Below, in pieces: positions 1 to 64,000 of a stretch of 64,000 bases of DNA (the first letter of the stretch is position 1; each line of letters opens with the position of its first letter). The notes beneath the pieces are model-generated. The model did no database searches and had not been told where the DNA came from. It worked only from the letters and a program-made list of their open reading frames with translations. The position numbers and the translations under genes were made by a program. Source of the stretch: Seonamhaeicola algicola (GTDB taxonomy: Bacteria > Bacteroidota > Bacteroidia > Flavobacteriales > Flavobacteriaceae); NCBI RefSeq assembly GCF_007997385.1, contig NZ_VOSC01000005.1, forward strand, positions 1 to 64,000, given 5' to 3'.

Positions 1-364
1 TATAGGTATTTATAGTGTTTATACTCAGCCTTTTTTCTTGCATCCATTTTTCAAACTTTAATAAATCTGTTTGCTGATGTTCTCGTAATGTAGGAAGCTT
101 AATTTCAGTAAAAACGGGTGTTGAAATTGTTTTTTTAACAGATAATTCGGTATAATCTACATAACAGTTTATAGCTCTTAAATGTGCGTAAATTAACTGT
201 TTGTTTTCAGTAGAATATTTTAAGTAAAATACTTTATGGGTATTACTCCATTTTATACCATCAAGTTTTTTTAGGTGCGTTTTTAAATTATAGTTGTATT
301 TAAACCTTACTGCTATTTGTGCACTGTTATTATGGTGTAAAGGTGTAAGTTTAACTTCATTCAT
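1..364 (-). CDS. Tyrosine recombinase/integrase, N-terminal part (cut by window edge)
   Basis: Translating the minus strand from the ATG at 362-364 gives 121 open residues that run off the left edge. Residues about 18-60 resemble the N-terminal arm domain of Bacteroidota tyrosine integrases: a beta-rich segment, then WSNTHKVFYLKYS, the pattern usually seen as 'ARWS.TH..WYL'. Residues about 100-121 (KFEKWMQEKRLSINTINTY) match the start of the SAM-like core-binding domain. The catalytic R-H-R-Y domain would lie outside the window and cannot be checked. Such proteins catalyse site-specific DNA recombination in integrated elements or as resident XerC/D-like enzymes. The family call rests on fold-like motifs only. 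Confidence 0.75.
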   Translation of the reverse strand, partial: MNEVKLTPLHHNNSAQIAVRFKYNYNLKTHLKKLDGIKWSNTHKVFYLKYSTENKQLIYAHLRAINCYVDYTELSVKKTISTPVFTEIKLPTLREHQQTDLLKFEKWMQEKRLSINTINTY

Positions 365-435
365 ATTCTTAAGGGCTTGAAAATTATAACCTTTAAAGAT
401 AACCCTTACATTTTACAATTCAAAATGAAGTTGAA

Positions 436-487
436 TATAAAAAGCTGTTTATAAGAGGTTTTTGGTATAACTCTTTATAAACAGCTT
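436..487 (-). terminator. Rho-independent terminator after the NTF2-like gene
   Basis: Arms at 442-459 and 470-487 form an inverted repeat of about 18 bp with one bulge and one mismatch, around a 10-nt loop. Read on the minus strand, the hairpin ends in AGCTTTTTATATTC, so the T-run suits the minus-strand gene ending at 512. It also separates that gene from the integrase. Confidence 0.8.
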
Positions 488-511
488 GTATTTAATAATT
501 CTTAATCTTCT

Positions 512-874
512 TTAAACAGTGTAGAAAAATTGTTCAAAAATAATTTGTCCGTTATTAACTTCAAAAACACAAATTTCTTCCATTTGTATGCGTCCGCGAT
601 CTTTAAAAGTAACATCAAAAGACATTTTACTGCTAAAATAATTACCAGCAACAACTGGTGTTGTTACGGTGCAGCTGTGTATGGTTTCAACTGTATCAAG
701 CCATTGGTAACTTTTGTTTAAAACGTTTTGTTTACCAGTAGTAATTTCGGCATCAGTACCACCGGGCATTTCTTTACAGATGATAGTATTGGCATAAAGT
801 GTTTCAGCACACTCAATAAGTTTATTTTCATTACACATTTTTGCCCATAAATTGGCAACTTCTTGTGTGTTCAT
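512..874 (-). CDS. NTF2-like / SnoaL-like domain protein
   Basis: 120 residues, the usual length of a single NTF2-like cone-fold domain. It starts with an alpha-helical segment (NTQEVANLWAKMCNENKLIECAETLY), then has alternating strands and ends in EQFFYTV. This layout is typical of small SnoaL-like or steroid isomerase-like proteins that bind small molecules or dimerise. No signal peptide is seen, so it is probably cytoplasmic. It follows the 71-residue protein by 37 bp and may belong to the folE transcription group. No catalytic residues can be assigned, so the substrate is unknown. Confidence 0.6.
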   Translation of the reverse strand: MNTQEVANLWAKMCNENKLIECAETLYANTIICKEMPGGTDAEITTGKQNVLNKSYQWLDTVETIHSCTVTTPVVAGNYFSSKMSFDVTFKDRGRIQMEEICVFEVNNGQIIFEQFFYTV

Positions 875-911
875 AGTTATTATGTTTTAAGCTAAACTAA
901 ACAATAAAAAA

Positions 912-1127
912 TTATGAACGCCCTTTTAAGCGCTTTTCTATTTTTTGCTTTATAGCCGTTAAGCGCTTCATAATATCCATTAATTTAGGGTCTTTATTTT
1001 CTTTGTAAACATCATTAATATCTAAAATAAGTGCTTTTACTTCGCGCGAAGATTCTATACGTTCGCTTGTGGTTTTAAACGTGTGCTTACGTTGCTCAAA
1101 TTCTAAAGCTTTATCTATCAGTGTCAT
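912..1127 (-). CDS. Small helical protein, paralogue of the 75-residue protein at 1752-1979
   Basis: 71 residues from the ATG at 1125-1127; a longer reading would need a TTG. The protein is highly charged and probably all helical. It shares KALEFEQRK near the start, the block SREVKALILDIN, and the end MDIMKRLTAIKQKIEKRLKG with the protein at 1752-1979. Two copies on either side of one SRPBCC gene point to a local duplication. I recognise no function. The C-terminal helix is lysine-rich. Cytoplasmic, no membrane segment. Confidence 0.65.
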   Translation of the reverse strand: MTLIDKALEFEQRKHTFKTTSERIESSREVKALILDINDVYKENKDPKLMDIMKRLTAIKQKIEKRLKGRS

Positions 1128-1272
1128 ATTCAAATTACATTTAAGTTCAACTATTAATTTTTCAATTTTTGCAATATAGTAAAAACGAACAAATTAACAT
1201 TTTAAAGCCTTTTAATTAGGTTAATATTAACATTTTATAGATAAAGGCCTCATTTTTTAATGAATGTTTAAT

Positions 1273-1734
1273 TTAAAATGAACCAAATAGTGCATCTAAC
1301 TTTTCTGTTCTGTAATTAAATATTTCTTCAAGTTTGGGTTTAACTAAAATGGGTTGTACTAGTTGGCCAATTATACCAAAAGGCACTTTGTAATGTATAA
1401 TGTCTTCCATTTCAACACCACCATCAATTTCTTTTATAAAATGTTTGTGGTGCCATAATGCGTATGGACCAAAACGTTGCTCATCAACAAAATAATGTTT
1501 ATCAATTACATGTGTAATTTCTGTAACCCATTTGGTTTTTATACCTAAAACAGGCGTTACAATATACTCTATAATTTGGCCTGCATACATGGGTCTATCT
1601 GCGCCCGAAAGTATGTTAAAGCCCATATAATCTGGCGTTATGGTTTTTAAGTTTTGTGGTGAAGATAAAAACTCCCAAGCCTCATTTACAGTTGTTTTAA
1701 GGTTTTGTTTTTTATGAAGCGTATATATTTTCAT
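1273..1734 (-). CDS. SRPBCC family protein (START/Bet v1-like ligand-binding fold)
   Basis: 153 residues, the size of a single SRPBCC domain. The sequence opens with MKIYTLHKKQNLKTTVNEAWEFLSSPQNLKTITP, in which a beta strand leads into the 'AWEFLSSPQNL..ITP' helix typical of polyketide cyclase/dehydrase-like members. The domain ends with a long C-terminal helix. Members bind hydrophobic ligands or act as cyclases or chaperones; the ligand here is unknown. It sits between two paralogous small proteins, 17 bp after the upstream one, and is probably co-transcribed with folE. Confidence 0.75.
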   Translation of the reverse strand: MKIYTLHKKQNLKTTVNEAWEFLSSPQNLKTITPDYMGFNILSGADRPMYAGQIIEYIVTPVLGIKTKWVTEITHVIDKHYFVDEQRFGPYALWHHKHFIKEIDGGVEMEDIIHYKVPFGIIGQLVQPILVKPKLEEIFNYRTEKLDALFGSF

Positions 1735-1751
1735 AGTTTGTACTAGTTGTT

Positions 1752-1979
1752 TTAAACAAGTGGTGCACCTTTTAAACGCTTTTCTACCTTTTGTTTTATG
1801 GTAGTTAGGCGTTTCATAATATCCATTATTTTCTGGTCTTTTTTTGTTTTGTAAATTTTATTTAAATCTAAAATTAATGCTTTGGCTTCTCTAGAAATTT
1901 CTATTCTGTCACTATTAGATAAACCTCTCATTTTACGTTGTTCAAACTCTAATGCTTTGTTAATTAATTCTAATTCCAT
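1752..1979 (-). CDS. Small helical protein, paralogue of the protein at 912-1127
   Basis: 75 residues. It aligns over its whole length with the 71-residue protein: KALEFEQRK, SREAKALILDLN, IMDIMKRLTTIKQK, EKRLKG. It begins 4 bp after the folE stop codon, so it is very likely translated from the folE mRNA. The protein is charged and helical, without a membrane segment or signal peptide. No function is recognised. Tight linkage to folE does not by itself imply a role in pterin synthesis. Confidence 0.65.
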   Translation of the reverse strand: MELELINKALEFEQRKMRGLSNSDRIEISREAKALILDLNKIYKTKKDQKIMDIMKRLTTIKQKVEKRLKGAPLV

Positions 1980-1983
1980 AGTG

Positions 1984-2673
1984 TTAATTTTTAAGATAGT
2001 TTTGTAATTCTACAATTTTTTCGGTTGTGTTAAATTTACCACCATAATATGCTGTAACAGTTGCCGATGTATCATCTTTTATACCTCTAGATGATACACA
2101 TAAATGTTTGGCATCAATAATTACAGCAATGTCTTCAGTATTTAAAGTAGCTTTAAGTTCGTTTGCAATTTGGTTAGTTAAACGCTCTTGTACTTGTGGC
2201 CTTTTGGCGTAATATTGTACAATTCTGTTTAGTTTAGATAAACCAATAACTTTACCCGATGAAATATAAGCCACATGTGCTTTACCAATTATTGGCACAA
2301 AATGGTGTTCGCAGTTTGAGTAGAATGTAATGTTTTTTTCAACCAGCATTTGGTTGTACTGGTATTTATTATCAAACAATGCAACTTTGGGTTTATTTTC
2401 AGGGTTTAAACCAGAAAAAATTTCATCAATATACATTTTAGCAACACGTTGTGGTGTACCTTTTAAAGAGTCGTCAGTTAAATCTAAGCCCATTACTTGC
2501 ATGATTTCTTCAAAAAGTATGGCAATTCGCTCTTTTTTTTCGGTATCAGTTAGTTTAAATGCGTCTTTACGTAAAGGGGTTTCAATACCTGTAAATAAAT
2601 GCTCATCGCCAATATCTTCAATAGTTAAACCGTTTAAATGACCATTTTTAATTTCAATGTTTTCTTTTTGCAT
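1984..2673 (-). CDS. folE: GTP cyclohydrolase I
   Basis: Converts GTP to 7,8-dihydroneopterin triphosphate, the first step towards folate and other pterins. It is cytoplasmic and usually a decamer. Zinc-site residues are visible: NCEHHFVP (Cys121, His123/124) and HLCVSSRG (Cys192). The family block GLSKLNRIVQYYAKRPQVQE is present but is not needed for the call. I use the ATG at 2671-2673 (229 residues). The frame stays open to an ATG at 2736, but that codon lies inside a TATATTTG -7 element, so the longer start is unlikely. It leads the group of small minus-strand genes that follows. Confidence 0.93.
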   Translation of the reverse strand: MQKENIEIKNGHLNGLTIEDIGDEHLFTGIETPLRKDAFKLTDTEKKERIAILFEEIMQVMGLDLTDDSLKGTPQRVAKMYIDEIFSGLNPENKPKVALFDNKYQYNQMLVEKNITFYSNCEHHFVPIIGKAHVAYISSGKVIGLSKLNRIVQYYAKRPQVQERLTNQIANELKATLNTEDIAVIIDAKHLCVSSRGIKDDTSATVTAYYGGKFNTTEKIVELQNYLKN

Positions 2674-2733
2674 GCGTTCTTTTTTATGTGCTGTTTTAAT
2701 AAAAATTGTACTAACCAAAGCACGTTTACACTC

Positions 2734-2741
2734 CAAATATA
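2734..2741 (-). promoter_or_regulatory. -7 promoter element of folE
   Basis: TATATTTG on the minus strand fits the Bacteroidota -7 consensus TAnnTTTG. It is about 60 bp upstream of the chosen folE start. No convincing -33 TTTG is seen. Confidence 0.55.
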
Positions 2742-2902
2742 CAAAATGTTTAATGTTTTTTTAAAAACAATAAACAAAAAATCATATAGTTGTATAAGTA
2801 AACTCTATAATTAGGTTTAGTATATTTCAAAAGGATTATTGCTACTAGTTTGTAAGCACATTTTTTTAAGGTTTTCTTAACAAATACAGCCGTTTTAATA
2901 GT

Positions 2903-2910
2903 TAATTTTG
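2903..2910 (+). promoter_or_regulatory. -7 promoter element of the DUF2911 gene
   Basis: TAATTTTG matches TAnnTTTG exactly and ends 27 bp before the ATG at 2938. The -33 element is not clear. Confidence 0.55.
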
Positions 2911-2937
2911 AATAGTGAACATAAACAATCAAAACAA

Positions 2938-3789
2938 ATGAAAAAGCTAGTATTATTATTTGTAGCATTTGCAACATTAACAGCTGTAAATGCACAAGTT
3001 GAAACGCCTCAACCAAGTCCGTCTGCCACTTTAAAACAAAAAGTAGGTTTAACAGATGTAACTATTGAATATTCAAGACCAGGTGTAAAAGGTAGAACCA
3101 TTTTTGGAGGTTTAGAGCCTTGGGGTACTATATGGAGAACAGGCGCCAATAAAAACACTACAATTACTTTTAGTGATGATGTAACCTTTGCAGGACAAAA
3201 CGTAAAAGCTGGAACTTACGCTATTTTTACTAAACTTAACTCTGCAAAACAATGGGATATTATGTTATACGCAGACACTAATAACTGGGGAACACCACAA
3301 AATTGGGATGACAGCAAAGTAGTTGCAACAGCAAAAACCGAAGTGCATGAAGTACCTTTTAATGTTGAAACTATGGCAATAGACATTAATAACATAAAAA
3401 ATGATAGCGCAGTTTTAGAAATAATCTGGGAAAAATCATATGCAGCAGTACCATTCACCGTGCCAACCGATGCTAAAGTTACAGCAAACATTAATGGTAT
3501 AATGAATGGGCCAACTGCCGATGATTATTTTGCATCTGCGGTATATTATTTAGAGTCTGATAAAGACATTAAAACTGCTGAAAAGTGGATTGATAAAGCT
3601 GTTGAAATGAATAAAGCAAACCCTAAATTTTGGGTAATACATCAGCAAGCCTTAATAAAAGCTAAAGCAGGCGATAAAAAAGGAGCCATTGAAGCCGCAA
3701 AATCATCATTAGCACTAGCAAAAGCCGCAAAATACGATGCTTACATTAGAAAAAACGAAGAGGTTTTAAAACAATGGGGCGCATTATAA
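2938..3789 (+). CDS. Exported DUF2911 domain protein
   Basis: 283 residues from the ATG at 2938. The frame extends 30 bp upstream, but the signal peptide begins at this ATG: MKKLVLLFVAFATLTAVNA, then cleavage before Gln20. The DUF2911 core follows, with VTIEYSRPGVKGRTIFG and LEPWGTIWRTGANKNTTI, the conserved pattern of this Bacteroidota family. The C-terminal 90 residues are alanine- and lysine-rich paired helices resembling TPR repeats. Likely periplasmic. The biochemical role of DUF2911 is not known to me. Its own promoter lies upstream and a strong terminator lies downstream, so it is monocistronic. Confidence 0.85.
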   Translation: MKKLVLLFVAFATLTAVNAQVETPQPSPSATLKQKVGLTDVTIEYSRPGVKGRTIFGGLEPWGTIWRTGANKNTTITFSDDVTFAGQNVKAGTYAIFTKLNSAKQWDIMLYADTNNWGTPQNWDDSKVVATAKTEVHEVPFNVETMAIDINNIKNDSAVLEIIWEKSYAAVPFTVPTDAKVTANINGIMNGPTADDYFASAVYYLESDKDIKTAEKWIDKAVEMNKANPKFWVIHQQALIKAKAGDKKGAIEAAKSSLALAKAAKYDAYIRKNEEVLKQWGAL

Positions 3790-3825
3790 AAAACATTAAA
3801 TAATTACTATTTAAGCACTTTATGT

Positions 3826-3857
3826 AAAAAGCGAAACTTATTAAGTTTCGCTTTTTT
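3826..3857. terminator. Hairpin terminator after the DUF2911 gene
   Basis: A near-perfect palindrome (AAAAAGCGAAACTTA / TAAGTTTCGCTTTTTT) with an A-run on one side and a T-run on the other. It can terminate the plus-strand gene and could work in both directions. Confidence 0.85.
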
Positions 3858-3868
3858 ATTTTTAATAA

Positions 3869-3950
3869 GGGCGTTACCCAAAGGGTCGCGCTTTCCGCTT
3901 GTAGTTTTAGCTCGTGCCTCACTAAAAGCTATCGCTGCAATCGCTAACGC
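3869..3950. repeat. Short structured intergenic element with terminal inverted repeats
   Basis: An element of about 82 bp, clearly richer in G+C than its surroundings. It begins GGGCGTTACCC and ends ATCGCTAACGC, so its ends pair as GCGTTA/TAACGC. Inside, TTTTAG (3905-3910) and CTAAAA (3922-3927) form a second hairpin. It lies between a terminator and the convergent end of the oxidoreductase gene. From memory it resembles an abundant intergenic repeat in flavobacterial genomes, but only one copy is visible here. It could be a REP- or MITE-like non-autonomous element. Confidence 0.5.
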
Positions 3951-4033
3951 ACGTGTTTGTGGTGTTGTTTTATTACCACATGTAATAAGCGCTTACTAAT
4001 TATTCTTTTCCTAATTTTTTCACTTCAATAAAA

Positions 4034-5017
4034 CTAATACTCTAAGTTTATAATGTTTCTAACTTTATCAAGCAGCAATATAAGTTGTTGGCTAAACTCA
4101 AAAGTCATAATATCACTTTCAGTTTTACCAGCTCTAATTAAGTTGTTAAAATGTATTGCTTCAAAATTATAGCCTATAGTATTGTAATTAAAATCTTTAA
4201 CGGTTTCTTTACCATCTTTAAAAATAGATACAGTTGTTGGTTTATGAAACTGCGTGTTTATTTTAACGGTAGCCTTTTCACAATAAAAAACAGCTTCGGT
4301 TTTAGTATCTTCAATTAAAGTACTTTTTAATGATGCTGTAATATTGTTATTGTAAATAAAGGTTATGTGGCAAGATGAATCTGCGCCATTATTAAAAAAA
4401 GAAGCATTAGCAATAATATCATTTGGTTTACCAAGTGTAGATAAAGCAGCAAAAATAGGGTATATGCCAATATCTAGTAAGCTGCCACCACCAAGAGCTT
4501 TATTAAAAAGCCTTGAGTTATTATTAAAAGCACGGTAAAAACCAAAATCGGCTTCAAGTTTTAAAAGTTTGCCATAAGTTTCACTTTTAATTAAGTTAGC
4601 AACATACTGGTAATGTGGTAAAAAATACGTCCACAATGCTTCCATTAAAAGTACATTTTTTTCTTTGGCTTTAGTAATCATTTCATGCACCTCGCCAATG
4701 TTCATAGCAAAAGGTTTTTCGCATAAAACAGCAATACCATGCTCTAGGCAAAGTAGCGTGTTTTCTTTGTGTAAAGCATGGGGTGTAGCAATATATACTG
4801 CATCAATATTTTTATCGTTTGCTAAAGCTTCATAGTTATCATAGGCTTTTGTAGCCTTGTATTTATTAGCAAAAGCATTAGCTTTTTGTTGATTTCTAGA
4901 GGCAACAGCATACAATTTAGCATCTTTAATGGTTAATAAATCTGTTGCAAATTTATTGGCAATACTACCTAAGCCAATAATACCCCAATTAATGGTTTTG
5001 TGCTGTTCTGTAATCAT
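4034..5017 (-). CDS. Gfo/Idh/MocA family oxidoreductase
   Basis: 327 residues, normal for the family. The N-terminal Rossmann fold has GIIGLGSIANKFATDL (dinucleotide binding). The EKPFAMN motif supplies the catalytic lysine of the family. The C-terminal alpha/beta domain (GGGSLLDIGIYPIFAAL) shapes the sugar pocket. Such enzymes oxidise or reduce sugars, inositols or modified sugars with NAD(P). Its first 29 bp overlap the end of the symporter gene, so the two are translationally coupled. With the PIG-L deacetylase upstream, a role in sugar or amino-sugar breakdown is inferred. The exact substrate is unknown. Confidence 0.88.
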   Translation of the reverse strand: MITEQHKTINWGIIGLGSIANKFATDLLTIKDAKLYAVASRNQQKANAFANKYKATKAYDNYEALANDKNIDAVYIATPHALHKENTLLCLEHGIAVLCEKPFAMNIGEVHEMITKAKEKNVLLMEALWTYFLPHYQYVANLIKSETYGKLLKLEADFGFYRAFNNNSRLFNKALGGGSLLDIGIYPIFAALSTLGKPNDIIANASFFNNGADSSCHITFIYNNNITASLKSTLIEDTKTEAVFYCEKATVKINTQFHKPTTVSIFKDGKETVKDFNYNTIGYNFEAIHFNNLIRAGKTESDIMTFEFSQQLILLLDKVRNIINLEY

Positions 5018-6704
5018 TTATACTAAATATTTGAAGCAATATGGCTATGATTATTACAATTAAACAACCTACAAAATTTAGCCATAAAAATGGGAGATTA
5101 ATAATATGGTATTCATTTAAAAAATAAAGCGCAATTACTAAAATTTGGGTAATAATAGCGCCAAAAAATACGGCATTACTTTTAACAAATTTAAAAAAGA
5201 AAGCTAATAAAAATACGCCTAAAACATTACCATAAAAAATAGAGCCAATAATATTTACTAACTGAATTAAGTTTTCGGCAAGATTAGCAACACAAGCCAC
5301 ACCAATAGCCAAAATACCCCAAGCAAATGTAAACCAACGCGAGGCTTTAACTTTTTGTGCTTCGGTTTTTTTACCTGTGTTTCTAATGTATAAATCTATG
5401 GTTGTGGTAGAGCCTAAAGCATTTAATTCACTGGCTGTACTAGACATGGCAGCACTTAAAATTACAGCTAAAAGCAAACCTATGAGTCCGCGCGGTAAAT
5501 TATTCAAAATAAAATGAATAAAAACGTAATCTTTATCATTGCTTTCTACTTTAACATCTTGTGTGTTTCCTGCTTTATTAATTAAAACTTTGGCTTCTTC
5601 GCGTAATTCATTATGTGCTTTATTGGCTATAGATAAATACGCTTCAGCTTTAGGGTTCTCACCGTCAATAAACCCCTTTATAAGTGTTTGTTTATCACTA
5701 AAAATTTTGTCTTGTTCTACTTGTAAAGCTTTGTATTCATTGGCATATTCTGAGTTTAAAACAATTTCAGTAGCTGTAGGATTAAAATTAATAGGCGCTT
5801 TATTAAATTGGTAAAAAACAAATACCATAACGCCCACTAAAAGAATAAAAAATTGCATGGGCACTTTTAATAAACCATTAAAAATTAACCCTAATTGCAT
5901 TTCTTTAACAGATTTACCCGATAGATAACGTTGTACTTGACTTTGATCTGTACCAAAATATGATAACATTAAAAACGTACCGCCAATAATACCACTCCAA
6001 AATGTGTATCTGTTATTTAAGCTGAAAGAGAAATCTAATATTTCCATTTTTCCGCTAGCACCAGCAATACTTAAAGCTTTGCTAAAGGTAATGCCTTCAG
6101 GAAGTTTACTAAAAATTATAAAAAAGGCTGTTAGCATACCAAAGAAAATAACTACCATTTGATGCTTTTGTGTAACGTTAACAGCACGCGTACCGCCAGA
6201 AACCGTATAAATTATTACCAGTAGCCCAATTGAAATATTTAGTGTTAATAAATCCCAGCCCAACACAACCGATAAAATTATTGCAGGAGCAAAAATAGTG
6301 ATGCCTGCAGCTAAACCACGCTGAATTAAAAACAAAATAGCGGTTAGAGTTCTGGTTTTTAAATCGAATCTGCTTTCTAAAAATTCATAAGCGGTGTAAA
6401 CTTTTAGCTTGTGGTACAACGGAATAAAAACCATACAAATTACTACCATAGCTATAGGTAAGCCAAAGTAAAATTGTACAAAGCCCATACCGTCATTAAA
6501 AGCCTGACCAGGTGTTGATAAAAATGTAATAGCACTGGCTTGTGTAGCCATAACAGATAAACCTATAGTCCACCATTTTGATTTGTTACCGCCTCTTAAG
6601 TAATCTTTTACGTTTTTACTTCCTCTTGTTTGCCAAGTGCCGTAAGCAACTATTAAAAATAGTGTAATGCTTAAAACCGTCCAATCTATCCAACTTAATT
6701 GCAT
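4989..6704 (-). CDS. Sodium:solute symporter (SSS family)
   Basis: 571 residues with about 13-14 hydrophobic helices, as usual for SSS carriers such as SGLT-like and sialic-acid symporters. Family features include SWIDWTVLSITLFLIVAYG at the start, GLSVMATQASAITFLSTPGQ in the second helix, and LLLAVILSAAMSSTASELNALGS, which contains the sodium-site SS residues. A hydrophilic loop of about 75 residues lies between helices near residues 310-385. It would import a sugar, sialic acid-like or other small solute with Na+. It lies 1 bp after a 36-residue membrane peptide and overlaps the downstream oxidoreductase gene, so all belong to one operon. Confidence 0.9.
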   Translation of the reverse strand: MQLSWIDWTVLSITLFLIVAYGTWQTRGSKNVKDYLRGGNKSKWWTIGLSVMATQASAITFLSTPGQAFNDGMGFVQFYFGLPIAMVVICMVFIPLYHKLKVYTAYEFLESRFDLKTRTLTAILFLIQRGLAAGITIFAPAIILSVVLGWDLLTLNISIGLLVIIYTVSGGTRAVNVTQKHQMVVIFFGMLTAFFIIFSKLPEGITFSKALSIAGASGKMEILDFSFSLNNRYTFWSGIIGGTFLMLSYFGTDQSQVQRYLSGKSVKEMQLGLIFNGLLKVPMQFFILLVGVMVFVFYQFNKAPINFNPTATEIVLNSEYANEYKALQVEQDKIFSDKQTLIKGFIDGENPKAEAYLSIANKAHNELREEAKVLINKAGNTQDVKVESNDKDYVFIHFILNNLPRGLIGLLLAVILSAAMSSTASELNALGSTTTIDLYIRNTGKKTEAQKVKASRWFTFAWGILAIGVACVANLAENLIQLVNIIGSIFYGNVLGVFLLAFFFKFVKSNAVFFGAIITQILVIALYFLNEYHIINLPFLWLNFVGCLIVIIIAILLQIFSINDYRTAQNH

Positions 6705-6705
6705 A

Positions 6706-6816
6706 TTAAAAGGCTTTCATTATTAAATAAAACAGTATGAAATATACAGCATTAGCTATTAAAACTAAAGAATATAACTTAAGCCAAGGTTGTTTAGGTT
6801 GGTTGTTTTCTTGCAT
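6706..6816 (-). CDS. 36-residue single-span membrane peptide in the symporter operon
   Basis: A short open frame between the PIG-L and symporter genes. Residues 1-12 are polar (MQENNQPKQPWLK) and residues 13-34 form one hydrophobic span (LYSLVLIANAVYFILFY). Its ATG is 2 bp past the PIG-L stop and its stop codon is 1 bp before the symporter ATG. The exact packing and the membrane-protein composition argue that it is a real gene. By analogy with other small membrane proteins next to transporters it may help assemble or regulate the symporter; this is inference. Too short to assign to a family. Confidence 0.65.
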   Translation of the reverse strand: MQENNQPKQPWLKLYSLVLIANAVYFILFYLIMKAF

Positions 6817-6818
6817 AA

Positions 6819-9353
6819 TTAGTGTTTTAGTGTAGCTTCTTCTGGTTTTAAGTTTTCTTTTCCTAAAGAGAGCATATTAGCAAACAATCTGTAAGCACCC
6901 GAAATACCCGCAGGAAACTCTCTAAAAAAGCTTAAACCTGTGTAAATGTAGTAGCCTTTACCATGTTTAGCTACTAATAAACTGCCGCTTTTAGGGCTTT
7001 CGTTTTTATCATGCATTGATAGAATAGGTGTAAATTCTTTTCCCCAAGCACTTGGGAAATATAAACCACGTTCTTGTGTCCATCCATCAAAATCTTGTTG
7101 TGTTATTTTATTAGGAAAGTTTAACACCTCATGCTGCGGATTTAAAAACGTAACTTCAGCATTTTCATCGGTTACTCTATCGCGTGATAACGTTAAATTA
7201 TAAGGCGCTAACTGTTCGGTTTTTAATCTGTGCGAAGTATTGTACTGCACAATCATATTACCGCCTTTAGCTACAAAATCAAATAGTGTTTGTTGTTTAA
7301 AATCTAAATCATCTAAAGTATTGTAAGCTCTAATACCAACAACAACAGCATCAAAATTACTCAATAATTCGGCTGTTACAGCTTCAGTTTTAATAACACG
7401 AACATTGTAACCAATTTGCTCTAAACTTTCAGGAACCACATCGCCAGCACCTTGAATATACGCAATGTTTTCACCACGTTTTTTAATGTCTAACCTAACA
7501 ACTTTGCTTTCACTAGGCAATAAAACGGTTTGGTGTGGTATGTGGTCATAACTAATATCTATTAATTCTTTAGTAAAACTTTTATTTCCAACATGAACAA
7601 TAGGGCTAATAAAACCTTCGCTTTCATTTTTAGGTGGAATTATTGTAAATACTAGTGTTTGTTCTTCGCCTTTGTGTTTTATAGTGACTTTTTGGTTTTT
7701 AGGGTAAACGCTCCACCCATCAGGGTGACAAACCTCTACATGACCTTCTAAATCATCTTTTCCGGCTTTTACAATTACAGAAATATCATGTTGTTTGTTA
7801 TTGTTAAAAATGATAACCTTTTCAGAAATTTTTGCCGATGCTTCAGGAATAATTTCAAATGGGCGGTACAATTCACCTTTATCTGGTTTTGAGTAACGGT
7901 GCACAACATCTTTTTCAAAATTAATGCTGTAACCATCAAAATCTACTACAAAATTAGCTTGCAGCGCTCTTTTGGTTTCGGGGTTTCCAATAATGGTTTT
8001 GTCATCAACCTTGTACATACCTAAACTTCCTTTTTCGTTTAGCCAATAAGCATTGGTGCTTGCAGTATTTTCAGGTATTAAACTACTAAATGTGTAATTG
8101 AATTTTTTATTATTTTGAAGTAAAATATCGGTGTTTTCTATTTGGTTTAATGGGGTAATAGAAATGCTTTTAAGTAACATGTTTACAGTACTTCTGTTTA
8201 CAGCTTCAATATCTATTTTAATACTGTTGTTGGCTGCAATAGTAGGTGTTGATGCCGATGCCTCTAAGTATAAACCCGCACACATTTGAATAATGTGTTT
8301 GAGTTCTTTAGTTTTTATAGCTTTCCAATGTTGGTTTTCTATATCTTGAAGCAGTTTGTATGCATTAATTAATGCAGGTAAATGTGCTGAAGGATTTGTA
8401 AAATTGAAGTTATTTTCAATTTCATATAAAATAGCTCCAATGGCTTTGCCGCCTTTAACTCTGTTCCAAGACGTATCAATGCCCGAAAAAATATCGTTAT
8501 TCTCAACACGTTCGCCTTTAATTAATTCTATGTATTCTTCTTGCGATCCGCGTTGTGATAATCTGCCAAATCCTTGGCATAAATGCTGGCTACTAGCAAG
8601 TGCAGCCACCTCATTATTAGACAAACCTTTTAACGGATAATACACACCAATATCAAAATGTAGCATATTACTTTTGTCTACTTTATCAAATTTTTCTTGG
8701 CTACCATAAAACCACCAATTGGTGTTAAAAAACAAGCGTTTAGGTTGCCAAGTACTTGTGTGTTGTAATAATTCAGGAAACGCATTTTTATTGGCAGCTA
8801 AATCAAAAGCTTCAAAACTTAACACTGCCGAAGTTGTATGGTGCCCATGTGTTGTGCCTGGTGTTCTGTGGTCAAACCTATTTATAATTACATCGGGTTT
8901 AAACTTTCTAATGGCCAAAACAACATCACTTAACACTTGTTGTTCGTCCCAAATAGCTAGGGTTTCTTCTGGGTGTTTTGAGTAACCAAAATCATTGGCT
9001 CTAGAGAATATTTGCTCGCCACCATCAACACGTCTTGCTGCTAGTAGTTCTTGGGTTCTTATAACACCTAAAAGTTCTCTAATTTCTGGCCCAATAAGGT
9101 TTTGTCCGCCATCACCACGTGTTAATGAAAGGTAGGCTGTACGTGCTTTTACTTGGTTAGCCATGTAAGCAATTAACCGCGTATTTTCATCATCGGGGTG
9201 AGCAGCAACATACAATACAGAACCTAAAAAGTTTAGCTTTTGAATAGATTCATAAATTTTTGATGCTGAAGGTGTTTGTGGTTTTTGAGCGTTTATTTTT
9301 AATACGCTACTACATAATAATATATAAAAGAATAGTGCTATGCGTTTTGGCAT
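6819..9353 (-). CDS. Exported PIG-L (LmbE-like) family deacetylase, long form
   Basis: 844 residues: signal peptide (about 1-22), then a PIG-L domain (about 45-300) with the zinc motif AHPDDE at 51-56 and the later histidines in TPGTTHGHHTTS. PIG-L enzymes remove N-acetyl groups from GlcNAc-type substrates. The long C-terminal part contains beta-sandwich-like regions and, near residues 640-760, an alpha/beta domain with VVGIRAYNTLDDLDF and GGNMIVQYNT that resembles class I amidotransferase-like or flavodoxin-like folds. This long architecture recurs in Bacteroidota. It is probably periplasmic and first in an operon with a small peptide, a symporter and an oxidoreductase. The true substrate is unknown. 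Confidence 0.85.
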   Translation of the reverse strand: MPKRIALFFYILLCSSVLKINAQKPQTPSASKIYESIQKLNFLGSVLYVAAHPDDENTRLIAYMANQVKARTAYLSLTRGDGGQNLIGPEIRELLGVIRTQELLAARRVDGGEQIFSRANDFGYSKHPEETLAIWDEQQVLSDVVLAIRKFKPDVIINRFDHRTPGTTHGHHTTSAVLSFEAFDLAANKNAFPELLQHTSTWQPKRLFFNTNWWFYGSQEKFDKVDKSNMLHFDIGVYYPLKGLSNNEVAALASSQHLCQGFGRLSQRGSQEEYIELIKGERVENNDIFSGIDTSWNRVKGGKAIGAILYEIENNFNFTNPSAHLPALINAYKLLQDIENQHWKAIKTKELKHIIQMCAGLYLEASASTPTIAANNSIKIDIEAVNRSTVNMLLKSISITPLNQIENTDILLQNNKKFNYTFSSLIPENTASTNAYWLNEKGSLGMYKVDDKTIIGNPETKRALQANFVVDFDGYSINFEKDVVHRYSKPDKGELYRPFEIIPEASAKISEKVIIFNNNKQHDISVIVKAGKDDLEGHVEVCHPDGWSVYPKNQKVTIKHKGEEQTLVFTIIPPKNESEGFISPIVHVGNKSFTKELIDISYDHIPHQTVLLPSESKVVRLDIKKRGENIAYIQGAGDVVPESLEQIGYNVRVIKTEAVTAELLSNFDAVVVGIRAYNTLDDLDFKQQTLFDFVAKGGNMIVQYNTSHRLKTEQLAPYNLTLSRDRVTDENAEVTFLNPQHEVLNFPNKITQQDFDGWTQERGLYFPSAWGKEFTPILSMHDKNESPKSGSLLVAKHGKGYYIYTGLSFFREFPAGISGAYRLFANMLSLGKENLKPEEATLKH

Positions 9354-9373
9354 GATGTATTTTTTTGCTTAGC

Positions 9374-9381
9374 CAAATATA
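9374..9381 (-). promoter_or_regulatory. -7 promoter element of the PIG-L/symporter operon
   Basis: TATATTTG on the minus strand, an exact TAnnTTTG match, ends 20 bp before the PIG-L ATG. It lies next to the T-run of the preceding terminator. Confidence 0.6.
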
Positions 9382-9409
9382 AAAAACAAACCAGCGCTTG
9401 GGCTGGTTT
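9381..9409 (-). terminator. Terminator after the 155-residue lipoprotein gene
   Basis: Perfect 8-bp arms AAACCAGC (9388-9395) and GCTGGTTT (9402-9409). On the minus strand the stem is followed by GTTTTTTAT, a good T-run. It separates the lipoprotein from the PIG-L operon. Confidence 0.75.
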
Positions 9410-9452
9410 TAAATTTTATTTAACGGTTTATTGAAATTTTAAATAAGCCTTT

Positions 9453-9920
9453 TTATATTTTTTTTGAGTATTTATGAATTGTTTTTTCTGGCTCTGCAGG
9501 AATTAACGGTGCATTACCGTAATTAAAAAATTGTTGCTGTATAGAATCCATATATTTCATCATGTTATTTATATGGGTGTTGTTATTTTCAAATTGATTA
9601 AAAAAGAACTTAGGATGCTTGAAGTTGTTTGCAGCGGAATCTTCATTAAAAAAATCTTCAAAAAACGAATCTTTAAAAATTGAGTTTTCAGATAAAAGCT
9701 TACTAAATTTTTGATGTAAGCTATCATTTAATTTTTCATGCGAAGAATAACTGTAGGAGTAAACAGAATCATAACGTTTTAAGTTTCCAAATTCATCAAA
9801 CTCTTTGTTTACTGTAATGTTTTCTTTTGGTTTGTTTTCTGTTTCAGTGGGTTTCTTGGTTTGTGCTGAACAATTAAAAAATAACAGACAAAACAAGGGA
9901 ATAATTTTTAGCGTTTCCAT
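9453..9920 (-). CDS. Small lipoprotein of unknown function
   Basis: 155 residues. The N-terminus is a lipoprotein signal ending in the lipobox LFFNC with Cys17 as lipidation site, followed by SAQTKKPTE. The remainder is polar and rich in Lys, Asp, Asn and Phe, with no recognisable domain. The middle (KFSKLLSENSIFKDSFFEDFF) is probably helical. It is flanked by a terminator downstream and by CorA further away, so it is likely transcribed alone. Probably membrane-anchored in the cell envelope; no function can be proposed. Confidence 0.65.
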   Translation of the reverse strand: METLKIIPLFCLLFFNCSAQTKKPTETENKPKENITVNKEFDEFGNLKRYDSVYSYSYSSHEKLNDSLHQKFSKLLSENSIFKDSFFEDFFNEDSAANNFKHPKFFFNQFENNNTHINNMMKYMDSIQQQFFNYGNAPLIPAEPEKTIHKYSKKI

Positions 9921-10073
9921 CTTTTTATATTTTTTTTTAATTATACATGGTTTTGTATTGATATTTTCAAAAAATATACCAAATGAAAGTAATTAAATTG
10001 TGTTGCCTTTATGTGTCATTTTGACATAAATTATTGTAGTGAAGTATAAAAAACTATGCTGTAATTATTGCGT

Positions 10074-11141
10074 TTATAGCCACTTTTTTCGTTTAAAATA
10101 GTAAAGTAGTATTAAAAAAAGCACCACCATAACGCCCCAAAAAACAAAGTAAGCATATTTGTATTGTAGCTCTGGTATGTAAGCAAAGTTCATACCGTAA
10201 ACGCCGGCTATAAAGGTTAAAGGAATAAAAATTGAAGCCATAATGGTAAGCACTTTCATAACTTCATTCATTTTATTACTTATGCTGGTTAAATACATGC
10301 CCATTAAACCGCCAATAACTTCGCGGTGTAGCTCTATATTTTCAGATACTTGTGTTAAATGATCATACACATCTTTAAAATAATGTATGGTTTTGCTGTT
10401 AATTAAAGCGGTATCATTTTTTTCTATTTTATTAATGATGTCGCGAAGCGGAAATACAGCGCGCCTAACGCGTAAAACTTCGCGTTTTAAATCTTGTATT
10501 TGAATACTTAAATCGTCACTGGTTTTGTTGGTAAATACATCGGTTTCTAGGTCTTCAATTTTATCGCCTAAAATTTCAATAATGCTAAAATAATGATCAA
10601 CAATAGCATCAATTAGTGTATATAAAAGGTAATCGGCTTGCATGTTTCGTATTCTACCTTTAGCATTTCTAATGCGGTCTCTTATAGGATCAAAAACATC
10701 GCCTTCAGCTTCTTGAAATGTAAATACATAATTTTTACCAAGTATAAAGCTAACTTGTTCAGATACTAATTGATTGTTATTGTTGTAATACAACATTTTT
10801 AAAACCACAAACAAATAGGTTTGATGATCATCAACCTTTGGGCGTTGTGCAATGTTTACTATATCTTCTAAAACTAAGTGATGAATATCATAATGTTTAC
10901 CCAAATTTTCAATAGCTTCAACATGGTTTAGGCCGTTTAAATTAACCCAACTAACAGTGTTGGTGTTTTTGTAGTCAAAACAATCTTCAATAGTAGCAAG
11001 TTGCTTTTCGGTAAAGGAGTCTTTATCAAAATCAAAAGCTTCTAAAGATAGTTTTTCTTTTGAGCGTTCACCGGTGTAAACAACTGTGCCAGGTATTTGT
11101 CCTAATTTTTTTTTAGAGCGGTATAAACGTTTTCTTGCCAT
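10074..11141 (-). CDS. corA: CorA-family magnesium/cobalt transporter
   Basis: 355 residues with the normal CorA layout: a large cytoplasmic N-terminal domain, a long stalk helix (about 220-285), and two C-terminal membrane helices (about 293-315 and 327-348). The signature YGMNFAYIPEL sits between the two helices and contains the GMN selectivity motif. The C-terminus is basic (YFKRKKWL). It mediates Mg2+ (or Co2+/Ni2+) influx as a pentamer. It follows the small MscS-like gene by 17 bp and is likely co-transcribed with it. Confidence 0.93.
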   Translation of the reverse strand: MARKRLYRSKKKLGQIPGTVVYTGERSKEKLSLEAFDFDKDSFTEKQLATIEDCFDYKNTNTVSWVNLNGLNHVEAIENLGKHYDIHHLVLEDIVNIAQRPKVDDHQTYLFVVLKMLYYNNNNQLVSEQVSFILGKNYVFTFQEAEGDVFDPIRDRIRNAKGRIRNMQADYLLYTLIDAIVDHYFSIIEILGDKIEDLETDVFTNKTSDDLSIQIQDLKREVLRVRRAVFPLRDIINKIEKNDTALINSKTIHYFKDVYDHLTQVSENIELHREVIGGLMGMYLTSISNKMNEVMKVLTIMASIFIPLTFIAGVYGMNFAYIPELQYKYAYFVFWGVMVVLFLILLYYFKRKKWL

Positions 11142-11158
11142 AATTTAAGCGGTAGATT

Positions 11159-11704
11159 TTAAACTAAATCTGAACCATCATCATATTCTATTTCTTCAAT
11201 AGCATCTTTTTGTACAAGTGTTACGGCTTTTTGAAGCATTAAGTTATTGGGGTAAGTAACTAAATCGCCATTTTCTAAACGCAAGTGTAATTGAAAAGAA
11301 CGTATGTCTTCAATAATAGCAGTTACAGGAAAATCTTTATCATGAATTTCAATTTTATCACCCACTTTATACGGAAAATTAAAAAACATAATAATACCAG
11401 ATGTTACATTGCTTAAAATAGACCAAATGGCAAAAAGCGCAATACCAAGTATGGTGAAAACTGATGTAAAAACTAGTGCTAAATCTTTAAATTCTGCACC
11501 AAGTATAAACGCTTCAATTAGTAAAGCAATTAAAAGTAAAGTAACAGTAACATACCTACGCATTAGCCTTATTCTAGCTAAATTAATGCTATTTTTTTCG
11601 GCAACTTTAGTTATAGTGAAATTAGCAATAAACCTAACAACTAAAAGCGAAGCTAATAGTATGCCAGATGCTATAAGTTCATGTTTGTAATTAGTAAAAA
11701 ACAT
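11159..11704 (-). CDS. Small mechanosensitive channel (MscS-like)
   Basis: 181 residues from the ATG at 11702-11704. A TTG six codons further upstream lies within the -7 element and is an unlikely start. Two or three membrane spans (about 15-35, 57-75, 82-105) are followed by the MscS beta domain (NFPYKVGDKIEIHDKDFPVTAIIEDIRSFQLHL), here short, and there is no extended C-terminal domain. It would act as a pressure-relief channel, or a reduced relative of one. It lies 17 bp upstream of corA. Confidence 0.8.
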   Translation of the reverse strand: MFFTNYKHELIASGILLASLLVVRFIANFTITKVAEKNSINLARIRLMRRYVTVTLLLIALLIEAFILGAEFKDLALVFTSVFTILGIALFAIWSILSNVTSGIIMFFNFPYKVGDKIEIHDKDFPVTAIIEDIRSFQLHLRLENGDLVTYPNNLMLQKAVTLVQKDAIEEIEYDDGSDLV

Positions 11705-11719
11705 ACAAATTATTTTATG

Positions 11720-11727
11720 CAAAGATA
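11720..11727 (-). promoter_or_regulatory. -7 promoter element of the MscS-corA pair
   Basis: TATCTTTG on the minus strand, exact TAnnTTTG, 15 bp before the ATG at 11704. It also helps to reject the upstream TTG as start. Confidence 0.6.
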
Positions 11728-11747
11728 CAGCAGAAGCTTAAATTATT

Positions 11748-12659
11748 TTAATTTAAAAATAGCGTATCTCTAAGAATTTCGTGCTTATTTTGGTTTTTAT
11801 TCCAATAATCAGATTTTAAGGTTTTTAGCTTTGTGGCTTTGGTTGTAAGTGTTTGTGCATTTGTACCAAACCCGCTTTTAAATGTTTCTGTCCAACTTAA
11901 AATTTCAAATGGAAAATTACTATTGAAATTAATGGTTAATTGGCGTTGTAATTCCGGATAACTTATAGTATAACTATTTGTTTTTAAGGTAGCTGTAGCT
12001 TTGTAAGCTTTAATAGGAATATGGCGCATTCTGGTGTATTCAAAAGCAGGAATACTATTAATATTTCCGGTTGGTAACGTTTTAGGGTTTATACGAAGTT
12101 GTACCCATAATTCATTTTCTAAAACGGCTTTTTCTAGTGTGAAATTTTTATCGGCTTCACCTTCAAAATACGAATGCGATGTTATTTCAAAATCATTTCT
12201 ATTGTTTAATTGTGCATACACATGGCCACACCATTCTTGCATAGAACTTGATACTTTTATAGCGTGTTTATTGTTTGAAACAGGATAAAAAACACTTTGC
12301 ATTATTGTGTACGGATATATGCCTGTGTTAAAACTTTTTGTAGCATTTAATTTTAAAACAGGAATATTATTAGGGTTTTGGTTGTTGGCTTTTACTTGTG
12401 CTTTGGGTAAAAAATCTTCGGTAACATAAATTAAAACGGCATGTCCTTGCCTAATTTCGCCATAGCGGGCTTGCTCTAAAGCGTATGATGTTATTTCGGC
12501 TTCACCTTTATACCAATAGTTTTTAAAATCATCTGATAGCTTTTGTGGTTCTTTTTCAACTTCAGAAGTTATATTATTGGCTAATATTTTGTTTTTGGGT
12601 TGTTTATTGCATGCGTTTAAACACAAACAAATTATTACAAATTGAAAAAAGACTTTCAT
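11748..12659 (-). CDS. Lipoprotein of unknown function next to maf
   Basis: 303 residues. The signal ends in the lipobox LNAC with Cys17. The mature part is mostly beta-rich, with YKGEAEITSYALEQARYGEIRQGHAVLIYVTEDFLP near the start. From memory, relatives are sometimes labelled 'septum formation inhibitor Maf', which looks like a transfer from the adjacent true maf gene, because none of the Maf motifs occur here. Probably anchored to an envelope membrane. It has its own promoter overlapping the end of maf. Function unknown. Confidence 0.7.
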   Translation of the reverse strand: MKVFFQFVIICLCLNACNKQPKNKILANNITSEVEKEPQKLSDDFKNYWYKGEAEITSYALEQARYGEIRQGHAVLIYVTEDFLPKAQVKANNQNPNNIPVLKLNATKSFNTGIYPYTIMQSVFYPVSNNKHAIKVSSSMQEWCGHVYAQLNNRNDFEITSHSYFEGEADKNFTLEKAVLENELWVQLRINPKTLPTGNINSIPAFEYTRMRHIPIKAYKATATLKTNSYTISYPELQRQLTINFNSNFPFEILSWTETFKSGFGTNAQTLTTKATKLKTLKSDYWNKNQNKHEILRDTLFLN

Positions 12660-12684
12660 TTTAAGTGTTTTAGACTTAAAAATA

Positions 12685-12692
12685 CAAAGTTA
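12685..12692 (-). promoter_or_regulatory. -7 promoter element of the 303-residue lipoprotein gene
   Basis: TAACTTTG on the minus strand, exact TAnnTTTG, 25 bp before the ATG and overlapping the maf stop codon. Confidence 0.5.
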
Positions 12693-13283
12693 TTGGCTGT
12701 TGGCAATGTCATTTAACGTTTTATAAACAAGATGAACTGGTAAACCAACAACATTAAAAAATGAGCCTTCAATGTTGGTTACAGCTATTTCACCAATCCA
12801 TTCTTGTATGCCATAAGCACCAGCTTTATCAAAAGGCTTACAGGTGTTTATGTAATACCAAATTTCATCATCGGTAAGTGCTTTAAAGGTTACTTTTGTT
12901 ATGCTGTAAAGTGTTTTTTCAAACGTTTTTGAAGTAAAACAAACCGATGTTATAACCTCATGCGTTTGGTTGCTTAAAGATTTTAAAATGGCATACGCAT
13001 CTTGTGCATCTTTAGGCTTGCCTAAGGCTTTATTGTTGTGCCACACAATGGTATCACTTGTAATTAAAATATCGTTTTGTTTTAACTCGTTTTTAAACGG
13101 TAAGGCTTTTAATTGCGCTAAATAGTTACTAATTTCAAAATGTGTTAGCCTATTGGGGTATTCTTCTTTAACAGGTTTTAGGCGTATTTCAAAATCTAAA
13201 TTTAAATCTTTAAAAAAGGCTTGTCTTCTTGGTGAACCCGAAGCTAGAATTATGTGGTAGTTTTTTAGTTTTTCGTTAAGCAT
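12690..13283 (-). CDS. maf: Maf-family nucleotide pyrophosphatase
   Basis: 197 residues, the normal length. The N-terminal signature LASGSPRRQAFF is the Maf phosphate-binding loop, and ITSDTIVWHNNKALGKP is the second conserved block. EWIGEIAVTNIEGSFFNVVGLP is the C-terminal block. Maf proteins hydrolyse non-canonical or methylated nucleoside triphosphates to monophosphates (dTTP/UTP- or m7GTP-type). It is cytoplasmic. Its start overlaps the UbiA gene by 8 bp, indicating translational coupling within a minus-strand operon. Confidence 0.92.
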   Translation of the reverse strand: MLNEKLKNYHIILASGSPRRQAFFKDLNLDFEIRLKPVKEEYPNRLTHFEISNYLAQLKALPFKNELKQNDILITSDTIVWHNNKALGKPKDAQDAYAILKSLSNQTHEVITSVCFTSKTFEKTLYSITKVTFKALTDDEIWYYINTCKPFDKAGAYGIQEWIGEIAVTNIEGSFFNVVGLPVHLVYKTLNDIANSQ

Positions 13284-14181
13284 AGGCGTATAAAAGTAAT
13301 GAAAGCATGCCTAAAAGCATAACTATTTTAAGCATATTGCTTATGTGTGTAAAATGGTTTTTAGTTTTTGCATTAAATATTTTAATGGCAGTATAAATTA
13401 AAGGTGCTAAAACCGCTATTATAAAGTATGTTACTAAAATTTCATGTTCATATATTTTGTAAACTATGTAATACGTTAGAGCTAAAATGAGGACTAAGGT
13501 TACAGCAAATAGTAGGTTGTTAGCACGTGTTCTGCCAATGGCAATGGGCAAGGTATTCATACCTGCTTTAAAATCGCCGTTAACATCTTCAATATCTTTA
13601 GCAATTTCGCGTGGTAAGTTTATTAAAAAAGCAAAAATAGCATAGTTTACAATAGTTTTAAAATATACTAATTGTAGTAGCGAGTTATTGTTGTTAGTGG
13701 CAGGTAGTAAATCAAAAACGCCCACAATTAAAACACTTAGCGCTACTAATAACGAAACAACAATGTTACCAATTAATAGTGTTTGTTTTAGGTAGCTAGC
13801 ATACATGTAAAGTAACATTGAAATGACTACAAACAATGAAAAATAAGCTGGTTTGCCAACCAAAAATGATGTGTAATAGCCTAAGCCAACGCCAATACAA
13901 TTGAAAACAATACATAGGGTATAGGCTGTTTTTTCTGGTATTTGTTTGCCTATAATTACTTTATTAGGTTTGTTAATTAAGTCGGTTTCAACATCAAAAA
14001 TATCATTAATAATATTACCCGCAGCTGCTATAAAAATAGTTGCAAATATTAATGAGGAAATACCAATAGCATTTAAACTTGTAGCTGCACCTAGCGGATG
14101 TAAAAAAGCATATTTAATGAGTAATTGCACTAAGGCAATTATGATGAGGTTTTTCCAACGAATAAGCTTTAGCAATGGCAT
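13276..14181 (-). CDS. UbiA-family prenyltransferase, likely geranylgeranylglycerol-phosphate type
   Basis: 301 residues with about eight or nine membrane helices. The first Asp-rich motif is NDIFDVETD (residues 59-67) and the second is DIEDVNGDFKAG (near 195-206); both bind Mg2+ and prenyl diphosphate. Flavobacterial members of this subgroup are commonly labelled geranylgeranylglycerol-phosphate geranylgeranyltransferase. The acceptor cannot be read from sequence, and quinone or haem prenylation are alternatives. It lies in an operon between a small membrane protein and maf. Confidence 0.82.
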   Translation of the reverse strand: MPLLKLIRWKNLIIIALVQLLIKYAFLHPLGAATSLNAIGISSLIFATIFIAAAGNIINDIFDVETDLINKPNKVIIGKQIPEKTAYTLCIVFNCIGVGLGYYTSFLVGKPAYFSLFVVISMLLYMYASYLKQTLLIGNIVVSLLVALSVLIVGVFDLLPATNNNNSLLQLVYFKTIVNYAIFAFLINLPREIAKDIEDVNGDFKAGMNTLPIAIGRTRANNLLFAVTLVLILALTYYIVYKIYEHEILVTYFIIAVLAPLIYTAIKIFNAKTKNHFTHISNMLKIVMLLGMLSLLLYAYA

Positions 14182-14190
14182 TTTAAAGCA

Positions 14191-14508
14191 TTATAAATAA
14201 GACATTACACTGTTTATTAGATAAATAATTACCCCTAAAATGAGGCTAAAAACAATTAAAAAACCCAAAATAGTTTTGCGGGTTCTTATTTTTTCATCGT
14301 TTCGTATTTTATCTTTAATAAGCTGTTTTTCGGCTTTTGTAAGTGTATGGTGCGTGAAATTTAATTTGAAATGATAATGCGTTTCATCATCTAATTTTTC
14401 TTTTAATGATGAAAACGCGCGGTTTGTACTTTGGTTAAACACATTTTGGTTATTGCCAAAACCAATGTAACCAAAACCGGTGGTATGTCTTCTTTTATTT
14501 CTAGCCAA
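14191..14508 (-). CDS. Small protein with C-terminal membrane anchor
   Basis: 105 residues beginning at a TTG; no in-frame ATG is available near the start. The N-terminus is basic (ARNKRRHTTG), the middle has a charged helix (FTHHTLTKAEKQLIKDKIRNDEKIRTRK), and residues about 79-103 form one hydrophobic span. It is probably anchored in the inner membrane by the C-terminus. It lies in an operon after the KdsC-like phosphatase and 9 bp before the UbiA gene. No family recognised. Confidence 0.6.
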   Translation of the reverse strand: MARNKRRHTTGFGYIGFGNNQNVFNQSTNRAFSSLKEKLDDETHYHFKLNFTHHTLTKAEKQLIKDKIRNDEKIRTRKTILGFLIVFSLILGVIIYLINSVMSYL

Positions 14509-14526
14509 TACTTTGTTGGTTTTTAA

Positions 14527-15057
14527 TTAATCATACTTAGCATGAAAATTACCGTACCATTTGTTGTGAATTTTCAGCACTTGTTCAATAACATCACGTA
14601 CAGCACCTTTACCGCCACTTTTATGCGAAATGTATTTTGAAATACCTTTTATTTCTTGAACGGCATCTTGTGGGCAACACGGTAAACCTACTAGTTTCAT
14701 TACAGGGTAATCTGGAATATCATCACCCATATAAAGTACGTTTTCTAAGTTAACATTTTTATTTTTGGTGTAAGTATTAAGTTGTTCAATTTTATTGTGG
14801 GCGCCTAAAAAAATATCTTTTATACCTAAACCTTCTAAACGTTTGCGCACACCTTCGTTTGATCCGCCCGAAATAATACAAACATTAAAACCAGCATCAA
14901 CAGCTGTTTTTAGGGCATAACCATCTTTAATATTCATGGTTCTAAGCATATCGCCATTAGTCATAACAGTAACACTACCATCGGTTAAAACGCCATCAAC
15001 ATCAAATATAAAGGTGTTAATATTCTCTAGGTATTCTTTATAGCTTTTATCTTCCAT
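14527..15057 (-). CDS. KdsC-like HAD phosphatase (3-deoxy-D-manno-octulosonate 8-phosphate phosphatase type)
   Basis: 176 residues, the size of the cap-less C0 HAD enzymes. Motif I is FDVDGVLTDG (Asp19 nucleophile, Asp21). Motif II is CIISGGSNEGV, and motifs III/IV include NVLYMGDDIPDYPVM. This fits KdsC, which dephosphorylates KDO-8-phosphate for lipopolysaccharide core synthesis. No kdsA or kdsB is in the window, so the substrate is inferred from family. Its start overlaps the end of the DUF2520 gene by 11 bp. Confidence 0.85.
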   Translation of the reverse strand: MEDKSYKEYLENINTFIFDVDGVLTDGSVTVMTNGDMLRTMNIKDGYALKTAVDAGFNVCIISGGSNEGVRKRLEGLGIKDIFLGAHNKIEQLNTYTKNKNVNLENVLYMGDDIPDYPVMKLVGLPCCPQDAVQEIKGISKYISHKSGGKGAVRDVIEQVLKIHNKWYGNFHAKYD

Positions 15058-15808
15058 TGTGTGTTTTTTGAATAGATTTGGTAAGTAAATTGTAAATAGC
15101 CTTGTGGTCTTGGTTATTCAAAATACTTAAGTGTTTTTTTAAGGTTTTTTTATCATTGCGTTTAGCAGGACCAGTTTGTGCTTTGTATGGCGATAAATCT
15201 TGTATTTTTTTAGCAGTTTCTAAAATTAAAGGTTTTAGTAAATCAAATTCGGCACCTTCGCTTTCAGTAATTTCATGACCAATTCTGTACAATTGGTTAG
15301 TAAAATTATTAACAAAAACAGCTGCTAAATGTAATACTTGTCTTTGGTCACTATTTACTTTTTTAACAGGGCTACCAATGGCTAAAGCAAGAGCTTTAAG
15401 TATGTGGTAATCGGGTTTGTTTACTGTTTCAATACAAATAGGCACATTAGCAAAATCTAGTTGCGCCGTTTTACTAAAACTTTGTAAAGGGTAAAATACA
15501 CCACGATTGTGTTTTTTATCTAAATCATGCACATTAACACTGCCTGATGTATGTACTACAATTTTATTTTCAAAGGGTAATTTTTCCGATAATTCAGCCA
15601 CGGCATCATCACTAACCGCTAAAATATAAACATCGGCTTCTTTTAAATGGTTTAAATCATCAGTTATATCAACCTCATTTTTGTAGTGGTTTAAAGGTTT
15701 TAAACTACGGTTATACCATTGGCTAACAGTTACATTGTTAGCTTTTGTAAAGGCTTTATATAAATGGGTGGCAACGTTGCCTGCACCTAAAATAGTTACT
15801 GTAATCAT
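15047..15808 (-). CDS. Rossmann-like/DUF2520 domain protein
   Basis: 253 residues. The N-terminal Rossmann domain contains VTILGAGNVATHLYKAF (dinucleotide-type glycine motif). A central HTSGSVNVHDL block and a C-terminal helical DUF2520 domain (AAVFVNNFTNQLYRIG) follow. It resembles ketopantoate- or pyrroline-carboxylate-reductase-like dehydrogenases, but the substrate is unknown. It is the first gene of a minus-strand operon running to maf. Its -7 element ends only 4 bp before the ATG, so the message may have almost no leader. Confidence 0.82.
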   Translation of the reverse strand: MITVTILGAGNVATHLYKAFTKANNVTVSQWYNRSLKPLNHYKNEVDITDDLNHLKEADVYILAVSDDAVAELSEKLPFENKIVVHTSGSVNVHDLDKKHNRGVFYPLQSFSKTAQLDFANVPICIETVNKPDYHILKALALAIGSPVKKVNSDQRQVLHLAAVFVNNFTNQLYRIGHEITESEGAEFDLLKPLILETAKKIQDLSPYKAQTGPAKRNDKKTLKKHLSILNNQDHKAIYNLLTKSIQKTHNGR

Positions 15809-15812
15809 GTAG

Positions 15813-15820
15813 CAAAAATA
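15813..15820 (-). promoter_or_regulatory. -7 promoter element of the DUF2520 operon
   Basis: TATTTTTG on the minus strand, exact TAnnTTTG, separated from the ATG by only CTAC. Transcription would start at or next to the A of the start codon. Confidence 0.55.
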
Positions 15821-15853
15821 ATTAATAATAGCTAATATAAAACCGTATTGCTG

Positions 15854-15861
15854 TATCTTTG
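15854..15861 (+). promoter_or_regulatory. -7 promoter element of the truncated globin gene
   Basis: TATCTTTG on the plus strand, exact TAnnTTTG, 6 bp before the ATG at 15868. It also rules out the TTG at 15859 as the start. Confidence 0.6.
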
Positions 15862-15867
15862 TTAATC

Positions 15868-16257
15868 ATGAAAAAAACTGATATTAAAACCAGAGATGAT
15901 GTATTCTTATTAGTAGATTCATTTTATAAGAAAGTAAGGAATAACGAAACATTAGCTCCTTTTTTTAATGAATCTATAAAAGATTGGGATGCTCATTTAC
16001 AAAATTTAACCAGCTTTTGGGAGTCTAGCCTGTTTTTAAAAACTAAATATTATGGCAACCCTTTAAAAGCGCATATTACCGTTGATAAAATTAATAATAA
16101 CAGTATAACCCAAATGCATTTTGGTATTTGGTTAAACCTTTGGTTACAAACGGTTGATACTCTTTTTGAAGGCGATTATGCAGAAAATGCCAAAAGGCGC
16201 GCCCGAAAAATGAGCACGTTTCTTTACATGAATATTTATCAAGCACGTACTGTTTAA
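15868..16257 (+). CDS. Truncated haemoglobin, probably group III
   Basis: 129 residues. Typical globin landmarks: FWESSLFLKTKYYGNPLKAH (CD/E region with Trp51 and His69) and ITQMHFGIWLNLWLQTVDTLF, whose His84 is the expected proximal haem ligand. The absence of the GG motifs of groups I/II and the pattern around the proximal helix favour group III. These proteins bind O2 or NO and often handle nitric oxide or its products. It is cytoplasmic, divergent from the DUF2520 operon, and lies immediately upstream of the cytochrome c assembly gene. Confidence 0.85.
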   Translation: MKKTDIKTRDDVFLLVDSFYKKVRNNETLAPFFNESIKDWDAHLQNLTSFWESSLFLKTKYYGNPLKAHITVDKINNNSITQMHFGIWLNLWLQTVDTLFEGDYAENAKRRARKMSTFLYMNIYQARTV

Positions 16258-16350
16258 TAATTTTATAAGGTTGCTATTCAAACTTTAAAAATTAGCCTAA
16301 AGTAGTACGCTTTAAGCAAACTTTAACATAATAAACTAAACATAAATATG

Positions 16351-16358
16351 TAAATTTG
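16351..16358 (+). promoter_or_regulatory. -7 promoter element of ccsBA
   Basis: TAAATTTG, exact TAnnTTTG, 26 bp before the ccsBA ATG. Confidence 0.55.
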
Positions 16359-16384
16359 CACAACCTTAAAAAAGGGTTATAATT

Positions 16385-19300
16385 ATGCAAAAAAAACTCG
16401 CTAATATTCTATTTTCAACACGTCTTACAGGTACTTTATTTATTGTTTTTGCTGCTGCAATGATAGCAGGTACTTTTCTAGATGCAGGCCAAGAAACATC
16501 ACCAACACCATATACAAGAAACCTAATTTATAATGCTTGGTGGTTTGAAGCAATTATGGGGCTTTTTGTAGTTAACTTTGCAGGAAATATTTTTAGATAC
16601 AGACTTTACAAAAAAGAAAAATGGTCGGTTTTATTACTACATTTGGCCTTCATTTTCATTTTTTTAGGTGCTTTTATAACCAGATATATAAGTTTTGAAG
16701 GTATGATGTCTATACCTGAAGGCGGTACAGAAAACACATTTCTTTCACAAAAAACGTACGTTACTGCATACATTGATGGTGATTACGAAATTAACGGTGT
16801 TCAACAACGTTTACCATTGCAACATGAAGTAGATTTTTCTAAAAGGTTACAAAATGATTTTAAAATTGAAACGCAATATAACAAACAACCTGTTACTATT
16901 GAACTAGAAAAATTTATTGTAGGTGCTGAAGAAGATGTTATACCTAATGAAAACGGCGAATCTTATTTAAAAATAGTAGAATCTGGCGGTGGTGGAGCCC
17001 ATAATCATTTTTTAAAAGTAGGCGAACAAGCCAGTATACATAATGTTATTTTTACACTTAACAATCCTGCTAAAGGTGCTGTAAATTTGTATTTTGAAAA
17101 CAATGCTTTATCAATAGAGTCGCCTTTTGAAGGCACATACATGACCATGGCTACCCAAGAACAAGGTACGTTGGTAAAAGATAGTATTCAGCCCTTAAAA
17201 TTACGCTCATTATATAGTATTGGTAACATGCAAATGGTGTTTCCTAAGCCCGTTGTAAAAGGTGTTTTTGATGTGGTTAAAAAACCACAAGTACTAAAAA
17301 ATGATGAAGATGGTATTGTGTTAAAAGTAACAACTAACGGAGAAACTAAGCGTATTGGTGTTTTAGGCGGACAAGGTATGTCTCGCCCGTTCAAGCAAAT
17401 ACAAGTTGGAGGTTTAGACTTTGCCTTTCAGTACGGTGCAAAAGTTTTAGAGTTGCCTTTTAGTATAAAGTTGAATGATTTTAAAGCAGATAAGTTTCCA
17501 GGGTCTGATATTAATTCGGCATACTCAAGTCAAGTTACAGTAATTGACGAAGAAGCAGGTAGTTTTGACTATAAAATTTACATGAACAATATTTTAAACC
17601 ATAAAGGGTATAGGTTCTTTCAATCTAGTTTTTTTCCAGATGAAAGTGGTACAATTCTGTCTGTAAATCATGATTATTGGGGTACTTTATTCACCTACAT
17701 TGGATATTTTATGTTATACATTGGTTTAATGGCCATTTTGTTTTTAAAAGGTACTCGTTTTTCAGATTTAAGAAAGCAACTAAACAAAGTAAAAGAAAAG
17801 AAAACTAAGCTATTAACAGTTTTGGCTTTAAGTTTAGCATTAGCAGGTTTTTCACAAGAAACACCGCATGTTGATGAGCATGAACAACATAATCATAATA
17901 CGCATGCGGCTGCTCAAACTAAGCCATCTAAAGCGCAAATAGACTCTATTTTGGCAGCTAATATTACACCAAAAGCACATGCCGAAGATTTTGCACATTT
18001 GGTAATTCAAGATTTAGATGGACGTATGAAACCTGTAAGCACTTATGCCTCAGAAATGCTTCGTAAAATAAGTAAATTAGATACTTATGAAGGTTTTGAT
18101 GCGCATCAAATTTTCTTATCAATGCAAGAAAGTCCAAGGCTTTGGTATAACGTACCTGTTATTTATTTAGCTAAAAAGAAAGCAGATACCATTAGGCATA
18201 TAATTGGCACAAGTATAGATGATAAATACGTAGCCTTAGCCGATTTTTTTACTGATAGAGGCGCCTATAAATTAGAACCGTATTTAGAAGATGCTTTTAG
18301 TACTAACACACCAAATGGTTATCAAAAAGAATTACAAGAAGCTCATAAACGTGTAAACCTTTTATATAATACTGTTGAGGGTGCTTCGTTACGTTTGTTT
18401 CCTGTGCCTAATGATGAAAAAAACACATGGATTTCATCATATGACTATAAATTTGGTCAGCATAAAATACAAGATTCTTTATATGGAAATTTCATAAAAA
18501 ACGGATTTCAAGCCTATTTATATACGCTTAATAATGCAAAACAATCGGGTAATTTTTCTGAAGCTGAAAAACTTCTTAAAGCCTTTAAAAAAACGCAGCA
18601 TAAATATGGTAGTGACGTTATGCTAAGTGATGATAAAATTCACGCCGAAGTTCTTTACAACAAATACGATATTTTTAAAAAACTATTTAGTTGGTATATG
18701 TATGCGGGGGCTTTAATGTTTATATTACTAATAGTTCAAATATTTAAAGATAAAAGTAAAGTAGTTAGTGTTTTAATTACCTTTTTTAAATGGACTATTG
18801 TTGCATTATTTTTTGTGCATTTAGGTGGCTTAATAATGCGTTGGTATGTTTCCGGTCATGCACCTTGGAGTGATGCTTATGAGTCTATGATTTACGTAGC
18901 ATGGTCTACCATGTTGTTTGGTTTAATTACAGGAGTAAGTAGGAAAAAAGGAACTTCAGTTTTAAGTTTAAATAAATCAGGATCAAACTTAACAATTGCA
19001 GCAGCAGCCTTTGTTACAGCTATGTTGTTAATGATTGCGCATTGGCAATGGATGGATCCTTCAATAGCCAACTTACAACCCGTATTAAATAGTTATTGGT
19101 TAATGATTCATGTAGCAGTAATTGTTGCTAGTTATGGACCATTTACATTAGGTATGGTTTTAGGGGTAGTATCATTATTTTTAATGGCGGTTACCAATAC
19201 CAAAAACAAGGCTAAAATGGACTTAAATATTAAAGAACTTACCATTATTAATGAAATGGCTTTAACAGTTGGTTTAGTTATGCTTACCATTGGTAACTTT

Positions 19301-19639
19301 TTAGGAGGCATGTGGGCTAATGAAAGTTGGGGCCGTTACTGGGGTTGGGATCCAAAAGAAACATGGGCACTTATTAGCATCATGATATATGCTTTTGTAA
19401 TTCATATGCGTTTAATACCCGGTTTACGCGGCCGTTGGATGTTTAATTTCTGTTCTGTAATAGCAATTTCATTTATAATATTTACATATTTTGGTGTTAA
19501 TTTCTACCTGTCTGGTTTGCATTCATACCAATCTGGCCAACAAATAGCAAGTTTTCAAACCATAGCAATTGCAATAGGGTTTGTAGCATTACTTGGTTAC
19601 TTTGGGTATAGAGGTTATGCCAAACATTTTAAAAAATAA
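16385..19639 (+). CDS. ccsBA: Fused cytochrome c assembly protein CcsB-CcsA (ResB-ResC)
   Basis: 1084 residues. The N-terminal half (1 to about 460) is CcsB/ResB-like: membrane helices near 13-30, 50-65, 78-97 and 430-450 around a large periplasmic domain. The C-terminal third (about 760-1080) is CcsA/ResC-like, with the haem-binding WWD segment WGRYWGWDPKETW near 981-993. It is the synthetase of the system II pathway, moving haem out and attaching it to apocytochromes c. Around residues 474-490 a hydrophobic LLTVLALSLALAGF is followed by a His-rich stretch (HVDEHEQHNHNTH), so the linker looks like an internal signal sequence. Fused CcsBA is normal in Bacteroidota. Confidence 0.92.
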   Translation: MQKKLANILFSTRLTGTLFIVFAAAMIAGTFLDAGQETSPTPYTRNLIYNAWWFEAIMGLFVVNFAGNIFRYRLYKKEKWSVLLLHLAFIFIFLGAFITRYISFEGMMSIPEGGTENTFLSQKTYVTAYIDGDYEINGVQQRLPLQHEVDFSKRLQNDFKIETQYNKQPVTIELEKFIVGAEEDVIPNENGESYLKIVESGGGGAHNHFLKVGEQASIHNVIFTLNNPAKGAVNLYFENNALSIESPFEGTYMTMATQEQGTLVKDSIQPLKLRSLYSIGNMQMVFPKPVVKGVFDVVKKPQVLKNDEDGIVLKVTTNGETKRIGVLGGQGMSRPFKQIQVGGLDFAFQYGAKVLELPFSIKLNDFKADKFPGSDINSAYSSQVTVIDEEAGSFDYKIYMNNILNHKGYRFFQSSFFPDESGTILSVNHDYWGTLFTYIGYFMLYIGLMAILFLKGTRFSDLRKQLNKVKEKKTKLLTVLALSLALAGFSQETPHVDEHEQHNHNTHAAAQTKPSKAQIDSILAANITPKAHAEDFAHLVIQDLDGRMKPVSTYASEMLRKISKLDTYEGFDAHQIFLSMQESPRLWYNVPVIYLAKKKADTIRHIIGTSIDDKYVALADFFTDRGAYKLEPYLEDAFSTNTPNGYQKELQEAHKRVNLLYNTVEGASLRLFPVPNDEKNTWISSYDYKFGQHKIQDSLYGNFIKNGFQAYLYTLNNAKQSGNFSEAEKLLKAFKKTQHKYGSDVMLSDDKIHAEVLYNKYDIFKKLFSWYMYAGALMFILLIVQIFKDKSKVVSVLITFFKWTIVALFFVHLGGLIMRWYVSGHAPWSDAYESMIYVAWSTMLFGLITGVSRKKGTSVLSLNKSGSNLTIAAAAFVTAMLLMIAHWQWMDPSIANLQPVLNSYWLMIHVAVIVASYGPFTLGMVLGVVSLFLMAVTNTKNKAKMDLNIKELTIINEMALTVGLVMLTIGNFLGGMWANESWGRYWGWDPKETWALISIMIYAFVIHMRLIPGLRGRWMFNFCSVIAISFIIFTYFGVNFYLSGLHSYQSGQQIASFQTIAIAIGFVALLGYFGYRGYAKHFKK

Positions 19640-19689
19640 TTTTTTAATAAGTAAATATAACAACAGTTCTTTTTTGTGAAGAAAATTCG

Positions 19690-19697
19690 TAGGTTTG
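19690..19697 (+). promoter_or_regulatory. -7 promoter element of the DUF2167 gene
   Basis: TAGGTTTG, exact TAnnTTTG, 52 bp before the ATG. A 7-bp perfect hairpin (AGGTTTT/AAAACCT, 19704-19721) lies just downstream and would be in the 5' leader. Confidence 0.45.
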
Positions 19698-19749
19698 AAT
19701 AAGAGGTTTTTTATAAAACCTTAGTACTAACCATTTTCAATTCAACAAC

Positions 19750-20640
19750 ATGAAAAAACTGTTATTTTCTGTACTATTTATTACTAGTATGTATGCTTTT
19801 TCGCAAGAAACTGTAGATTCTTTAGCGCTAAAAGAAGCCCGTTATGCCTTTGTTTTAGATAGTATAAACAAATCGTTTACTTACCAAACTGGCACCATAG
19901 AATTAGGTGAAGGTTTAGCAACATTACATGTGCCTAATGGCTTTAAGTTTCTAGATAGCCAACAAAGTCAGCGCGTTTTAACCGATTTATGGGGGAATCC
20001 ACCAAGTGAATCTATGGGATTATTATTTCCTGAAGACATGACACCAATGCACGATAATTTTACATTTTGTGTTGAAATTGATTATGCTGAAGAAGGTTAC
20101 ATTGATGATGAAGATGCTGAAGATTTAGATTATGATGATTTACTTGAAGAAATGCAAGAAGATACAAATGCCACAAACACCGAACGTAAAGAACTTGGCT
20201 ACCCTACAGTACAACTTGTAGGTTGGGCATCTGCACCTTACTATGACCAAGAAAATAAAAAATTACACTGGGCTAAAGAACTTAAGTTTGATGATGCCGA
20301 TGTAAACACACTAAACTACAATATTCGTGTTTTGGGCCGCAAAGGGTATCTTAACTTAAATGCTATTGGAGATATTTCAATGCTTGAAAACTTTAATTCA
20401 GATAGAGATAAAATTATTAAAAGTGTAGAGTTTACTCCAGGAAACCGTTATTCAGATTTTAATCCAGATATAGACCAAGTTGCAGCGTATGGCATAGGTG
20501 GTTTAATTGCTGGTAAAATATTGGCAAAAGCAGGCTTTTTTGCAGTAATATTAAAATTCTGGAAATTTATAGCCATTGGCGCAGTAGCACTTTTTAGTAG
20601 TTTCAGAAAAAAAATATTTGGCAATAAAAAGGAGGCTTAA
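19750..20640 (+). CDS. DUF2167 membrane-anchored protein
   Basis: 296 residues with an N-terminal signal peptide (KKLLFSVLFITSMYAFSQ) and a C-terminal membrane span (about 255-280) followed by basic residues. The core has the DUF2167 blocks: LPNG-like HVPNGFKFL, LVGWASAPYYD, KLHWAKELKF and NYNIRVLGRKGYL. A strongly acidic stretch lies near residues 115-140. The domain faces the periplasm by prediction. The function of DUF2167 is not known to me. It precedes the sigma factor gene by 113 bp. Confidence 0.85.
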   Translation: MKKLLFSVLFITSMYAFSQETVDSLALKEARYAFVLDSINKSFTYQTGTIELGEGLATLHVPNGFKFLDSQQSQRVLTDLWGNPPSESMGLLFPEDMTPMHDNFTFCVEIDYAEEGYIDDEDAEDLDYDDLLEEMQEDTNATNTERKELGYPTVQLVGWASAPYYDQENKKLHWAKELKFDDADVNTLNYNIRVLGRKGYLNLNAIGDISMLENFNSDRDKIIKSVEFTPGNRYSDFNPDIDQVAAYGIGGLIAGKILAKAGFFAVILKFWKFIAIGAVALFSSFRKKIFGNKKEA

Positions 20641-20753
20641 CAATCCTTTTTCAAATTATTTTAAAAAAAAATAAAATTTTATAAATAATAAGTGACCTAT
20701 AATAAAAACAAGTGTCTTAACTCATAACAAACCAAATGGCTGTAAGCTAAATT

Positions 20754-21332
20754 TTGAAAACCCTAAAAAACATTAATAAGCTATCCGATGAGGATTTGGT
20801 AAAAGCAATTGTTAAAAACAATGATACATTGCTTTTTGAAATACTGTACGACAGGTATTCACACCTGGTGTATAATAAATGTTATGGGTTTGCAAAAGAT
20901 GAAGATGAAGCTAAAGATTTAACACAAGATGTATTTTTAAAACTCTTTGTTAAATTAGCAAGCTTTAAAGGAACCTCAAAATTTTCAACATGGTTATATG
21001 CCTTCACATACAACCATTGTGTTAATTTTGTAACCAGAAATACAGCTAAAAAGTTTGAAAAACAAGCTGTTGATTATGCTGATATTGAAAATGTATCAGA
21101 AGAAGATGATGACGACAACAGTTTTGTTAATATGAAGGTTGAGCAATTAAAAGTAGCTTTAGAAGAAATTTCACCCGATGAAAAAATGATACTGCTACTT
21201 AAATACCAAGATGGGCTTTCTATAAAAGATTTAGTAAGTGCTTTAGGTATTGGTGAGAGTGCCGTTAAAATGAGAATTAAACGAGCAAAAGATAAATTAA
21301 TAACCGTTTATAACGAATTGTACAATGGATAA
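20754..21332 (+). CDS. ECF-type RNA polymerase sigma factor
   Basis: 192 residues. Region 2 (about 25-95) has DRYSHLVYNKCYGF and DLTQDVFLKLFVKLASFKG; region 4 (about 130-185) has LLLKYQDGLSIKDLVSALGIGESAVKMRIKRAKDKL. It directs RNA polymerase to a specific promoter set. The only workable start is the TTG at 20754, because the nearest upstream ATG is followed by a stop. Its end overlaps a 61-residue frame by 8 bp, and an MscS channel follows. No classical membrane anti-sigma factor is present. Confidence 0.88.
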   Translation: MKTLKNINKLSDEDLVKAIVKNNDTLLFEILYDRYSHLVYNKCYGFAKDEDEAKDLTQDVFLKLFVKLASFKGTSKFSTWLYAFTYNHCVNFVTRNTAKKFEKQAVDYADIENVSEEDDDDNSFVNMKVEQLKVALEEISPDEKMILLLKYQDGLSIKDLVSALGIGESAVKMRIKRAKDKLITVYNELYNG

Positions 21333-21510
21333 TCCATTTAAATACGTAAATACACCCCTAAAAGAAGTTCCAAAAGAACTTAAAGGGAAGGTTATGAATG
21401 ATATTGCCATGGCAAAATTGCTAATGGAATTGGCTGCTCTATTCTCATACAACATTGGCGATATTATAGAGTCTGTTATTAATCAAAGAGATAAAAATAC
21501 CAAAAAATAA
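21325..21510 (+). CDS. 61-residue protein coupled to the sigma factor
   Basis: Starts 8 bp inside the sigma factor gene and ends 21 bp before the MscS gene, so translation is probably coupled. It is soluble and helical: PLKEVPKELKGKVMNDIAMAKLLMEL, then a mildly hydrophobic AALFSYNIGDIIES. It has no membrane span strong enough to be an anchor and no HTH. Its position is where anti-sigma factors usually sit, so a role in controlling the sigma factor is possible but unproven. Confidence 0.65.
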   Translation: MDNPFKYVNTPLKEVPKELKGKVMNDIAMAKLLMELAALFSYNIGDIIESVINQRDKNTKK

Positions 21511-21531
21511 CCCTTAACTTAATTTAATAAC

Positions 21532-22359
21532 ATGAACAAAGTAACTGAATATAAAAACATAGCTATGGAATCTTTAAGAGCTATGTGGTTAGAAATAACT
21601 AAAATGTTTCCAAGTATTATTGGGGCATTAATAATACTGATTGTAGGTTTAATTGTTACAAAATTAGTAGTTAAACTAATTAAAAAAGCTTTAAAAATAG
21701 CTAAAGCAGATAAGCTTGATGATAAACTAAATGAAATTGAAATAGTTGAAGGCAAGAAATTAAATTTCAATACCGTAAAAATAGTATCAAATTTTGTTAA
21801 ATGGGTCATGTATATCATGCTCATTATCATGGTGTCAGATATTTTAAATCTTACCATGATATCACAACAAATAAGTGATTTATTAGGTTATTTACCTCAA
21901 TTATTTGCAGCTTTAGTAATTTTTACCATAGGTTTAATTTTAGCCAATACCATAAAAAATGCGCTAAAATCGTTTTTTGAATCAATGGATTTATCTGGAG
22001 GAAAAATGCTAAGCCAAATAGTATTTTTTATCATTTTAATTTTCACATCAATTACAGCTTTAAATCAAGCAGGTGTTGATACCGAAATAATAACCAGCAA
22101 TTTAACGTTAATATTAGGTGCATTATTATTTGCTTTTGCATTAGCGTTTGGTTTAGGCGCTCAAAAAGTTGTGGGCGATTTATTAAAAACATTTTATGCC
22201 CGTAAAACGTATGAGGTTGGTCAAATAATTGAATTTAAAGATATTAAGGGTGAAGTTGAGGCCATAGATAATATGTGTATTACTTTAAAAACACCCGAAG
22301 GTAAATTAATAATACCAATAAAAGATATTACAGAGAGTCAAGTAAAAGTGCAAAAATAG
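21532..22359 (+). CDS. Mechanosensitive ion channel (MscS family with extra TM repeat)
   Basis: 275 residues with about five membrane helices (about 22-42, 80-104, 112-136, 156-178, 186-212). The last is the pore-lining helix, with alternating Gly and Ala (LGALLFAFALAFGLGAQK), followed by the MscS beta domain (YEVGQIIEFKDIKGEVEAIDN). It probably opens under membrane tension. It lies 21 bp after the sigma-linked 61-residue gene and is presumably in the same operon. A terminator-like hairpin follows. Confidence 0.85.
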   Translation: MNKVTEYKNIAMESLRAMWLEITKMFPSIIGALIILIVGLIVTKLVVKLIKKALKIAKADKLDDKLNEIEIVEGKKLNFNTVKIVSNFVKWVMYIMLIIMVSDILNLTMISQQISDLLGYLPQLFAALVIFTIGLILANTIKNALKSFFESMDLSGGKMLSQIVFFIILIFTSITALNQAGVDTEIITSNLTLILGALLFAFALAFGLGAQKVVGDLLKTFYARKTYEVGQIIEFKDIKGEVEAIDNMCITLKTPEGKLIIPIKDITESQVKVQK

Positions 22360-22420
22360 CTTTAAGTTAGGGTTAAAATTTGGTTGGTTACTTTTTGTAA
22401 TTTGAAAGACTCTCTATAAT

Positions 22421-22453
22421 TCCCTCTCTATTAATTTAGAGGGGGATTTTTTT
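22421..22453 (+). terminator. Terminator after the sigma factor/MscS operon
   Basis: Arms TCCCTCT (22421-22427) and AGAGGGGGA (from 22439), followed by a run of seven T. The stem is G+C-rich in an AT-rich setting. Confidence 0.7.
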
Positions 22454-22501
22454 ATTTCTTCACATAAAACATTAATTTCATAAACCATAAAATTGTTTCA
22501 A

Positions 22502-23203
22502 ATGAAGTTTACTACATCTTTAATTTTAGTTTTAATAGCTTGTTTTACGGCACATGCACAGGCAACTATACCTTCAAATTATAAACTAGTGTATGCCCAA
22601 AACTTTGAACAGCCTCAAGCAATACAAGATTTTGAAATGACCGATGCTGAGGTTTGGCGCGTTGCCAAAAAAAGTAATAATAGCTTTTTAGAGCTTTTTA
22701 TGCAAAGTAACTATAAGCCTTTAGTGCGTTCGCCATTCAATATAGCATTACTTAAAACTATAAATGTTGAAGATTTTATTTTAGAAGTTAAAATGAATCA
22801 AAATGGGCGTGAATACCCGCACAGAGATTTATGTTTAATTTTTGGGTTTAAAAATGCTTCAAATTTTTATTACACACATATTGCATCAAAGGCAGATAAT
22901 CATGCAAATAGTATTTTTATTGTGAATGATGCACCACGAGTAAGTATTGCAAAACAAAGAACAGATGGAACTAATTGGGGCACAGAAAACTCATGGCATA
23001 CAGTTAGGGTTGTTAGAAATGTAGCTAGTGGTTTAATTCAAATTTATTTTGATGACAACACAACACCCATAATGCAAGCTTCAGATAAGCATTTTAAATC
23101 AGGATATATAGGTTTAGGATCTTTTGATGATGTTGGCAGATTTGACGATGTTAAAATTTGGGCACCTAAACTTGCAAAAGAAAAGCAAGGTATTTTTAAA
23201 TAA
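22502..23203 (+). CDS. Exported protein with a concanavalin/LamG-like (DUF1080-type) fold
   Basis: 233 residues from the ATG at 22502; a TTG 9 bp upstream is rejected because the signal peptide starts at this ATG. The signal peptide is MKFTTSLILVLIACFTAHAQ. The mature protein looks like a single beta-sandwich: FILEVKMNQNGREYPHRDLCLIFGF, NFYYTHIAS, SWHTVRVVRN and GYIGLGSFDD are the strand patterns seen in DUF1080 and LamG-like domains. Such domains often bind or cleave glycans. No catalytic residues can be named. Probably periplasmic or surface-exposed. Confidence 0.7.
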   Translation: MKFTTSLILVLIACFTAHAQATIPSNYKLVYAQNFEQPQAIQDFEMTDAEVWRVAKKSNNSFLELFMQSNYKPLVRSPFNIALLKTINVEDFILEVKMNQNGREYPHRDLCLIFGFKNASNFYYTHIASKADNHANSIFIVNDAPRVSIAKQRTDGTNWGTENSWHTVRVVRNVASGLIQIYFDDNTTPIMQASDKHFKSGYIGLGSFDDVGRFDDVKIWAPKLAKEKQGIFK

Positions 23204-23221
23204 AACTAAGTTATATTTTGT

Positions 23222-24007
23222 TTAAAACAAAGTGTTTAAAATCTTAGCAAGTCTTATTCCTGCAATTTGTAATTGCGATCTTACTGTGTTGAAGTTTTGG
23301 TATGAATAACTGTACTTTAAATTGGCATTTGGTGATACGTTATTGTATATCTCTTTAGTGAGCTTGTGTGTTTGGTTAACCCAATCTATAATTGTGCCTT
23401 TTTGTATGTTTTTAATGGTTTCTTTAGGTAAGTAACTAGCATTATCTGCAAGTTCAGAATAGCTCATGCCATAATGTTCAATCATTTCGGTATCCCAAAC
23501 TTTATGAAGGTTAGAGTCTTTATAAAACCATTGTACTTTAAAATCGTTTCCGCCTTTATCTTCAGCTAAACCAATGTGTAGAGGTTGGTGCAAATCTCCA
23601 ATTAAATGTATGAGTAATTTTAAGTAAAATGCTTTGTCTTCATTACTTGATGTTTTGCTTTTAATTACCGAAATACATTGCTCAATACCACTAACTAAAT
23701 CGCCTTTAGGGTTACGTTTGGTGGCATCATAATCGGCGTCCATAGGCATATTAATGTAATGCCATGTGTAAAATGCATCATATCTGCGGTCCGATTTTAT
23801 TTCATCGGCAAATGTTGAAGTAAAAGCTAAAGACTCTCTGTTAAGTATTTTTTTTATGGCTTTTTTAGTTTTGTTTTTCAAGTATTTACTAGCAATTTCG
23901 CCAACAACTCTGTGGCCTTTTGCGCCCCATTTTGGTTCATTTGTAGCGTTAGTGTTATTGCTTATAATTATAAAAAAAGCAAAGTATGTAAATAGTTTTA
24001 ATTTCAT
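23222..24007 (-). CDS. Exported S1/P1-type nuclease
   Basis: 261 residues with signal peptide. The trinuclear zinc ligands of the P1 family can be matched: Trp27 (mature N-terminal region), His32, an Asp near 68, His83, His134, Asp138, His144, His168 and Asp172. The spacings HLIGD, DLHQPLH and HKVWD agree with P1 nuclease. It should cleave single-stranded DNA/RNA or 3'-nucleotides outside the cytoplasm, useful for scavenging phosphate or nucleosides. It starts 15 bp after the DEAD-box helicase gene. Confidence 0.9.
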   Translation of the reverse strand: MKLKLFTYFAFFIIISNNTNATNEPKWGAKGHRVVGEIASKYLKNKTKKAIKKILNRESLAFTSTFADEIKSDRRYDAFYTWHYINMPMDADYDATKRNPKGDLVSGIEQCISVIKSKTSSNEDKAFYLKLLIHLIGDLHQPLHIGLAEDKGGNDFKVQWFYKDSNLHKVWDTEMIEHYGMSYSELADNASYLPKETIKNIQKGTIIDWVNQTHKLTKEIYNNVSPNANLKYSYSYQNFNTVRSQLQIAGIRLAKILNTLF

Positions 24008-24022
24008 TACGGTTAGGAGTTT

Positions 24023-25372
24023 TTAGCGTTTTTTTCTTCGGTTAGCATTTTTATCACCACGTGTTTTGGGCTTTTTATATTTTTTAGCAATTTCTCGTCG
24101 GTATTTACCACCTAAGTTTTCTTTTCTGTTTTTATCTTTTTTTTCATGAAAAGCAGGCCCAGGAGCATCTTCATCTGTTCTTTTAGTAGGGTTGTTACGT
24201 TCTCGTATTTGTGGGCGTTCTTCTTCAATTAATTCTGTAGAAATTTCAACTATTTCTGGTATTTCAACCAAAGGAATTTCCATATTCATTAAAGTCTCAA
24301 TGTTTTCAATAGCTTCTTGTTCTTTTTCAGTAGAAAATACTAATGCTGTCCCTTTACGTTCAGCTCTACCAGTTCTACCAATGCGGTGCATGTAATTTTC
24401 AGGATATATTGGAGTATCAAAATTTATAACATGTGATACGTTATCAATATCTAACCCGCGTGCCATAACATCGGTAGCTATTAAAATTCTATTGTGGCCT
24501 TCTCTAAACTGTTCAATACTTCGTAACCTATAGTTTTGTGTTTTGTTAGAATGAATTACACATAATTCTTCCTTAAAGTGTTCATCTAATTTTTCAAATA
24601 AACGGTCTGCCATTCGTTTATAAGCTACAAAAATTAATACCTTATTAAAGGTTTCGATATCATTTAAAAGATGTACCAATAAATTTACTTTGGTGTAAAA
24701 GTTTGGAACGTTGTATTTGTTTTGTGAAATATTATTTAGAGGTGTACCAGAAACAGCTATAGAAATTCGTTCTGGGTTTTTAAAAAAATCAGTTATAAGT
24801 TCATCAACATCTTGTGTCATGGTTGCAGAAAACATGATGTTTTGTCGGCGTTCAGGTAGTAAGTCAAAAATATTAATAAGTTGGTGCCTAAACCCTAAGT
24901 CTAACATTACGTCAACTTCATCAATTACTAATTTTTGAATAGATTTTAGTTGTAATACACGGCTCAAAGCCAAATCATACAACCTACCAGGTGTGGCTAC
25001 TAAAATATCTAAACCTTGCGCAATAGCTTGTTTTTGTGTGTTAATATTTGTGCCGCCATATACACCTAAAACTCTATTGTTTATGTATTTTGATAGTTTT
25101 TCAATTTCTTCAACAACTTGTACTACTAATTCTCTTGTTGGTACTAAAATTAAAACCCTAGGGTTTTCTTGTTTTGAAAACTTTAAATTTTTTAAAATAG
25201 GTAACATGTAAGCAAATGTTTTACCGGTACCCGTTTGCGCAATACCAACCACATCTCTACCAGAGCTTACTACGTTGAAAGCTTCGGCTTGAATAGGTGT
25301 TGGTGTTGTAAAGCCTAAATCATCTAAGGCATTAAATAAAGCTGTGTTTAAATTTAAGTCTTGAAACGTCAC
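24023..25372 (-). CDS. DEAD-box RNA helicase (RhlE-like) with DEVD motif II
   Basis: 449 residues from a GTG start. Q motif and motif I (AQTGTGKT, 45-52), motif Ia (PTREL), GG, TPGR, motif II DEVD (151-154), SAT (182-184), ATDVMARGLD and HRIGRTGR are all present. Motif II carries Val where most relatives have Ala. The C-terminal 60 residues are strongly basic and rich in Arg and Lys (ending NRRKKR), as in cold-shock and ribosome-assembly helicases. It should unwind RNA in ribosome biogenesis or mRNA turnover. It is followed by the S1/P1 nuclease. Confidence 0.92.
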   Translation of the reverse strand: MTFQDLNLNTALFNALDDLGFTTPTPIQAEAFNVVSSGRDVVGIAQTGTGKTFAYMLPILKNLKFSKQENPRVLILVPTRELVVQVVEEIEKLSKYINNRVLGVYGGTNINTQKQAIAQGLDILVATPGRLYDLALSRVLQLKSIQKLVIDEVDVMLDLGFRHQLINIFDLLPERRQNIMFSATMTQDVDELITDFFKNPERISIAVSGTPLNNISQNKYNVPNFYTKVNLLVHLLNDIETFNKVLIFVAYKRMADRLFEKLDEHFKEELCVIHSNKTQNYRLRSIEQFREGHNRILIATDVMARGLDIDNVSHVINFDTPIYPENYMHRIGRTGRAERKGTALVFSTEKEQEAIENIETLMNMEIPLVEIPEIVEISTELIEEERPQIRERNNPTKRTDEDAPGPAFHEKKDKNRKENLGGKYRREIAKKYKKPKTRGDKNANRRKKR

Positions 25373-25391
25373 AATTTGTTGTTTTAGGCAA

Positions 25392-25399
25392 CAAAGATA
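25392..25399 (-). promoter_or_regulatory. -7 promoter element of the DEAD-box helicase gene
   Basis: TATCTTTG on the minus strand, exact TAnnTTTG, 19 bp before the GTG start codon. It supports that start. Confidence 0.6.
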
Positions 25400-25400
25400 G

Positions 25401-26291
25401 TTATTCTAAATGCTTTTTGTTTATTTCAATGTAATATGATGCCCTAAAGGTTTTGTTGGCTTCTAAAGTAAGTATACCTTCTTTTTCAGTTAACTGTTGG
25501 TTTGTGTTTTCATTATCGCCAACACCAAGCCAAGGTTCTATGCAAACAAAATTACCGTTTGTTTTAGCCCAAATGCCTAAATAATTAAAATCATTATATT
25601 TAACAGTTAAAATATCACCGCTTTTAGCACTTTTTAAAGTTACTTTTCGTGATTTTAAATCTTTAAAAACAAGCGCATCTTTGGCAAATAAATTGTGGTT
25701 TAGTGCTAATAAATTAGTGTTTTTTAATACTGTTTTTGTTCTGTTGGTCATTAAACTATTTTCAGTATTTAAGAGGTATGATTTAGAGTTTTCAACATGT
25801 TCAAACTCTAAACTGTAATCATGGTAAGCTTCATTTTTAAAAACCGGGCAATTAAATGCAGGGTGCCCACCAAGTGAAAAATAAAGCGTTTTATTATCTT
25901 CATTTTTAACTGTATGTTTTACTTCAATAATATTATCATTTAAAGTAAAAGAAATATTAAAACTAAATTTAAACGGATACATTTCAAGCAGCACATCATT
26001 ATACGAAATACCAAAAGTTAAACTGTTTTTACTGCTTTTAATACACGTAATATTACTGTTATTTCTAATAAATCCGTGCTTTGTTAAGTTGTATTTTTCG
26101 TCTTTAAAAATAAAAGCATCATTTTTTAAAACTCCAATAATAGGGAATAGGTTAGGTGCATGGCTTCCCCATATATTATGGTTAGCTTGCCACATAAATT
26201 GGGTGTTATTTTTAGTAGATTTAATGCTGCATAACTCGGCGCCCGTTTGTTTTACAGAAATTTCAAGAAAGTTGTTCTTTAAATGATGCAT
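25401..26291 (-). CDS. Aldose 1-epimerase family protein
   Basis: 296 residues, galactose-mutarotase-like supersandwich fold. Family blocks: AELCSIKSTKNNTQFMWQAN near the start, LFPIIGVLKND, GFIRN, FSLGGHPAFNCP (with the conserved His), and CIEPWLGVGDNEN near the end. It interconverts anomers of aldoses or phosphosugars; the subfamily resembles LacX/YeaD-like proteins rather than GalM proper. It is cytoplasmic. It lies upstream of the helicase but is separated from it by a promoter, and it is divergent from pabB. Confidence 0.85.
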   Translation of the reverse strand: MHHLKNNFLEISVKQTGAELCSIKSTKNNTQFMWQANHNIWGSHAPNLFPIIGVLKNDAFIFKDEKYNLTKHGFIRNNSNITCIKSSKNSLTFGISYNDVLLEMYPFKFSFNISFTLNDNIIEVKHTVKNEDNKTLYFSLGGHPAFNCPVFKNEAYHDYSLEFEHVENSKSYLLNTENSLMTNRTKTVLKNTNLLALNHNLFAKDALVFKDLKSRKVTLKSAKSGDILTVKYNDFNYLGIWAKTNGNFVCIEPWLGVGDNENTNQQLTEKEGILTLEANKTFRASYYIEINKKHLE

Positions 26292-26346
26292 GGTAAAACG
26301 TTTTTAAAGTATTACACAAAACTCTTAATTTTTTAAGTAAACTCAT

Positions 26347-26354
26347 TAAATTTG
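26347..26354 (+). promoter_or_regulatory. -7 promoter element of pabB
   Basis: TAAATTTG, exact TAnnTTTG, 13 bp before the first TTG start candidate of pabB. Confidence 0.55.
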
Positions 26355-26367
26355 TACATAAATTTTT

Positions 26368-27663
26368 TTGTTGAGAACTACACATATTTATAAACCCCAA
26401 AACATTTTGGCTTTTAAAAAGCAATTATTGCTTTGGGCACAACAATTTAACGAAGTTGTTTGGTTAGATTCAAACAGCTACAACCAAGCTTACAGTAGTT
26501 TTGATGCGGTTTTGGCAGTTGATGCTTCTACTAGCATTCAAACAAATTATAAAGAAGCTTTTAACAAACTTAAAGCTTACCAAACTGAAGTAAACGATTG
26601 GATTTTTGGCTATTTGACCTACGATTTAAAAAACGGCATTGAAAATTTAGTATCAAATAATTTTGACGGTTTACGGTTTCCAGATTTGTATTTTTTTCAA
26701 CCTAAAAAACTCTTTTTATTTAAAGATGAAACGGTAGAAATTAAGTACTTACATTTTTTAAAACACGAAGTAAAAGAAGATTTAAAAGCAATTAATTTTT
26801 TTGAAGATAAAACGCCTTTAAATACCACAAAACCAGTAAAAATTAAACTTCGTATCCATAAAGATGCTTATTTTGAAAAAGTATCAAAAATGTTAGAACA
26901 TATAAAACATGGCAGTATTTACGAAGCCAATTTTTGTCAAGAATTTTATGCTGAAAATACTACAATAAACCCATTAGAAACTTACTGTAAACTCAATGCT
27001 ATTAGTGGTCCGCCTTTTGCTACTTTTGTTAAGTTTCATAATAAATATGTAATGAGTGCTTCACCTGAGCGTTACATTAAAAAAGAAGATAGTACCGTTA
27101 TTTCGCAACCAATAAAAGGTACCGCAAAACGCTCAAAAAATAAGCATGAAGACTATGTGTTAAAAAGCAATTTAAGCAATGATGAAAAAGAGCGTAGCGA
27201 AAATATTATGATTGTTGATTTAGTGCGAAATGATCTTTCAAAAACTGCTATAAAAGGCAGTGTGCAAGTAAAAGAACTTTGTAAAATATATACCTTTGAA
27301 CAGGTACATCAAATGATATCAACAGTAACATCACAAGTTGAAACTAGTACACATCCGGTTGATATTATTAAAACTACATTCCCAATGGGAAGCATGACAG
27401 GCGCTCCTAAAATTTCAGCAATGAAAATTATTGAAACTCTTGAAGATACAAAACGCGGCATATACTCTGGGGCAATAGGTTATTTTACACCAAATAATGA
27501 TTTTGATTTTAACGTAGTAATTAGAAGCATTTTGTACAACGCCACAAAAAAATACGTGTCTTACTCAGTAGGTAGTGCAATTACATCAAAAAGTGATCCG
27601 CTTAAAGAATACGAAGAATGCTTGGTTAAAGCCAAAGCCATGCGTGAGGTGCTTGAGGGCTAG
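26368..27663 (+). CDS. pabB: Chorismate-binding enzyme, aminodeoxychorismate synthase component I
   Basis: 431 residues. The C-terminal two thirds is the chorismate-binding domain with IKHGSIYEANFCQEF, FVKFHNKYVMSASPERYI, QPIKGTAKRS, ENIMIVDLVRNDLSKTA and GSMTGAPKISAMKIIE. The N-terminal 110 residues form the shorter TrpE/PabB N domain. It makes 4-amino-4-deoxychorismate for folate when paired with a glutaminase. No ATG is available; a TTG at 26368 or 26371 must be the start. No trp genes are nearby, and the sequence pattern favours PabB over TrpE. Confidence 0.85.
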   Translation: MLRTTHIYKPQNILAFKKQLLLWAQQFNEVVWLDSNSYNQAYSSFDAVLAVDASTSIQTNYKEAFNKLKAYQTEVNDWIFGYLTYDLKNGIENLVSNNFDGLRFPDLYFFQPKKLFLFKDETVEIKYLHFLKHEVKEDLKAINFFEDKTPLNTTKPVKIKLRIHKDAYFEKVSKMLEHIKHGSIYEANFCQEFYAENTTINPLETYCKLNAISGPPFATFVKFHNKYVMSASPERYIKKEDSTVISQPIKGTAKRSKNKHEDYVLKSNLSNDEKERSENIMIVDLVRNDLSKTAIKGSVQVKELCKIYTFEQVHQMISTVTSQVETSTHPVDIIKTTFPMGSMTGAPKISAMKIIETLEDTKRGIYSGAIGYFTPNNDFDFNVVIRSILYNATKKYVSYSVGSAITSKSDPLKEYEECLVKAKAMREVLEG

Positions 27664-27691
27664 TAGTTAGTTGGTAATAATTGTGTTTATT

Positions 27692-27710
27692 AAGCTTAGC
27701 AGCTTTTTTT
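27692..27710 (+). terminator. Short terminator after pabB
   Basis: AAGCT (27692-27696), a four-base loop, AGCTT, then continuous T to 27710. The stem is short but the T-run is good. Confidence 0.5.
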
Positions 27711-27789
27711 GCATGTTTTAGTTGTTAAAAAGGCGTTTATTTAAAACTCAATTTTACACACTATTTCTTGCAGACATTAAAATAAAAGC

Positions 27790-27797
27790 TAAATTTG
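27790..27797 (+). promoter_or_regulatory. -7 promoter element of tilS
   Basis: TAAATTTG, exact TAnnTTTG, separated from the ATG by only AGT. It implies an almost leaderless message. Confidence 0.55.
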
Positions 27798-27800
27798 AGT

Positions 27801-29111
27801 ATGTTAGAAAAACTACAACAGCACATAACCCAAAACCTACCATTTTTAAAAGAAAGTAAGCTGTTAATAGCCATTTCTGGTGGTGTAGATAGTGTGGTGT
27901 TGGTTAATTTGTGCTATAATTTAGGTTTAGATATTTCATTAGCACATTGCAATTTTAATTTAAGAGGAAATGAAAGTGATGATGATGAGCAATTTGTAAT
28001 TGAACTGGCCAATAAATTAGATATTGAAGCCTTTACCGAAAGTTTTGATACTGAGGGTTACGCTGTGTTAAACAAAGTTTCTATTCAAATGGCAGCGCGC
28101 GAATTGCGGTATTTTTGGTTTGATGAATTAGCCCAACAACTAGCGTTTGATTATATTTTAACAGCACACCATGCCGATGATAATTTGGAAACATTTCTCA
28201 TAAATTTTTCAAGAGGCACAGGTTTAGATGGGCTAACCGGCATACCCGAAGTTAATAACAAATTTGTACGTCCGTTACTCCCTTTTTCGCGAGAAAACGT
28301 CATAGACTATGCTAAAAATAACAATTTACAATGGCGAGTAGATAGTAGTAATGCTTCAACTAAATATTTACGTAATAAACTACGACATGAAATTATTCCT
28401 ATTTTAAAAGAAATAAACCCAAGCTTATTACAAAGTTACCAAGGCACCATTAGTAATTTGAGTGACACTGCCGATATTGTTGAAGATTACATGGAACTTT
28501 TTTTAGCAGAAGCTATTGATACTATTGAAGACAATAAAATTGTTTTTAATATTTCAGCCTTCAAAAAACACAATAATCCAAAAGCATATTTATTTGAAGC
28601 TTTAAAAGATTACGGTTTTACCCAATGGAATGATGTTGTAAATTTACTAAATGCACAATCTGGTAAATACGTTTTAAGTAATACGCATAGGCTTATAAAA
28701 CATGGCGACACGTTATTGTTAAGCGAAATTGAAACTGAGGAAATTAAAACCATAACCATAAATACATTTTCTGAAGTTACTGAAACACCTTTTGGTACCT
28801 TATCATTTTCAGTAGTTGATACCATAGCGCATAACGAAGCCAATACTATTTTTGTAGATAAAGCCCTTTTAAAATTACCATTAACAATTAGAAAATGGGA
28901 AGTTGGCGATGTGTTTTTTCCTTTCGGAATGGTTGGTAAAAAGCGGGTTAGTAAATATTTTAAAGACGAAAAATTATCACTTTTAGATAAAGAAAGTTCG
29001 CTGCTTTTATGTTCTGGCGAAGATATTGTTTGGATTATTAACCGACGAGCAGATAACCGCTTTAGAGTTACAGAAAACACCAATGAGATTATAAAAATAG
29101 AGCTAAAGTAG
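27801..29111 (+). CDS. tilS: tRNA(Ile)-lysidine synthase
   Basis: 436 residues from the ATG at 27801. The PP-loop ATPase motif SGGVDS is at residues 26-31. The TilS blocks AHCNFNLRG, AARELRYFWF, LTAHHADDNLETFL, GLDGLTGIPE and VDSSNASTKYLRNKLRH follow. The C-terminal domain includes the LRPRxxGD-like KWEVGDVFFPFGMVGKKRVS. It changes C34 of the tRNA-Ile(CAU) anticodon to lysidine, switching it from Met to Ile decoding; it is normally essential. Length is normal. Confidence 0.95.
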   Translation: MLEKLQQHITQNLPFLKESKLLIAISGGVDSVVLVNLCYNLGLDISLAHCNFNLRGNESDDDEQFVIELANKLDIEAFTESFDTEGYAVLNKVSIQMAARELRYFWFDELAQQLAFDYILTAHHADDNLETFLINFSRGTGLDGLTGIPEVNNKFVRPLLPFSRENVIDYAKNNNLQWRVDSSNASTKYLRNKLRHEIIPILKEINPSLLQSYQGTISNLSDTADIVEDYMELFLAEAIDTIEDNKIVFNISAFKKHNNPKAYLFEALKDYGFTQWNDVVNLLNAQSGKYVLSNTHRLIKHGDTLLLSEIETEEIKTITINTFSEVTETPFGTLSFSVVDTIAHNEANTIFVDKALLKLPLTIRKWEVGDVFFPFGMVGKKRVSKYFKDEKLSLLDKESSLLLCSGEDIVWIINRRADNRFRVTENTNEIIKIELK

Positions 29112-29198
29112 TCTAGCATTCTAAGGTAGAAACCTTAAGAATATTAAACATTAAATGAACGCTATTATTCTTGCGTAAACAGGAAATCCATAAAAATA

Positions 29199-30818
29199 AT
29201 GATTATACAAGGCAATATAGTTGATATAAAAAACAAACGTATTTTTAAAGGAGAAATTACGGTTAAAAATGATAGAATTGTAACTATAACTGAAAAGGAA
29301 CACGCAGTTACAAACTACATTATTCCTGGTTTTATTGATGCGCATATTCATATTGAAAGTTCAATGCTTGTACCAAGTGAATTTGCAAAAATAGCAGTAA
29401 AACACGGTACAGTTGCCACAGTTTCCGATCCGCATGAAATTGCTAATGTATGCGGGCTAGCGGGTGTAAATTTCATGATAGAAAATGGTAAAAAAGTACC
29501 ATTTAAATTCAACTTTGGCGCGCCTTCATGTGTGCCAGCTACTTCTTTTGAAACTGCTGGAGCTATTATAAACTCTAATGATATTGCACAATTGCTTCAA
29601 AACCCAGATATAAAATACCTCACAGAAATGATGAATTACCCAGGCGTAATTTTTAATGATGAAGAGGTGCATAAAAAACTGCGTTTAGCAAAACAATATA
29701 ACAAACCAATTGATGGGCATGCACCAGGTGTTACGGGTACAGATTTAGATGCTTACATTGCTGCTGGAATAACAACCGACCATGAATGTTTTACTTATAA
29801 TGAAGGCTTAGAAAAACTTCAAAAAGGTATGAAACTACTAATTAGAGAGGGTAGTGCTGCTAAAAATTTTGAAGCTTTAATTGATTTATTGCCCAAACAT
29901 TTTGAAAACATTATGTTTTGTAGTGATGATAAGCACCCAGACGATTTAATGTTAGGCCATATTAATCAATTATGTGCCAGAGCTATTGCTAAAAATATAA
30001 ATGTTTTTAAAGTATTACAAGCCGCTTGTGTTAATCCTGTAAAGCATTATGGGTTAGAGGTCGGTTTATTACAAGAAGGTGATTTAGCCGATTTTATTGT
30101 GGTTGAAGATTTAGTACATTTTAAAACATTACAAACCTATATAAACGGAGCGTTGGTGTTTGATAAAGGAGTTTCAAAAATTGACTCGGTAGCATTTAAT
30201 ACTATTAATAATTTTGACTGTAACCCTAAAGATGTAACAGATTTTAAAGTTGAAGCCACTTCAAAAAACATTAGAGTTATTGAAGCTTTAGAGGGGCAAT
30301 TAGTAACCAACGCGTGTATTGAAACAGCTAAGGTTGTTAACGGTAATGTGGTGTCAAATATTGAAAACGATATTTTAAAAATAACGGTTGTAAATAGGTA
30401 TAAAAACTCAGTGCCAGCAATAGCTTTTATTAAAAATTTTGGTTTAAAAACAGGCGCAATAGCATCATCAGTAGGGCATGATTCGCATAATATTATTGCG
30501 GTGGGCACATCAGATGAAGCTATTTGTAAAGCAGTAAATTTAATTATTGAAAATAAAGGAGGTATTTGTGCTGTATCACCTTCTAAAGAGCATATTTTAC
30601 CATTGCCAATAGCTGGTATTATTAGTAATAAACCGGTTGAAGATGTTGCTAAAGACTATCAAGATATTGATGCCGTGGCAAAACAATTAGGCAGCAAATT
30701 ACATGCGCCTTACATGACCTTGTCTTTTATGGCGTTGTTGGTAATTCCATCATTAAAACTAAGTGATAAAGGGCTTTTTAACGGTACAACATTTAAATTT
30801 ACATCATTATTTGCCTAA
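29199..30818 (+). CDS. ade: Adenine deaminase
   Basis: 539 residues, the usual size. Metal-site motif [13 protein letters not shown] near residue 45; further blocks are [43 protein letters not shown] and VNPVKHYGL. The C-terminal part has [12 protein letters not shown]. It converts adenine to hypoxanthine and ammonia in purine salvage. It is cytoplasmic. The YheT-like hydrolase gene starts 3 bp after its stop, so the two are probably co-transcribed. Confidence 0.95.
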
Positions 30819-30821
30819 CGT

Positions 30822-31781
30822 ATGCCTGTAATTAATTCAACTTATAAAGCGCCATTTATGTTTAAAAATGGCTTTGTATCAACGGTATATTCTGGCTTAG
30901 TTAGGCGTGTAAATGGTGTTGAGCAAAAGCGTGAACGCATCAATTTACCTGATGGTGATTTTTTAGATTTAGATTGGAGTTATTCCGAAGAAAAAACCAA
31001 TAAACTCATTATTATTTTACATGGTTTAGAGGGCAATGCGCAAAGACCTTACATGCTTGGTACTGCAAAATTGTTTACAACTAATAATTTTGATGCTGTT
31101 TGTGTGAATTTTAGAGGATGTAGTGGTGAAGATAATAAACTTTACAGAAGTTATCATTCTGGTGCAACAGAAGATTTGCATGACGTTGTTAATCATGTAA
31201 TTTCAAAATATAATTATAGCCATATTTATTTAAAAGGTATAAGTTTAGGCGCTAATATTATTTTAAAATACTTAGGCGAACAACCAGCAGTACCTCAAAT
31301 TAAAGGTGCCGTTACAGCTTCGGTACCATGTTACTTAAGCGGTTCTAGTGCAGAATTACATAAACTCAAAAATAAAGCCTATGCTATTAGGTTTTTAAAA
31401 CACTTAAAAGAACGTTTAAAATTAAAGCTACAAACATTTCCTGATGCGTTATCAATTCATGATGTTAACAACATTAAAACTTTAAAAGATTTTGATGATG
31501 TGTATACAGCTAAAGCTCATGGTTTTATTAATGCAGAAGATTATTATGCAAAAAGTAGTAGTTTGCAATTTATACCTAATATTAAAGTGCCAACACTTAT
31601 TATAAATGCTTTAAACGATTCGTTTTTATCAGCCGAATGTTACCCTGTTAAAGAAGCCAAAACTTCAGAATTTATTTTTTTAGAAATGCCAAATCATGGT
31701 GGCCATGTTGCATTTATTGATAAAAAAAATGTGTATTATAATGAACGCAGAGCTTTAGAGTTTGTAAAACAACATACTTAA
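30822..31781 (+). CDS. YheT-family alpha/beta hydrolase
   Basis: 319 residues. Alpha/beta-hydrolase landmarks: LHGLEGNAQRPYMLGTAKLF (oxyanion region), NFRGCSGEDNK, the nucleophile elbow KGISLGANIILKYLG, a late Asp in INALNDSFLS, and a late His in MPNHGGHVAF. These fit the YheT/EMB8 group. Substrate unknown; esters are likely. Its end overlaps the end of the convergent Lrp-type regulator by 4 bp. Confidence 0.88.
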   Translation: MPVINSTYKAPFMFKNGFVSTVYSGLVRRVNGVEQKRERINLPDGDFLDLDWSYSEEKTNKLIIILHGLEGNAQRPYMLGTAKLFTTNNFDAVCVNFRGCSGEDNKLYRSYHSGATEDLHDVVNHVISKYNYSHIYLKGISLGANIILKYLGEQPAVPQIKGAVTASVPCYLSGSSAELHKLKNKAYAIRFLKHLKERLKLKLQTFPDALSIHDVNNIKTLKDFDDVYTAKAHGFINAEDYYAKSSSLQFIPNIKVPTLIINALNDSFLSAECYPVKEAKTSEFIFLEMPNHGGHVAFIDKKNVYYNERRALEFVKQHT

Positions 31782-32239
31782 ATATAAAATGCCGATGAGT
31801 GTTTAATGTCCTTTAAAACAAAGGTGCTATTTAGTACGCCAATATTATCAATTTTTGATAGTTTGTATTTTACAAAGTTGTGGTAGTCCTCTAAATCGCG
31901 TGTGTTAATTTTTAAAATAAAATCTACTTGTCCTGCCATATGGTAGCACTCTTGTACCTCTTCTAAATTTTGAACTTGTGCTTCAAAATGTTCAATAAAC
32001 TCTTTACTATGGTAGCGCATTGAAACTTGGCAAATAGTTGTAACGGGGCGTTTTATAAGTTTTTTATCTAAAATGGCTACATACTTTTTTATAAAACCTT
32101 GGTTTTCTAACCGTCTAATACGTTCGTAAACAGGCGAGGTTGTTAAATGTAATTTTTTGGCTATTTCTTTAGCTGTTTTTTTAGAATCTTGTTGTAAAAT
32201 TCTTAGAATAGTTAAGTCTGTTTCATCTAAATGTTCCAT
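31778..32239 (-). CDS. Lrp/AsnC-family transcriptional regulator
   Basis: 153 residues. N-terminal HTH (about 5-50): LTILRILQQDSKKTAKEIAKKLHLTTSPVYERIRRL. C-terminal RAM ligand-binding domain: VEEVQECYHMAGQVDFILKI and DIKHSSAF-like end. These are octameric amino-acid-responsive DNA-binding proteins. It is divergent from tdh-kbl, 152 bp apart, so threonine or leucine control of that operon is a reasonable inference. Confidence 0.9.
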   Translation of the reverse strand: MEHLDETDLTILRILQQDSKKTAKEIAKKLHLTTSPVYERIRRLENQGFIKKYVAILDKKLIKRPVTTICQVSMRYHSKEFIEHFEAQVQNLEEVQECYHMAGQVDFILKINTRDLEDYHNFVKYKLSKIDNIGVLNSTFVLKDIKHSSAFYI

Positions 32240-32372
32240 AATTCGGCAATAAAATTTGTGGTTTGCTAATTAAAAATTAGTATTTCAAAAGTAATAATAA
32301 TTTTAAAGTGTTAGTTTAAAAGTGAAATTTACTTAAATTTTAGTATTATTCGGTTTTATAAATTGCTATATG

Positions 32373-32380
32373 TAATTTTG
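32373..32380 (+). promoter_or_regulatory. -7 promoter element of tdh-kbl
   Basis: TAATTTTG, exact TAnnTTTG, 10 bp before the first ATG. It lies in the spacer shared with the divergent Lrp-type gene. Confidence 0.55.
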
Positions 32381-32390
32381 TTGATAATAA

Positions 32391-33344
32391 ATGCTTAATG
32401 AGATGATTTTAATAACAGGGGCAAACGGACAATTAGGAACTGTACTTACTGAAGCTTTGAAAGAGAAGTATGGGAATGATAATGTTTTAGCTACCGATAT
32501 TTCAAAAAATGAAACTAATTCAGGTTTATTTGAGGTTGTTGATGCTACAAATATAGATGCTTTACAAACTATAGTAAAAACATATAAAGTATCTCAAATA
32601 TATCATTTAGCAGCTATTTTATCGGCAAAAGGAGAGCAGAATCCGCTTTTAAGTTGGGATATAAATACTAAAACCTTTTTGAATGTTTTAGAAGTTTCAA
32701 GATTAAATAACGTTAAAAAGGTGTTTTTTCCAAGTTCAATTGCTGTTTTTGGTAGCAACGCTAAAAAAGTAAATACACCAAATAATGCGGTTTTAAACCC
32801 CGAAACTGTGTACGGAATTAGTAAAGTTGATGGTGAAAATTGGGCACAATATTACTTTAAAAAATATAATTTAGATGTGCGCTCATTACGTTATCCAGGT
32901 GTTGTTGGGTACCAATCATTGCCCGGTGGAGGCACCACAGATTATGCTGTTGATATTTTTCATAAAGCCGTTATAGGGCAACCGTTTTCGTGTTTTTTAG
33001 AAGAAAATACAGCCTTACCAATGATTTTTATTGATGATGCCATTAGAGCTACTATTGAATTAATGGAAGCACCGTCAAATAAAATAAAAACACGCACCGC
33101 CTACAATCTTGCAGGTGTAAGCTTTACACCAAAGCAACTTGCTAACGCTATTAAAGAAAGAATCTCTAATTTTAGCATAAATTATAACCCAGATTTCAGA
33201 CAAAATATAGCAGATAGTTGGCCAGAAAGTATTGATGATTCTGAAGCTAAAAAAGATTGGGGTTGGCAACCAAAATATAACTTAAGTGCACTAACTAATA
33301 TTATGTTAGAAAAGCTTAAAGAACACTATAAACAAGCTGTTTAA
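32391..33344 (+). CDS. tdh: L-threonine 3-dehydrogenase, SDR/epimerase type
   Basis: 317 residues (313 if the ATG at 32403 is used, which starts directly at MILITGA). NAD-binding motif TGANGQLG, catalytic Tyr/Lys in VYGISKVDGE, and SLRYPGVVGYQSLPGGGTTDYAVDIF are typical of the extended-SDR threonine dehydrogenases. It oxidises threonine to 2-amino-3-ketobutyrate. The next gene, kbl, is 20 bp away and encodes the second enzyme, which makes the assignment strong. An Lrp-type regulator is divergent. Confidence 0.9.
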   Translation: MLNEMILITGANGQLGTVLTEALKEKYGNDNVLATDISKNETNSGLFEVVDATNIDALQTIVKTYKVSQIYHLAAILSAKGEQNPLLSWDINTKTFLNVLEVSRLNNVKKVFFPSSIAVFGSNAKKVNTPNNAVLNPETVYGISKVDGENWAQYYFKKYNLDVRSLRYPGVVGYQSLPGGGTTDYAVDIFHKAVIGQPFSCFLEENTALPMIFIDDAIRATIELMEAPSNKIKTRTAYNLAGVSFTPKQLANAIKERISNFSINYNPDFRQNIADSWPESIDDSEAKKDWGWQPKYNLSALTNIMLEKLKEHYKQAV

Positions 33345-33364
33345 ATTAAATAAAACACAAAATT

Positions 33365-34555
33365 ATGTACACTAATATAAAAGCACAATTACAAGAAGAA
33401 ATAGAAGCTATAAAAACTGCAGGTTTGTATAAAAACGAGCGCGTAATTACTACACCTCAAGGCTCGCAAATTTCAACAACTAAATCTTCTGAAGTTTTAA
33501 ATTTTTGTGCAAATAACTACTTAGGTTTATCATCACATCCAGAGGTTATTAAAGCGGGTAAAGAAGCTATAGATAGTCATGGCTATGGTTTATCTTCAGT
33601 ACGTTTTATTTGTGGTACGCAAAATATTCATAAGGAGTTAGAGCGTAAAACAGCTGAGTTTTTAGGTATGGAAGATTGTATTTTGTACGCGGCTGCTTTT
33701 GATGCTAATGGAGGTGTTTTTGAGCCTATTTTAACAGCCGAAGATGCTATTATTTCTGATGCTTTAAACCACGCATCAATTATTGATGGTATTCGTTTAT
33801 GTAAAGCACAAAGGTTTAGGTATGACCATAATAATATGGAAGCTTTAGAAGCTAAGTTAATTGAGGCCAAAGATGCTAGAAGAAAATTAATTGTAACTGA
33901 TGGGTCTTTCTCAATGGACGGCACTATTGCGCAATTAGATAAAATTTGCGATTTAGCTGATAAATACGGTGCCATGGTAATGGTTGATGAGTGTCACTCT
34001 ACCGGGTTTTTAGGAAAAACAGGTCGTGGTACACATGAGTACAGAAATGTTATGGGTAGAGTTGATATTATTACAGGTACTTATGGTAAAGCTTTAGGTG
34101 GTGCTTCGGGCGGTTTTACTGCTGCAAGAAAAGAAATAGTTGATTTATTAAGGCAGCGTTCAAGACCCTATTTATTTTCAAATACTGTAGCACCCTCAAT
34201 AGTTGGTGCCTCAATTAAAGTATTAGATATTTTAAGTAATTCAACACATTTAAGAGATACATTAGAAAGTAATACTAAATATTTTAGAACTGAAATGACC
34301 AATGCTGGTTTTGATATTGTTCCTGGCAATCATCCAATTGTTCCCGTAATGTTATACGAAGCTACTTTGGCACAAGAGTTTGCTTTAAAATTATTAGAAG
34401 AAGGTATTTATGTAATTGGTTTTTTCTATCCTGTAGTTCCAAAAGGCAAGGCCAGAATTAGAGTTCAGTTATCTGCCGCTCATGATAAAACACAACTAGA
34501 TAAGGCTATTGCAGCTTTTACTAAAGTTGGTAAAGCTCTTAACGTTATTAGCTAA
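33365..34555 (+). CDS. kbl: Glycine C-acetyltransferase (2-amino-3-ketobutyrate CoA ligase)
   Basis: 396 residues, PLP-dependent alpha-oxoamine synthase family. Blocks: [45 protein letters not shown] and the PLP lysine in [14 protein letters not shown] (Lys242). It splits 2-amino-3-ketobutyrate with CoA into glycine and acetyl-CoA. It is co-transcribed with tdh, so together they convert threonine to glycine and acetyl-CoA. Confidence 0.95.
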
Positions 34556-34685
34556 GTTTTAAAACACTTAAAGCTAATATTGTAGGTGTTACGGGTAATT
34601 TAAGCTACGTTAAGTGCTTGTTAAAATTATATGTTTGGTGTTTTTGTAATTACATTTTTAGTAAATTAATACCAAAATATTAACT

Positions 34686-35147
34686 ATGCCAACATTTAAC
34701 TTGAAAATTAACAACAAAACCCATACTGTAAATGCAGATATGGATACACCTTTACTTTGGGTGTTAAGAGATCATTTAAACCTTGTAGGAACTAAATTTG
34801 GCTGCGGAATAGGGCAGTGCGGAGCTTGTAGCGTTCATGTAGATGGCAATGTAATGCGAAGCTGTTTAATACAAGTATCGCAAGCTGAAGGAATGCAAAT
34901 TACAACTATTGAAGGCCTTTCAGAAAACGGTACACACCCAGTACAAGAGGCTTGGAAAGCTATTGATGTGCCACAATGTGGTTACTGTCAAGCAGGACAA
35001 ATAATGACAGCCTCCGCTTTTTTAGCTCAAAACCCTAATCCTTCAGAATCTGAAATTAGAAACGCTATGCATGGTAATATTTGCCGTTGCGCATCGTACA
35101 ATAGCATTGAAGAAGCAGTGAAGGTAGCTGCCGATAAAATGAGTTAA
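34686..35147 (+). CDS. [2Fe-2S] small subunit of a xanthine dehydrogenase-family molybdenum hydroxylase (IorA-like)
   Basis: 153 residues. The plant-type cluster is held by Cys40, 45, 48 and 60 (CGIGQCGAC then C), and the second, helical cluster by Cys98, 101, 133 and 135 (CGYC, CRC). This two-cluster layout matches isoquinoline 1-oxidoreductase alpha subunits and related aldehyde oxidases. It passes electrons from the molybdenum subunit encoded 22 bp downstream. It has no Tat signal of its own and may be exported together with the large subunit. No FAD subunit is present. Confidence 0.92.
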   Translation: MPTFNLKINNKTHTVNADMDTPLLWVLRDHLNLVGTKFGCGIGQCGACSVHVDGNVMRSCLIQVSQAEGMQITTIEGLSENGTHPVQEAWKAIDVPQCGYCQAGQIMTASAFLAQNPNPSESEIRNAMHGNICRCASYNSIEEAVKVAADKMS

Positions 35148-35169
35148 TTTCAACCAAAAAAAGAAAAAC

Positions 35170-37386
35170 ATGGAACCTTCAAATAAAATAAATTTCAGTA
35201 GAAGATCTTTCTTAAAAACCTCTGCTTTAGCCAGTGGTGGTATGCTAATTGGTTTTAACTTATTTAATGCTTGCAAGCAAGATGTTAAAATGCCGGTAGA
35301 TTTAAGCACGCTAAATTACAACGATTTTAATGCTTTTATAAAAATATCGCCCGAAGGAAAAGTAACTATTTTTGCACCCAACCCCGAAATTGGCCAAGGT
35401 GTAAAAACATCAATGCCAATGTTAATTGCAGAAGAACTAGATGTGCTTTGGGATGATGTTTATGTAGTACAAGCGCCCCTAGATACTGAAAATTACACAC
35501 GTCAATTAGCAGGTGGTAGTCAATCATTACGTTTAGCTTGGGAGCCATTAAGGCAAACTGGCGCTACAGCAAAACAAATGTTGGTAAATGCTGCAGCGGC
35601 AAAATGGGGCGTAAACGCTTCAGAATGTAAAGCAAAGCAAGGCGTAATTACAAATGCTAATGGTGAAACGTTGGGTTATGGAGATGTTGTTTTAGAAGCA
35701 GCACAATTAGAAGTGCCTGAAAATGTTACTTTAAAAAAGCCGGAAGATTTTACCATAATAGGTCAAGGAACCGCTAATGTTGATATAGATGAAATTATAA
35801 CAGGCAAACCGCTTTTTGGTTTAGATTATAAAGAAGAAGGCATGCTGTATGCATCCGTTTTACGTCCTCCAGCTTTTGGTCAAGTTTTAGATACTTTTGA
35901 TGCTTCCGAAGCTAAAGCTATGCCTGGTGTTGTTGATGTAATTACTATTGGAGACAAAGCAAAAGCATATTTAGAATCTGAAAAACCCAATTGGACTGCG
36001 CAATTAAGTAAAAGTAAAAAAGTAGTTGTACTAGCAAAAACAACTTGGGATGCTTTTAAAGGAAAAAAAGCCATAAGAGCTACTTGGAAAGAAGAATCAG
36101 CTTTAGAAAGCACCGAGTTTCACAATGAAAAATTAAATGAAATTTTAGAAGGTTCTAAATTTAATACACGTAGAAAAGATGGTGATGTAAAAAAGGCTTT
36201 TGCGCAAGCAGATAAGGTTTTAGAACGTACCTATGAGGCTCCTTTTTTACCTCATAACACATTAGAGCCCATGAACTTTTTTGCCGATGTTAATGATGAA
36301 AAAGTACGTTTAGTTGGTCCTGTGCAAACCCCTGAAGATGCGGCTAAAACTGTAGCAGCATTATTAGGGAGAAACATAGAAGATATTACTGTTGAAATGA
36401 CTAGAATGGGGGGTGGTTTTGGAAGAAGGCTGTATGGAGATTTTGTTTATGAAGCAGCCGAAATTTCAGATAAAATTAAAAAACCTATTAAAATGGTATC
36501 TTCCCGTGAAGATGATATGACAACTGGAGTATATCGTCCTTCAACAAAATATAAAATAGCGGCTTCTATTAAAAATGGAAAAGTAACAGGCTATCACTTA
36601 AAAGAGGCGTGTATTAATGGTAATATGTACGGGTTAATACCAAACTTTTTTCCTGCAGCTGCTATAGAAAATTATCAAGTTGATACGGCAAACTATAAAA
36701 GTAACATAACCACAGGTGCTTGGAGAGCTCCTTACACTAACTTTTTAGCAAGTGCAGAACAAAGTTTTTTTGATGAATTAGCTGAAGAGTTAGGTGTAGA
36801 TAGAGTACAGCTACATATGGATTTATTAGAGAATGTAAAGAACAACCCAGATCCGAAAATTGAGTATAGTCCAGATAGGTTGCAAGGTGTTTTAAAATTA
36901 GTTGTTGAAAAAGCTAATTGGGGAAAAACCGCTGAAGGTACATACCAAGGTTTAGCAGTATATTATTGCCATAACACCCATGTAGCCGAAGTTGCCGATA
37001 TTGAAATGAATAATGGAGTGCCAACTGTAAAAAAAGTTACCTGCGCTGTTGATTGCGGTATTGTTGTAAATCCGCTAGGGGCATTAAATCAAATTAAAGG
37101 TGGTGTTCTAGATGGTATTGGTCACGCTATGTATTCAGATTTTGTATTTGATAATGGTGTACCACAATCTAATAACTTTAATAGTTATCAATTAATTAGA
37201 ATGGGGCAAACTCCTAAAGTAGATGTACATTTTGTTAAAAATAATATAGCGCCAACAGGTTTAGGTGAACCAACATTACCACCAGTAGGCGGTGCTGTTG
37301 CTAATGCAATATACAAGGCTACAGGCCAACGCTTAACTAAGCAACCTTACATGAATAATTTACAAGCCAAAAAGGTAGTTGGTTAA
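35170..37386 (+). CDS. Molybdopterin-binding large subunit of the molybdenum hydroxylase (IorB-like), Tat-exported
   Basis: 738 residues. Twin-arginine signal SRRSFLKT (Arg11, Arg12), a hydrophobic stretch and a Cys near 34 in FNACK that could be a lipidation site. The molybdenum domains show MGGGFGRRLYGDF near 417, TGAWRAPYTNFLA, and the family's active-site Glu region TGLGEPTLPPVGGAVANAI near 705. It would oxidise an aldehyde or N-heterocycle in the periplasm. Electrons probably go to a cytochrome, since no FAD subunit is encoded. The substrate is unknown; a terminator follows. Confidence 0.9.
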   Translation: MEPSNKINFSRRSFLKTSALASGGMLIGFNLFNACKQDVKMPVDLSTLNYNDFNAFIKISPEGKVTIFAPNPEIGQGVKTSMPMLIAEELDVLWDDVYVVQAPLDTENYTRQLAGGSQSLRLAWEPLRQTGATAKQMLVNAAAAKWGVNASECKAKQGVITNANGETLGYGDVVLEAAQLEVPENVTLKKPEDFTIIGQGTANVDIDEIITGKPLFGLDYKEEGMLYASVLRPPAFGQVLDTFDASEAKAMPGVVDVITIGDKAKAYLESEKPNWTAQLSKSKKVVVLAKTTWDAFKGKKAIRATWKEESALESTEFHNEKLNEILEGSKFNTRRKDGDVKKAFAQADKVLERTYEAPFLPHNTLEPMNFFADVNDEKVRLVGPVQTPEDAAKTVAALLGRNIEDITVEMTRMGGGFGRRLYGDFVYEAAEISDKIKKPIKMVSSREDDMTTGVYRPSTKYKIAASIKNGKVTGYHLKEACINGNMYGLIPNFFPAAAIENYQVDTANYKSNITTGAWRAPYTNFLASAEQSFFDELAEELGVDRVQLHMDLLENVKNNPDPKIEYSPDRLQGVLKLVVEKANWGKTAEGTYQGLAVYYCHNTHVAEVADIEMNNGVPTVKKVTCAVDCGIVVNPLGALNQIKGGVLDGIGHAMYSDFVFDNGVPQSNNFNSYQLIRMGQTPKVDVHFVKNNIAPTGLGEPTLPPVGGAVANAIYKATGQRLTKQPYMNNLQAKKVVG

Positions 37387-37400
37387 ATAAAAAAAATAAA

Positions 37401-37430
37401 AAAAGCGAGTTAAATACTCGCTTTTTTTTT
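37401..37430. terminator. Bidirectional terminator between convergent genes
   Basis: AAAAGCGAG and CTCGCTTTT arms around a short loop, with A-runs on the left and T-runs on the right. It serves the hydroxylase genes on the plus strand and, reversed, the secreted protein gene on the minus strand, whose stop codon overlaps it. Confidence 0.85.
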
Positions 37431-38295
37431 AAATCTCATCTCCTAGAAAAGTTTTAAATTTTTTAGGGTTGCCATCGGCATCACCCGTTATTAAGTAGTA
37501 AACCATACCCGCATCTGAAATATCAGCTCTAAATTCTTTGTGTTTTTTCATACATTGCCAAAGCCATACAAAATCGGGGTTTTTACTATCTCTCAACCAA
37601 TGCCAAACGCTCCAATCGTGTAGAGAGCTCCATCCTTCATTAGGGTTGTTTTTATTATTTTGGTCTTTAATTCTTTTAAATTTTAACCGGTTGTTGCTTA
37701 ATTTCAATACATCATCAATGGTATGATGATCTGGTCTTCTCAAATGATTATCGTTATAGTTACTGTGAGATATAATGTAAACAAATGAAAGTACATTAGC
37801 TTTACCTTCATCAATAACTTGCTTTACTGTTTGATACAAAAACTCTGAAGGTCCCATATTAACAAAAAACAATGGATCATTTTCAGTAGATTTTAATATT
37901 TCGTCTTTTAAATGGTTTATAGCTTCTTGTTTATGTGTGCCAACATCAAAAAATACAGATTCATTAAAATTCCATCGTTCTACAGAACCATCAACACCCT
38001 CTTTCATATAATTCCTTACCGTTGTGTGCGGAGGAGAAGGCATAAAATTATTATAAGAATAATGGACAAGTTTGTTTTGCAACTTCATTTTAGCAAGCAT
38101 AGCTAAAGTGGCTGGTGTTGCACCCCAATCATCAGGATCTGCATAATTATAGCGTCCTGTATATTCTAAATCAGGTTGGGCATTGCCATCGGCACTACAG
38201 GCAATTCTGTTGTTGTTGTAAGTAGGTATTTGCGCAAAGGCTAAATACGGTGTAATTATAAAAAAAAGTATAACTTTAATAAAATGATGTCTCAT
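37429..38295 (-). CDS. Exported nucleoside hydrolase-like protein
   Basis: 288 residues with signal peptide (cleavage after AFA, residue 21). Near residue 50 the segment YADPDDWGATPATLAMLA resembles the DxDxxxDD metal loop region of nucleoside-hydrolase/DUF1593-like proteins. Later blocks WSSLHDWSVWHWLRD and DISDAGMVYYLITGD are rich in aromatic residues, as in sugar-binding sites. The three-Asp calcium site of true nucleoside hydrolases is not fully recognisable. It follows a CBM-like lipoprotein gene by 26 bp. A role in glycan or nucleoside use is inferred. Confidence 0.6.
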   Translation of the reverse strand: MRHHFIKVILFFIITPYLAFAQIPTYNNNRIACSADGNAQPDLEYTGRYNYADPDDWGATPATLAMLAKMKLQNKLVHYSYNNFMPSPPHTTVRNYMKEGVDGSVERWNFNESVFFDVGTHKQEAINHLKDEILKSTENDPLFFVNMGPSEFLYQTVKQVIDEGKANVLSFVYIISHSNYNDNHLRRPDHHTIDDVLKLSNNRLKFKRIKDQNNKNNPNEGWSSLHDWSVWHWLRDSKNPDFVWLWQCMKKHKEFRADISDAGMVYYLITGDADGNPKKFKTFLGDEI

Positions 38296-38321
38296 GTTGG
38301 TGTTTTAAGGTTTATGTATTG

Positions 38322-39038
38322 TTACTCACAAATTATGGTTTCTGATAAATTTTTACTTTTATCTTTAGCATCGCCATCTGGCATACCTGTAGAAAGTACT
38401 AATTTGTCTAATTGAAAAAACTCTGATCTGGCGCAAATTTTTAATGTATATTCTCCAGCTTCAGGAAATCTAGCACGCATCCATGAGCTAGATTTTGGGT
38501 TGTGTAAATCTAAAGCACCACCATATGTGAATTCACCTTTACCACGGCTTACAAATTTTTCATAATGTTCTAAAGTATAATCGGCATCATTAATTCTAGC
38601 TAGCCCAATATTTCCAGGAAAATAAATCCATACATCGTTAGATTTGTCTCCTTCTGCTTCATCAGGTTGCCTCATATACCATCTCACTAAATAAGTAGCT
38701 GGTGCATCAACGGTAAACTTTACAGTAATTTCATGGTCTAAATTTTGATTTTGATAACTGTTTGCTCCGTAATATTCAATGTATTTTCCAGCAGATGCTT
38801 TTTCATCTTCAATAATGCGCCACTTACCTTTTAAGTTAAAACTTTCGGCTTCAATAATTAGTAAGCCATCTTTGTTAACTATATTACAGGTTTCAGTTTC
38901 TGAGTTGGTTTCCTCTTCGCTTTCTTCTTTAATTTCATCAGTAGCTTGTGTCTCATCTGAAGAAGATTCTTCATTGCTATCTCCGCAAGAATACATTAAA
39001 AAGAGAAAGGATAATAGGGTTAATGTTGTTTTTTTCAT
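38322..39038 (-). CDS. Lipoprotein with a CBM6/CBM35-like carbohydrate-binding domain
   Basis: 238 residues. Lipobox MYSC with Cys18, then an acidic Ser/Glu-rich linker (about 20-50) typical of Bacteroidota surface lipoproteins. The remaining 180 residues form one beta-sandwich: LLIEAESFNLKG at the start, YLVRWYMRQPDE in the middle and GEYTLKICARSEFFQLDKLVL at the end, the pattern of CBM6/35-type modules. It probably binds a polysaccharide at the cell surface. It is first in a two-gene unit with the secreted protein downstream. Confidence 0.72.
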   Translation of the reverse strand: MKKTTLTLLSFLFLMYSCGDSNEESSSDETQATDEIKEESEEETNSETETCNIVNKDGLLIIEAESFNLKGKWRIIEDEKASAGKYIEYYGANSYQNQNLDHEITVKFTVDAPATYLVRWYMRQPDEAEGDKSNDVWIYFPGNIGLARINDADYTLEHYEKFVSRGKGEFTYGGALDLHNPKSSSWMRARFPEAGEYTLKICARSEFFQLDKLVLSTGMPDGDAKDKSKNLSETIICE

Positions 39039-39221
39039 AATAAAATAGTTTAGTTGTTGGTAAAATAATTTTAGCTTATAAATTTAGTTTTAAAGAGCTT
39101 TAATTAGTCTGTTTGTAACTTAGCAATAACTTTACTAACCCATATATTGAGTTATATATAACTTTACAGTATGGTTTTTTTAATACATTTATTTTTTGGT
39201 TGAAATATGACGCTTTAAAAC

Positions 39222-40772
39222 ATGAAAAAAAACGTATTCATTTATTTGTTTTTTATTTTTAATACTGCTTTTGTAATTGGTTTTAATGGTAATTTTAAAG
39301 GCAGAAATTACAATATTGAAATACAACAAGAAATTTTAAGTAATGATACTTTAATTAAAATACAAAACCATTTAAAATTAGCAGATCAATATAAAAACAA
39401 TGGCCAGTATGCCTTTGCATATGAGCATTTATGGGATGCTTTGCTGTTAGCAAAACAAACAGATGATTTTAAAGAATTAACAACTATTAATGATGAATTG
39501 GGAGTTTTGTACGGAATTTATGGTAGAAATAACATGGCTATTTACCATAAAAAGCAGGCATTATTTTATGCAAAAAAATATAGTGTTTTTAATAAGAAAG
39601 CATTAAATAACTTAACCAAAGCATATTATAACTTAGCAGTACAACACAGAAAAGCTAAGCAGTATGATAGTAGTTTAGTGTACTTAGATTCAAGTTTATT
39701 TGTTTATAAAACAACTTTACAATATAGAAAAGAGAATCCCTTTTTTTTAGCTGAAAAAGGTAATGTATTATTACACCAAAATAATATTGATGAAGCAGAA
39801 AATTATTTGTTAAAAGCAAAAACTATTTTTGAAAATTATAAAGTAGAAAAAAATTACAGTATTGTATTATATGCGTTTTTGGGTGATTTATATTTTAAGA
39901 AGAACGATTATAGTAACGCTTTAAATTTTTACAACTTGAGCTTACAGAAGATTGAAAACTTAAAAGCCCATACCGATTTGAAACCTGATGTGTTAAAAAA
40001 AGCTTCTGAAGTATTAAAAAAACAAGGATATTTAAATGATGCTTATGAGTATTTAAATGCATCAGCAAAAATATCAGATAGCCTTTTTAGTGTAAGAAAT
40101 AAAAGTAATAATCAGCTATTTGAGCTTAGAAATAAATATCAAGAAACTATTGATAAAAAGCAAGCTCATATAACAAAGCAACAGCGTATTATTGAGAAGA
40201 AAAGTTTACTACAATCTCGTTTATTAGCAGTAATTGCATTGGCTTTATTAAGTACAGCCATTGTTATAATTGGTTTTTACCACAATAATAAAGTAAAAAA
40301 GCTAGCCTATGAAAGGCAAAAACAAGCTATACAAAACAAGCATGAAAAAGAAAAACTTAACATAAATTTAGAGAACAAACAAAAAGAACTTACTGTTTCT
40401 GCGCTACAACTAATTGAAAAGGATAAAAAAGTAAATCATTTACTAGACATTATCAAACAAAAAGCTCCTGATATTTATAAAAAAACGAAAGAGGACGTTA
40501 TAAAAGAAAATACTAATATGTGGGAGCGTTTTAATGTGCGCTTTACTGAGGTAAACACCAATTTTTATAAAACATTAAGAGAAAAACACCCAAATTTAAC
40601 ACCCACAGAACAAAAGCATTGTGCACTTATAAAACTTAAGTTTGATAGCAAAGAAATGGCAACTCTTTTAAATATATCAATAAATAGTGTACATATTTCT
40701 AGACATAGAATTAGAAAAAAAATAGGTTTAAATAGAGACGATAATTTAACCGATTATATTGCAGATATTTAA
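39222..40772 (+). CDS. Membrane TPR protein with C-terminal LuxR-like helix-turn-helix
   Basis: 516 residues. Signal or anchor at the N-terminus (1-20), TPR repeats (about 48-290), one membrane span (about 332-352: LLAVIALALLSTAIVIIGFY), a coiled coil (about 355-410), and a C-terminal HTH (about 465-516: HPNLTPTEQKHCALIKLKFDSKEMATLLNIS split over the helix pair, then SVHISRHRIRKKIGL). This architecture is common in Flavobacteria: an extracytoplasmic TPR sensor joined to a cytoplasmic DNA-binding domain. It is divergent from the CBM lipoprotein unit and may regulate it, or the nitrate genes downstream. Confidence 0.85.
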   Translation: MKKNVFIYLFFIFNTAFVIGFNGNFKGRNYNIEIQQEILSNDTLIKIQNHLKLADQYKNNGQYAFAYEHLWDALLLAKQTDDFKELTTINDELGVLYGIYGRNNMAIYHKKQALFYAKKYSVFNKKALNNLTKAYYNLAVQHRKAKQYDSSLVYLDSSLFVYKTTLQYRKENPFFLAEKGNVLLHQNNIDEAENYLLKAKTIFENYKVEKNYSIVLYAFLGDLYFKKNDYSNALNFYNLSLQKIENLKAHTDLKPDVLKKASEVLKKQGYLNDAYEYLNASAKISDSLFSVRNKSNNQLFELRNKYQETIDKKQAHITKQQRIIEKKSLLQSRLLAVIALALLSTAIVIIGFYHNNKVKKLAYERQKQAIQNKHEKEKLNINLENKQKELTVSALQLIEKDKKVNHLLDIIKQKAPDIYKKTKEDVIKENTNMWERFNVRFTEVNTNFYKTLREKHPNLTPTEQKHCALIKLKFDSKEMATLLNISINSVHISRHRIRKKIGLNRDDNLTDYIADI

Positions 40773-40896
40773 AAAATACTGTTTTTGGTAACTTGCAATA
40801 ACAATTTAGTTTATATATTAGTTATAATAGTTTAGTTTTTCAATTTTAAGTACCAGTAATTTAGCCAACTTAAACATATATCTATCAAAAAAAGGT

Positions 40897-43191
40897 ATGA
40901 GCAAAACACCAAAAGATAGAGCAGCTACTTCAGAGAAGTTTATAAATTTAAAAGTAACCAATCCGCCAAAAAACAGTGTGGGTTTTGGTGCTTTAAAGTC
41001 TGCAGTAACACAGGTTTCAAAATACATGAAACCATCTGATGCTCTTAAAATATCAACAAAAATTAATCAAAAAGGCGGGTTTGACTGCCCAGGTTGTGCA
41101 TGGCCAGATCCAGATGATGAGCGTTCTGCTTTGGGCGAATATTGTGAAAACGGTATGAAAGCCATGGCTGAAGAAGCTCAAAAAAACACCATTGGAGCTA
41201 GTTTTTTTGCAAAACATTCTGTTGATGAATTATCTGAATGGTCAGATTTTGAAATAGGAAAATCAGGAAGGTTAGCAGAACCTATGTATTTGCCTAAAGG
41301 AGCTACACACTACCAACCAATTTCTTGGAAAGACGCTTTCAATAAAGTTGCTACACATTTAAATGCCCTAAATACCCCTGATGAAGCAGTATTTTATACT
41401 TCAGGAAGAACTACCAATGAAGCCGCTTTTTTGTATCAACTATTTGTTAGAGAATATGGTACCGCTAATTTGCCTGATTGTTCAAACATGTGTCATGAAG
41501 CCAGTGGTAAGGCGCTTTCTGAAACATTAGGCATAGGTAAAGGATCTGTTACTTTAAACGATTTGTATAAAGCTGAAGTAGTAATGGTTGTAGGGCAAAA
41601 CCCAGGTACAAACCACCCAAGAATGCTTACAGCGCTTGAAAAATGTAAAAATAATGGCGGAAAAATAATAACTATTAACCCATTAAAAGAGGTTGGTTTA
41701 ATGAAGTTTACCAACCCGCAGAGTCCATTAAAAATGTTGTCAGGTGGTACAGCGTTAACTGATGTTTTTGTGCCAGTAACCATAAACGGCGATGTTGCTT
41801 TTTTTAAAGCAATTCTTCTAAAATTATTAGAAAAAGAAGAAACTACTGGAAATGTATTTGATAAAGCATTTATTAATGAATATACCAGTGGTTATGATGC
41901 TTTTATTAAAGATTTAAAACAATATAGTTTTGATGATTGTTTAAAGGCCTCGGGTGTATCAAAAGCAACATTTAATGCTGTTTTTGATATAATTTTAAAT
42001 AATAATAAAATAATTATTTGTTGGGCAATGGGCTTAACACAACACGAAAATGCCGTAGATAATATTCGTGAGTTGGTTAATTTATTATTGTTAAAAGGAA
42101 GTATAGGAAAAGAAGGCGCAGGAACATGTCCGGTACGTGGGCATTCAAACGTTCAGGGCGATAGAACTGTTGGCATTTGGGAGGCTGCTCCACAAGCCTT
42201 TTTAGATAAAATTGAAGCTAAATACGGCTTTAAACCAACAACAAAACACGGTTATTCTGTTATTGATGCTATTGAAGGCATGTACAAAAAAGAAGCTAAA
42301 GTGTTTTTTGGATTGGGTGGCAATTTTATTTCGGCAGTGCCAGATACCAATTATTCAGCACAAGCGCTAGCAAATTGTAATTTAACGGTACATGTAAGCA
42401 CAAAACTTAATCGTTCTCATTTAGTTACTGGCAAAGAAGCATTAATTTTACCATGTTTAGGAAGGGCTGAAAAAGACTATCAAAAGTCAGGCATACAAAC
42501 CCAAAGTGTTGAAAACTCAATGGGTGTTGTTTCTTCAACAAAAGGTATTTTAGAACCCTGTTCAGATAAAATTATTAGTGAAGTGGCTGTAGTTTGTGGT
42601 ATTGCTAACGCTACATTAAAAAACCGTTCTAAAATAGATTGGTTAGCTTATAAAGATGATTATGCTTTGGTTAGAAATGATATTGAAGAGGTGGTTGATG
42701 GTTTTAAAGATTATAATACAAAACTTAAACAACCCTCAGGTTTTTATTTACCCAATGGTGCTCGTGTAAGGCAGTTTAAAACTAAAACCGGTAAAGCTAA
42801 TTTTAGTATAAATAAATTACCAGAATGGAAATTAAAGCAAGATGAATTGGTAATGATGACAATACGTAGTCACGATCAATTCAATACAACCATTTATGGC
42901 TTAAACGATAGGTATAGAGGTGTTTTTAATGAGCGTCGTATCATATTTATGAATAAAGATGATATGAAATCTCGCGGACTTGAAGAACAGCAAGTAGTAC
43001 AATTACAATCAACATTTAATGGCGTTGTACGTAAAGCAAATAATTTTAAAGTTGTAGGGTATGATATTCCTAAGTATTGTTGTGCTACCTATTTTCCTGA
43101 GGCCAATGTGCTTGTGCCTCTAGATAATTTTGCACATACAGCAAAAACTCCGGCCTCTAAAAGCATAGTAATTACTGTACATGCCAACTAA
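40897..43191 (+). CDS. FdhF/YdeP-type molybdopterin oxidoreductase
   Basis: 764 residues. The N-terminal Fe-S region has FDCPGCAWPDPDD with Cys64 and Cys67, and Cys83 in EYCENG. The Mo-coordinating residue is probably Cys199 in SNMCHEASGKALSE. Further molybdopterin blocks are VGQNPGTNHPRML, CPVRGHSNVQGDRTVGIWE and a C-terminal dinucleotide-binding domain. YdeP-type proteins are formate dehydrogenase-like, but their substrate is mostly unknown. It is cytoplasmic, with no Tat signal. It lies 164 bp upstream of nirB, the only window context in which it makes sense, and may take part in nitrogen oxide or formate metabolism. Confidence 0.88.
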   Translation: MSKTPKDRAATSEKFINLKVTNPPKNSVGFGALKSAVTQVSKYMKPSDALKISTKINQKGGFDCPGCAWPDPDDERSALGEYCENGMKAMAEEAQKNTIGASFFAKHSVDELSEWSDFEIGKSGRLAEPMYLPKGATHYQPISWKDAFNKVATHLNALNTPDEAVFYTSGRTTNEAAFLYQLFVREYGTANLPDCSNMCHEASGKALSETLGIGKGSVTLNDLYKAEVVMVVGQNPGTNHPRMLTALEKCKNNGGKIITINPLKEVGLMKFTNPQSPLKMLSGGTALTDVFVPVTINGDVAFFKAILLKLLEKEETTGNVFDKAFINEYTSGYDAFIKDLKQYSFDDCLKASGVSKATFNAVFDIILNNNKIIICWAMGLTQHENAVDNIRELVNLLLLKGSIGKEGAGTCPVRGHSNVQGDRTVGIWEAAPQAFLDKIEAKYGFKPTTKHGYSVIDAIEGMYKKEAKVFFGLGGNFISAVPDTNYSAQALANCNLTVHVSTKLNRSHLVTGKEALILPCLGRAEKDYQKSGIQTQSVENSMGVVSSTKGILEPCSDKIISEVAVVCGIANATLKNRSKIDWLAYKDDYALVRNDIEEVVDGFKDYNTKLKQPSGFYLPNGARVRQFKTKTGKANFSINKLPEWKLKQDELVMMTIRSHDQFNTTIYGLNDRYRGVFNERRIIFMNKDDMKSRGLEEQQVVQLQSTFNGVVRKANNFKVVGYDIPKYCCATYFPEANVLVPLDNFAHTAKTPASKSIVITVHAN

Positions 43192-43242
43192 AATGTAATT
43201 TCAGTAAAAAATATTATAGCATTTTTGCTTTATAAATAATTT

Positions 43243-43285
43243 GAAAGCCTTCAATTTATCAAATTGGTAATAATTGAAGGCTTTC
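43243..43285. terminator. 14-bp perfect stem-loop between the YdeP-like gene and nirB
   Basis: GAAAGCCTTCAATT (43243-43256) and its exact reverse complement (43272-43285) around a 15-nt loop. The following GCAATTTT is only a weak T-run, so it may be a terminator or an RNA processing or stability element. Confidence 0.6.
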
Positions 43286-43316
43286 GCAATTTTCATACTC
43301 AATTTTGAACTAAAAT

Positions 43317-43352
43317 TAAGTATAATTACTTAGTTTTGTTTTAAAATACTTA
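43317..43352 (+). promoter_or_regulatory. nirB promoter with TAAGTA-N4-TACTTA operator
   Basis: TAAGTA (43317-43322) and TACTTA (43327-43332) form a perfect inverted repeat with a 4-bp spacer. The right half shares its TA with a perfect -7 box TAGTTTTG (43331-43338). A third TACTTA lies at 43347-43352, just before the ATG. The same arrangement precedes narK. A NarL-type regulator is the first suspect; repression or activation cannot be told apart. Confidence 0.65.
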
Positions 43353-43355
43353 GAT

Positions 43356-45872
43356 ATGAAAAAAATCATTGTAGTTGGTAACGGTATGGTTGGTTATAAA
43401 TTTTGTGAAAAATTTGTAGCTCAAGAAAATGCTGAAAATTTTAAAATCATCATTTTTGGTGAAGAACCAAGACCTGCTTATGATAGAGTTCACTTAAGCG
43501 AATTTTTTGAAAATCAAAACGCTAAGGCCTTAGAAATGGCACCAGCAACATGGTATGCAGATAATGGTATTGAATTAATAACCGGTGAACGTGTTGCCGA
43601 TATTAATAGAACCGAAAAAACAATAACTACTGCAAAAGACCGCGAGTTTGCTTATGATTATCTAGTGATGGCAACGGGGTCTTCTCCTTTTGTACCTCCA
43701 ATTAAAGGTGTTGAAAAAGAAGGTGTTTTTGTATACAGAACAATAGAAGATTTAGAAGGTATGTTAGCTTATGCGGCTAAACTTAAAGCAGAAAAACCAA
43801 ATGCTAAAGCAGCTGTTTTAGGTGGTGGTTTACTAGGTTTAGAGGCTGGTAAAGCTGTGTTAGATATGGGTTTAGAGCCGCACATTGTTGAGTTTGCACC
43901 TAAACTTATGCCAAGACAATTAGACACCCGAAGCTCACAAGTTTTAAAGTTGAAATTAGAATCTATTGGTTTAAATATTCATTTAAGTAAAGCTACAAAT
44001 CAAATTTTAGGTGATAAGTTTATTACAGGAATGGAGTTTGGTGAAGATGATATTTTAAATGTTGATATGCTTATAATTTCAGCAGGTATTCGCCCAAGAG
44101 ACGAGTTAGCAAAAGCCTGCGGCTTAGATGTGGGTGTACGCGGTGGTATTGTTGTAGATGATACTATGAAAACTTCAGATGATAACATTTATGCCATTGG
44201 AGAAATTGCACTTTATAATCAAATGATATATGGTTTAGTTGCTCCTGGTTATGATATGGCAGAGGTTGCTGTACAACAAGTTCTTGGTAATTCTGAAGTA
44301 AAAATGGCAGAAGAAATAGACATGTCTACCAAATTAAAATTAATAGGAGTTGATGTTGCTAGTTTTGGAGAACCATTTATGCCGGCTTCAAAGGGGCACT
44401 CAATAATTTTTGAAAATAAAACAGAGTATTTATATAAAAGAATTAATGTTAGTTTAGATGGAAAATCGTTGTTAGGTGGTATTTTGGTTGGTGATGCTTC
44501 AGATTATAACATGCTGCACCAAATGTACCTAAATGATATGAAAATTCCTGAAAATGCAGCACAACTTATTTTACCAGCAAGTGATGGTGCTTCGGCTTTT
44601 GGTGATGTAACAGATTTACCTGATGAAGCCCAAGTATGTTCGTGTGAAAGTGTAACAAAAGGTCAGATATGTGCTGCAATAGAAAATGGAGAAGCAACCG
44701 ATGTTGCAGGCGTTGTTAGCTGTACAAAAGCAGGTACGGGTTGCGGTGGTTGTAAACCTATGGTAACAGATTTAACAAATGCAACACTTAAATCTTTAGG
44801 AATTACAGTTAAAGAAGGTGTTTGTGAACATTTTGATTTAAGCAGGCAAGACTTATACCAAATTATTAAAGTTAAAGGTTACACAACGTTTAATGAGGTT
44901 TTAGATAATCACGGAAATGGGGGTCATGGTTGTGAACTATGTAAACCACTAGTAGCCTCATTAATGGCAACTATAAACGCTGATACTGCCAATAAAGAAT
45001 ATGCTATTCAAGATTCTAATGATAGATTTTTAGCAAACATTCAACGTAACGGAACATACTCTGTAGTGCCGCGTGTTCCTGGTGGAGAAATTACACCAGA
45101 TAAACTTATTGCACTCGGTGAAATTGCCAAAAAATACGATTTATATACCAAAATAACAGGCGGTGTTCGCATAGATTTATTCGGTGCTACACTCAACCAG
45201 TTACCATTAATTTGGAAAGAGTTAATCTCTCATGGCTTTGAAAGCGGTCATGCCTACGGTAAATCACTTAGAACCGTAAAAACATGCGTTGGTTCAACAT
45301 GGTGCCGTTATGGTATGGATGAAAGTGTAAGCTTTGGTATAGAGCTTGAAAATCGTTATCGCGGAATAAGAGCTCCACATAAAATTAAAGGTGGTGTTTC
45401 AGGTTGTATAAGAGAGTGTGCTGAAGCTCGCGGAAAAGATTTTGGTTTAATTGCTGTTGAAGGTGGCTGGAATTTATACGTTGGCGGAAATGGTGGCGCA
45501 ACACCACGTCATGCCGAATTATTAGCAGAGCAAATTGATAACGAAACGGTAATTAAGTACTTAGATAGATACTTAATGTTTTACATGCGTACAGCAAAAC
45601 CATTACAACGTACTGCTGCATGGCAAGAACGATTAGAAGGCGGTTTAAATTATGTAAAAGAAGTTGTCATTGAAGATAAACTTGGTATTGCTGAAGATTT
45701 AGAAAAAGAAATGCAAACCCTTGTTAATAAGTTTGAATGCGAATGGACGCAAGCGGTTAATAACCCCGAAATGATGAAGCGTTTCAACCATTTTGTTAAT
45801 AGTAAAGATGATGATGATAATTTAGTGTTTGTGCCAATGCGCGAACAAAAAATGCCAGAACCTTGGAAATAA
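43356..45872 (+). CDS. nirB: Assimilatory nitrite reductase [NAD(P)H], large subunit
   Basis: 838 residues. FAD/NAD-binding half (1 to about 405) with VVGNGMVG and AVLGGGLLGLEAGKA; a BFD [2Fe-2S] domain (about 427-475) with CSCES and GCGGCKP; a second, partial BFD-like segment ending in GCELCKP (about 525); a ferredoxin-like half domain; and the siroheme/[4Fe-4S] domain with Cys644, Cys650, Cys684 and Cys688. It reduces nitrite to ammonium with NAD(P)H in the cytoplasm. nirD follows 23 bp downstream. No siroheme synthesis genes are in the window. Confidence 0.96.
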   Translation: MKKIIVVGNGMVGYKFCEKFVAQENAENFKIIIFGEEPRPAYDRVHLSEFFENQNAKALEMAPATWYADNGIELITGERVADINRTEKTITTAKDREFAYDYLVMATGSSPFVPPIKGVEKEGVFVYRTIEDLEGMLAYAAKLKAEKPNAKAAVLGGGLLGLEAGKAVLDMGLEPHIVEFAPKLMPRQLDTRSSQVLKLKLESIGLNIHLSKATNQILGDKFITGMEFGEDDILNVDMLIISAGIRPRDELAKACGLDVGVRGGIVVDDTMKTSDDNIYAIGEIALYNQMIYGLVAPGYDMAEVAVQQVLGNSEVKMAEEIDMSTKLKLIGVDVASFGEPFMPASKGHSIIFENKTEYLYKRINVSLDGKSLLGGILVGDASDYNMLHQMYLNDMKIPENAAQLILPASDGASAFGDVTDLPDEAQVCSCESVTKGQICAAIENGEATDVAGVVSCTKAGTGCGGCKPMVTDLTNATLKSLGITVKEGVCEHFDLSRQDLYQIIKVKGYTTFNEVLDNHGNGGHGCELCKPLVASLMATINADTANKEYAIQDSNDRFLANIQRNGTYSVVPRVPGGEITPDKLIALGEIAKKYDLYTKITGGVRIDLFGATLNQLPLIWKELISHGFESGHAYGKSLRTVKTCVGSTWCRYGMDESVSFGIELENRYRGIRAPHKIKGGVSGCIRECAEARGKDFGLIAVEGGWNLYVGGNGGATPRHAELLAEQIDNETVIKYLDRYLMFYMRTAKPLQRTAAWQERLEGGLNYVKEVVIEDKLGIAEDLEKEMQTLVNKFECEWTQAVNNPEMMKRFNHFVNSKDDDDNLVFVPMREQKMPEPWK

Positions 45873-45895
45873 TTAACCTTCTAAAAAATGAAAAC

Positions 45896-46273
45896 ATGGA
45901 AACAATTCTAGATACATACAAAGCAACAAAAATAGAAGCGGTAAACGTTTGGTTTAAAGCAGCATCGGTAAACGATTTTCCGGCAGATGGTGGTGCGTGT
46001 GTTAAATATAAAAATAAGCAAATAGCAGTATTTAATTTTACCAGATTAGGCAAATGGTATGCATGCCAAAACGTGTGTCCGCATAAAATGGAAATGGTAT
46101 TATCGCGCGGTATGATTGGTGATGATAAAGGCATACCAAAAGTAGCTTGTCCATTACATAAAAAAACATTCTCACTAGAAAGTGGTGAAAATTTAAATGG
46201 TGATTTAGGAGCTATTGCAACCTATCCTGTAAAAGTTGAGGGTAATGATGTTTACATTGGTTTTTCAGAGTAA
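45896..46273 (+). CDS. nirD: Nitrite reductase small subunit
   Basis: 125 residues from the ATG at 45896; the frame is open 33 bp further upstream into the nirB end, but this ATG gives normal length. Rieske-like fold with AVFNFTRLGKWYACQNVCPHK and KVACPLHKKTFSLESGE. The Cys-X-His pairs CPH and CPLH are spaced as in a Rieske [2Fe-2S] site, so this small subunit may hold a cluster, unlike the E. coli NirD. It partners NirB. Confidence 0.92.
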   Translation: METILDTYKATKIEAVNVWFKAASVNDFPADGGACVKYKNKQIAVFNFTRLGKWYACQNVCPHKMEMVLSRGMIGDDKGIPKVACPLHKKTFSLESGENLNGDLGAIATYPVKVEGNDVYIGFSE

Positions 46274-46514
46274 TTAATAGGTTTCATTACCAATAAAAAG
46301 TAACAATTAATAAGGGCATGTTTATTAAAAGAGAATATATTTTAGTTAATTATTCAGTAATATCAAAAGATTCATAAATTAATTGTATAAAATTTATAAA
46401 CTTTAATGGTTGTAGTCATAAATTTTCAAAAGAATTTAAAATTACATGGAAGCTTTTAAAATTGAAATGTTAAATGTGTATCTTGGCTATTTACTTTAAA
46501 TATTTCTTAATAAT

Positions 46515-47102
46515 ATGAAGCCAACCAGATTTGAAACTGCCATAGCATTAATTGATAAAAAAAATTCTGAAGATGTAAACACTTACCAAGTTGGTGGTAT
46601 GAATTACCCTAAAGAATTACTGTATTCTCAGCGCATGACACGCAAATTATTACAGTTTGAACCCAATGCATCAAAAGCATTGCAAATTGCAGCGCGTGCA
46701 CAACATATTTGCAGGTGGCAAATTGCCCGTGATGAATACCCCATGGATAGGGTTGGTTATTTAAAATGGCGTGAAACTTTAAAGAAAATGCATGCTGAAA
46801 TTACATCAGAAATACTTACTAAAGTTGGGTATGATGCGCAGTATATTGAAAGAGTTTCACAATTAATAACCAAGAAGTTAATTAAAAAAAATGAAGAATC
46901 TCAAACACTTGAAGATACAGTATGTTTGGTGTTTTTAGATTATTATTTTGATGAATTTGCAGCAAAGCATGACGATGAAAAGGTTATTGATATTCTTCAA
47001 AAAACATGGAAAAAAATGTCTGAAAAAGGGCATGAGGCAGCTTTAAAACTTAGCTTTTCTAATAAAAACTTACAACTTGTTAAAAAAGCAATTCAAGGTT
47101 AA
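46515..47102 (+). CDS. DUF4202 domain protein
   Basis: 195 residues, all-helical. Conserved blocks: RFETAIALIDKKNSED near the start, YSQRMTRKLLQFEPNASKAL, AARAQHICRWQIARDEYPMDRVGYLKWR and DTVCLVFLDYYF. The HICRW and YPMDRVGYLKWR segments resemble HD-like helical bundles with conserved His, Arg and Trp. DUF4202 genes are, from memory, regularly found next to nitrate/nitrite assimilation genes, as here between nirBD and the sensor kinase, 11 bp upstream of the latter. The role is unknown. Confidence 0.85.
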   Translation: MKPTRFETAIALIDKKNSEDVNTYQVGGMNYPKELLYSQRMTRKLLQFEPNASKALQIAARAQHICRWQIARDEYPMDRVGYLKWRETLKKMHAEITSEILTKVGYDAQYIERVSQLITKKLIKKNEESQTLEDTVCLVFLDYYFDEFAAKHDDEKVIDILQKTWKKMSEKGHEAALKLSFSNKNLQLVKKAIQG

Positions 47103-47113
47103 TATTTTAGCGT

Positions 47114-48934
47114 ATGGCTAATAACCAAAATTCTTTAGATCAAAGAACTTTTGAGCGTTTAAGGCGTTTGTATATCATTGCGCTCAGTACCATTGCATTG
47201 TCTGTAATTGTTAGTCAAATTTTAATTAAAAAGCACCTAAAAGATCAGGAAAGCGACTCCAGAATTATAAACGTAGCCGGTAGGCAACGTATGCTCAGTC
47301 AAAAACTTACCAAAGAAATTTTAGCGCTTTCCACAGAAAAAAACAGTTTAAAACAACAAGCAATTACAGATAGTTTAAGGCAAACACTTCAGCTGTGGGA
47401 AACCTCACACAATGCATTGCAAAATGGCAATGATAGTTTGGGTTTACCTGGTAATAATAGTAAGGTTATTATGGGAATGTTTAATAACTTAAACCCTACT
47501 TTTAAAACTATAAAAGAGGCTTCAGAAAATATTATTCATCAAGTACAAGCTTCTACCTTAAGTACATCGGCATTTTTCACAACCCAAATACAAAAAGTTA
47601 CACAAAGTGAAGGGGCTTTTTTAGTGCAAATGGATAGTATTGTAAACCAATACGATAAAGAAGCCAAAGCCAAAGTTGCATGGTTACGCAAATTAGAAAC
47701 CTTTTTAATGGGGTTTACGTTAGTGCTTTTATTAGCTGAGTTTTTATTTATTTTTTGGCCCACAGCAAAAACAGTTAAAAAAAGTATTTCTGAGCTTATT
47801 TTGGCCGAAGAAAAAGCTAAAGAAATGGCTTATAACGCTGATGTTTTAAGTGAAGCCAAAGAAAAATCAATAAAAGAACTACGCGCCTTAAGTCATGCAA
47901 TGGATGAAACTTTACTTTTTGCCAGAATTACACCAAGTGGCCGTGTATTGCACATGGGTAAAAAGTTTTCAAAATTATTTAAGTTGAATAAATTTAATTC
48001 AGCCGATAGTTTTGCTAAAGTGCTTTCGGGTATTGAAACAGAACAAGAAACCATTGAAAACTTAATAGATAAACACAAAAAAATTGGTTGGCAAGGCGAA
48101 GTAAAAGCAACAACAAAAGATGCAATAAATGTTTGGTTAGAGTTATCTATGATACCGTTTAATCCAACCAATGAGCGTTCAGAATTACTCATTATAGCTT
48201 CAGATATTACAAAACGAAAAGAAGGTCAACTTGAAATTGAGCGCCTTACAAAGGCTAGTTTTGAAGAAAAAATGAACCAGCAAAAAATTGTATCAAGTAA
48301 AATTATTGAAAATCAAGAAAAAGAGCAAAACAGAATTGCTAAAGATGTGCATGACGGCATTGGACAAATGCTTACAGGTTTAAAATATAATTTAGAAAGT
48401 ATTGATAGTACTGATGTTGAAAAAACATCGGTTAAAGTTGAGCATTTAAAAGAGCTTACTGCCAATATAATTAAAGGTGTGCGTACAGCTACGTTTAACT
48501 TAACACCACCTGAATTGGCAGATCATGGCATTGTGCCAGCCTTGGCAAAACTTACCCAAGAATTAGCAAGATTAACCGGTAAAGAAATTTTACTTTTTAA
48601 TAAAACCGATTTTAATGAAAGACTAGATTCATTAACCGAAATTAATATTTACCGTATTACCCAAGAGGCTATTAATAACGCTATTAAGTATGCCAATTCA
48701 TCGCATATAATTGTATCATTAGCTAGTAGTAAAAACATGTTAAGTATTGTGGTTGATGATAACGGCAAAGGCTTTGAACCTTCAAAAGTTAAAAACATAA
48801 AAAAAGGCGATGGTGGCATGGGGTTAACCTTCATGAAAGAGCGCATAAAATATATAAACGGACGCTTATTTATTAATTCTGAACCAGGAAGTGGTACTCG
48901 CGTTACTTTAAATATTCCTTTACAAACTGTTTAA
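47114..48934 (+). CDS. NarX-like membrane sensor histidine kinase
   Basis: 606 residues. TM1 (about 18-38), a periplasmic helical PilJ/NarX-type domain with the P-box-like INVAGRQRMLSQKLTKE (about 53-69), TM2 (about 194-215), a coiled coil, a PAS domain (about 260-375), then HisKA_3 with RIAKDVHDGIGQMLTGLK (His413 as phosphorylation site) and HATPase with QEAINNAIKYANSS, DDNGKGFE and GGMGLTFMKER. The P-box is the nitrate-binding segment in NarX. It probably senses nitrate or nitrite outside the cytoplasm and phosphorylates the NarL-like regulator two genes downstream. Confidence 0.9.
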   Translation: MANNQNSLDQRTFERLRRLYIIALSTIALSVIVSQILIKKHLKDQESDSRIINVAGRQRMLSQKLTKEILALSTEKNSLKQQAITDSLRQTLQLWETSHNALQNGNDSLGLPGNNSKVIMGMFNNLNPTFKTIKEASENIIHQVQASTLSTSAFFTTQIQKVTQSEGAFLVQMDSIVNQYDKEAKAKVAWLRKLETFLMGFTLVLLLAEFLFIFWPTAKTVKKSISELILAEEKAKEMAYNADVLSEAKEKSIKELRALSHAMDETLLFARITPSGRVLHMGKKFSKLFKLNKFNSADSFAKVLSGIETEQETIENLIDKHKKIGWQGEVKATTKDAINVWLELSMIPFNPTNERSELLIIASDITKRKEGQLEIERLTKASFEEKMNQQKIVSSKIIENQEKEQNRIAKDVHDGIGQMLTGLKYNLESIDSTDVEKTSVKVEHLKELTANIIKGVRTATFNLTPPELADHGIVPALAKLTQELARLTGKEILLFNKTDFNERLDSLTEINIYRITQEAINNAIKYANSSHIIVSLASSKNMLSIVVDDNGKGFEPSKVKNIKKGDGGMGLTFMKERIKYINGRLFINSEPGSGTRVTLNIPLQTV

Positions 48935-48935
48935 A

Positions 48936-49319
48936 ATGAAAAGAAAATTAATAAGTTCGGGCGCTTCATTTGAAGATGAAATAGGGTATTCTAGAGCCGT
49001 TGTACAAGATAATTGGGTGTTTGTATCAGGCACAACAGGTTATAATTATGAAACTATGACTATTAGTGATAATATTATGGAGCAAACCGAGCAATGCTTA
49101 CTAAATATTAAACACGCTTTAGAAAAAGCTGATGCTACTTTAGCTGATATTGTACGGGTAAATTATATTGTACCTAATGCCAATGAATTTAAACTATGTT
49201 GGCCAATACTTAAAAAATACTTAGGAACCATAAAACCAGCGGCTACAATGATATCTGCAGGTTTAGCCAACAAAGACATGAAAATTGAAATTGAGGTAAC
49301 AGCTTTAAAAAGTAAGTAG
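48936..49319 (+). CDS. RidA-family protein
   Basis: 127 residues, the normal Rid/YjgF size. Blocks: GYSRAVVQDNWVFVSGTTGYN, EQTEQCLLNIKHALEKADATL, DIVRVNYIVPNANEF and IKPAATMISAGLANKDMKIEIEVTA. The usual catalytic Arg region appears as AATMISAGL, in which the Arg of classic RidA (R105 region) is not evident, so deaminase activity on enamines or imines is uncertain. It lies 1 bp after the sensor kinase stop and before the response regulator, an unusual place. Confidence 0.85.
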   Translation: MKRKLISSGASFEDEIGYSRAVVQDNWVFVSGTTGYNYETMTISDNIMEQTEQCLLNIKHALEKADATLADIVRVNYIVPNANEFKLCWPILKKYLGTIKPAATMISAGLANKDMKIEIEVTALKSK

Positions 49320-49399
49320 TATCATAAAATTTAATATCATAAAGATTGAAATTTCAGTTAAATAAAGCATATCAAAATTATAAATGTGAAATATAAAAT

Positions 49400-49438
49400 T
49401 AAGTACATACGTATAAGTACTTAAAATTTGTATTTTTG
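49400..49438 (+). promoter_or_regulatory. Promoter of the NarL-like regulator with nested palindrome
   Basis: TAAGTAC (49400-49406) and GTACTTA (49417-49423) flank a central ATACGTAT (49407-49414). A perfect -7 box TATTTTTG lies at 49431-49438, 19 bp before the ATG. The segment ATAAGTA equals one NarL heptamer half (AKRRGTA). Autoregulation is plausible. Confidence 0.6.
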
Positions 49439-49457
49439 CCATACAGAGTATTAGATT

Positions 49458-50123
49458 ATGAATGGAATTAAGGTTGTATTAGCAGATGATCATGCGTTGG
49501 TAAGAGACGGTATTAAAGCACTTTTAGAAGATCAAGCAGGTATTGATGTAATAGCTGAAGCTTCTGATGGAAAAGAGGCTTTACAAGTTATTAAAACCAA
49601 TAAACCCGATGTACTTATTGTTGATATTAGAATGCCTGAAATGAATGGTATTGAAGTTGTAAAAAATATAACAGCTAACTATAATGATATAAAAACATTA
49701 GTGCTTTCAATGCACGATTCTGAAGAGTACGTAGTACAATCTATTCAGTCTGGTGCCGATGGTTATTTGTTAAAAGGAGCCAGTAAGGAGGAGTTTTTAA
49801 AAGCATTAAATAAAATAGCTTCTGGCGGAAAATATTTTACAGGTGATGTTTCAGCAATAATAATGAATAATTTTGTTAATGGCGCATCTGCTGCTTCATT
49901 AAAACAAAATGCAGAGGTTAAGCAATTACCATTTAAATTAACAAAACGCGAAAAGCAGATTCTAGGTTTGGTTTTAGAGCTAAAAAATAATAAAGATATA
50001 GCTGAAGAACTTAATATAAGTAAACGAACTGCCGAGGTACACAGGTTTAACTTAATGAAGAAATTAGAAGTTTCAAATTTGAAAGAACTTACCGAAAAAG
50101 CTAAAGCATATCAGTTGGTATAA
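49458..50123 (+). CDS. NarL/FixJ-type response regulator
   Basis: 221 residues. Receiver domain (1-120) with Asp10/Asp11 and phospho-acceptor Asp56 in LIVDIRMPEMNG, then a LuxR-type HTH (about 158-221) with KLTKREKQILGLVLELKNNK split over helix 1-2, and ISKRTAEVHRFNLMKKLEV as recognition region. With the NarX-like kinase it forms a two-component pair controlling the surrounding nitrate genes. It has its own promoter, separate from the kinase, in a 138-bp gap. Confidence 0.92.
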   Translation: MNGIKVVLADDHALVRDGIKALLEDQAGIDVIAEASDGKEALQVIKTNKPDVLIVDIRMPEMNGIEVVKNITANYNDIKTLVLSMHDSEEYVVQSIQSGADGYLLKGASKEEFLKALNKIASGGKYFTGDVSAIIMNNFVNGASAASLKQNAEVKQLPFKLTKREKQILGLVLELKNNKDIAEELNISKRTAEVHRFNLMKKLEVSNLKELTEKAKAYQLV

Positions 50124-50223
50124 AATGCTTAATTATTAAAATCATAAGGTTTTTGCTACTACTATCTTAATGAATTAGTAAAATTTAGTTTTGTAAATTA
50201 CTAATCTCATAAATATTATTAAT

Positions 50224-50286
50224 TACGTATGTTTTAAGTGTTAAAATTAAGTAAAAATACTTAGTTTTGTATTGTAAAATTACGTA
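50224..50286 (+). promoter_or_regulatory. narK promoter with TAAGTA-N4-TACTTA operator
   Basis: TAAGTA (50248-50253), spacer AAAA, TACTTA (50258-50263), fused to a perfect -7 box TAGTTTTG (50262-50269). TACGTA hexamers flank it at 50224-50229 and 50281-50286. The layout is the same as at nirB. Confidence 0.65.
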
Positions 50287-50289
50287 GTC

Positions 50290-51726
50290 ATGATTAATAT
50301 TCAAGCTCAAAAGGCAACAAAACTATCGCTTTTCAATCTAAAAAACGTTTCAATACGTACATTCTGGATTACCGCCATATCATTCTTCATGTGTTTTTTC
50401 TCATGGTTTGGTATTGTGCCATTTATGCCAGATGTTGTAAAGGATCTTGGTTTAACGCCAGATCAAAAATGGAATTCAATAATATTAGCTGTTTCAGGTA
50501 CTGTATTTGCCCGTTTACTAATAGGTAAATTATGCGATAAATACGGCCCAAGAATGTGTTATACATTTTTATTAATGTTAGGTGCCATACCAGTTATTTT
50601 ATGCGGGTTGGTGCAAACACCAACTCAGTTTTTAGTATGCCGTTTATTTATTGGTTTCATTGGGGCATCATTTGTAATTACACAAGTACACACATCATTA
50701 ATGTTTGCACCAAACATTGTTGGTACTGCTAATGCCACATCGGCAGGTTGGGGTAATCTTGGTGGTGGTGCTAACCGTTTAGGTATGCCAATAATTGCTG
50801 CCGCTGTAGTTGGTTTTGGTGTTGCTGAAGCTGAAGCTTGGAGGTATTCTATGGTAATAGCCGGAACTATTTGTTTTGTAATGGGCTTAGTGTATTACTT
50901 TTTTACGCAAGATACGCCACAAGGTAATTTAAAGGAATTAAGGGCGCAAGGTGTTGAAATCCATAAGAAAAAAGATGAGGTGCCGTTTATAAAAGTTCTG
51001 AAAGATTATAGAATTTGGATATTGTTTTTAGTTTACGCCGCTAGTTTTGGTATAGAACTTACGGTTTATGGTACCATGGATGATTATTTACAAAACACAT
51101 TTCAACTTAAAAGGGTAACTGCCGGTAATATTGTATTGTCATTTGCTTTAATGAATATTTTTGCAAGAACACTTGGAGGCTTTTTTGGTGATAAATTTGG
51201 CAAGCTAAAAGGATTAAGAGGTAGAGTGTTGTTCTTATCGTTTATCCTTTGTGTTCAGGGTGTTATGCTTATTACGTTTTCAACAACTACAAGTATTATT
51301 TTTGGTTTTGTATTTCTAATTCTTTTTAGTTTGAGTGTGCAAATGGCAGAAGGCGCTACATTTTCTGTAGTACCATTTATTAATAAAAAAGCTATTGGTG
51401 CTGTATCAGGTATTGTTGGAGCAGGAGGAAACGTGGGCGCTTTTTTAGCGGCTTTGTTTTTAAAATCTAAATCTGCCATAGCCGAAAAAACAGCAATTTC
51501 ATTAAACAACGGATTAAGTGATGAGGTTGTAAAAGCAGCTCAATCAGCGGCATCATCAGGTGCAGTTTCACAAGGTTATTTTGTAATTGGTTTTATAGTT
51601 TTAATTACGGGCTTTGTGGCTTTAGCAATTAAATTTTCAAAAGAAGAAGATACTATTAATGATGCTTCACAAAATACAAACAAAAATTTAGCTGAAAGTT
51701 TACAACCAGTACAAATAAAAAGTTAA
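50290..51726 (+). CDS. narK: NarK-type nitrate/nitrite transporter (MFS)
   Basis: 478 residues, 12 membrane helices. MFS loop GKLCDKYGPR between helices 2 and 3, and Gly-rich nitrate signatures SAGWGNLGGGANRLGMP (helix 5) and SGIVGAGGNVGAF (helix 11). It imports nitrate with protons and/or exports nitrite. It is the only nitrogen oxide transporter in the window and lies directly upstream of the nitrate reductase. The C-terminal 30 residues are polar and cytoplasmic. Confidence 0.94.
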   Translation: MINIQAQKATKLSLFNLKNVSIRTFWITAISFFMCFFSWFGIVPFMPDVVKDLGLTPDQKWNSIILAVSGTVFARLLIGKLCDKYGPRMCYTFLLMLGAIPVILCGLVQTPTQFLVCRLFIGFIGASFVITQVHTSLMFAPNIVGTANATSAGWGNLGGGANRLGMPIIAAAVVGFGVAEAEAWRYSMVIAGTICFVMGLVYYFFTQDTPQGNLKELRAQGVEIHKKKDEVPFIKVLKDYRIWILFLVYAASFGIELTVYGTMDDYLQNTFQLKRVTAGNIVLSFALMNIFARTLGGFFGDKFGKLKGLRGRVLFLSFILCVQGVMLITFSTTTSIIFGFVFLILFSLSVQMAEGATFSVVPFINKKAIGAVSGIVGAGGNVGAFLAALFLKSKSAIAEKTAISLNNGLSDEVVKAAQSAASSGAVSQGYFVIGFIVLITGFVALAIKFSKEEDTINDASQNTNKNLAESLQPVQIKS

Positions 51727-51732
51727 AAATAT

Positions 51733-51764
51733 CCTGAGTTTTTAGTATTAGTTCAGGTTTCTTT
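51733..51764 (+). terminator. Weak terminator after narK
   Basis: CCTGA (51733-51737) pairs with TCAGG (51753-51757), plus one G-T pair, followed by TTTCTTT. The stem is short. Confidence 0.35.
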
Positions 51765-51770
51765 GAGAGT

Positions 51771-51814
51771 GTTATTCCCGCAAAATACAATATAGCTTGT
51801 AAAGCGGGAATAAC
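51771..51814. repeat. 11-bp inverted repeat, REP-like
   Basis: GTTATTCCCGC (51771-51781) and its exact reverse complement (51804-51814) with a 22-nt loop. The CCCGC/GCGGG core is unusually G+C-rich here. It has no T-run on either strand, so it is not a classical terminator. It resembles the short palindromic repeats with a 'CATTCCCGC...GCGGGAAT' core found in many bacterial genomes. Confidence 0.45.
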
Positions 51815-51821
51815 AAAAAGA

Positions 51822-51848
51822 AAATACGTAAGTATTAAATACGTATTT
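51822..51848. promoter_or_regulatory. Palindromic candidate operator upstream of the nitrate reductase gene
   Basis: AAATACGTA (51822-51830) and TACGTATTT (51840-51848) are exact inverted repeats with a 9-bp spacer, and TAAGTA (51829-51834) overlaps the left arm. The TAC(G/T)TA hexamers link it to the nirB, regulator and narK sites. It is 125 bp upstream of the ATG. No exact TAnnTTTG box was found between. Confidence 0.5.
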
Positions 51849-51972
51849 CTGAAGCAAATTTTTTAGTTACAATATAAGTTTAAAGGGCGTTTTTAAAACT
51901 ATTCACAATAATTTATTAAGCGCTTTATAAGTTGAAAATATTAGTTTAATTTTAGATAAAACACTGCTGTTT

Positions 51973-54900
51973 ATGGTTAATAATGAGGTGAAAACAACGT
52001 GCTCTTACTGTGGTGTAGGCTGTGGTATTATTGTAAAAAAAGATAACAATAATAAAGTAATTGTTGAAGGTGATAAAAACCACCCAGTAAACAAAGGAAT
52101 GTTGTGCTCTAAAGGCAGAAATTTACATTATGTTGTTAATGATACTTCTGATAGAATTTTATACCCAGAAATGCGTTGGAGTAAATCGCACCCTTTAGAG
52201 CGTGTAAGTTGGGATACAGCCCTAAATAGAGCCGCAAGTGTATTTAAATCTATAATAAAAAAACATGGGCCTGATAGTGTAGGTTTTTATGTGTCTGGGC
52301 AAAGTTTAACTGAAGAATATTATATAGCCAATAAACTTACAAAAGGATTTTTAGGCACCAATAACATTGATACCAACTCAAGGCTCTGTATGAGTTCTGC
52401 TGTAGTTGGTTACAAAAAGGCATTTGGTGAAGATAGTGTGCCAATTAGTTATGCTGATATTGAATTGGCCGATTGTTTTTTAATAACAGGAGCAAACCCA
52501 GCATGGTGTCATCCTATTTTATTTCGTCGTTTAGAAAAGCACAAAGAAGAAAACCCAAACGTAAAAATAATTGTAGTTGACCCAAGAAAAACTGATACCG
52601 CAAGTTTTGCCGATTTGCATTTGCAAATATTACCAGGTACAGATGTAGTTTTATACAACGCTATAGGCCGTAGGTTATATGACCAAGGTTTAATAGATGA
52701 AGATTTTATAAAAAATAACACCGAAGGTTTTGCAGCATATAAAGCACAAATATTAGCCACAAGAATTAGTAAAGCTGCTAAAATTTGTGGTATTGAAGAA
52801 AAAGAAATAAAAAAAGCAGCCGATATTATAGGGCTATCAAAAGGGTTTATAAGTATGTGGGCTATGGGGCTTAACCAAAGTGTGGTTGGTGTAAATAAGA
52901 ACATAGCCCTATTAAACCTGTCTTTAATTACAGGGCAAGTAGGCAAACCAGGTTCAGGTCCTTTTTCATTAACGGGGCAGCCCAATGCCATGGGAGGTAG
53001 AGAGGTTGGCGGTATGGCAAACCTTTTAGCTGTTCATAAAGATTTAATGAATGAAGAACACCGCAGAGAAGTAGCCCAGTTTTGGGGTGTTGAAAAAATT
53101 AACCCTAAACCCGGTTTAACAGCTACTGAAATGTTTGATGCTTTAGAATCTGGTAAACTTAAAGCTATTTGGATAGCTTGTACAAATCCTCTAGTAAGTT
53201 TACCAAACATTAATAAAGTAGAAAAGGTTATAAAAAATGCAAAGTTTGTTGTAGTTCAAGATATTTCACATAAATCTGACACTGTTAAGTTTGCAGATTT
53301 AGTGTTACCTGCAGCAGGTTGGTTAGAGAAAGAAGGCACTATGACGAACTCTGAGCGTAGAATTTCTTACTTACCCAAAGAAATTGATCCGCCAGGGGAA
53401 GCTAGACCCGATGTTGAAATTTTTTGCGACTTTGCACAACGCATGGGCTTTAGAGGTTTTAACTATGGTTCTGCCGAAGAAATTTATGATGAATATTGTG
53501 CCATGACCAAAGGCACTAATATTGATGTATCTTATTTAAATTATGATAGATTAAAAAACGAAGGCACGTTTCAATGGCCGGTAAATCAATACAGGCACGG
53601 TGGTACTCCAAGATTATTTCAAGATAAAGTGTTTTTTACACCATCAAAAAAAGCAATTTTTAACGTACCAACAACTTTAGAGAATACTTCTGAATTACCA
53701 AACCCAGAATATCCTTTAATACTAACCACAGGCCGTGTAAGAGACCAATGGCATACCATGACAAAAACAGGAAAAGTAGCACGTTTAAAAACGCATTACT
53801 CAAAACCTGTTTTAGAAATTAATCCTGTTGATGCTTATTTGAATAAAATAAAAGATGGTGATATTACTGAAATTACTAGCAGTAATGGTAAAGTTCGGGT
53901 TAGGGCTAAAGTAACCGATGCTATAAAAAAAGGTGTGGTATTTTTACCTATGCATTGGGGTAAGCAATTACAAAACGATTTAAATCGCGCTAATAACCTA
54001 ACAAATACACACGTAGATCCGGTTTCAAAAGAACCTGATTTTAAATTTACACGTGTTAGTGTTTCAAAATATGAAAAGCCTAGAGAAAAAATTATTATTG
54101 CAGGAGCAGGAGCAGCGGCTTTTCGTTTTATTCAAAATTACAGAGAACGAAATGGGAAAGATGAAATTCATGTCTTTTCAAAAGAATCTAACTTGTTTTA
54201 TAACAGGGTTTTGTTGCCTGAGTATGTTACTGAAGAGTTAACTTGGGAGCAGCTTTTAAAAATAAAAAAACAAGAGTTAGATAAACTTAACGTAGTACTT
54301 CACCCAGAAACATTAATTACTCAAATTGATAAATTACAAAAAAAAGTAATTGATAGTAACGGTATAACACATACATACAATAAACTAATTTTAGCAACCG
54401 GAAGTAGAGCTTTTATACCTAAAGATGTACAAATAGATTTGCCTGGGCGTTTTACCATGCGCAATAAAATTGATGCAGATAAATTTAAAGCGTATTTAGA
54501 TGCTACAGGTTTGCCGCCTGAAGAACAGCATGTGGCTATAGTTGGTGGTGGTTTATTAGGTTTAGAGTTGGCAGCGGCCTTAAAACATAAAAATGTAAAA
54601 ATAACCATTATACAAAGAGCATCACGTTTAATGGAGCGTCAATTAGATAAGGTTTCTAGTAAATTACTAGCCTTAGATGTACAAGAACGTGGTATTCAAA
54701 TTTATTTTGATAATGAAGTTAGTACGGTGTTTGATGATGACGATACAGGTGAATTAAGTATAAGCTTAAAAAGTGGAAAAATATTTACAGCCAATGCCAT
54801 TGTATATGCCATAGGTACAAGGCCAAATATTGAAATAGCTAAAGAAAATGGTATTAAATGTGGTAGAGGCGTTATTGTAAATCAGCACATGCAATCTTCA

Positions 54901-55494
54901 AATCCTAATATTTTTGCCATAGGTGAAATTGCTGAATTTAACAATCAGTTATTCGGAATAACATCTGCAGCCGAAGAACAAGCAACTATTTTAGCTAATT
55001 TTATTGGTGGCGATGTTAGTAGCACCTACAACGGTTCTGTTTTAATGAATATTTTAAAGTTTAATGATTTAAACTTGTGTAGTATAGGTGAAATTAGTGT
55101 GCCTGAAAATGATCCAACCTATGAAGAAGTGGTATTTACAGATATATCAAAACGTTACTACAAAAAATGTATAGTTAAAGATGATTTGTTGGTAGGCGCA
55201 GTTTTAATGGGTGATAAAAATGAATTTGCAGAGTTTAAAACACTTATTGAAAGTAAAATTGAAATGTCTGAAAAGCGTAATACATTGCTTAGAGGCGCTT
55301 CAAACAACAAACCCGTAATAGGTAAATTAATATGCTCTTGCAGTCAGGTTGGTGCAGGTAATGTAGAAGAAGCTATAGCTAAAGGGTGTACTGATTTTAC
55401 AGAGCTTTGTAAACAAACCGGTGCTGGTTTAGGTTGTGGTAGTTGTAAAACAGAAGTTAGAGATATACTTCATAAATCTAAGGTGTTAAAATGA
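51973..55494 (+). CDS. nasA: Assimilatory nitrate reductase fused to FAD/NAD reductase and BFD [2Fe-2S] domain
   Basis: 1173 residues. Part 1 (1 to about 695): NasA/NarB/NapA-type molybdoenzyme with [4Fe-4S] ligands Cys10, 13, 17 and 45, Mo ligand Cys139 (SRLCMSSA), and QPNAMGGREVGG. Part 2 (about 705-1090): FAD/NAD(P)-dependent reductase with IIAGAGAAAFRF and AIVGGGLLGLELAAAL, like the N-terminal half of NirB. Part 3 (about 1115-1165): BFD domain with CSCSQV, ELCKQTG and GCGSCK. The chain should therefore take electrons from NAD(P)H and reduce nitrate to nitrite in the cytoplasm by itself. Its stop overlaps the next ATG (ATGA). Confidence 0.93.
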   Translation: MVNNEVKTTCSYCGVGCGIIVKKDNNNKVIVEGDKNHPVNKGMLCSKGRNLHYVVNDTSDRILYPEMRWSKSHPLERVSWDTALNRAASVFKSIIKKHGPDSVGFYVSGQSLTEEYYIANKLTKGFLGTNNIDTNSRLCMSSAVVGYKKAFGEDSVPISYADIELADCFLITGANPAWCHPILFRRLEKHKEENPNVKIIVVDPRKTDTASFADLHLQILPGTDVVLYNAIGRRLYDQGLIDEDFIKNNTEGFAAYKAQILATRISKAAKICGIEEKEIKKAADIIGLSKGFISMWAMGLNQSVVGVNKNIALLNLSLITGQVGKPGSGPFSLTGQPNAMGGREVGGMANLLAVHKDLMNEEHRREVAQFWGVEKINPKPGLTATEMFDALESGKLKAIWIACTNPLVSLPNINKVEKVIKNAKFVVVQDISHKSDTVKFADLVLPAAGWLEKEGTMTNSERRISYLPKEIDPPGEARPDVEIFCDFAQRMGFRGFNYGSAEEIYDEYCAMTKGTNIDVSYLNYDRLKNEGTFQWPVNQYRHGGTPRLFQDKVFFTPSKKAIFNVPTTLENTSELPNPEYPLILTTGRVRDQWHTMTKTGKVARLKTHYSKPVLEINPVDAYLNKIKDGDITEITSSNGKVRVRAKVTDAIKKGVVFLPMHWGKQLQNDLNRANNLTNTHVDPVSKEPDFKFTRVSVSKYEKPREKIIIAGAGAAAFRFIQNYRERNGKDEIHVFSKESNLFYNRVLLPEYVTEELTWEQLLKIKKQELDKLNVVLHPETLITQIDKLQKKVIDSNGITHTYNKLILATGSRAFIPKDVQIDLPGRFTMRNKIDADKFKAYLDATGLPPEEQHVAIVGGGLLGLELAAALKHKNVKITIIQRASRLMERQLDKVSSKLLALDVQERGIQIYFDNEVSTVFDDDDTGELSISLKSGKIFTANAIVYAIGTRPNIEIAKENGIKCGRGVIVNQHMQSSNPNIFAIGEIAEFNNQLFGITSAAEEQATILANFIGGDVSSTYNGSVLMNILKFNDLNLCSIGEISVPENDPTYEEVVFTDISKRYYKKCIVKDDLLVGAVLMGDKNEFAEFKTLIESKIEMSEKRNTLLRGASNNKPVIGKLICSCSQVGAGNVEEAIAKGCTDFTELCKQTGAGLGCGSCKTEVRDILHKSKVLK

Positions 55495-56927
55495 GTATAC
55501 AATTAAACAGACTTATAGTTAAAGGTGGTGTATTATCTCCCGGAGAATTAAAATACATTTGTGAATGTGTTGAAGCCATTGGGTTAAAAACAATATCATT
55601 TGGTTCGCGTCAAGATATTTTGTTACCAAAAAAAGCAACACAAGAAAAACTTAGTGGTTTTGATAGGTTGAAAATTGTATCTGAAGAAGAAACAGGTATT
55701 TCTAACATTATGTCTTCATATGTATCGGCCGATATTTTTCCTAACACACCTTGGTTAACAAGTGATAAGTATTTATATATCTTAGAACTTTTTAGGGCAA
55801 AATTACACTTAAAGGTAAATATTACAGACCCCAAACAGCGGTTAGTGCCATTATTTACAGGGCATATAAACTTTATAGCCTCACAGCATGAAGATTATTG
55901 GTATTTGTATATAAGGTTGCCAGAATGGGAAAAGACTAAAATGTATCCGGCATTAATTTACAGTTGGGATATGGGTAAAATAGTTGCCGCAATTGAAAGT
56001 ATTTTACAAGAAGAACCTGAAACTATTGAAACAATTTTTGAACTTGTTAGTGATGCTGTAGATTCTAACAATAGAACGGTAGATAAACCACTTGAAGTTC
56101 CTTTTCACCCATTTCCTTATTATGAAGGTATGAATAAAATTGGTATGGATAAATACTGGTTAGGGTTGTATTGGAGAAATAATAAGTATGATATTTCTTT
56201 TTTAAAAGAAATGTGCGAGTTATGTTTAGAAAATAAAATAGGTAAAATATCAATAACCCCATGGAAATCTTTTATAATTAAGGGTATACCAAGAACATCA
56301 AAACTAATTTGGGAAAAATTTTTGGGTAAACGAGGTATTAATGTACGCCATTCTATGTTAGAGCTTAATTGGCATATTCCTGCGGCAAATAAAGAGGCTT
56401 TAAATCTAAAAAAATATTTAGTATCAAACTTTGATCAAAATGATATAAGTACCTATGGTTTAACCTTCGGGATAACAAATTATGCTAAAACATCTCACTA
56501 TTTTACATCAATAGTTATTGAAAAAAATAAACAACCAGCACCCATTGGAGATTTCAAAATAAGAGATACATACAACCTGTTATACGCTAAAAATTTTGAT
56601 CCTAATACACGCACATATATTATGCATGTGCAAGATGTAGATAAAGTTGAATTACCAGGGCTTTTAATGGAATTAAGCCAATTATACTTTGAAGATTTAG
56701 GATCGGAAAAAGAAGCACAAGAAACCAAAAAAACGCCTAAGCAAATTACAGAAGAGGTGTACCAATGCACATCATGTTTAACGGTTTATAACCAAAAATA
56801 TGGAGATATTACACAAAACATTGCACCTTTAACACCTTTTGAAAGTTTACCCCAAACATATTGTTGTTCACTTTGTGAAGCTCCAAAATCTAATTTTGAA
56901 AAGAAAGAGTTGGTCAAACAGCATTAA
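55491..56927 (+). CDS. Siroheme-less nitrite/sulfite reductase-like protein with C-terminal rubredoxin
   Basis: 478 residues. Residues about 10-46 (GVLSPGELKYICECVEAIGL, then FGSRQDILLP) and about 217-267 (YWLGLYWRNN, then GKISITPWKSFIIKGI) look like the two ferredoxin-like half domains of sulfite/nitrite reductases and CobG. The Cys-x5-Cys and Cys-x3-Cys ligands for siroheme/[4Fe-4S] are absent. The C-terminus is a rubredoxin with exact C-x2-C-x29-C-x2-C spacing (Cys426, 429, 459, 462) plus YGD, FESLP and K-x-x-F. It is translationally coupled to the nitrate reductase. It probably carries electrons or has a structural role for it; not a working siroheme enzyme. Confidence 0.82.
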   Translation: MSIQLNRLIVKGGVLSPGELKYICECVEAIGLKTISFGSRQDILLPKKATQEKLSGFDRLKIVSEEETGISNIMSSYVSADIFPNTPWLTSDKYLYILELFRAKLHLKVNITDPKQRLVPLFTGHINFIASQHEDYWYLYIRLPEWEKTKMYPALIYSWDMGKIVAAIESILQEEPETIETIFELVSDAVDSNNRTVDKPLEVPFHPFPYYEGMNKIGMDKYWLGLYWRNNKYDISFLKEMCELCLENKIGKISITPWKSFIIKGIPRTSKLIWEKFLGKRGINVRHSMLELNWHIPAANKEALNLKKYLVSNFDQNDISTYGLTFGITNYAKTSHYFTSIVIEKNKQPAPIGDFKIRDTYNLLYAKNFDPNTRTYIMHVQDVDKVELPGLLMELSQLYFEDLGSEKEAQETKKTPKQITEEVYQCTSCLTVYNQKYGDITQNIAPLTPFESLPQTYCCSLCEAPKSNFEKKELVKQH

Positions 56928-57249
56928 TAAATTTATAACGTTTATTATACTAATTATAAAAACTAATAACGTTTTTACTCGCTTTTGTATTTGAAGAAAA
57001 CGTACTAATTTGGCGTTAATTTACATGACTTAAATGAGCTTTGTAATTAACAGAGCATTAACCAAAATATCTTTATTAATACAAGTTTTTAAGGGTTTGC
57101 CTTTTAATTTTAAAGGTTTTTGTAAATATACCAATTACCGTTCGTCGACACTTATCTGCATTCTAACAAACCAATAATTCGCTTTAAAGAAACTGCACAT
57201 CAATATTAAAACTAGTAATATATTTTTACGCTGATAAATAATATATGGC
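56928..57249. other. 322-bp intergenic region between nitrate and NO-signalling operons
   Basis: No credible gene. It contains the terminator at 56937-56976. Near 57135-57190 is a patch of more mixed base composition (ACCGTTCGTCGACAC), unlike the AT-rich rest, that could hold a regulator site. A TATATTTTTA run near 57220 is only a partial -7 match. Just before the receiver gene, ATGGCATGA forms a two-codon open frame whose stop overlaps the true ATG. Confidence 0.5.
56937..56976 (+). terminator. Probable terminator of the nitrate reductase operon
   Basis: AACGTTTATTA and TAATAACGTT form a bulged stem, followed by TTTTT. It is AT-rich, so the stem is weak, but it lies directly after the last gene. 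Confidence 0.45.
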
Positions 57250-57660
57250 ATGAAAAATTTAAATATTTTACTAGTTGAAGATGATATGATAGAGGTTATG
57301 AAATTTAACCGCGTGCTCTCGGCGCTTCAGCTTGATCATAAAATTATTGAAGCTAACAATGGGGAAGAGGCTTTAAAAATTTTAGAAGACAAATCAGATT
57401 TACCTGACATAATTTTGTTAGATTTGAATATGCCCAAAATAAATGGTATTGAGTTTTTAACCATTTTAAAGGAAGATGAACATTTAAAATATTTACCCGC
57501 TATAATTTTAACCACATCAAGCAATGACAAAGATTTGCTTGAATGTTTTAAACTGGGTATTGCAGGCTATGTTTTAAAACCTTTAAAATATGAAGATTAC
57601 ATGAATAGCATAGAAAAGCTTTTGGCGTATTGGAGTATTAATGAATTAAAAAAGAAGTAA
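57250..57660 (+). CDS. Stand-alone receiver (CheY-like) protein
   Basis: 136 residues, one receiver domain. Acidic pair Glu10-Asp11-Asp12, phospho-acceptor Asp58 in ILLDLNMPKING, switch Thr/Ser in LTTSSND and Lys in YVLKPLKYEDY. It belongs to the Rcp1-like single-receiver group. There is no output domain, so it is a shuttle or an effector through protein binding. It is first in a six-gene operon, 1 bp upstream of the H-NOX gene, and likely accepts phosphate from one of the two kinases or passes it to the Hpt protein. Confidence 0.9.
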   Translation: MKNLNILLVEDDMIEVMKFNRVLSALQLDHKIIEANNGEEALKILEDKSDLPDIILLDLNMPKINGIEFLTILKEDEHLKYLPAIILTTSSNDKDLLECFKLGIAGYVLKPLKYEDYMNSIEKLLAYWSINELKKK

Positions 57661-57661
57661 A

Positions 57662-58201
57662 ATGAAAGGTATTGTGTTTTCTGAGTTTCTAGAACTTGTA
57701 GAAGATAAATTTGGTTTAGAAATGGTAGATCAAATTATAAATCAGTCAAAACTAGAGTCCGGAGGTGTTTACACATCTGTAGGTACTTATGAGTTTTCTG
57801 AAATGCTACAGTTGTTAACTAATTTAAGCAAAAACACAGGCATTTCAACAGATGATTTGTTGCAAGTATATGCAGAGCATTTTTTCAAAGTTATAGAAAA
57901 CAGCTATGGAGATTTATTAAATAATTATAAAAACCCCATGGAAATGCTAGCTTCTATAGAAAATCATATTCATGTAGAAGTAAGAAAAATATATCCTGAT
58001 GCAGAGCTACCAACGTTTGAAGTTCTAGAAAAATCAAACAAAAAATTAGTAATGATTTATAAATCTAGCAGAGCAATGTATAGCTTTGGTTTAGGTTTAA
58101 TGCGTAAAACATTTGAGTTTTTTGATACAACAGCTAGCATAGAAGTTGAAAAAATAAAAGAGGACGGTACCGAAGTTAAGTTTTTAATTAATAAGAACTA
58201 A
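57662..58201 (+). CDS. H-NOX haem-based gas sensor
   Basis: 179 residues, one H-NOX (HNOB) domain. Start MKGIVFSEFLELVEDKFG is typical. The proximal haem ligand is His104: the distance to the YP of HVEVRKIYP equals that in known H-NOX proteins. The YxSxR haem-propionate motif is YKSSR (133-137). Stand-alone H-NOX proteins bind NO and inhibit a partner histidine kinase. The kinase gene starts on the base after this stop codon, so the pair is almost certainly functional together. Confidence 0.95.
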   Translation: MKGIVFSEFLELVEDKFGLEMVDQIINQSKLESGGVYTSVGTYEFSEMLQLLTNLSKNTGISTDDLLQVYAEHFFKVIENSYGDLLNNYKNPMEMLASIENHIHVEVRKIYPDAELPTFEVLEKSNKKLVMIYKSSRAMYSFGLGLMRKTFEFFDTTASIEVEKIKEDGTEVKFLINKN

Positions 58202-60295
58202 ATGACCCCAAATAGAGCCGAAATACTAGAACGTGCTTTAGCTAGAGAAAAAGCAGCAAGAAAAGCCGCTGAAAAAATATTAGAACAAAAAGCGGCTGAG
58301 CTTTACAGTGCTAATAAAAAGCTAGAAAAATCATATTTAGAATTAGAAGCACTTCTTGATAAAACTGATTCTCAGTTACAAGGTGTTTTTGAAAATATTG
58401 TTGATGCCTACGTTATAATGGATTTAATGGGGAACATTTTAAAAATGAATGATGCCGCAGTAAATTTATTAGGTTTTGATACCCAGAATGTAAATGCTAA
58501 CCTTTTAGATTTTCCTATAGCCGAAGAGCAAGAAAAAGTATCACAATCATTTAAAACATTGCTTAAAGATGGTGCAGTTACTGATTTTATTATAAAAATA
58601 AACACAAAAAAAAATGTTATAAAATTAGTACACATTAATGCTAGTATAATTTATGATCAAGGCATTCCTGTAGCAGCACAAGGTATTGTTAGAGATGTTA
58701 CTGAAGAACGTAGAACAGCAGAGTTAATTGAAGCTCAAAAAAAGGAGCTTGATGCAATTGTACAAAATTCATCATTAGGCATTGTACTTGCCCAAGATCA
58801 AAAAATTATTAGAACCAATGAGGCATTTCAAAGATTATTAGGTTTTTCAGAAGAAGAGTTACTAAAGAAAACTATTAATGAAATAGCTGATAATTCAGAT
58901 GTAGAGCAAGTAAAACAATACATTGGGAAAATGGCCTCTGGAGATATTGATAATTTTGTGCTTCATAGACGTTATATAAGGAAAAACGGTTCTGTTTTTT
59001 GGGCAAAAACTAGTGTTGCTGCCGTAAGAAATAGTGATGGTAGTGTAAAATACAGGTTAGGTTTAGTAGAAGATGTAACTTCAGAAAGAGAGCGCTCTTT
59101 AATATTAGGCATGGTAAATGAAATTACCAACGCTATTCTAGGAAAAATTGATATTTATGAAATAGCCAACGTTATTACTTCTAGAATTGCCGAATATTTA
59201 AATACAGATTATTGTATTATTTATTTGGTTAACAAATACGGTGATTATATTGAGCCAATTGCAGGCTACGGCGTTGATGCTGATAGCAGAGAGAAAAATA
59301 TTGAAAATGCTAAATTTCCTATAGAGCATGGTGTGGTTAAAACAGTAGTTCAAACAGGAAAACCAATTTTAACTAAAGATGCATCTTCAAACAGTAAATA
59401 TGTGTTTTCGGGTAAACAGTTAAACTCTAAAATAACAGTGCCTATATCTAATGATGGTAAAGTTATTGGAGTAATTGATGCAAGACATGCCGCTAAAAAT
59501 TATTTTTCTAATAAACAATTACAAACCATTGAACGTATTGCAAGTTTAGTAGCAATGCAGTTAAAAAGCGCTATTAATTTAAGGGAAAAGCAGCGTATAG
59601 AATCAAAAAATGAAGAGCTTCTAGAAAAACTAGCTAAAAGTAATAATGAGTTGCAAGAGTATGCGCACATTGTATCACATGATTTGAAGTCACCATTACG
59701 TAGTATTAATGCACTAGTTACTTGGTTAAAAGAAGATAACGTAGATAAGCTTGATAATGTAAGCTTACAAAATATAGCACTTATTGAAACTACATTGGAA
59801 AAGATGGATCAGTTAATTTCTGATGTTTTAGAGTATTCAAGTATAGGAAGTGATGATGATGAATTAACCGAAGTAAATCTAGACACACTAATTGCAGATT
59901 TAATTCAAATAATGTATAAACCAGAACATATTAAAGTTGAAATTTTAAATAAACTACCAACTATTAAAGGTGATAAAACTAAGCTTCAGCAAGTATTTCA
60001 AAACTTAATAAGTAATGCTATAAAGTTTATTGATAAACCAGAAGGTTATGTAAAAGTTTCAGTAGAAGATATAAGTACACATTACAAGTTTTCAATAAAA
60101 GATAATGGTATTGGTATAGATGAAAAATATCATTCAAAAATATTTAAAGTATTCCAATCTGTTAATAAACGTAAAGATTCATCGGGTATTGGTTTATCAA
60201 TAGTTAAAAAAGTAGTGGAGCTACATGAAGGTAAAATTTGGTTAACAAGTAAGCTAAATGAAGGTACTACCTTCTTTTTCACATTAAAAAAGTAA
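58202..60295 (+). CDS. PAS-PAS-GAF sensor histidine kinase, H-NOX partner
   Basis: 697 residues, soluble. N-terminal coiled coil (about 8-60: RALAREKAARKAAEKILEQ), PAS1 (about 65-175), PAS2 (about 180-300), GAF (about 310-460), HisKA with IVSHDLKSPLRSINAL (His493), HATPase (about 590-697) with NLISNAIKFID, DNGIGID and SSGIGLSIVKK. The opening coiled coil with its Lys/Arg/Glu heptads is, from memory, seen in kinases tied to H-NOX or FIST proteins. It starts at zero distance from the H-NOX gene and should be its direct target. Confidence 0.9.
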   Translation: MTPNRAEILERALAREKAARKAAEKILEQKAAELYSANKKLEKSYLELEALLDKTDSQLQGVFENIVDAYVIMDLMGNILKMNDAAVNLLGFDTQNVNANLLDFPIAEEQEKVSQSFKTLLKDGAVTDFIIKINTKKNVIKLVHINASIIYDQGIPVAAQGIVRDVTEERRTAELIEAQKKELDAIVQNSSLGIVLAQDQKIIRTNEAFQRLLGFSEEELLKKTINEIADNSDVEQVKQYIGKMASGDIDNFVLHRRYIRKNGSVFWAKTSVAAVRNSDGSVKYRLGLVEDVTSERERSLILGMVNEITNAILGKIDIYEIANVITSRIAEYLNTDYCIIYLVNKYGDYIEPIAGYGVDADSREKNIENAKFPIEHGVVKTVVQTGKPILTKDASSNSKYVFSGKQLNSKITVPISNDGKVIGVIDARHAAKNYFSNKQLQTIERIASLVAMQLKSAINLREKQRIESKNEELLEKLAKSNNELQEYAHIVSHDLKSPLRSINALVTWLKEDNVDKLDNVSLQNIALIETTLEKMDQLISDVLEYSSIGSDDDELTEVNLDTLIADLIQIMYKPEHIKVEILNKLPTIKGDKTKLQQVFQNLISNAIKFIDKPEGYVKVSVEDISTHYKFSIKDNGIGIDEKYHSKIFKVFQSVNKRKDSSGIGLSIVKKVVELHEGKIWLTSKLNEGTTFFFTLKK

Positions 60296-60299
60296 AAAG

Positions 60300-61433
60300 A
60301 TGAAAGTTGTTCAGCTAAAAAAACATAAAGATAAAGAATGGGAAGCTATTACGCCTTACCTAGAACTAAAGCAGCCTTTGGTAATGGTGTTTGGTAGTCG
60401 TTTTGAGCTTGAAAATCCACAAATTTATAAAGCAATTTCTAAAATGTTTCCAAGCGGGCATATTGTGTTTGCTTCAACTAGTGGTAATATAACAACAGCA
60501 TCGGTTGAAGATGATTGCTTAACCATTACAGCTATTGAATTTGAAAAAAGCACCTTCAAAATACAAACAATTAACCTAAACGAAACCAAGTTAGATAGCT
60601 TTCAAGCAGGAGCAAGTTTAGTTAACAAATTGCCAAAAGAAGGTTTAAAAAATATTATTGTTTTATCTGATGGTAGTTTTGTAAACGGAAGTGAGTTAGC
60701 TAGAGGCATGAATTTTGCTGCAGATAACAATGTTTTAATTACCGGAGGTTTATGTGGTGATGATGCCAGGTTTGAAAGAACCTTAGTATCATACAATGAA
60801 AACCCAAAAGATGGTGAAATAGTAGGTATTGGTTTATATGGAGATACTATTGATGTATCATCATCAATAGAAGGTGGTTGGAAACCATTTGGTCCAGAAC
60901 GCGTAGTAACAAAAGCCAAAGGCAATATATTGTATGAATTAGACAATAAACCAGCTTTAGATTTGTACAAAAAATACCTAGGCGAAAAGGCTAAAGATTT
61001 GCCCGGAGCCGCGCTTTATTATCCGTTAGGTGTAAAAATAGAAACCGATGAGCAATCGTTCGTTCGGTCTATTTTAAATATAAATGAAGAATATAATGCC
61101 ATGATTTTTGCAGGCGATGTGCCAGTAAATTCTAAAGTACAACTCATGATGTCTAATGTGGATAATTTAATACATGCCTCAGAACAAGCTGCAAATAAAG
61201 CATTAGAGGGCAGAGTAAATAAACCACAATTAGCATTATTGGTAAGCTGTATTGGCAGAAAAATATTATTAGACCAAAGAGCTGTTGAAGAATTAGAAGA
61301 AGTAAAAGAAATAGTAGGAAACAACGTTTTTGTAACAGGGTTTCATTCATACGGAGAAATAGCACCGTTTAACAATGAAAACATGTGTCAATTACACAAT
61401 CAAACCGTAGCATTAACATTAATAAGTGAATAA
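60300..61433 (+). CDS. FIST domain protein (NosP-like candidate NO sensor)
   Basis: 377 residues with FIST-N (about 25-210) and FIST-C (about 220-360). Blocks: HIVFASTSGNI, ITGGLCGDDARFERT, GIGLYGD, SIEGGWKPFGP, ALDLYKKYLG, and the end block CIGRKILLDQ and GFHSYGEIAPFN. FIST proteins called NosP bind haem and NO and control histidine kinases. Its place between two kinase genes, with overlap (TAATG) to the second, fits that role. Haem binding cannot be shown from sequence; small-molecule sensing is the alternative. Confidence 0.9.
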   Translation: MKVVQLKKHKDKEWEAITPYLELKQPLVMVFGSRFELENPQIYKAISKMFPSGHIVFASTSGNITTASVEDDCLTITAIEFEKSTFKIQTINLNETKLDSFQAGASLVNKLPKEGLKNIIVLSDGSFVNGSELARGMNFAADNNVLITGGLCGDDARFERTLVSYNENPKDGEIVGIGLYGDTIDVSSSIEGGWKPFGPERVVTKAKGNILYELDNKPALDLYKKYLGEKAKDLPGAALYYPLGVKIETDEQSFVRSILNINEEYNAMIFAGDVPVNSKVQLMMSNVDNLIHASEQAANKALEGRVNKPQLALLVSCIGRKILLDQRAVEELEEVKEIVGNNVFVTGFHSYGEIAPFNNENMCQLHNQTVALTLISE

Positions 61434-62491
61434 TGAATTCATTATTAAAACATCAAGTTAAAAAATACTTAAGCAACAAAAATGTTTCAAATGAAGATTT
61501 GATGGCGTTTTTAGATGCTGTAAACAGATCGTATGATAACTTTGATGAACAAATTTTAATGCAACAAAGAGCCATGGAAATTAGCTCTGAAGAATTATTT
61601 GAAGCCAATAAAAATTTAAAAAAGGAAACCGAAATACAAAGTAATTTAATTGACAAACTTAATAAAGTTATTGAAACCTTAAACTTTACGGGGCCTTTAG
61701 AAACATCAAAAAACACCCAGCAATCAACCGCAAATTTAGATGGTATAAAACTAGCTGAATTTATAGAAAAACAAACGCAAGAAATTGTTGAGATGAACAA
61801 GCAGCGTGAAAAATTAATGGGAGAGCTTGAACGACAAAATGAAGAGTTAAGTAATTATGCGTATTTAGTATCTCATGATTTAAAATCACCTCTTCGTAGT
61901 ATTGATGCCCTTACAACTTGGTTAAATGAAGAAACAAACGGTAGTGAAACCAATAATAAAGCTCAAAATTTACAATTAATTAGAGCCAATGTTGAGCGTA
62001 TGGATAATTTAATTACGGGCATTTTAAACTATTCAACCGTTAATAAAACAGATTCTCAAATAGGAATTATAAACACCAATACCTTTGTTAAAGATATAGT
62101 TAATGATCTTTCAATACCAAGCCACATTACCATAAAAATTGTAGATAAATTGCCTGAAATTGAAGCTGATAAACCAAGAATTAGGCAGCTTTTTGAAAGT
62201 TTAATAGGCAACGCTATTAAATATATTGATAAAGAAAAAGGTTTTATAGAAATTGGTGTAAAAGAAGAAGGGTTACATTGGCAATTTTATGTAAAAGATA
62301 ACGGTAAAGGTATTGAAAAAGCATATTTTGATAAAATTTTTAAACCTTTTCAAAAGCTAGAAAATAACACCAATGCTACAGGTATAGGTTTATCAATATC
62401 TAAAAAAATAGTGAATGCCTATGGCGGAAAAATATGGTTAAATTCTACTTTAGGTGAAGGCACTACGTTCTATTTCACGTTAAAAAAATAA
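61433..62491 (+). CDS. Soluble histidine kinase, FIST partner
   Basis: 352 residues. N-terminal helices and coiled coil (about 20-140, including EISSEELFEANKNLKKE), HisKA with LVSHDLKSPLRSIDAL (His148), HATPase (about 235-352) with SLIGNAIKYID, DNGKGIE and ATGIGLSISKK. It has no PAS, GAF or membrane segment, so its input must come from another protein, most likely the FIST protein encoded immediately upstream with overlapping stop/start. Its catalytic part is strikingly similar to that of the 697-residue kinase (VSHDLKSPLRSI, TTWL/TWL), suggesting a duplication. Confidence 0.9.
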   Translation: MNSLLKHQVKKYLSNKNVSNEDLMAFLDAVNRSYDNFDEQILMQQRAMEISSEELFEANKNLKKETEIQSNLIDKLNKVIETLNFTGPLETSKNTQQSTANLDGIKLAEFIEKQTQEIVEMNKQREKLMGELERQNEELSNYAYLVSHDLKSPLRSIDALTTWLNEETNGSETNNKAQNLQLIRANVERMDNLITGILNYSTVNKTDSQIGIINTNTFVKDIVNDLSIPSHITIKIVDKLPEIEADKPRIRQLFESLIGNAIKYIDKEKGFIEIGVKEEGLHWQFYVKDNGKGIEKAYFDKIFKPFQKLENNTNATGIGLSISKKIVNAYGGKIWLNSTLGEGTTFYFTLKK

Positions 62492-62494
62492 ACC

Positions 62495-62812
62495 ATGGAG
62501 CAACCAAACTTATCATACATTAATACATTATCAGGAGGTGATAAAGCTTTTGAAACCAAACTTATAGGTATAATAAAGCAAGAATATCCTGAAGAGCGCG
62601 ATGTTTATTTTAAAAATTTCAAGGCAAAAAATTACAAATTAGCAGCTGAAAATGTTCATAAATTAAAACACAAAATAAATATTTTGGGCTTAAATGAAAG
62701 CTATAAAGTGGCTGAAAAATATGAACATAATTTAATTGATAATATTACCGAGGGGAAAGACGATTTTGCCAATATTCTGCAAGCAATCACTAACTTTCTT
62801 AATGGTTTGTAA
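62495..62812 (+). CDS. Hpt phosphotransfer protein
   Basis: 105 residues, a four-helix Hpt domain. The phospho-acceptor is His55 in NVHKLKHKINILGL, which fits the H-x-L-K-x(5)-G-type Hpt motif. It starts 3 bp after the second kinase. It could exchange phosphate with the receiver protein at the front of the operon, making a kinase-receiver-Hpt relay, or pass it to receivers elsewhere. No output domain is encoded in the operon. Confidence 0.88.
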   Translation: MEQPNLSYINTLSGGDKAFETKLIGIIKQEYPEERDVYFKNFKAKNYKLAAENVHKLKHKINILGLNESYKVAEKYEHNLIDNITEGKDDFANILQAITNFLNGL

Positions 62813-62900
62813 TATAATTAACGCTAAACATTTTCTACAAATTATAATACCCTAATAATTTTCATTTATATTTAATTATAATATTTTTACAAACAAACAA

Positions 62901-62908
62901 TATTTTTG
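62901..62908 (+). promoter_or_regulatory. -7 promoter element of the UXS gene
   Basis: TATTTTTG, exact TAnnTTTG, 33 bp before the ATG. Confidence 0.5.
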
Positions 62909-62941
62909 TCTTGTTTGGCATAATATTAATTTAATTAGATA

Positions 62942-63883
62942 ATGATTAGAAAAAAAATTCTAGTTACAGGCGGTGCAGGTTTTGTAGGTTCTCATTTATG
63001 TGAACGTTTATTAAATGAAAATAATGAAGTATACTGTTTAGATAACTTTTTTACCGGGCAAAAACAAAATATAGTCCATTTGCTAAATAACCCTTATTTT
63101 GAGCTTATTAGGCATGATATTACAAGTCCATTTTTTATAGAAACCGATGAAATTTATAATCTGGCGTGTCCAGCATCACCAATACATTATCAATACAACC
63201 CAATAAAAACAATGAAAACCTCGGTTATGGGGTCTATAAATATGCTAGGGTTAGCTAAACGTGTTAAAGCCAAAATATTACAAGCATCTACAAGTGAAGT
63301 GTATGGCAACCCTTTGCAGCACCCGCAAACTGAATCGTATTGGGGTAATGTAAATCCAATAGGCGAGCGTTCATGCTATGATGAAGGTAAAAGAGCCGCA
63401 GAAACGTTGTTTGTAGATTATCATAAATCTAATAATGTAGATGTTAAAATAGTACGTATTTTTAATACTTATGGCCCTAAAATGCATCCTAATGATGGTA
63501 GAGTAGTATCAAACTTTATTGTACAAGCCTTAAAAAATGAAGATATTACAGTGTACGGTGAAGGCAAACAAACCCGAAGTTTTCAGTATGTTGATGATTT
63601 GGTTGAAGGTATGATTTCCATGATGAACAATACACCTAATAATTTTATAGGGCCAGTTAATATTGGTAATCCGGGAGAGTTTACTATTTTAGAATTAGCA
63701 AAAAAAGTAATAGAATTAACAAATTCTAATTCTAAAATAATATATAAACCAATGCCTTCTGATGATCCTTTAATGCGTAAGCCAGATATTACACTTGCCA
63801 AAAAACAATTAAACTGGCAACCTAAAGTAGCATTAGAAACAGGACTTTTAAAAACAATAGATTATTTTAAAACAATTATTTAA
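62942..63883 (+). CDS. UDP-glucuronate decarboxylase (UXS)
   Basis: 313 residues, extended SDR. NAD motif [10 protein letters not shown], the UXS-typical [27 protein letters not shown], catalytic Tyr146 and Lys150 in [11 protein letters not shown], and [21 protein letters not shown]. It makes UDP-xylose from UDP-glucuronate for polysaccharide or lipopolysaccharide synthesis. It has its own promoter and no functional tie to the signalling operon upstream. The last 117 bp of the window hold no gene that I can see. Confidence 0.93.
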
Positions 63884-64000
63884 AAGAAAAAACGTGTTAA
63901 AACTTGTATAAAATTCGTATTTTTAGTTAGATTTATATCGCACGCTAATCTCTAAAGTTATTTATAGCTAATTAAACATCAGTTTACCAAACATGTAGTG

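Follow-up and report, generated by a model that had tools for sequence, protein, structure and literature searches.

A sulfite/nitrite reductase-like protein with a C-terminal rubredoxin and no siroheme ligand motifs, encoded behind nitrate reductase in Bacteroidota

The nitrate-assimilation locus of Seonamhaeicola algicola

The window analysed here, the first 64,000 nucleotides of contig NZ_VOSC01000005.1 of Seonamhaeicola algicola (assembly GCF_007997385.1), carries an intact open reading frame (ORF) of 478 amino acids (aa) at 55491-56927 on the + strand. Its ATG overlaps the TGA of a 1173-aa nitrate reductase (51973-55494) by 4 bp, in agreement with the coordinates on which a preliminary description of this DNA had based the same overlap. 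On the same strand upstream lie nirB, nirD, a DUF4202 gene, the gene of a PilJ-type sensor kinase, a Rid-family gene, a response regulator (named from its sequence) and narK. The features relevant to the argument are given below, with conservation expressed over a profile of 104 sequences that comprises the window's own and 103 relatives, a second Persicobacter match (H2) being left out.

43356..45872, + strand: NirB, siroheme nitrite reductase, C-x5-C and C-x3-C intact
45863..46273, + strand: NirD, Rieske-like small subunit, with both C-x-H and C-x2-H
50290..51726, + strand: NarK-type nitrate/nitrite transporter
51973..55494, + strand: fused nitrate reductase NasA, 1173 aa (from Pfam and the NirB model)
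55491..56927, + strand: sulfite/nitrite reductase (SiR/NiR)-like protein with C-terminal rubredoxin, 478 aa
55509..55628, + strand: first ferredoxin-like half (NIR_SIR_ferr, residues 7-46; invariant R40-Q41)
55671..56105, + strand: first NIR_SIR-like half, approximately residues 61-205, no PF01077 match; invariant N72, W88, N110, D113, Q116, G124, N127 and W137
56106..56345, + strand: second ferredoxin-like half, approximately residues 206-285; invariant P209, E212, G213, W223, R229, C242, C245, T256-P257 and K259
56214..56225, + strand: C242-x2-C245, in 104/104 sequences
56346..56702, + strand: second NIR_SIR-like half, approximately residues 286-404, without siroheme/[4Fe-4S] cysteine motifs
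56760..56897, + strand: rubredoxin domain, C426-x2-C429-x29-C459-x2-C462 (from Pfam)

The domains of the nitrate reductase (Molybdop_Fe4S4, Molybdopterin and Molydop_binding, then Pyr_redox_2, Rubredoxin_C and BFD [2Fe-2S]) describe a fusion of a [4Fe-4S]/Mo-bisMGD catalytic part with a NirB-like FAD/NADH module and a BFD [2Fe-2S] domain; residues 707-1169 of the protein cover positions 1-468 of the NirB model (E 9.7e-95). The Rubredoxin_C match (E 1.7e-22) must be read with the knowledge that this domain is usual in NirB-type proteins too and does not show that a rubredoxin is reduced.

Within the 478-aa protein, Pfam recognises NIR_SIR_ferr (PF03460, E 1.1e-7) in two stretches, the best at residues 7-46, and a rubredoxin (PF00301, E 6.3e-13) at residues 424-469. 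The siroheme/cluster half domain PF01077 gave no match at E<=1, and neither a Pyr_redox nor a BFD domain was found, that is, no flavin module of its own. Promoter-like matches stood no higher than chance level, and a terminator-like site was looked for downstream and not found.

The rubredoxin had previously been recognised from the exact C-x2-C-x29-C-x2-C spacing of C426, C429, C459 and C462, a reading confirmed by the PF00301 match and by comparison with PDB rubredoxins (E down to 3.3e-8). All four cysteines are kept in 103/104 sequences, with the x29 spacing in 99, x28 or x31 in three and a shortened x15 in one (L103), and a single sequence (L104) has no rubredoxin. The domain would be expected to bind iron and to be redox active. 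As a PF00301 search of the whole genome returned the 478-aa gene as its sole match, rubredoxin-dependent transfer in this organism, if any, would have to use this protein.

Fold, ligand motifs and conserved residues

The body of the protein had been likened to the half domains of siroheme nitrite/sulfite reductases, and profile alignment extends this likeness to the whole two-half fold: Using hhalign, with a template of E. coli CysI and three NirA-type proteins, residues 2-410 of the family align with CysI 78-549 (probability 94.7, E 6e-8, 19% identity), whereas the alignment with single-half NirB was weak (probability 6.8), as was a second hhalign placement. Structure prediction, proposed earlier as a check against sulfite reductase, points the same way. 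AlphaFold2 reached pLDDT 60 and pTM 0.44 for all 478 residues (45 sequences), and pLDDT 67 and pTM 0.59 for residues 1-412 (79 sequences). Distant relatives, at 32-39% identity, lie outside the sequences used for modelling. Every one of the 31 PDB chains that Foldseek matched to the 1-412 model at E<=1e-3 is a sulfite or nitrite reductase (best 1.4e-13), and the 31 best matches of the 478-residue model are likewise SiR/NiR, followed by rubredoxins. The superposition of the 1-412 model covers a TM-score of 0.52 of the query with an rmsd of about 12 A, so that residue placement within it is not reliable; in the loops 285-299, 317-328, 330-340 and 367-378 pLDDT falls under 50 and invariant residues therefore cannot be placed, and both models are too poor for placing C242/C245 or cavity residues. 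The best reading of these alignments and models is that the 478-aa protein has probably descended from a sulfite/nitrite reductase with two halves and lost its siroheme.

That the cysteines holding siroheme and [4Fe-4S] are missing, as first noticed in the single sequence, holds throughout the family. We take the ligands of the siroheme/[4Fe-4S] centre to be C434, C440, C479 and C483 of CysI. In the C-terminal half (residues 284-404), C-x5-C and C-x3-C are absent from 104/104 sequences, 92 of which have no Cys there at all, and no column contains more than 7 Cys. At the place of the gene, PF01077 had no match in 23/23 carrier genomes (E<=0.001), and its matches over 28 genomes are NirB and other reductases. 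The ligand motif of sulfite reductase is given in a passage of PMC10229431 as CX5CXnCX3C; with this motif sought and absent, the 478-aa protein is not to be classed as a siroheme reductase.

Conservation of the body lies elsewhere. C242-x2-C245, found in all sequences of the profile and located in the second ferredoxin-like half, is new to the SiR/NiR fold, and in the CysI alignment C242 and C245 are not siroheme/cluster ligand positions. At least 102/104 sequences conserve N72, S76, W88, N110, D113, Q116, G124, N127, W137, P209, E212 and G213, together with W223, R229, T256, P257, K259, H287, E291 and N293. In the second ferredoxin-like half, 14/80 positions are invariant among 21 representatives below 70% identity, and across 14 diverse aligned members 36 positions of residues 1-404, start Met included, are identical.

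Part of this conservation falls on what would be the old anion site. R40-Q41, kept in 104/104, occupies the position of T115-N-R117-Q in CysI, with R40 at R117. The four anion-binding residues of CysI are presumably R83, R153, K215 and K217 in its numbering. In the alignment, which is at 19% identity, R83 corresponds to R7 (R/K in 102/104), K217 to K/R108 (basic in 103/104) and K215 to position 106 (K/R in 74/104); the R153 position is E, Q, N or P in 99/104 and R or K in 0/104. Sulfite reductases, according to a section of PMC10229431, bind their anion by four Arg/Lys. Given a conserved polar set, mostly basic residues at 3/4 positions aligned with the anion site and an invariant CxxC, the earlier description of a 'dead' siroheme enzyme is too strong, and the SiR-like body is, to judge from its sequence conservation, not simply a decayed scaffold.

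Linkage to NasA and distribution with NirB

One scan of genome contigs yielded 78 loci, which we take to represent Flavobacteriaceae genera or bins. Among plasmids, 12 records match, four of them with the whole protein (Persicobacter twice, Hymenobacter and Spirosoma); the other eight, from Bradyrhizobium, match in the rubredoxin region and were left out of the count, and a search with the body alone returned the same four records. In two annotated plasmid records the RefSeq name of the protein is 'rubredoxin' and its gene adjoins an MFS or NarK transporter and nitrate reductase. One Persicobacter record has NarK and NasA matches beside the relative, and cobA adjoins the relative on the Hymenobacter plasmid and at one further locus (L072). 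An alignment-based scan of viral contigs gave seven pattern matches and no relative.

A NasA match is present in 103/104 loci. The stop of NasA and the start of the gene overlap in 65 of the 91 loci for which the distance was measured (by 4 bp in 28 and by 1 bp in 37); the other 26 comprise 25 with distances of 1-201 bp and one with 954 bp and a 269-aa ORF between. Among the 13/104 loci without a computed gap is L102 (genome G091), where approximately 600 bp with a 167-aa ORF separate NasA from the relative.

Two draws of genomes place this linkage in a wider setting. The phylum draw of 296 Bacteroidota genomes holds 23 with the gene (counted out of 94 matching genomes, the other 71 matching in the rubredoxin region only), 27 with fused NasA and 22 with NirB, and 22/22 of the NirB genomes have both the gene and fused NasA. 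The class draw of 395 Bacteroidia genomes covered the gene and NirB, the NasA counts being those of the phylum draw, and holds 21 genomes with the gene (counted out of 38 matches, the other 17 being weak, at E>=4e-5, over short stretches of other proteins) and 20 with NirB, all 20 among the 21. The draws share 11 NirB genomes, and when they are joined 31/31 distinct NirB genomes, spanning ten family labels (f1, f3, f4, f5, f8, f9, f10, f23, f51 and f61), carry the gene. The distribution of the gene in both draws is that of NirB, including genomes in which NirB is encoded on the opposite strand or a separate contig (G182, G249 and G190). A single carrier, the same genome in both draws (G126), has no NirB that reaches the threshold; NasA is missing from it at E<=1e-60, and the three forward frames that follow its copy of the gene show no rubredoxin. 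This copy starts 273 bases from a contig end and looks like a relic.

Fused NasA is found without the gene in five genomes (G219, G050, G008, G155 and G179; 49-55% identical), for which the phylum-draw search gave no NirB. The same five have NirA-type genes with two NIR_SIR halves, in frames of approximately 595-680 aa, a few kb from NasA. Reductase-like flavoprotein pieces, as judged from sequence, lie beside NasA in four of the five.

The counts rule out chance as the cause of the co-occurrence (hypergeometric 2.5e-32, kinship ignored). Co-inheritance of one gene cluster could yield the same pattern without direct interaction, and the co-occurrence is compatible with function as well as with inheritance of one cluster. 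The preliminary description had cast the protein as the partner of nitrate reductase and proposed a search for co-occurrence with fused NasA; it mentioned neither the CxxC nor NirB as a companion of the gene. The partnership is upheld by the near-universal NasA match and by 22/23 phylum-draw carriers, but it is not with NasA alone: five fused NasA lack the gene, and its distribution follows NirB.

Possible roles in nitrate assimilation

In NirB, an FAD/NADH/[2Fe-2S] module feeds electrons to a siroheme half of SiR type. Fused NasA has a module of the NirB kind, and the 478-aa protein may offer it a SiR-type surface on which rubredoxin iron replaces siroheme. We tentatively propose, at somewhat less than an even chance, that the siroheme-free body docks on NirB-like FAD/[2Fe-2S] modules and places the rubredoxin against them, relaying electrons in nitrate assimilation. 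Electrons would run from NADH to FAD and the [2Fe-2S] of NasA (or of NirB), then to the rubredoxin iron, and from there to the [4Fe-4S]/Mo of NasA or to the cofactors of NirBD, a path by which nitrate and nitrite reduction would share one redox partner; we infer both that the body docks with the NirB-like module and that electrons move in this direction. Dock and relay would serve NasA and perhaps also NirB, much as NasG is proposed to do in Paracoccus. Five fused NasA do without the gene, so that electron transfer inside NasA is not strictly dependent on it, and NirD, with both Rieske ligand motifs, could already be the shared ferredoxin. A mere dock, moreover, does not explain the invariance of so many polar residues and of the CxxC. 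A shared redox hub, in which the siroheme-free SiR body docks NirB-like flavin modules and still holds an anion in the old cavity whilst the rubredoxin passes electrons between the nitrate and nitrite reductases, falls on the unlikely side.

Known systems resemble the protein in part. NasG is Rieske-type and, to our knowledge, lacks a SiR-like body. With CysI/NirA (PF03460 and PF01077, each twice), the 478-aa protein has in common the full-length two-half fold, the TxRQ arginine and possibly, by an alignment at low identity, part of the anion site; unlike them, it is without ligand motifs or a PF01077 match and has a new CxxC and a rubredoxin. As in NirB, a SiR-type half would be served by an FAD/NADH/[2Fe-2S] module, here located on the adjacent NasA; unlike NirB, which has siroheme motifs and one SiR half, it consists of two halves with neither ligand motifs nor a flavin module. 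NasG of Paracoccus denitrificans is described in an excerpt of PMC4724949 as a ferredoxin whose proposed task is to bring electrons from the NasB site for NADH to the reduction of both nitrate and nitrite; the two cases are alike, on that account, in a small redox domain encoded in a nitrate-assimilation cluster, and unlike in that the domain here is a rubredoxin, encoded alongside a NirD. A review on nitrate-sensing kinases lists 'rub, rubredoxin' in its Figure 3 legend, with a part in nitrate metabolism that is not clear (PMC8199190). Compared by the text of that legend, 'rub' is, like the 478-aa gene, a rubredoxin gene near nitrate-metabolism genes and, unlike it, comes with no mention of a SiR-like body.

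Literature searches recognised no account of the 478-aa protein, and within the literature searched its SiR-derived body, missing ligands, invariant CxxC and co-distribution with NirB appear undescribed; nor was a description found there of how NADH-linked nitrate and nitrite reductases are wired in Bacteroidota. Its presence with NirB in every NirB genome of the joined draws, under a RefSeq plasmid name of only 'rubredoxin', thus marks a pathway component whose larger part is unnamed. The protein would be an example of a SiR/NiR fold that functions in the absence of siroheme, and a conserved gene directly behind nitrate reductase in many Bacteroidota points to a so far undescribed partner that passes electrons during nitrate assimilation.

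Other roles must be weighed against such a relay. An assembly or maturation factor, whose CxxC and old tetrapyrrole cavity would supply NasA or NirB with sulfur, siroheme or an Fe-S cluster, seems to us rather unlikely. The CxxC is invariant, FdhD works through a CxxC on related molybdoenzymes, the gene is co-distributed with NirB, an enzyme that requires siroheme, and cobA is its neighbour in L072 and on the Hymenobacter plasmid. Against this, five fused NasA have no such partner and yet have their cluster-ligand cysteines unchanged where alignable, which makes a part in NasA maturation less likely; furthermore, as far as we know, NirB of E. coli is made with no protein of this kind, and chaperones do not typically carry a rubredoxin. 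It is improbable, too, that the protein is a nitrite-handling partner, its old anion site holding or channelling nitrite from NasA to NirB and limiting free nitrite and NO, with the rubredoxin in a sensing or supporting part. Basic residues largely kept at 3/4 anion-site positions, the R40-Q41 pair of all 104 sequences and the 22/23 phylum-draw carriers that have both a nitrite producer (NasA) and a nitrite consumer (NirB) would fit such a part; the position of CysI R153 is never R or K, however, the CysI alignment is at 19% identity, and a site without siroheme iron would be weak. An active enzyme with a different cofactor, its tethered rubredoxin feeding a metal or redox site newly formed by the CxxC and invariant polar residues, is very improbable: the 36 positions identical among 14 members in residues 1-404 seemingly exceed the needs of a bare scaffold, and C242/C245 occur in 104/104, but no cofactor site can be recognised.

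The rubredoxin as a substitute for a lost cluster of NasA was considered and rejected, the cluster-ligand cysteines being the same with and without the partner. This comparison used NasA sequences chosen from the 91 NasA loci, with the window and 15 loci representing those with the partner and five representing those without. The N-terminal cluster cysteines are shared by 4/5 partnerless NasA, and the N-terminus of the fifth (L117) fails to align there. Nine other NasA positions separate the sets with and without the partner, including G1150 beside the BFD cysteines.

Genes around nirB and nirD

Several genes of the window accompany its nitrite reductase genes, nirB (43356-45872) and nirD (45863-46273):

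40897-43191: 764-aa protein, upstream of nirB
46515-47102: DUF4202 gene, behind nirD
47114-50123: PilJ-type sensor kinase, then a Rid-family gene, then a response regulator

Judged from its sequence, the 764-aa protein looks like a molybdopterin oxidoreductase of the FdhF/YdeP type. Among 15 loci where nirD was matched, 14 contain the DUF4202 gene as well, and in 13 it is the gene immediately after nirD; the loci in which it follows nirD include L002, L003, L007, L012 and L076, among others. On a Hymenobacter plasmid it is cobA, instead of nirD, that adjoins it. The sensor kinase, separated from a response regulator by the Rid-family gene, matched a PAS domain in the domain search, which returned no HAMP match, in agreement with the HAMP-less nitrate sensors of Bacteroidetes described in PMC8199190.

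Departures from the SiR-like partner

Two genomes carry altered forms of the siroheme-less partner of the nitrate reductase NasA:

G126 (L104/L118), contig 4, 273-1556: SiR-like body, rubredoxin absent

Neither NirB nor fused NasA was found in G126 at the thresholds used, and its copy is apparently a relic, or else a body put to another use. In G190 (L103/L119) the middle of the rubredoxin is shortened to C-x2-C-x15-C-x2-C, and a 269-aa ORF sits between NasA and the SiR-like gene.

NasA fusions lacking the partner

In four loci whose NasA fusion lacks the partner gene, NasA is neighboured by such proteins: ~205 aa and ~435 aa in each of L113, L114 and L116, and one of 457 aa in L115. The proteins share the start motif APF[TS]xxQRxWLN and are possibly split CysJ-like flavoproteins.
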